Positions 1-20,305 of a DNA stretch of 20,305 nucleotides are shown here, one piece after another. Source of the stretch: Microcystis aeruginosa W13-11 (GTDB taxonomy: Bacteria > Cyanobacteriota > Cyanobacteriia > Cyanobacteriales > Microcystaceae); NCBI GenBank assembly GCA_009995705.1, contig JAADBR010000072.1:1-20305 (forward strand), in the 5' to 3' direction. The notes below the pieces were generated by a model. It saw nothing but the letters and a program-made list of their open reading frames with translations, made no database searches and was not told the DNA's origin. The number at the start of each line of letters is the position of its first letter. The first letter of the stretch is position 1. The position numbers and the translations under genes were made by a program.

Positions 1-289
1 CTTTACTGTTTCTCAAATGCCTTTTTTCGCTCCTTATGTTTATTTTTATGCTCACTTTGATTTTTTCTCTCCGTAATTTCTCTCTGTGACAGCTTAGGGT
101 GCGGAATGTGGGATCTAACTGCCTATTGCAAGAGTGCCTATCTTCACTAGGAAATTAATTTTGCACGACCACTTAGTAGGTTGATTCATGAATCAACCTA
201 CTATGGGGGGTTAGGGGACAAGGGGGTGGGGTAGGATGCCACTATCAATTTTACTCTGTTTTCGGATTGCGTCTGTTTCCCTCCAGAGT
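1..289. other. Intergenic region at window start
   Basis: No coding region is supported here on either strand. The stretch holds a perfect 30-nt palindrome at 174-203 (listed separately) and a G-rich run just after it (about 204-232). It lies downstream of the minus-strand nnr gene, whose stop codon is at 290-292, so the palindrome could double as its transcription terminator; no T-tract follows it on the minus strand. Confidence 0.5.
174..203. repeat. Perfect 30-nt palindrome, dispersed repeat
   Basis: The two 15-nt arms (174-188 and 189-203) are exact reverse complements with no loop; each arm carries TAGTAGGTTGATTCA. A near-identical copy with one mismatched pair lies at 15269-15294, after ndhH. 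Two copies, both just downstream of a gene, indicate a dispersed palindromic repeat family. Whether it terminates transcription or is a non-autonomous mobile repeat cannot be told from this window. Confidence 0.8.
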
Positions 290-1807
290 TTAATTTAAAC
301 CTTTAAGGGCAGCAAATAAATAATTAGCTAAAGTTACTCCATCTACTCCTAATTCCGTCCTTTCTTTGGCTGCTAAAATGCCAGCTTGAGCGTGTAAATA
401 AGCCCCTAATGCGCTTGCTTCCGAGGGTTTGTCTGACATTTGGGTTAAGAATCCGCCGATTAATCCCGTTAAGACATCACCGCTACCACCTCGCGCTAGA
501 GCGGAGCTACTTTCGGGGATTATATACATTTTACCGTCCGGGGAGGCGATTATAGTTCTGGCTCCTTTTAATAAGACAATTGCACCACTTTGTCGAGATG
601 CTTCTTGAGCGATATTAATCCTATCTTGAGAACCTGATAATTTAGGAAATAAGCGTTTAAATTCTCCCCAATGAGGCGTTAAAATTGTTTTATTCTGACG
701 AGATGATAATTTTTCTATACCCAATTGAGCCAAAATATTTAAAGCATCGGCATCGAGTATAACTGGTTTATCACTATCTAAAACCTGTTCGATAATAGCA
801 GGATTTTCTGTGGTTAATCCAGGACCACAGGCGAGGACATGATAATTATTTAATTCGAGGGGAAGTTCGGCAATAGCTCCCGTGGCAGTTTCGGGACAAT
901 CGATAATTAATGCTTCTGGTAAATGACTAATTAATAAAGATTTGAGGGCAGCAGGAACGGCAATAGAAAGCATTCCCACACCACTACCTCGCGCTCCTAA
1001 TCCGGTGAGAATTGCTCCCCCTGCATAACGACGAGAACCACAGATAATTAATAAATGTCCCTGCTGATATTTATGGGTAACTAGAGGACGGGGTAAAGGT
1101 AAATAAGGGCGAATTAGATCGGGATTAACTCTCAGAATTGGCGGTGAATATTGTAAAATTGTTTCTAGGTCAAGGGGACTAATTCCTATGTCAATTAACT
1201 CCACTTTGCCTAGATAGGGTAGGGCCAAATCTTGGAAAAAAGCTCGCTTCCAGAGTCCCAAACAAAAGGTATGAGTAGCTTTAATTGCTGTGCCTAAAAC
1301 CTCTCCGGTGTCGGTGTGAATTCCTGAAGCAATATCGATACTAATTATCGGTTTTTGCCAACTATTAATTTTATCGACTAATTCGGCAATATCTCCCGAT
1401 AAAGTCCTTTCTAAACCAAAACCGAAAAGACCATCGATAATTAACTGACAATCCCCCAAAGATTCTAAAGTTTTTTGAAAAATTAAGCCTAAATGCTTAA
1501 CATAATTAGCCTGTTGTGCTGTTAAATCCTTAAGTTTGGCGATCGGACAAAAAAGAGATACTTGATAACCAGCGAGATGTAATTCTCTAGCAATCACGAG
1601 AGCGTCGCCGCCATTATGACCAGGGCCAACGATAACACCGATTTTGGGGAAATCAGCCAAAGAATAGGACTTTTTAAACTGTTGTGTCGTTAACAGGGCC
1701 GCCTTTTCCATCAAAGCGGCCACAGGCATACCGGAGGCAAAAATCGCCCCTTCGATGCGACGCATCTGCTCGCTATTAACCACGTTTAACCAATAATTGT
1801 AACTCAT
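290..1807 (-). CDS. nnr: Bifunctional NAD(P)H-hydrate epimerase / ADP-dependent NAD(P)H-hydrate dehydratase
   Basis: This enzyme repairs damaged nicotinamide cofactors. The N-terminal domain epimerises R- and S-NAD(P)HX, and the C-terminal domain dehydrates S-NAD(P)HX back to NAD(P)H using ADP. The 505 residues show both domains in order. The YjeF_N-type domain (about 1-220) contains GPGHNGGDAL at 61-70 and SIDIASGIHTDTG around 156-168. The ribokinase-like carbohydrate-kinase domain (about 240-500) contains HKYQQGHLLIICGS at 245-258, LDADALN at 351-357 and the catalytic-loop motif GGSGDVLTG at 440-448. The length fits the fused bacterial form. The ATG at 1807 gives the expected N-terminus. 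The gene stands alone, with repeat DNA downstream and an insertion sequence upstream. No lesions are seen. It is a cytosolic housekeeping enzyme. Confidence 0.93.
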   Translation of the reverse strand: MSYNYWLNVVNSEQMRRIEGAIFASGMPVAALMEKAALLTTQQFKKSYSLADFPKIGVIVGPGHNGGDALVIARELHLAGYQVSLFCPIAKLKDLTAQQANYVKHLGLIFQKTLESLGDCQLIIDGLFGFGLERTLSGDIAELVDKINSWQKPIISIDIASGIHTDTGEVLGTAIKATHTFCLGLWKRAFFQDLALPYLGKVELIDIGISPLDLETILQYSPPILRVNPDLIRPYLPLPRPLVTHKYQQGHLLIICGSRRYAGGAILTGLGARGSGVGMLSIAVPAALKSLLISHLPEALIIDCPETATGAIAELPLELNNYHVLACGPGLTTENPAIIEQVLDSDKPVILDADALNILAQLGIEKLSSRQNKTILTPHWGEFKRLFPKLSGSQDRINIAQEASRQSGAIVLLKGARTIIASPDGKMYIIPESSSALARGGSGDVLTGLIGGFLTQMSDKPSEASALGAYLHAQAGILAAKERTELGVDGVTLANYLFAALKGLN

Positions 1808-1966
1808 TGCAGGGATAAATTGCCTGTTAACAGGTCTAGATAACTTTTTTGCCGAAAAACTGCCAATTAGCCCGCATTCTGTCTAGTTTCCGCTTGACGG
1901 TGAGCGGCGGATATATTAATTAAGTTGGGTAGGCGTTAAAAACTATCAGATGCCCCCCTTATTAAG

Positions 1967-1994
1967 CTATCCATTAGTTACATCTTTCTTAACA
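1967..1994. repeat. Left terminal inverted repeat of the IS4-family element
   Basis: The outer bases read CTATCCATTAGT and the inner bases ATCTTTCTTAACA. It matches the complement of 3526-3553 at 26 of 28 positions (differences at positions 13 and 15). It is the binding and cleavage end for the transposase and lies at the 3' side of the transposase gene. Confidence 0.85.
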
Positions 1995-2031
1995 TAAAAT
2001 TTGACAAAAAGAGAAAAGTGTGCAAGATGGC

Positions 2032-3441
2032 TCAAGGGGGTTCTATGGGGGGACTAATTTGATGAGATAGTTTCCAAGTCCGGCTGATATCATGTAACCT
2101 TCGCAGTCCCAACCAAATAGTTTTAACACCTGGTTCACCGTCGCCTTTTCTACCTAAAAACCCCCCAAGAGAAGCAATCATTCTGACTGCTTCCCTAAAG
2201 GAGGGCGGCTTTTCAGGTGGCGGACTCTTTTTATGAATAGTGGCACACAAAGATTGCCATTCATGTTCTTCTAAAAAACTTTCACAACTCTCCTCTCCGT
2301 GTAAGCGTGCTTGATAAGTTAACCAAAGTAATCTCCAAGCTACAATTGAATAGGTAGCTAAGGCCATCTCAATTCTCCGACCCGTTTCTAATTGCAGTTT
2401 TTCTAATCCACAACCACTTTTTAAACCAAAATGATAGCGTTCTATCAACCAGTGATAACTATACCAGCGCACGCAGGTTATCGCCGATTCAAGGCTACTA
2501 ATGTCTAGGCTAGTTAAGAGGAGCCAACTGATAGGATTAACTCCGGGATGCGGATTTTCTTCTTCGGCTAAAATCACCTGTAATTTTACCGGTTGACGAG
2601 GGGTCGCCTTGGAATGATGGCTAGGTACTTGTATTTCAAAACTGGCAAATCTAACTGTTAGTTTAGCTAGTCTAGCCTCGTGATTAGGATTGCGTTTTAC
2701 TTGCACATCTAGGCTACCACAGGCTTTTATTTCTCTGATGGTTTGATGTAAATATTTAGTCTCTGGATGCCCTGACCTTTGCTTATCTTCGAGATAGTTA
2801 ACTTTTCGGTTATGAGTTCCTCGGATTAATAAATGAGAGTTAGGACTTCTTGATTGGGCAAATAAATCAAATATGTCTGCTTCACAATCTCCGATTGTTA
2901 CTACTTGAATTTCTTCGGGTATTTGTTGTTGTGTTTCTGACAAAGAATCTAACCATCTTTGACTTTCTTTTTCTTGGGTTTCTCTTTTTTTTCTTTGCTT
3001 GGCAATCCCTAAATTCTTTTCTTCTCTTGCCCAGACATATTGATTAATCAGTCCTAAAGGTATTCCTTGCGCTGACACTCCTAATGTGGTATGAACTTTG
3101 AGCCCAAAGGACGTTTTACAGTCTAGATAACCCATTTCTTTTTTGGCTTTTTGGGTCGTAAAGTCTAAACTTGTTGTGTCTTGCACTGCCAAAACTATTG
3201 GATGTTCTTTGATTCTTTCTACTGTACTTTTGGTCTGGGCGGCAATTATATCTGACGGGTGAAAATAGGGGGAATTCCAAAAGTCATAGGTGGCACTCGC
3301 CGCGGCTAGATTTCCCGAGACTTGTGGCACACTTGTACTAGGTTGGCTGGCCAAGTTTTCTAGGATACTGATTAACCTTTTCTTTCTTCTGCTGTCCCCT
3401 AGGTCTGCATACTGTAATTCTTGGGCTGCCCATTTCTCCAT
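2032..3441 (-). CDS. IS4-family transposase, Tn5-like DDE
   Basis: This transposase catalyses cut-and-paste movement of the surrounding IS. An N-terminal DNA-binding region (WAAQELQYADLGDSRRKKRL and following) resembles the Tn5/IS50 transposase N-terminus. The acidic triad is visible: Asp in VQDTTSLDF, Asp in IGDCEADIFDLF, and Glu in the YSYHWLIERYHFGLKSG signature, which is the Y-(2)-R-(3)-E-(6)-K type of IS4 enzymes. These fall at residues 105, 202 and 351 if counted from a TTG at 3492, or 88, 185 and 334 from the start used here. I chose ATG 3441 because GGAGGT lies about ten bases upstream; the longer frame starts only with TTG and lacks a comparable site. The frame is uninterrupted at 469 residues, so the enzyme may be active. 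Confidence 0.9.
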   Translation of the reverse strand: MEKWAAQELQYADLGDSRRKKRLISILENLASQPSTSVPQVSGNLAAASATYDFWNSPYFHPSDIIAAQTKSTVERIKEHPIVLAVQDTTSLDFTTQKAKKEMGYLDCKTSFGLKVHTTLGVSAQGIPLGLINQYVWAREEKNLGIAKQRKKRETQEKESQRWLDSLSETQQQIPEEIQVVTIGDCEADIFDLFAQSRSPNSHLLIRGTHNRKVNYLEDKQRSGHPETKYLHQTIREIKACGSLDVQVKRNPNHEARLAKLTVRFASFEIQVPSHHSKATPRQPVKLQVILAEEENPHPGVNPISWLLLTSLDISSLESAITCVRWYSYHWLIERYHFGLKSGCGLEKLQLETGRRIEMALATYSIVAWRLLWLTYQARLHGEESCESFLEEHEWQSLCATIHKKSPPPEKPPSFREAVRMIASLGGFLGRKGDGEPGVKTIWLGLRRLHDISRTWKLSHQISPPIEPP

Positions 3442-3525
3442 TTTTTTGCTTACCTCCACCTTAATTCCTTCTTTCAAAACTATACCTATCAATCGTTTCC
3501 CCTTTTTTTAAGTTTCTTCTCTTTT

Positions 3526-3553
3526 TGTTAAGAAAGATCTGACTAATGGATAG
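3526..3553. repeat. Right terminal inverted repeat of the IS4-family element
   Basis: Complementary to 1967-1994 with two differences. It lies upstream of the transposase start. The next base (3554) begins an open frame belonging to a truncated type ISP restriction-modification gene. Confidence 0.85.
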
Positions 3554-3865
3554 AAGGGGGGTTGGGGGGATCTATCTTTTGTCAGTAAAAGCGATAGAAT
3601 TGTTGCTGCGGGACATCCCAAATATAGCAAAGGAGAAGTCCACATCAACACACAGGGAGACTGCTTTAAAGGAGTACCTGAAGCGGTTTGGAACTTTTAT
3701 ATTGGGGGTTATCAAGTTTGTCAGAAATGGTTAAAAGACAGAAAAGGATGCACCCTATCAGATGAGGACATACGGCACTATCATAAGATAGTAGTAGCCC
3801 TAGCCGAAACCATCAAGTTAATGCAGTTAGTCGATGCTGCGATTCCGAGTTTTCCTATTGAGTAA
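3554..3865 (+). pseudogene. C-terminal remnant of a type ISP restriction-modification (methylase-helicase) protein
   Basis: From the IS boundary an uninterrupted frame of 103 codons runs to TAA at 3863-3865 without a credible start codon. Its translation includes HPKYSKGEVHIN, WNFYIGGYQVCQKWLKDRKG and IRHYHKIVVALAETIKLM, the typical end of the single-polypeptide (type ISP) restriction enzymes and related DNA methylases, which act on foreign DNA. The parent protein would be around a thousand or more residues, so over 90 percent of it is missing. The last part (about 3750-3865) is repeated at 5206-5334. The 5' truncation at the IS end suggests an insertion followed by deletion. The family call rests on recognising this C-terminal signature. 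Confidence 0.7.
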
Positions 3866-3890
3866 ATTTAGATTGATAAAGGATAAAAAA

Positions 3891-4139
3891 ATGACAAAAC
3901 AATTAACCGTTATTTTTGATGGTAAAGTCTTTCATCCTGAGACAGATATAGACTTAAAATCTAATACCCGTTACCTTATTTCCATCGTCTCAGAAGCAGA
4001 AATACCAGAAAAACCTTCAGGAGATGCTTGGGACATTTTAGAAGATATGGCTGGAACTATTGAAGCCCCAGAAGACTGGTCAAAAGAACATGATCATTAC
4101 CTTTATGGAACACCGAAACGAGAGGTAAATGATGAGTAA
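3891..4139 (+). CDS. Antitoxin-like protein of a PIN-domain toxin-antitoxin pair
   Basis: A small acidic protein of 82 residues. It starts MTKQLTVIFDGKVFHPE, a short beta-rich beginning typical of cyanobacterial VapB-like and AF2212-like antitoxins, and has an acidic helical tail (DAWDILEDMAGTIEAPEDW). Its stop overlaps the start of the following PIN toxin gene by 8 bp, the usual antitoxin-toxin layout. I chose ATG 3891 over the longer open frame from 3834 because the upstream codons belong to the end of the preceding methylase remnant and an A/G-rich stretch (AAAGGATAAAAAA) sits just before it. The antitoxin is intact while its toxin is broken, as expected when the toxin is lost first. It would neutralise the toxin and probably autoregulate the pair; both are inference. 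Confidence 0.6.
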   Translation: MTKQLTVIFDGKVFHPETDIDLKSNTRYLISIVSEAEIPEKPSGDAWDILEDMAGTIEAPEDWSKEHDHYLYGTPKREVNDE

Positions 4140-4431
4140 AGAAAGACTGTTTATCGACACAGCATTTATTCAAGCAGTTCTGAATAAGCAAGACCAATAT
4201 CATGCCCAAGCCTTAAAATTATTACCTAAGGTTAAAAATGCGTTAGAAGTTTGGACTACTGAGGCAGTTTTAATGTAAGTAGGGAATGCTTTAAGTACAT
4301 TTAATCGTCAAAAAGCTGCTAATTTTATCAAACAATGTTACCATACACAAAACATGAGAGTTGTCAATATTAGTTCTCAACTTTTTCATAAAGGATTGAC
4401 TCTTTTTTTATCACAACAAAAAAAACTCTGA
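4132..4431 (+). pseudogene. Broken PIN-domain toxin (VapC-like), nonsense mutation and 3' truncation
   Basis: Translation begins MSKERLFIDTAFIQAVLN, the first beta-strand and catalytic Asp of a PIN-domain ribonuclease. A TAA at 4276-4278 interrupts the frame at TTEAVLM-stop-VGNALSTFNR, where the family normally has Glu (GAA to TAA is one base change). The frame then continues through NFIKQCYHTQNMRVVNISSQLF to a TGA at 4429-4431. The C-terminal third, with the remaining acidic residues, is missing and is replaced by the tail of a second antitoxin gene. An intact version would cleave RNA and be restrained by the product of 3891-4139. As it stands it should be non-functional. Confidence 0.75.
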
Positions 4432-4583
4432 ATATTCCAGCAAAAGATGGTTTAGACAATGAGGATCCTTTAGCAGACTTAAGAAATAGTGATTTTATTG
4501 GTTGTTTTGCTGATGAACCAGATTTAGCGGCAAAATCAGAGGAAATCGCCCAAGGTATTTTGTCCAGAAAAGATCTTGGGTAA
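4425..4583 (+). pseudogene. C-terminal remnant of a second antitoxin-like gene
   Basis: The frame ending at TAA 4581-4583 reads NIPAKDGLDNEDPLADLRNS and then DFIGCF, followed by a charged tail. This resembles the end of small antitoxins that precede PIN toxins in cyanobacteria. It stops 2 bp before the start of the second PIN toxin locus, which fits an antitoxin-toxin operon. No start codon or N-terminal domain remains: the upstream codons run into the truncated first PIN toxin through an A8 tract. The junction suggests a deletion that fused two adjacent toxin-antitoxin modules. Confidence 0.55.
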
Positions 4584-4585
4584 TT

Positions 4586-4995
4586 ATGATTATTGCTGAT
4601 ACGGGTTTTTTGTTGCTTTAGGGAATAAAAACGATAATTTTCATGCCAAAACTAAACAAAAACTTGTCACATTAAAAGAGCCATTAATTACCACTTATCC
4701 AGTGGTGGTAGAAACCAGTTATCTTCTTTGGGAAAGATGCAGAAATGATGCTCAATTCAAATTTATACGTCAATTAACTCAAGGGAGTATTAAAATTTTT
4801 CATCTATAAAATATTCATTTAGAACGAATGCTAGAATTAATGATAAAATATTTAAATTTGCCAATGGACTTAGCTGATGCTTCTTTAGTAGTATTAGCTG
4901 AAACAATTCAAGAGAACAGAATATTAACCACAGATAGGCGAGATTTTACTGTTTATCGTTGGCTAAATAATCAAACATTTGAACTTCTATCTTAA
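4586..4995 (+). pseudogene. Second broken PIN-domain toxin (VapC-like), frameshift plus nonsense
   Basis: It starts MIIADTGF with the first catalytic Asp and then hits TAG at 4619-4621. One base appears lost from a T-run at 4606-4611, because the next frame restores VALGNKNDNFHAKTKQKL. Downstream come VVVETSYLLWER, then an in-frame TAA at 4807-4809, then LPMDLADASLVVLAE and ILTTDRRDF, ending at TAA 4993-4995. All the acidic PIN motifs are recognisable, so the gene decayed recently. In intact form it would be about 136 residues and a ribonuclease toxin paired with the antitoxin remnant 2 bp upstream. Confidence 0.78.
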
Positions 4996-5001
4996 GAAGA
5001 G

Positions 5002-5202
5002 ATGAAAATGACAGCGGTTGAATTACAAATAAAGGGATTTAAGGCTTGAGTTGATGCTTTAGGTACTTTGGATGCTATGCGCTTTATTCATCAGTATGAT
5101 AGCGGTAGTGGTGATTATACCAAAGAGCGCCATCGGTGGTTAGATCAGTTAACAATTGATGATTTCATTATGTTCAACAAAAACGCCAAAGCCAAAAATT
5201 AA
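5002..5202 (+). pseudogene. Small conserved-type hypothetical gene interrupted by TGA
   Basis: The frame from ATG 5002 (or 5008) reads MTAVELQIKGFKA, meets TGA at 5047-5049, and continues as VDALGTLDAMRFIHQYDSGS, then YTKERHRWLDQLTIDDFIMF to TAA 5200-5202. The coherent sequence on both sides of the TGA indicates a single gene of about 66 codons with one nonsense mutation. It follows the second PIN locus by 6 bp. I recognise the pattern of small proteins often found beside PIN toxins in cyanobacteria, but I do not know their function. Confidence 0.5.
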
Positions 5203-5205
5203 TAA

Positions 5206-5334
5206 AACCACAAGAGACACACCTTGTCAGACGAGGACATATTACACTATCATAAGATAGTAGTAGCCTTAGCCGAAACCATCAAGTTAATGCAGTTAAT
5301 CGATGCTGCTATACCCAGTTTTCCCATCAAGTAA
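5206..5334 (+). pseudogene. Second copy of the type ISP methylase 3' end
   Basis: The frame ending at TAA 5332-5334 translates as LHYHKIVVALAETIKLMQLI, then DAAIPSFPIK. It is nearly identical to the end of the remnant at 3554-3865, and the DNA is also very similar over about 110 bp. The similarity fades upstream, around 5206-5220, through small indels. The two copies form a direct repeat that flanks the broken toxin-antitoxin block. Either the gene end was duplicated or two related restriction genes once lay in tandem with the modules between them. Confidence 0.7.
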
Positions 5335-5352
5335 ATATAGCCAGCAAGATTT

Positions 5353-5938
5353 ATGCTCGCAACTGTAATCCAAGACTTGATAAAAAAACAACGCCCCTAC
5401 TACCACCCTCAAGGGGATTACATCAAAGGAATTAATATCCGGCGCACAACGTTGTTTGAGAGTCATGCAGAACTTTGGCGTAGTGGTTTGTGCCGATGCG
5501 GTAGGCTTAGGAAAAACCCGCCTTGCTGCTGCGGTAACAAAACTCTACCTAGAAGGAAATCCTCAAACTAAAATTGCCATTATTGCTGCCAAAAAACTCC
5601 ACCCGAACTGGGGGAGAGAAATGGCAGAATTAGGATTGATCGCCAAGAAACACTACGAACTCTACAATAAAAACCTAATGAGTCGTGGCGGCGATCGCTT
5701 TTATGATGAATTTACCCGCCATGGGGGGGCGGCAGATTTAGTCATCATCGATGAAGCCTCGGAATTACCTACCAGTGTAGTCGCTTTAACTCTCGATTAC
5801 TTTGACCCTAATGGTCAACCAATTCCCGAACAAAATCAACTAATTTATTGGAACGATCTAAGCAGAGAAAATGATGGTTTGGGAGTGGCAATCGCCACAG
5901 CTTTTAAAACCCCTCAAGTCAGCCAGATTGTCCCCTGA
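5353..5938 (+). pseudogene. SNF2/DEAD-type helicase remnant with frameshift and probable internal deletion
   Basis: ATG 5353 opens a frame with QDLIKKQRPYYHPQGDYIKG. Around 5400-5440 the coherent sequence moves to the frame that reads GAQRCLRVMQNFGVVVCADA and on into VGLGKT, the helicase Walker A motif. Walker B/motif II follows as VIIDEAS. Superfamily 2 helicases of this size normally carry several hundred more residues before the end. Here DEASEL is followed at once by LTLDYFDPNGQPIPEQNQL and a stop at 5936-5938, which looks like a C-terminal segment joined by deletion. It may be part of the same lost restriction system as the methylase remnants. It should not be functional. Confidence 0.6.
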
Positions 5939-6275
5939 TGCTGCTAACCCTTCCAGTTTAAAACTTTCTCTTTCAGCCATGTTACTGAGAATTTGAACAG
6001 ATTAATTTTTCAGCAAACCCTATATAGGAGCGATCTTTGTGCCCTTTGTGTCTCTGTGGTTCCTTCCACTCGGTCTCGCGTAGCGAGCGCGTTGCGACCG
6101 CCAGCAGGACTGTATCTTAGAATACATTTTACCCACCAAACCTAAGAGAGCCATGAGGCAAGGAGCAAGGGGAGTAAACTGATCACTGATTACTGAAAAG
6201 ACTCCCCCACAGCCATCTCACTCCGGGGAAAATCGCTATAGAATAGAGAAAAAAGAGAATTGCGAGGAAAAAACT
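5939..6275. other. Intergenic region with short dispersed repeats
   Basis: No gene is supported. The region contains a small GC-rich inverted repeat around 6074-6103 (GGTCTCGC and its near complement GTTGCGACC around TAGCGAGC) and a G-rich then TTACTGA-containing stretch (6150-6210) that echoes the repeat upstream of ndhH. The ancestral start of the following esterase may lie within 6252-6290. Confidence 0.4.
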
Positions 6276-6332
6276 CTGTCTTTTAACCCGATTGTCATTC
6301 CCCCTTCCCTGGAAAATCCCGCTCGCCATCTA

Positions 6333-6890
6333 GTGATCATGCTGCACGGTTGGGGTGCGGATGCCATGGATCTGGCCCCCCTTGCATCGATGCTGCATCT
6401 GGCTGATTGTCAATTTTTGCTTCCCAATGCTCCCTTCGAGCATCCGCAAGTGCCGGGGGGACGCGCCTGGTATGCGTTAGAAACCTCCGATTATCAAGGT
6501 TTAGCCGCTAGTCGTCAACAGTTGCACGATTGGATTATTTCCCTGGAAGCAACCACCGGTATTCCCCTAGAGCGGACTTTTTTGACCGGTTTTTCCCAAG
6601 GGGGAGCGATGACTCTGGATGTGGGTTTATCCTTACCCTTAGCGGGATTGGGTTCCTTGAGTGGTTATCTGCACAGTGAACCCCATCCCCAGGGTCCACA
6701 AAATGTCTTAATTGTTCATGGTAAGGAGGATCCCGTCGTTCCTGTGGCCATAGCTCGTCAAGCCAGGGATTTACTGCTTGGTTTGGGGGTTAACGTCGAA
6801 TATCACGAGTTAAATATGGGCCACGAAATCCCGATTCCGGCGCTGACTATCTTACGCCAATTCCTCCGCAATCGTCTAGAAACTGCATGA
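6333..6890 (+). CDS. Serine esterase / phospholipase-carboxylesterase family, alpha/beta hydrolase
   Basis: A cytosolic alpha/beta-hydrolase that probably hydrolyses carboxylic esters; the substrate is unknown. The oxyanion-region motif MLHGWGAD is at the N-terminus, the nucleophile elbow GFSQGG places Ser at 88, Asp is at 133 in HGKEDPVVP, and His is at 164 in NMGHEIP, completing the triad. The start used is GTG 6333, but this begins inside a core beta-strand. Coherent family-like sequence (LSFNPIVIPPSLENPARHLV) extends in frame back to about 6276, where no ATG occurs, only ACT-CTG-TCT. The true start is therefore a rare codon (CTG 6276 or further up), or the ATG was lost. The stop overlaps the rsmB start (ATGA), so the two genes are probably translationally coupled. 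Confidence 0.8.
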   Translation: MIMLHGWGADAMDLAPLASMLHLADCQFLLPNAPFEHPQVPGGRAWYALETSDYQGLAASRQQLHDWIISLEATTGIPLERTFLTGFSQGGAMTLDVGLSLPLAGLGSLSGYLHSEPHPQGPQNVLIVHGKEDPVVPVAIARQARDLLLGLGVNVEYHELNMGHEIPIPALTILRQFLRNRLETA

Positions 6891-8227
6891 ATAATGCTCG
6901 TCAGCTGGCTTTGCTGATTTTACGGGATATCGATCGCTCCTCCGCCTATCCCGATCGCGCTCTTGATCGTCATTTGTCCGCTAGTTCCTTAAATTGTCTT
7001 GATAAAGCCTTGACAACGGAGATTGTTTATGGTATAATTCGCCAACAAAGAACTCTGGATGGGCTGCTCGATCGTCTAGGGAAAAAAACCGCGGCCCAGC
7101 AACCCCCGGATTTACGGCGAATTCTCCATATTGGTCTTTATCAACTGCGTTATCTCTCCCAGATTCCCCCATCAGCGGCGGTGAATACGGCGGTAGAATT
7201 AACTAAAATCAGTCATTTAGGCAAATTAGCGGCGGTGGTTAACGGAATGCTGCGGCAATATCTCCGTTTAACTGCTAATGGCGACGATCCTTTAATTTTG
7301 CCAGAAAATACCGCTTCTAGATTGGGCATTCTCCACAGCTTCCCCGATTGGTTGGTGCAATTGTGGTTAGATCGCTTTAGTGTTACGGAAACGGAACAAC
7401 TGTGTCAATGGTTTAATCGCTCTCCTGACCTCGATATTCGGATTAATCCCCTGAAAACTAGCCGAGAAGCCCTAGAAAATGAGTTAGAATCAGCCAATAT
7501 AACTTTTCATCATCTTAAATTACCTCTAGCTTGCCGTTTAACCTCTGGTTTAGGCAATATTGAGCGTTTAGAGGGATTTCGAGCCGGAAATTACACCCTA
7601 CAGGATATTAGCGCCCAATTAGTCACTTATCTCCTCGATCCCCAGCCCGGAGAGACAATTATCGACGCTTGCGCGGCACCGGGGGGAAAAACCACTCATA
7701 TTGCCGAATTAATGGGCGATCGGGGTAGAATATTAGCCTGTGATCAAACGGCATCCCGTTTACGACAGTTAGAAGCCAATATTAAAAGATTAGACTTAAA
7801 AGCGATCGAAATACATCTAGGGGATAGTCGCGATCGTCCCCAGTGGCGCAGCCTCGCCGATCGTGTACTAATCGATGCTCCCTGTTCAGGATTGGGAACC
7901 CTGCACAAGCGTCCTGATATACGTTGGCGACAAACACCCGAAAATTTACCTGTACTAGCCAAACGACAGGGGGAACTTTTAGCCTCGGCTGCCACTTGGG
8001 TAAAACCGAAGGGAATCTTAGTTTATGCCACCTGTACTCTCAATCCGTTAGAAAATGAAAGAGTGATCGAGCAGTTTTTAGCCGCTCATCCCGATTGGAA
8101 AATGGCCACTCCTGACTCTAATTCGTCTTTCTCAGAATACTATACAGAAACGGGAGCGATCGAAGTGTTACCCCATCGACATAATCAAGACGGTTTTTTT
8201 ATGGCTAAGTTAGTCAAGGAAGTGTGA
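6887..8227 (+). CDS. rsmB: 16S rRNA (cytosine(967)-C5)-methyltransferase
   Basis: It transfers a methyl group from S-adenosylmethionine to C967 (E. coli numbering) of 16S rRNA during small-subunit maturation. The 446 residues comprise an N-terminal NusB-like RNA-binding domain (about 1-140, with AVNTAVELTK at 98-107) and a Rossmann methyltransferase domain. SAM-binding motif ACAAPGGKT is at 261-269. The two conserved cysteines of RNA m5C methyltransferases are present: PC at 332-333 in IDAPCSGLGTL and TC at 382-383 in VYATCTLNPLENER. Length and domain order match RsmB. It overlaps the upstream esterase by 4 bp and is followed one base later by a TerB-like gene, so the three are probably cotranscribed. 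Confidence 0.95.
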   Translation: MNNARQLALLILRDIDRSSAYPDRALDRHLSASSLNCLDKALTTEIVYGIIRQQRTLDGLLDRLGKKTAAQQPPDLRRILHIGLYQLRYLSQIPPSAAVNTAVELTKISHLGKLAAVVNGMLRQYLRLTANGDDPLILPENTASRLGILHSFPDWLVQLWLDRFSVTETEQLCQWFNRSPDLDIRINPLKTSREALENELESANITFHHLKLPLACRLTSGLGNIERLEGFRAGNYTLQDISAQLVTYLLDPQPGETIIDACAAPGGKTTHIAELMGDRGRILACDQTASRLRQLEANIKRLDLKAIEIHLGDSRDRPQWRSLADRVLIDAPCSGLGTLHKRPDIRWRQTPENLPVLAKRQGELLASAATWVKPKGILVYATCTLNPLENERVIEQFLAAHPDWKMATPDSNSSFSEYYTETGAIEVLPHRHNQDGFFMAKLVKEV

Positions 8228-8228
8228 G

Positions 8229-8639
8229 ATGAAAAATAAACAATTACTGAAAATTCTCATCGGTGTTGCTTGGATTGATGGTGTGATTCAACCATCAGAA
8301 AGAAGTTATTTACGACAGGTAGCTGTGAGAGAAAAACTTGATGATGATCCAGAGATTAAATCACTATTATCGGAACTAAAACCAGTTAAAACTGGTGAAT
8401 GTTATCGATGGTTAGAGTCCTATTTAGGCGCTAATCCTAGTCCAGAAACCTATCAAGATCTACTAACATCGATTAGCACTTTAATCTATAGCGATGACGA
8501 GGTGGACGTACAGGAAGCAAAGTTGTTAACTAAAGTGCAGAGTTTTGATCCGACTCACGACAGTCATCGATCGATGTTAGATAAATTAGTAACGGGAATC
8601 CAGAGATTGTACCAGAAAGCAATTACTGAAAGTAATTAA
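8229..8639 (+). CDS. TerB-like (tellurite resistance TerB fold) small protein
   Basis: A 136-residue, mostly helical soluble protein. The motif IGVAWIDGVIQPSERSYL near residues 11-28 has the DG-x4-E pattern of TerB-like domains, and a second acidic helix pair is seen around YSDDEVDVQEAKLL. TerB folds bind divalent metal in characterised members; the cellular role of stand-alone cyanobacterial copies is not known, and tellurite resistance should not be assumed. ATG 8229 lies one base after the rsmB stop and within its 3' end context, so it is translated from the same message. It ends at a long inverted repeat shared with the convergent pgm gene. Confidence 0.7.
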   Translation: MKNKQLLKILIGVAWIDGVIQPSERSYLRQVAVREKLDDDPEIKSLLSELKPVKTGECYRWLESYLGANPSPETYQDLLTSISTLIYSDDEVDVQEAKLLTKVQSFDPTHDSHRSMLDKLVTGIQRLYQKAITESN

Positions 8640-8700
8640 GGAGAGGCTATCAGTGGTCAGCAGGTCAAAAAATTCCCCGATAAAAACTGATAGCTTCTCC
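8640..8700. terminator. Long inverted repeat between convergent genes, likely bidirectional terminator
   Basis: The arms GGAGAGGCTATCAGT (8640-8654) and ACTGATAGCTTCTCC (8686-8700) pair over 15 bp with one mismatch, around a 31-nt loop. It starts right at the TerB-like stop codon and ends 7 bp before the pgm stop. No strong T-tract follows on either strand, so classical intrinsic termination is likely but not certain. Confidence 0.6.
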
Positions 8701-8707
8701 CTAGATT

Positions 8708-10450
<1,743 letters not shown>

Positions 10451-10470
10451 CTAAATCCTGTTTAAAAAGT

Positions 10471-10548
10471 CTGGGACATTGGGGAGATGGGGGAGAGTGG
10501 GGAGAAGGGAAAACAAATAAAAATAGTCTCCTGACTCTGAGTAACGCA
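10471..10548. repeat. G-rich dispersed repeat, copy 1
   Basis: A block of G-runs (GGGGAGATGGGGGAGAGTGG, continuing to 10509) is followed by AAATAAAAATAGTCTCCTGA. The same order, G-run block then A-rich box then CTCCTGACTC, occurs at 13881-13960 upstream of ndhH. Four or more G-runs within 30 nt could form a G-quadruplex. The open frame covering it is compositional and not a gene. Confidence 0.6.
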
Positions 10549-10549
10549 C

Positions 10550-10582
10550 AGAAAAAGGGTTTCTCGGAGAAACCCTTTTTCT
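10550..10582 (-). terminator. Perfect 16-bp hairpin terminator, putA to pgm interval
   Basis: AGAAAAAGGGTTTCTC (10550-10565) is exactly complementary to 10567-10582, with a single base between. The stem is flanked by its own A-tract and T-tract, so it can act as an intrinsic terminator in either direction. On the minus strand it would stop putA transcription before pgm. Confidence 0.75.
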
Positions 10583-10663
10583 ACTCATGCAATAGGCAAA
10601 AGGGGGAATAAATAATCAGTTTTTAATAACCGAATTTAGTCTTAGCCGATAAATGAACCAGAT

Positions 10664-10703
10664 TTGGGGGTTTATACCCCCAATAATAGCCAATTTTGGC
10701 TAT
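10664..10703. other. Two small hairpins just after putA
   Basis: TTGGGGG/CCCCCAA (10664-10670 with 10677-10683, 6-nt loop) and ATAGCC/GGCTAT (10686-10691 with 10698-10703, 6-nt loop) lie back to back, 6 bp beyond the putA stop. They may stabilise the mRNA 3' end or help termination ahead of the stronger hairpin at 10550-10582. Confidence 0.55.
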
Positions 10704-10708
10704 ATCGC

Positions 10709-13678
10709 TTAATCAGCCCCTTCAATCGGTGCAAATCCTTGACGTTGAATATTCTCGCTGATGTGACGAGGTTCGAGGAATTGCAGCAGATAATCGGGTC
10801 CCCCTGCTTTGGAACCTACCCCCGACATCTTGAAACCCCCGAAGGGTTGACGGGAGACAATCGCACCGGTGATTCCCCGGTTAATATAGAGGTTTCCCAC
10901 TTCAAATTCCTGCATAGCTCGGTTAATATGGGCAGGAGTGCGAGAATATAAGCCACCGGTTAAAGCATAGTCGGTTCCGTTAGCCACAGCTAAAGCTTTC
11001 TCAAAATTACTCACTTTGATAATCGCCACCACCGGACCAAAAATCTCCTCCATCGCTATTACCGCATCAGGGGGAACATTCTTAAAGACGGTGGGACTGA
11101 CGAAATAACCCACCTCTGGAATTGGCATCTCTAGAGCCAATTCTGCCTCTTTTTTGCCAGTTTCGATGTATTCCCGAATTCTTGCTTGAGCTTTCTCGTC
11201 GATAACCGGTCCCACTTCCGTACTCGGTAAATCCGTTGGCCCGATATTGAGGGATCCAGTAGCCTCGACAAAGCGATCCACAAAGCTATCATAGACGCTT
11301 TCCAGAACGATTATCCGCGAACAGGCTGAACATTTCTGGCCGGTGTAGCCAAAAGCGGACTTAACCGCACCGACAACGGCCTGATCTAAATCGGCACTCT
11401 CATCGACAATTAGGGCATTTTTGCCGCCCATTTCGGCGATAACTCGTTTTAGGTGTTTTTGACCCTTTTGCACGATCGAGGCATCTGTATAGATGCGACA
11501 GCCCACTTCTCGTGAACCGGTGAAGGCGATTAGGTGAACCTCGGGATGGCTAACTAAATGCGCCCCCACCTGGGAACCTTTACCCGGGATATATTGGAAG
11601 ACTCCGGCAGGAATACCCGCTTCTAGGAGAATCTCGGCAAATTTCGCCGTAATCACCGAAGAAGTCTCGGCCGGTTTCAATAGCGTGCAGTTACCTGCTA
11701 CTAAAGCTGCCACTGTCATGCCAACTGCGATCGCAAGGGGGAAATTCCAAGGAGAAATCACTAAAGCAATACCCCGGGGTTGGTAGGAATAACGATTATT
11801 CTCGCCTGCTACGTCGAAATTATGCCCTAAATCCAGTCTTTCCATCTCGGAGGCATAATAACGGCAAAAATCGATCGCTTCTGACACTTCCGGATCCGCC
11901 TGTTGGATAACTTTGCCTACTTCCAAACAAATCCAGGCCGATAACTCGTGTCGTCGCGCTTCCATCAAATCTGCCGCTTTTCGCAGTATTTCGGCTCTTT
12001 TAGCCACTGGGGTGCGTTTCCAAGCGGGAAAAGCCTGTTTTGCCGCTATGATCGCTTTTTCTGCCTGTTCCACCTCAATTAAGCCTACTTTTCCCACTAT
12101 TTCCTGCGGGTTACAGGGATTAACGGAATTAATTTGAACATTGGTGGCAACGTATTCGCCATTAATTAGGGGTAAATAGGTCTTACCGAGGGAATTTTTG
12201 ACAAAAGTAAGGGCTTGATTCGCTTTATTTCTTAATTGCTCGTTGGCATAATCTGTATCGGGGGCATTAGGAAAACCGGGGATAATCGGGTTATCATTGC
12301 CTAAAACCCGGGGGGCTGCGATTAAATCTTCCACGGGACGATCCTCCAAATTTTGCCGTAGGAAGGAACTATTAGCGGTATTTTCTAATAAACGGCGGAT
12401 TAGGTAGGCCATACCGGGTAAAAGCTGTCCGTAGGGGGAATAAACCCGCACCCGATGACCCCGCTTCACTAAGGCTTTGGCTAATTGGTCGCCCATGCCG
12501 TACAATACCTGCATTTCAAAGCGACGACGGGGAATTTCTAAACTTTCTGCGATCGCACAGGCCAAGGCTTGCGATCGCACGTTATGACTACCGATAGCAG
12601 CGGATAAATATTGATGATTTTCCAATAATAACCGCGTCATCCGTTCATAATTGGCATCAGTGGCCGATTTTTCGTTATATACCGGCTGTGGCCAATGATT
12701 TTGGCGAGATTTAATTGTTTCCTGATCCCAGTAAGCGCCTTTGACTAGCCGGACAGTCAGGGGATAACCGCGCTGTTTGGCCCAATTAATTAAATCTTGT
12801 AAATCTTGGGCAGAATCTCTTAAATATGCCTGTAGGGTGATACCAATATCGGTACGACTGCGAAATTCTTCTTCTAGGAGTAATTCTTTCAGGATAGCCA
12901 AGGTGAGGTTTTTATAAACGTACTGTTCCATATCAAAATGGACTGCCACCCCTAACTCCTGAGCGCGTCGCAATAGTAGGCGAATGCGATCGCACACTTT
13001 TTCCTTACTGCCAATGGGATCTATGGGATCAAACTGAGAATAAAAGGCAGTTAGCTTGACAGAAACCTGCACTTGTGGTAATAAGTCGCCGTCCGCTTCA
13101 TCAATTTGGCTAACTTTATTCCATTTGGTTGCTTCTTGAGCCAAATGGGTGATTAAATCGAGATAACTTTGTAGATAAACTTGGGTTTCCGCTTCAGTAA
13201 TTACCGCTTCACCGAGGAGATCTATGGTAAAAGCCATTTTTTCCTTCCGCAGACGGGTGACAGTGCGCGTAATTTGCCCTAGGTCTTCCCCAGCGATATA
13301 CTTACGAGCTAAGGTTTCTACGGATTTACTGATCAGACTGGCGGCCGTTTGAGCCGGTAGGGAGTTAGGATCACTAAAGTTGAGGATATTTTTCAGCGCA
13401 CTGGGCAGTTCTACGGAAGCATCACCGAGGTATTGTTGCAGATGATTAGCGATCTCGGCATTACTGCGTAGAGCGGGTAAACAGTCAATAAAACGGAATA
13501 ATTGTACTCGTAAATTGGGGTTAGACATTGCCCAATCGAGTAATTTATCATCCCAACGCATTTGATCCTGTAAAGCAGACCAAAGACCTTTTTTTTCGCG
13601 AGTTTCGGCTAAAAGTTGTCTAGCGATCTCTTGGGTTTTGGTTTCGTAGTTTTGAGTTGAGTCGATTTGGATAACCAC
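10709..13678 (-). CDS. putA: Bifunctional proline dehydrogenase / L-glutamate gamma-semialdehyde dehydrogenase
   Basis: It oxidises proline to glutamate in two steps: FAD-dependent proline dehydrogenase passing electrons to quinone, then NAD-dependent oxidation of glutamate semialdehyde. The 989 residues carry an N-terminal PRODH barrel (about 120-460; SVKLTAFYSQFDP, VRLVKGAYWD at 309-318, and substrate-binding YLIRRLLENTANSSF) and a C-terminal aldehyde dehydrogenase domain (about 500-985). Catalytic Glu749 is in AEMGGKN and the nucleophile Cys783 in GQKCSACSR. The ribbon-helix-helix repressor domain of E. coli PutA (about 1320 residues) is absent, so this form cannot repress its own gene that way. 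The start is GTG 13678, with a stop just upstream in frame. It is divergent from ndhH. Confidence 0.95.
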   Translation of the reverse strand: MVIQIDSTQNYETKTQEIARQLLAETREKKGLWSALQDQMRWDDKLLDWAMSNPNLRVQLFRFIDCLPALRSNAEIANHLQQYLGDASVELPSALKNILNFSDPNSLPAQTAASLISKSVETLARKYIAGEDLGQITRTVTRLRKEKMAFTIDLLGEAVITEAETQVYLQSYLDLITHLAQEATKWNKVSQIDEADGDLLPQVQVSVKLTAFYSQFDPIDPIGSKEKVCDRIRLLLRRAQELGVAVHFDMEQYVYKNLTLAILKELLLEEEFRSRTDIGITLQAYLRDSAQDLQDLINWAKQRGYPLTVRLVKGAYWDQETIKSRQNHWPQPVYNEKSATDANYERMTRLLLENHQYLSAAIGSHNVRSQALACAIAESLEIPRRRFEMQVLYGMGDQLAKALVKRGHRVRVYSPYGQLLPGMAYLIRRLLENTANSSFLRQNLEDRPVEDLIAAPRVLGNDNPIIPGFPNAPDTDYANEQLRNKANQALTFVKNSLGKTYLPLINGEYVATNVQINSVNPCNPQEIVGKVGLIEVEQAEKAIIAAKQAFPAWKRTPVAKRAEILRKAADLMEARRHELSAWICLEVGKVIQQADPEVSEAIDFCRYYASEMERLDLGHNFDVAGENNRYSYQPRGIALVISPWNFPLAIAVGMTVAALVAGNCTLLKPAETSSVITAKFAEILLEAGIPAGVFQYIPGKGSQVGAHLVSHPEVHLIAFTGSREVGCRIYTDASIVQKGQKHLKRVIAEMGGKNALIVDESADLDQAVVGAVKSAFGYTGQKCSACSRIIVLESVYDSFVDRFVEATGSLNIGPTDLPSTEVGPVIDEKAQARIREYIETGKKEAELALEMPIPEVGYFVSPTVFKNVPPDAVIAMEEIFGPVVAIIKVSNFEKALAVANGTDYALTGGLYSRTPAHINRAMQEFEVGNLYINRGITGAIVSRQPFGGFKMSGVGSKAGGPDYLLQFLEPRHISENIQRQGFAPIEGAD

Positions 13679-13880
13679 GGTGATTCAAGTAAAAAAATTA
13701 TCAACGGGATTCAGCTTTCAGCAAGCTAACGTCAGCCTTGAGCCTAAAATTCAGTTTTTGAGCTTTTTCGGCTGATTGCTGCTCTTAATCGGTCTTTTCT
13801 CTGGTTTATATTCTTACCGAAGGACTAATCAAAGCCAATAGCTGATCGTTTTTGCTTGACTCTCTATTGTACTCGATCGA

Positions 13881-13988
13881 GTGGGGAAGTGGGGTGTAGG
13901 GTGTGGGGTGTGGGGTGAGGGGAGAATAAATAAAAATAATCTCCTGACTCCTGTCTCGGAGTCTCGGAGTCTCCTGATTACTGATACC
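13881..13988. repeat. G-rich dispersed repeat, copy 2, in the putA-ndhH divergent region
   Basis: Runs of GGGG alternate with TGT/TGA (13881-13924), then AATAAATAAAAATAATCTCC, and then short tandem CTCGGAGT units up to about 13975. The first two parts match the repeat at 10471-10548. The element lies upstream of the candidate ndhH promoter. The G-runs could fold as a G-quadruplex on the plus strand. The rest of the 13679-14063 interval holds no gene. Confidence 0.6.
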
Positions 13989-13997
13989 CGATAGTCC

Positions 13998-14027
13998 TTG
14001 TGTATTGTCGAAGCGTTTACTTATAAT
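13998..14027 (+). promoter_or_regulatory. Candidate sigma70-type promoter of ndhH
   Basis: A perfect -10 hexamer TATAAT (14022-14027) lies 18 bp after TTGTGT (13998-14003). Transcription would start near 14034, about 30 bases before ATG 14064. This also argues against the longer open frame that begins at 13998. Confidence 0.5.
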
Positions 14028-14063
14028 AACTTTAAAAAGATTTTCGGGATCATCGGTAGCCCT

Positions 14064-15248
14064 ATGGCAAAAATTGAAACGAGAACAGAACCCATGGTTT
14101 TAAACATGGGACCCCATCACCCTTCGATGCACGGAGTTTTGCGCTTAATCGTCACCCTTGACGGGGAAGACGTGATTGACTGCGAACCCGTAATCGGTTA
14201 TCTTCATCGGGGCATGGAAAAAATTGCCGAAAATCGCACCAATGTCATGTACGTTCCCTACGTTAGTCGTTGGGATTACGCAGCAGGGATGTTTAATGAG
14301 GCGATTACGGTCAATGCTCCCGAAAAATTAGCCGATATCGCCGTTCCCAAACGAGCGCAATATATCCGGGTGATTATGTTGGAACTCAACCGCATCGCTA
14401 ACCATTTACTCTGGTTAGGCCCGTTTATGGCGGATGTAGGCGCACAAACTCCCTTTTTCTACATTTTCCGGGAACGGGAGATGATTTATGACCTCTGGGA
14501 AGCGGCCACAGGAATGCGGTTAGTTAATAACAATTATTTCCGTATTGGTGGCGTGGCGGTGGATTTACCCTATGGATGGGTGGATAAGTGCGCAGATTTC
14601 TGTGACTATTTTGAGCCAAAAGTGGACGAATACGAGAAATTAATCACTAATAACCCGATTTTCCGCCGTCGTGTTGAAGGGGTAGGCTGCATTACCAGAG
14701 ACGAAGCGATTAACTGGGGTTTATCCGGTCCGATGTTACGCGCTTCTGGGGTGAAATGGGATTTAAGAAAAGTTGACCATTACGAGTGTTACGACGATTT
14801 TGACTGGGAAGTGCATTGGGAAACCGCTGGCGATTGTTTTGCTCGTTATCTGGTGCGGATTCGGGAAATGCGCGAATCAGTGAAAATTATCCGGCAAGCA
14901 CTGAAAGGTTTACCCGGTGGTCCCTACGAAAATCTGGAAGCGAAACGGATGGCAGAAGGGAAAAAATCAGCTTGGAATGATTTTGACTATCAATATATCG
15001 CCAAAAAAGTCGCCCCCACTTTCAAAATCCCTAAAGGTGAACATTATGTGCGTTTGGAAAGTGGTAAAGGGGAATTAGGTATCTTTATCGTCGGTAATGA
15101 TGATGTTTTCCCTTGGCGTTGGAAAATTCGGGCCGCCGATTTTAATAATCTTCAAATTCTGCCTCATATCCTCAAAGGGGTAAAAGTTGCCGATATTATG
15201 GCGATTTTAGGCAGTATTGATATTATTATGGGGTCAGTCGATCGCTAA
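14064..15248 (+). CDS. ndhH: NAD(P)H-quinone oxidoreductase subunit H (NDH-1 49-kDa-type subunit)
   Basis: A peripheral-arm subunit of the thylakoid NDH-1 complex, which moves electrons from ferredoxin to plastoquinone in cyclic flow, respiration and CO2 uptake. From ATG 14064 the protein is 394 residues, the usual NdhH length, beginning [20 protein letters not shown]. The signature GPHHPSMHG is at 16-24 and [12 protein letters not shown] at 45-56; the conserved C-terminus ends [19 protein letters not shown]. The open frame extends 22 codons upstream to a TTG, but that part is unlike the family and overlaps the candidate promoter. It stands alone, as ndhH commonly does in cyanobacteria. There are no lesions. 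Confidence 0.96.
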
Positions 15249-15268
15249 ATCTCCCTCCCAGGGAGCAG

Positions 15269-15294
15269 GTAGGTTGATTCATGAGTCAACCTAC
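15269..15294. repeat. Second copy of the dispersed palindrome
   Basis: A 26-nt palindrome with one mismatched pair (GATTC against GAGTC). Arms begin GTAGGTTGATTC and end GTCAACCTAC. It is the same repeat as at 174-203 and lies 21 bp downstream of the ndhH stop, where it could act as a terminator stem. Confidence 0.75.
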
Positions 15295-15316
15295 TAAGTA
15301 GGGAGGCACAATTATT

Positions 15317-15382
15317 TGTAGGATGGGTTAGCGGTAGCGTAACCCATGCGGGGGTTGGGTTTCATACTTTAACCCAACCTAC
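15317..15382. repeat. Double-hairpin cyanobacterial repeat
   Basis: Two consecutive stems are seen: ATGGGTTA (15323-15330) with TAACCCAT (15340-15347), and GGTTGGGTT (15353-15361) with AACCCAACC (15371-15379). The unit opens with GTAGG and closes with CCTAC, so it also has short inverted ends. I recognise this as a repeat very common in Microcystis-like genomes, from memory. It ends 2 bp from the stop of a small minus-strand gene and could terminate both that gene and ndhH. Confidence 0.65.
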
Positions 15383-15384
15383 GT

Positions 15385-15549
15385 TCATCTTACATTTAAT
15401 TCCACCTCAACTTCATTGATAGGGGGAATCTCGCTTTGAGGAATCTTTAACTCCCCCACCTGAACACCCAAACTAGCCAAGGCAGCTAGAGTGGTGATGA
15501 TACGGCAAATCACGTCAATGTCCGCTTTATGTTTTTGCCAGAAATTCAT
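15385..15549 (-). CDS. Small hypothetical protein, 54 residues
   Basis: Reading the minus strand, ATG at 15549-15547 is preceded at a good distance by AAAGGAG (positions near 15559-15565), a strong ribosome binding site and one of the best in the window. The product starts MNFWQKHKADIDVICRIITT, has a short apolar helix (LAALASLGVQ) and ends with an acidic, proline-containing tail. I do not recognise the family. The hydrophobic stretch is too short for a confident membrane span. It lies upstream of, and divergent from, the STAND-MoxR-vWA operon. A non-coding alternative is possible because of its size. Confidence 0.55.
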   Translation of the reverse strand: MNFWQKHKADIDVICRIITTLAALASLGVQVGELKIPQSEIPPINEVEVELNVR

Positions 15550-15675
15550 AGATTTCGCTCCTTTCGCCTTATGGCTTGTTTTTTGAGGACAAGTAGATTA
15601 GACTGCTTTAAGCAAATGCTGGCAAAAGGGGATCAAAAAGTGGATCAGATGGTAGGTTGACGTTTGAGGAGATTT

Positions 15676-17052
15676 ATGTTAAGGTCTGGCCAAATCAGAT
15701 TATCGGATGAAGATGTAGAAACCCTTCGTAAGGCTAAAGATGCTTATCAGGGAGACTATTCTTGTGCTTCGCAGAAAACAGAGCAAATATTAATAGAAGC
15801 AAGTCGATGGTTACTTGAGGCATTTCTCGAAGAATACCGTAGTCGAACAAATCCTTCCAGTTATACCATTCCATTAAATGTCTTGAAAGCTTGGATGACA
15901 TCATCGCCACAATCCGGAACAACTAAAGAGGTTTTAGAACCAAATAAGAAGAAATTGTACTTACAAAATGAATCTGATTTTAAAGAATTTGAAAATCAGA
16001 AGAAAAGCACATACATTACTCAAAATAAAATAAATAAACCCAGAGTTGAAGATATTAATGATAATTTAATTCATTTAACCTCAGCAGATATTGATGATTT
16101 ATTAGATTCGTCTATTTTAAAGGTAATTGGCATATCTACAGATAGTTTGCGGTTTTGTACTGAAAAAAAATATGGACTGGGAAAAAAAGGGCAAAAAACC
16201 TCTAAACAGTCTTATATTGTTCAAGCTTATTGTGAAGTATTAAAACTAGATTTTGACAGCTTACAATGTTGTCAACTTCCTCAAAACCCAAAAAATCAAC
16301 GAACAAATAATGAGAAGATTTATCGTGTTTTAACAGAATTTAATTACAATAATGTAGTAAATTTTACTGGTTTAATAGCTGCTAAACCTTTACGAGAAGG
16401 CAGTATTTATATTCCCCCTTGTCCTCATCAATATCGTGTTTTGTGTTTGCGTCGTTTAGAAAAACAAATTTTTATCACTAATAATTTGCCCGTTAAACCC
16501 ATTATTTTTAAGTTTCAAGGAGATGGTCAAGAAGAATGGAATAGCTATGATATTCATGAATATTTTCTCAAAAATTCTGAAGGAATTGAAAAATTAAAAG
16601 CTAATAATTTCTGTTTGATTTTTGAAGGAATTGATTGTGCAGACTTTTCCCGTTTAAAAGACATTGATTCGTTTTGGCAAAACTTAACCCAAAAAGCTAG
16701 TAGAATACAAAATAGTCCCATTCCGGGCTTTTTATTAATGATTTGGTTAGATTATGGAAAAAGTAATGATTGGAGAGATAAGGACAAATTATCAGAATTA
16801 AGTCCTATTCATCGCTTACAGATTGACTCTCGCTTTGAACCAGGGTCTTTTCCGGACATTATTCCTACTTTTGCTCAACAACTTCAGTTGGGTTGCGACT
16901 TACAGGATGAAACCACAGACTTATTTAAATCTACCGTGCAGGAATTATGGGAAAATAGCAATCAAGGCAACATAGAAGACACACTGAAAGCTTTTTATCA
17001 ACAATTTAAAGGACAATTATCGAGGGAAAATAGATGGCTAAACTATCCTTAA
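15676..17052 (+). CDS. Inactive STAND-like NTPase protein of a MoxR-vWA ternary system
   Basis: A 458-residue protein, first gene of the operon. ATG 15676 is chosen because GAGGAG ends five bases upstream; the open frame reaches TTG 15664. Regions in order: an N-terminal helical part (1-60, LSDEDVETLRKAKDAYQG); a polar, low-complexity linker (75-130); a helix-turn-helix-like segment (about 140-205, GISTDSLRFCTEKKYGLGKK, YIVQAYCEVLKLDFDSL); and a region laid out like a STAND NTPase core (from about 216). Where a P-loop is expected it reads GSIYIPPCPHQYRVLCLRRL, with no GxxxxGK[ST]. Downstream FCLIFEGID and GFLLMIWLDYG look like remnant core strands. I infer a non-hydrolysing sensor or scaffold. 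It overlaps the AAA+ gene by 19 bp. The family call is pattern recognition from the sequence. Confidence 0.55.
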   Translation: MLRSGQIRLSDEDVETLRKAKDAYQGDYSCASQKTEQILIEASRWLLEAFLEEYRSRTNPSSYTIPLNVLKAWMTSSPQSGTTKEVLEPNKKKLYLQNESDFKEFENQKKSTYITQNKINKPRVEDINDNLIHLTSADIDDLLDSSILKVIGISTDSLRFCTEKKYGLGKKGQKTSKQSYIVQAYCEVLKLDFDSLQCCQLPQNPKNQRTNNEKIYRVLTEFNYNNVVNFTGLIAAKPLREGSIYIPPCPHQYRVLCLRRLEKQIFITNNLPVKPIIFKFQGDGQEEWNSYDIHEYFLKNSEGIEKLKANNFCLIFEGIDCADFSRLKDIDSFWQNLTQKASRIQNSPIPGFLLMIWLDYGKSNDWRDKDKLSELSPIHRLQIDSRFEPGSFPDIIPTFAQQLQLGCDLQDETTDLFKSTVQELWENSNQGNIEDTLKAFYQQFKGQLSRENRWLNYP

Positions 17053-18005
17053 CCTACACGGGAAAAATTCAACCAAAATCGGGACTTTATTATGAACCGA
17101 TTCAACAAAAAATTTATCCCTATGACGCGGGTGATGAGTTAATAGAAGTTGTTAACTTGGCTATTGAATTGGGAATGCCTTTGTTACTGGAAGGTGAGCC
17201 GGGATGTGGCAAAAGTCGTCTAGCTCATGCCTTAGTTCATGAATTTAATTATCTCCCGGAAAATAATCCTATAAAATATTATGAGTGGATAGTTCAATCC
17301 ACAAGTAAAGCGGAAGATAGTCTCTATCAATATGATTATATTGGCCGTTTACAAGCTGCTCAAATTAGCGGAATTTTAAGTCAAAAAGGAACAGAAGAAT
17401 CTTCGTCTGAGCAAAAAAATCCAGCTATTTCAAAAGATTGGGTTAATTTACAAGCCTTGGGTAAAGCATTTGAACAAAGTCAAGATAAGCAAGAACAATC
17501 GGTAGTATTAATTGATGAAATAGATAAAGCAGATCGAGATTTTCCTAATGATTTACTTTTAGCCATTGAATCTCGTCGTTTTTTTATTAAAGAAACAGGA
17601 GAACCAATTAAAGCAAATGAGCAAGCTTTTCCTCTGATTATTATTACCAGTAATCAAGAAAAAAACTTACCCAATGCTTTTCTGAGACGTTGCATTTATC
17701 ACTATATTGAGCTTCCCAACCAAGAAAGATTAAGAAAAATATTAACTGAACGGTTTACCGACGCTGAACAAGAGGTTATCATCAAAGCAGTGGACCGTTT
17801 TCAGGAAGTGAGAACATCACAAGACGAGACTAAATCTGAAGGAGAAAAAAAAGTTAGCACAAGTGAATTAATAGCCTGGTTTAAATCGTTACTCAAGTAC
17901 AAACCTGAAGAAATTATCGCCAAATTAAACGAGGACAAATTACCCCACGCTAGTATTTTACTAAAAAGCCGTACTGATTTACAAGATTATGGAACAAGAG
18001 GTTAA
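17034..18005 (+). CDS. MoxR-type AAA+ ATPase
   Basis: A 323-residue AAA+ ATPase of the MoxR group, which usually works with a vWA-domain partner to remodel or activate a target protein. Walker A GEPGCGKS is at 54-61, Walker B VVLIDEIDKA at 157-166, sensor 1 Asn at 207 in ITSNQEK, and paired arginines (218-219) in the arginine-finger region AFLRRC. A long insert between Walker A and B (about 115-155) is polar and variable. All catalytic residues are present, so it should hydrolyse ATP, unlike its upstream neighbour. The start ATG 17034 lies inside the end of the upstream gene with GAGGGA before it, and the stop is 8 bp from the next start, which indicates translational coupling in one operon. 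Confidence 0.88.
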   Translation: MAKLSLTYTGKIQPKSGLYYEPIQQKIYPYDAGDELIEVVNLAIELGMPLLLEGEPGCGKSRLAHALVHEFNYLPENNPIKYYEWIVQSTSKAEDSLYQYDYIGRLQAAQISGILSQKGTEESSSEQKNPAISKDWVNLQALGKAFEQSQDKQEQSVVLIDEIDKADRDFPNDLLLAIESRRFFIKETGEPIKANEQAFPLIIITSNQEKNLPNAFLRRCIYHYIELPNQERLRKILTERFTDAEQEVIIKAVDRFQEVRTSQDETKSEGEKKVSTSELIAWFKSLLKYKPEEIIAKLNEDKLPHASILLKSRTDLQDYGTRG

Positions 18006-18013
18006 AAGAGCCA

Positions 18014-20305
18014 ATGACATCCCCCCTACTTGACCTATTTTATCAACTCAGAAATGAAGAAGGATTTCCGCTGTCTATTGAACAATATTATCGGGTGGAA
18101 AATTACCTGATTCAAAAACTCGCTAATGATTCTGATATTGCTATTCAAGAGAATCCCAACTTAGAGAATCCTAAAATTAAACTTCTTTGTCAAGCTTTAT
18201 GGGTTAAATCTCCAGAAGAAAAACAAAAGTTTGATCAGGCCTGGACAGAGATGCTACAATTCCAACCGGAAATAAATATAGAAATACCCAAAAAAACGCC
18301 TATTCGCCATCCAGAAGAATCGATTAGCAAAATAATAGACCCGATGGATGATAGGGAATCTCCCTCATTAGCATTTATTACCCCTTCTGGGGATGCACCT
18401 TTACCTCCTGAGACTCCATTTCCACAAATTGCCACAGCTATTGAAAAGCGAAAAAAAATCACCTCCCTAGATAATCCTGATTATTATCCTATTGGTATCG
18501 CTAAATTACAAGAAAGTTGGCAGCAACTGCGTCCATTACCCCTAGAAAGTCCTCGACAGACTTGGGATCTAAAAGCTACGGTGATTGCAACAGCTAAACA
18601 AGGTTTTTTTGACCAAATAATTTACCAAAAGAAACAACTTTATCGGCGAGAAATTATTATTTTTATTGATTGTTCTGACTCCATGATTCCCTTTGCGGGA
18701 TTTGGTCGGATAATGAAACAAACCTGGGAAAATGTCCCCCATTTTTACTTTGATAATCTGATTAGAGAGGAGGTTTTACGACAAGAAAACGGTTGGGAAA
18801 GTCAATCTTTAACCAAAGTTCTCTCTAATTATTCTCCTGAAGTAACCAGTTGTTTAATCCTTAGTGATGCGGGTGCTGCTAGAAAACGTTATGTAGAAGA
18901 GCGCTTGAGCGCAACAGAAACCCTTATCCGACGATTTAGCCGAAGATTTAGCCGAGTCGCATGGTTAAACCCCTTACCCTATCATCGATGGTATGGGACA
19001 ACTGCGATCGATATTGCTGATTTAGCTGAAGATATACCCAATTTTTCCATGTTTGAGCTAACCACAGAGGATTGGGAAAACTTAATAACATGGCTAAAAG
19101 AAGAACCTATCCCACCCCGTCATTTTCAATTTGATCTCGCTCAATTTCAACAAGGGGATAATTGGGATGAGGATGAAGATTTTTTTAGCGCAGAAAGCTG
19201 TTTAAGATTATTTGAAAAAGAAAACGAACTAAACACCAGAGAACTGGCGAAAAGAGCCGCCTTTCCCCTTAGTTTATCCCCTAATTTACTTTATTATCTG
19301 CGTCAACATCAAGATAAAAATAATCAATCTCCTTGGTATGCGATCGCTGACATTTTACTCTCCAGTTTAGTCCGCAAAATAGATCGAGAACTCTATGAAA
19401 TGTCCCCCGATATTCGTAAACTACTATTAAAAAAATTAACCCCAGAGGAACTCAAATCTCTGGCCTATCAGTTACAAACCTATATTCAGGAACAAATCGG
19501 TGATCGTTGCTCAAAATCAGTTTATTGGCAAAATCAACAATGGTTAGCTCTTGCCTACCTAAAACCTAGTCAAGCGGTTAATGAAATCAAACAGTTACTA
19601 GCAGAAGCTATCAAAAATAATAACCGAGTGCGTCTTGTTAGATTGACAGCTTTATTAGAGAATCTATCCGCTGCTTTAGCCGATTATGAACCCTTGTTAT
19701 TGCTTAAAGAACCGATTGCCGCCTATTCTAGAGGGGATTTAAGCCAGGAAGACGAACAAACCCGACAAAAACATTTAATAGACAAAGTAGCAGATATTGT
19801 TCCCTACAATGAAAACCTTTTCCTTTTTACCGCAGAAACGGTATTGGTTAATGAAAAAGGCCAAGTTATCGAGAGGAAACCTGTTAAAGCCTATTTTTAC
19901 GATGAAAACCTTGCAGAAGTTGGCAACCGGAAAAAAGCTCATAACTATATCCCTATGATGTATATTCCCCAAGGAGAATTCTGGATGGGAACGGAAGATG
20001 AGGAAATCGAAAGACTGGTTAAAAGATTTGATTGGGACGGATATAGAAGGGAAGGACCACAACACCTAGTCAAAGTCCCCGCTTTCTACATGAGTCAAAC
20101 CCCGATTACCCAGGCCCAGTGGAGAGCAGTTGCCTCCCGCACGGATTTAAAAGTAGGACGAAATCTTAACCCTGCTCCCTCCCACTTTAAAGATCCCCCC
20201 AAACCCTCCTTAGAAAGGGAGGCTTCCGATTCCCCCCCTTTTGAAGGTGCTAGGGGGGGATCTCCCACGCGCTGGGATAGACCCGTAGAACGAGTCAACT
20301 GGTAT
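18014..20305 (+). CDS. vWA domain protein with C-terminal FGE-sulfatase-like domain (runs off window)
   Basis: An open frame of 764 codons continues past the window end. The N-terminal 180 residues are helical then proline-rich. A von Willebrand A domain begins near 190: EIIIFIDCSDSMIPF gives an intact MIDAS DxSxS (Asp219, Ser221, Ser223), followed by CLILSDAG and RVAWLNPLP. Residues about 365-640 are a mostly helical region of unknown family with repeated apolar blocks. From about 645, YIPMMYIPQGEFWMGTEDEE starts a formylglycine-generating-enzyme (SUMF1)-like domain, continuing FYMSQTPITQAQWRAVA and RPVERVNWY. Residues 727-750 are an inserted repeat inside that domain. The vWA part should bind the MoxR partner; the FGE-like part may be an effector or a binding module. 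Start ATG 18014 follows the AAA+ stop by 8 bp. Confidence 0.82.
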   Translation, partial: MTSPLLDLFYQLRNEEGFPLSIEQYYRVENYLIQKLANDSDIAIQENPNLENPKIKLLCQALWVKSPEEKQKFDQAWTEMLQFQPEINIEIPKKTPIRHPEESISKIIDPMDDRESPSLAFITPSGDAPLPPETPFPQIATAIEKRKKITSLDNPDYYPIGIAKLQESWQQLRPLPLESPRQTWDLKATVIATAKQGFFDQIIYQKKQLYRREIIIFIDCSDSMIPFAGFGRIMKQTWENVPHFYFDNLIREEVLRQENGWESQSLTKVLSNYSPEVTSCLILSDAGAARKRYVEERLSATETLIRRFSRRFSRVAWLNPLPYHRWYGTTAIDIADLAEDIPNFSMFELTTEDWENLITWLKEEPIPPRHFQFDLAQFQQGDNWDEDEDFFSAESCLRLFEKENELNTRELAKRAAFPLSLSPNLLYYLRQHQDKNNQSPWYAIADILLSSLVRKIDRELYEMSPDIRKLLLKKLTPEELKSLAYQLQTYIQEQIGDRCSKSVYWQNQQWLALAYLKPSQAVNEIKQLLAEAIKNNNRVRLVRLTALLENLSAALADYEPLLLLKEPIAAYSRGDLSQEDEQTRQKHLIDKVADIVPYNENLFLFTAETVLVNEKGQVIERKPVKAYFYDENLAEVGNRKKAHNYIPMMYIPQGEFWMGTEDEEIERLVKRFDWDGYRREGPQHLVKVPAFYMSQTPITQAQWRAVASRTDLKVGRNLNPAPSHFKDPPKPSLEREASDSPPFEGARGGSPTRWDRPVERVNWY
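20192..20263. repeat. 72-nt palindromic repeat inserted in frame in the FGE-like domain
   Basis: Terminal inverted GATCCCCCC (20192-20200) and GGGGGGATC (20254-20262) bound the element. Inside are CCTCC with GGAGG, and C7 (20232-20238) with G7 (20253-20259). It encodes 24 residues (727-750) that begin DPPKPSLERE and end GARGGS. The composition is unlike the surrounding gene but typical of a cyanobacterial intergenic repeat whose other frame reads PPLAPSKGG. The length is a multiple of three, so the frame is kept. Confidence 0.75.

Follow-up and report, generated by a model that had tools for sequence, protein, structure and literature searches.

An iSTAND-type MoxR-vWA operon in Microcystis aeruginosa with a putatively DGR-diversified FGE domain

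What is the role of a compact operon that joins a STAND-like protein without a P-loop, a MoxR ATPase and a vWA-FGE protein, and which of its ends senses and which acts? The operon closes a 20,305-nucleotide stretch of Microcystis aeruginosa W13-11 DNA, which we call the window. An initial annotation had read it as a MoxR-vWA ternary conflict system in which a dead STAND-like protein senses and the FGE domain is the output. The system type stood up to our analysis, and the assignment of roles is probably wrong. We give a probability of about 0.65 to the reading that these genes form a MoxR-vWA ternary conflict system of the iSTAND type, in which the FGE domain of gene 3, which has a C-type-lectin fold, is a DGR-diversified ligand sensor.

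Results

The operon consists of three plus-strand open reading frames. Gene 1 (15676..17052) encodes a divergent iSTAND protein of 458 aa that starts with an ATG at 15676 (an alternative TTG lies at 15664), gene 2 (17034..18005) a MoxR-type AAA+ ATPase of 323 aa, and gene 3 (18014..20305) a vWA-linker-FGE protein that is open at the window end. Genes 1 and 2 overlap by 19 bp and genes 2 and 3 are separated by 8 bp, as first annotated. The window ends inside gene 3, before it reaches the FGE segment that would be most informative. Gene 1 shows 78-89% identity across six Microcystis genomes; five have it at full length, and in G001 it is broken into two pieces. For gene 2 the identity at six loci is 91-95%. 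This high identity, together with a gene order that recurs in other genera, argues that the reading frames are not due to chance. The closest relatives of the operon are genes of a colony-forming cyanobacterium.

Gene 2 carries the intact ATPase motifs that the initial annotation had described, both located directly on the plus strand: Walker A (GEPGCGKS) at 17193-17216 and Walker B (VVLIDEID) at 17502-17525. The N-terminal extension of VMAP-type MoxR proteins is defined by the motifs WxhapG and PsWRxa (PMC7159879); gene 2 has no tryptophan ahead of Walker A, and the extension is therefore absent. The pairing of an AAA+ ATPase with a VWA partner is also found in the anti-phage system MADS (MadB and MadC in NCBIfam). 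However, gene 2 scored 77.8 bits against MadB, far under the curated cut-off of 475 that would place it in MADS, and gene 3 barely matched MadC (E of 0.066).

Gene 1 combines a mostly helical N-terminal part (residues 1-200), with an HTH-like stretch recognized by eye and through weak matches in relatives, and an AAA+/STAND-like module (residues about 204-450). The lack of a P-loop noted initially was evident here: Walker A is absent, and the corresponding position at the strand-1 turn (16402..16437, plus strand) reads SIYIPPCPHQYR. Among 38 gene 1 family members, none has a classic Walker A and 16 have GQ at the eroded position. A stray GKS occurs at residue 361, away from the Walker A position.

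Direct Pfam, NCBIfam and PADLOC scans returned no match for gene 1, which is too divergent for the Pfam iSTAND model, and a PDB sequence search with its profile gave a best E of only 0.61. The profile alone found matches in just 7 of 386 cyanobacterial genomes; the wider family was reached through MoxR loci and an iterated profile. Within that family, 30 of the 38 members match Pfam iSTAND (E up to 0.1), and hhalign of gene 1 against the other third components gave 97.7. Fold searches, in which residues 1-200 were barely tested, indicated an ORC/RFC-like AAA+ fold. They used an AF2 model built from 38 sequences (pLDDT of 82.8), which replaced one built from 12 (pLDDT of 66.5). Foldseek TM-scores by query were low (0.18-0.31) because only the C-terminal half is shared. 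In the Pfam scans, whose models may not include VMAP-C, no VMAP family matched gene 1, and none appeared among the 25 of 71 families listed for the 38 members. Membership in an unrelated family was rejected, since profile-profile and fold comparisons place gene 1 in iSTAND/AAA+; the profile-profile comparison that the initial annotation had proposed thus identified a relative of inactive STAND proteins. Gene 1 is a divergent iSTAND protein: its NTPase module resembles that of STAND proteins but no longer carries the NTP-binding motif. Domain scans recognized no effector or adaptor (peptidase, TIR, EAD or death-like) on it. A search of 12 Microcystis genomes for further copies of its first 200 residues found only gene 1 itself, in six of them, so a step in which an adaptor recruits a separate effector has no support here.

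We then surveyed the best 40 of 54 MoxR loci outside the four Microcystis orthologues. Among these 40, the gene after MoxR was the vWA gene in 39, and the gene upstream was an iSTAND gene in 34 of the 38 loci not cut there. Contig ends cut L121 and L141 upstream, and L127 is cut downstream; a 156-aa fragment in L121, apparently drawn into the iterated profile by its caspase-like part, was not counted as iSTAND. L131, L134, L135 and L138 have third components that we did not assign to iSTAND. Genes for Avd and a DGR reverse transcriptase lay directly downstream in 7 of these best 40 loci, and in all seven the third component was an iSTAND protein. The iSTAND proteins of sister systems carry enzymatic or adaptor domains (caspase, trypsin, EAD or death-like). 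The trio is thus co-conserved, with its order kept beyond Microcystis; the non-adjacency that would have spoken against a system was not found.

Within Microcystis, the operon is present in 6 of 12 genomes at a variable site. It follows ndhH in all six related genomes, and in other strains that place is taken by a gene for a caspase or for HmaC. Megablast of the operon against 72,556 plasmid records gave no match; taken with the shared site after ndhH, this does not support a plasmid origin.

Gene 3 has the intact MIDAS motif (FIDCSDSM, 18662..18685, plus strand, read directly) and the FGE-like C-terminus that had been described. Its vWA part matched VWA_CoxE with 21.4 bits, below the Pfam cut-off of 26.4 (the separate vWA gene of L016 scored 28.9 bits). 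The FGE-sulfatase match begins at residue 648 and reached 33.3 bits (cut-off, 23.3), and the complete gene 3 of L009, the nearest fetched orthologue (937 aa), scored 184 bits. On reading the gene 3 protein, we noticed no secretion signal or membrane anchor. The window contains the first part of the FGE/C-type-lectin-fold domain (19955..20305, plus strand), and the segments described next lie beyond its edge. We mapped by hand what we take to be the catalytic cysteine pair of FGE, as positioned in known enzymes, onto the GGSW...C segment of the orthologues. The W+7 position is C in 76 of 79 and the W+2 position is variable, with C in 3 of 79. By this hand mapping the pair is not kept, and a working formylglycine-generating enzyme was rejected.

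Just beyond the window edge, the FGE domain of the orthologues contains a hypervariable stretch that matches DGR templates. The DGR-type protein signature was scored in 79 of 81 proteins, and 59 of the 69 variable regions extracted from the 81 were distinct. With templates picked for few non-adenine differences, template adenines accounted for 18 of 18 differences in L011 and 19 of 20 in L009, the two best cases. Some non-adenine differences occurred in six of seven loci (L009, 1/20; L010, 4/22; L012, 2/18; L013, 6/20; L014, 5/23; L016, 10/24), five of which are weaker cases than L011 and L009, and L010, L012, L013 and L014 also have gaps relative to the template. These comparisons identify the FGE C-terminus of the orthologues as a putative DGR-type hypervariable binding surface.

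The machinery that would rewrite this surface is patchy. The fetched flanks of the Microcystis gene 3 loci showed neither Avd nor reverse transcriptase. We found the DGR reverse transcriptase at full length in only two of the six genomes with gene 3 (G004 retains 65 residues of it), and much of the diversity may therefore be old. The two are the genomes of L009 and L011 (G007 and G011); in both a template adjoins the reverse transcriptase, but its class differs from that of the gene 3 region. The best-fitting template for both loci was found in another strain, G003. We tentatively suggest, as a possibility that falls short of an even chance, that the receptor repertoire of Microcystis is uncoupled from the machine that rewrites it. 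Copies of the variable region of one DGR family are scattered in every genome examined, and the presence of template, Avd and reverse transcriptase changes from strain to strain, with one set on a contig of plasmid size. A DGR that visits a strain might rewrite many resident conflict sensors in trans, the iSTAND system among them, swap variable cassettes between template classes and leave frozen receptors behind.

Discussion

The operon belongs to the published "iSTAND ternary system" (Kaur et al. 2020, eLife, PMC7159879). It shares with those systems, which are concentrated in cyanobacteria among others, an iSTAND third component, a MoxR ATPase and a vWA protein with a C-terminal FGS/FGE domain attached through a linker; FGS is the most common vWA-linked domain (about 22%). 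What differs here is the DGR-type variability of the orthologues and the Avd and reverse transcriptase genes that adjoin sister loci; in the portion of Kaur et al. 2020 that bears on DGRs, these are tied by name to VMAP systems and not to iSTAND. Dore et al. 2024 (PNAS, PMC10907252) described DGR-linked ternary systems from Thiohalocapsa and cyanobacteria, in which a MoxR protein is likewise combined with a vWA-CLec target that has a DGR variable region. They propose the targets as antigen sensors, consider some to be rewritten in trans, and report a conserved VMAP domain for just some of the cyanobacterial loci. The term iSTAND does not occur in the main text of that paper (0 occurrences), whereas iSTAND is present here in seven loci with Avd and reverse transcriptase. 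MoxR, VWA and DGR target genes also lie close together in Nostoc punctiforme (Npun_F4885-F4892), where several genes are co-expressed and low-level adenine-specific mutation was reported (PMC12691664). That filamentous species has a complete DGR at the locus, in contrast to the fetched Microcystis flanks. These are data on a related locus; for function, the initial remark that this combination lacks an experimental test still stands as far as we know, and we found no defence assay in the literature for the iSTAND MoxR-vWA class.

Which end of the system senses? Because the FGE domain is hypervariable and sister iSTAND proteins carry caspase, trypsin, EAD or death-like domains, we infer that the FGE domain is the sensor and the iSTAND side the output, the reverse of the roles first assigned. 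In such a scheme, the variable surface of gene 3 would bind an invader-derived or altered-self molecule, and the vWA part would pass this binding on to the MoxR AAA+ ring. The ring would remodel and release the catalytically dead iSTAND protein, whose N-terminal module might then recruit the output or itself be the output, leading to growth arrest or to cell death that protects the colony. Strains that lack a DGR reverse transcriptase would have a fixed receptor allele, and a DGR elsewhere in the genome, where there is one, would rewrite the receptor in trans.

The opposite polarity has been published (Kaur et al. 2020; PMC7159879, PMC8195603): the FGE domain would be a hypervariable effector that grips and neutralizes the invader, with iSTAND as a sensor, perhaps of nucleic acid, and MoxR-vWA setting the threshold. 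No enzymatic effector was found on gene 1, which leaves FGE as the only obviously variable module, and the AAA+ fold of gene 1 resembles that of ORC/RFC proteins, which bind DNA. We nevertheless consider this polarity unlikely. The catalytic domains of sister systems (caspase, trypsin) lie on the iSTAND side, as expected for an output; for DGR-linked versions, Dore et al. 2024 favour a sensor role (PMC10907252), and binding of invaders by FGS is also allowed for in the Kaur group's 2021 paper (PMC8195603).

The allele differences are wide enough (59 distinct of 69 variable regions) that the variable domain could instead mark or read strain identity within Microcystis colonies, with no role against phage, and many alleles may be fixed, as four of the six genomes with gene 3 yielded no full-length DGR reverse transcriptase. 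Such kin recognition is improbable given a gene 3 product without a noticed secretion signal or membrane anchor and the caspase or HmaC gene at the same site in other strains. Slightly less probable still is a housekeeping chaperone that matures or metal-loads a partner, as the MoxR-vWA pairs NorQ-NorD and RavA-ViaA do, and in which FGE would bind the substrate, since just 6 of the 12 Microcystis genomes have the operon and its site is variable, the FGE domain is hypervariable, DGR genes are linked in 7 of the best 40 of 54 loci and relatives have caspase or trypsin fusions.

If the sensor reading is correct, DGR-driven diversification of sensors extends to MoxR-vWA systems of the iSTAND branch, with a bloom-forming colonial cyanobacterium as a test bed for such sensors. 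The reading is also relevant to the choice between the two polarities of FGE in the literature, effector or sensor, with the prediction that enzymes and adaptors will be found on the iSTAND side and hypervariability on the vWA side.

The gene 3 alleles also differ in a 72-bp in-frame insert in the FGE domain (20195..20266, plus strand), C-rich and then G-rich, which is missing in gene 3 of L010-L013 and common to that of L009 and L014.

Architecture and distribution of the operon

The three genes form a compact unit on the + strand, as the initial annotation had described, with a 19-bp overlap between gene 1 (ORF at 15676-17052) and gene 2 (17034-18005) and an 8-bp gap between gene 2 and gene 3 (18014-20305, open at the window end). 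The identity of gene 2 as a MoxR-like AAA+ protein with both Walker A and Walker B intact was upheld, as were the MIDAS motif in the vWA domain of gene 3 and, as far as the window reaches, the initial part of an FGE domain. Gene 1 had no matches in Pfam or PADLOC, and NCBIfam returned only noise (E 0.12). The FGE domain carries an in-frame 72-bp insert, C-rich and then G-rich (20195-20266), and resembling pieces occur in loci L009, L014, L048, L106, and L114.

In a genome contig search, the closest named loci to gene 1 were five from Microcystis; four cover the full length at 81-89% identity, and the fifth is a partial match at 79%. A protein search returned 118 relatives, counting the window's own, of which 117 were 77-100% identical and from Microcystis wherever the source names the organism; the remaining one was distant (33% identity). 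We found the operon in 6 of the 12 Microcystis genomes examined; gene 1 of one, G001, is split between two contigs, and each of its two pieces has a reported stop.

The MoxR-vWA ternary class is already published. Among the 40 best nonorthologous MoxR loci, which we surveyed for co-conservation of the trio, a vWA gene comes next after MoxR in 39; in the other, L127, the contig stops at that point. The vWA profile matches this gene in 34 of 40 loci, plus L140, which was added separately because its overlap was above the limit set for the survey count, and in L141 to L144 the match is confined to the N-terminal block of the family. An FGE domain lies downstream in 23 of 40 loci, either on its own linker-FGE gene, which is the commoner arrangement, or fused to vWA in a single chain, as it is in the window. 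Both Avd and a reverse transcriptase of the diversity-generating retroelement (DGR) type lie downstream in seven (L108, L110, L126, L130, L139, L140, and L142), whose gene-1-type third components all match Pfam iSTAND above the cut-off; three more have only one of the two (L106, a 163-aa piece; L124; and L125).

Gene 3 orthologs end in a variable region

The evidence for a variable region comes from orthologs, as the window ends before the stretch that follows the motif RGGSW. Window gene 3 is 94.5% identical to that of L009 over the window's part, and the gene 3 proteins of six Microcystis orthologs are ~80-85% identical to that of L009, yet the stretch after RGGSW is wholly different among these six, its codons taking the form NNC. 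In 77 of 79 scorable gene 3 proteins (81 in total), RGGSW is followed by Y, F, C, or S, the outcome expected of TAC mutated at A. Mean entropy was 2.01 bits in the variable stretch versus 0.20 elsewhere (78 full-length proteins), and a stricter pattern extracted variable regions from 69 of the 81 proteins, 59 of them distinct. Five proteins (P0131, P0144, P0152, P0154, and P0175) have mosaic variable regions, with a common 3' half (RFHYLRRGSFYSYL) and differing 5' halves, as if partial tracts had been exchanged.

Templates adjoin reverse transcriptase genes in genomes G003, G006, G007, and G011. The cassettes of G003 and G011, the two scanned, match bAvd and RVT_1, and three of the four reverse transcriptases contain IGNLTSQ, which fits the form [ILV]GxxxSQ typical of DGRs. 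We compared seven loci with the template giving the fewest non-adenine differences, a choice biased towards adenines: differing sites fell at adenines in 18/18 cases for L011, 19/20 for L009, 16/18 for L012, 18/22 for L010, 18/23 for L014, 14/20 for L013, and 14/24 for L016. Pooled, 117 of 145 differences were at adenines versus an adenine share of ~0.3, a comparison that template choice tilts towards adenines. Two classes are represented at this one locus: L009 and L011, which end in GFRVACVSPGL, fit the G003 template, the cassettes found in their own genomes being of the other class, and the G007/G011 class is the one that L010, L012, L013, and L014 resemble. Judged from these sequences, the FGE end of gene 3 in the orthologs is a DGR-type variable region.

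The variable-region pattern (≤3 mismatches, templates counted) occurs in all 12 Microcystis genomes, at 5-15 places each, and at 3 places in G014; a reversed control pattern gave no matches. Full-length DGR reverse transcriptases are present in the four template-bearing genomes of the 12, that of G006 on a 43.6-kb contig, and shorter pieces occur in G004, G006, and G011. The flanking sequence retrieved for the gene 3 loci showed neither Avd nor a reverse transcriptase. These distributions and the two classes at one locus suggest that gene 3 variable regions may be rewritten, or cassettes exchanged, in trans. In G007, the gene adjoining the DGR cassette (L069:4933-7983, - strand) encodes a CHAT-NB-ARC/NACHT-FGE protein that itself contains a variable region.

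The literature searched, seen in part, yielded neither a DGR-linked iSTAND system by name nor Microcystis DGR targets. In the portions available, PMC8934634 reports group II intron reverse transcriptases alone for strain NIES-843, and PMC7517822, on cyanobacterial DGRs, names Microcystis for orthocaspases only.

Polarity of the system

The initial annotation cast the FGE domain as the output module. In the portions available, Kaur et al. 2020 (PMC7159879) likewise term FGS an effector and describe DGRs for ~80% of the VMAP systems of cyanobacteria and gammaproteobacteria. The corresponding parts of a 2021 paper (PMC8195603) state that FGS may bind invader molecules, and those of Dore et al. 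2024 (PMC10907252) propose vWA-CLec as sensor and the third component as output. For the iSTAND branch our data favor the latter polarity, with the FGE side as the probable sensor, because the variability lies on gene 3 and enzymes or adaptors lie on the third components of sister loci.

Genomic site

The operon sits after ndhH in all six genomes that bear it. The variable site (window 13998-15248 and the stretch after; L165, L166, L168, L169, and L170) holds a caspase and a variable FGE in another frame in G006, an HmaC gene (1091 bits in PADLOC) in G010, and other genes in G003 and G009; it is rearranged in G002, and the contig of G005 ends there. It looks like a small hot spot for putative conflict genes. 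By ORF reading, a transposase-like ORF (2032-3492, - strand) and a short helicase-like fragment (5456-5938, + strand) lie to the left of the operon.
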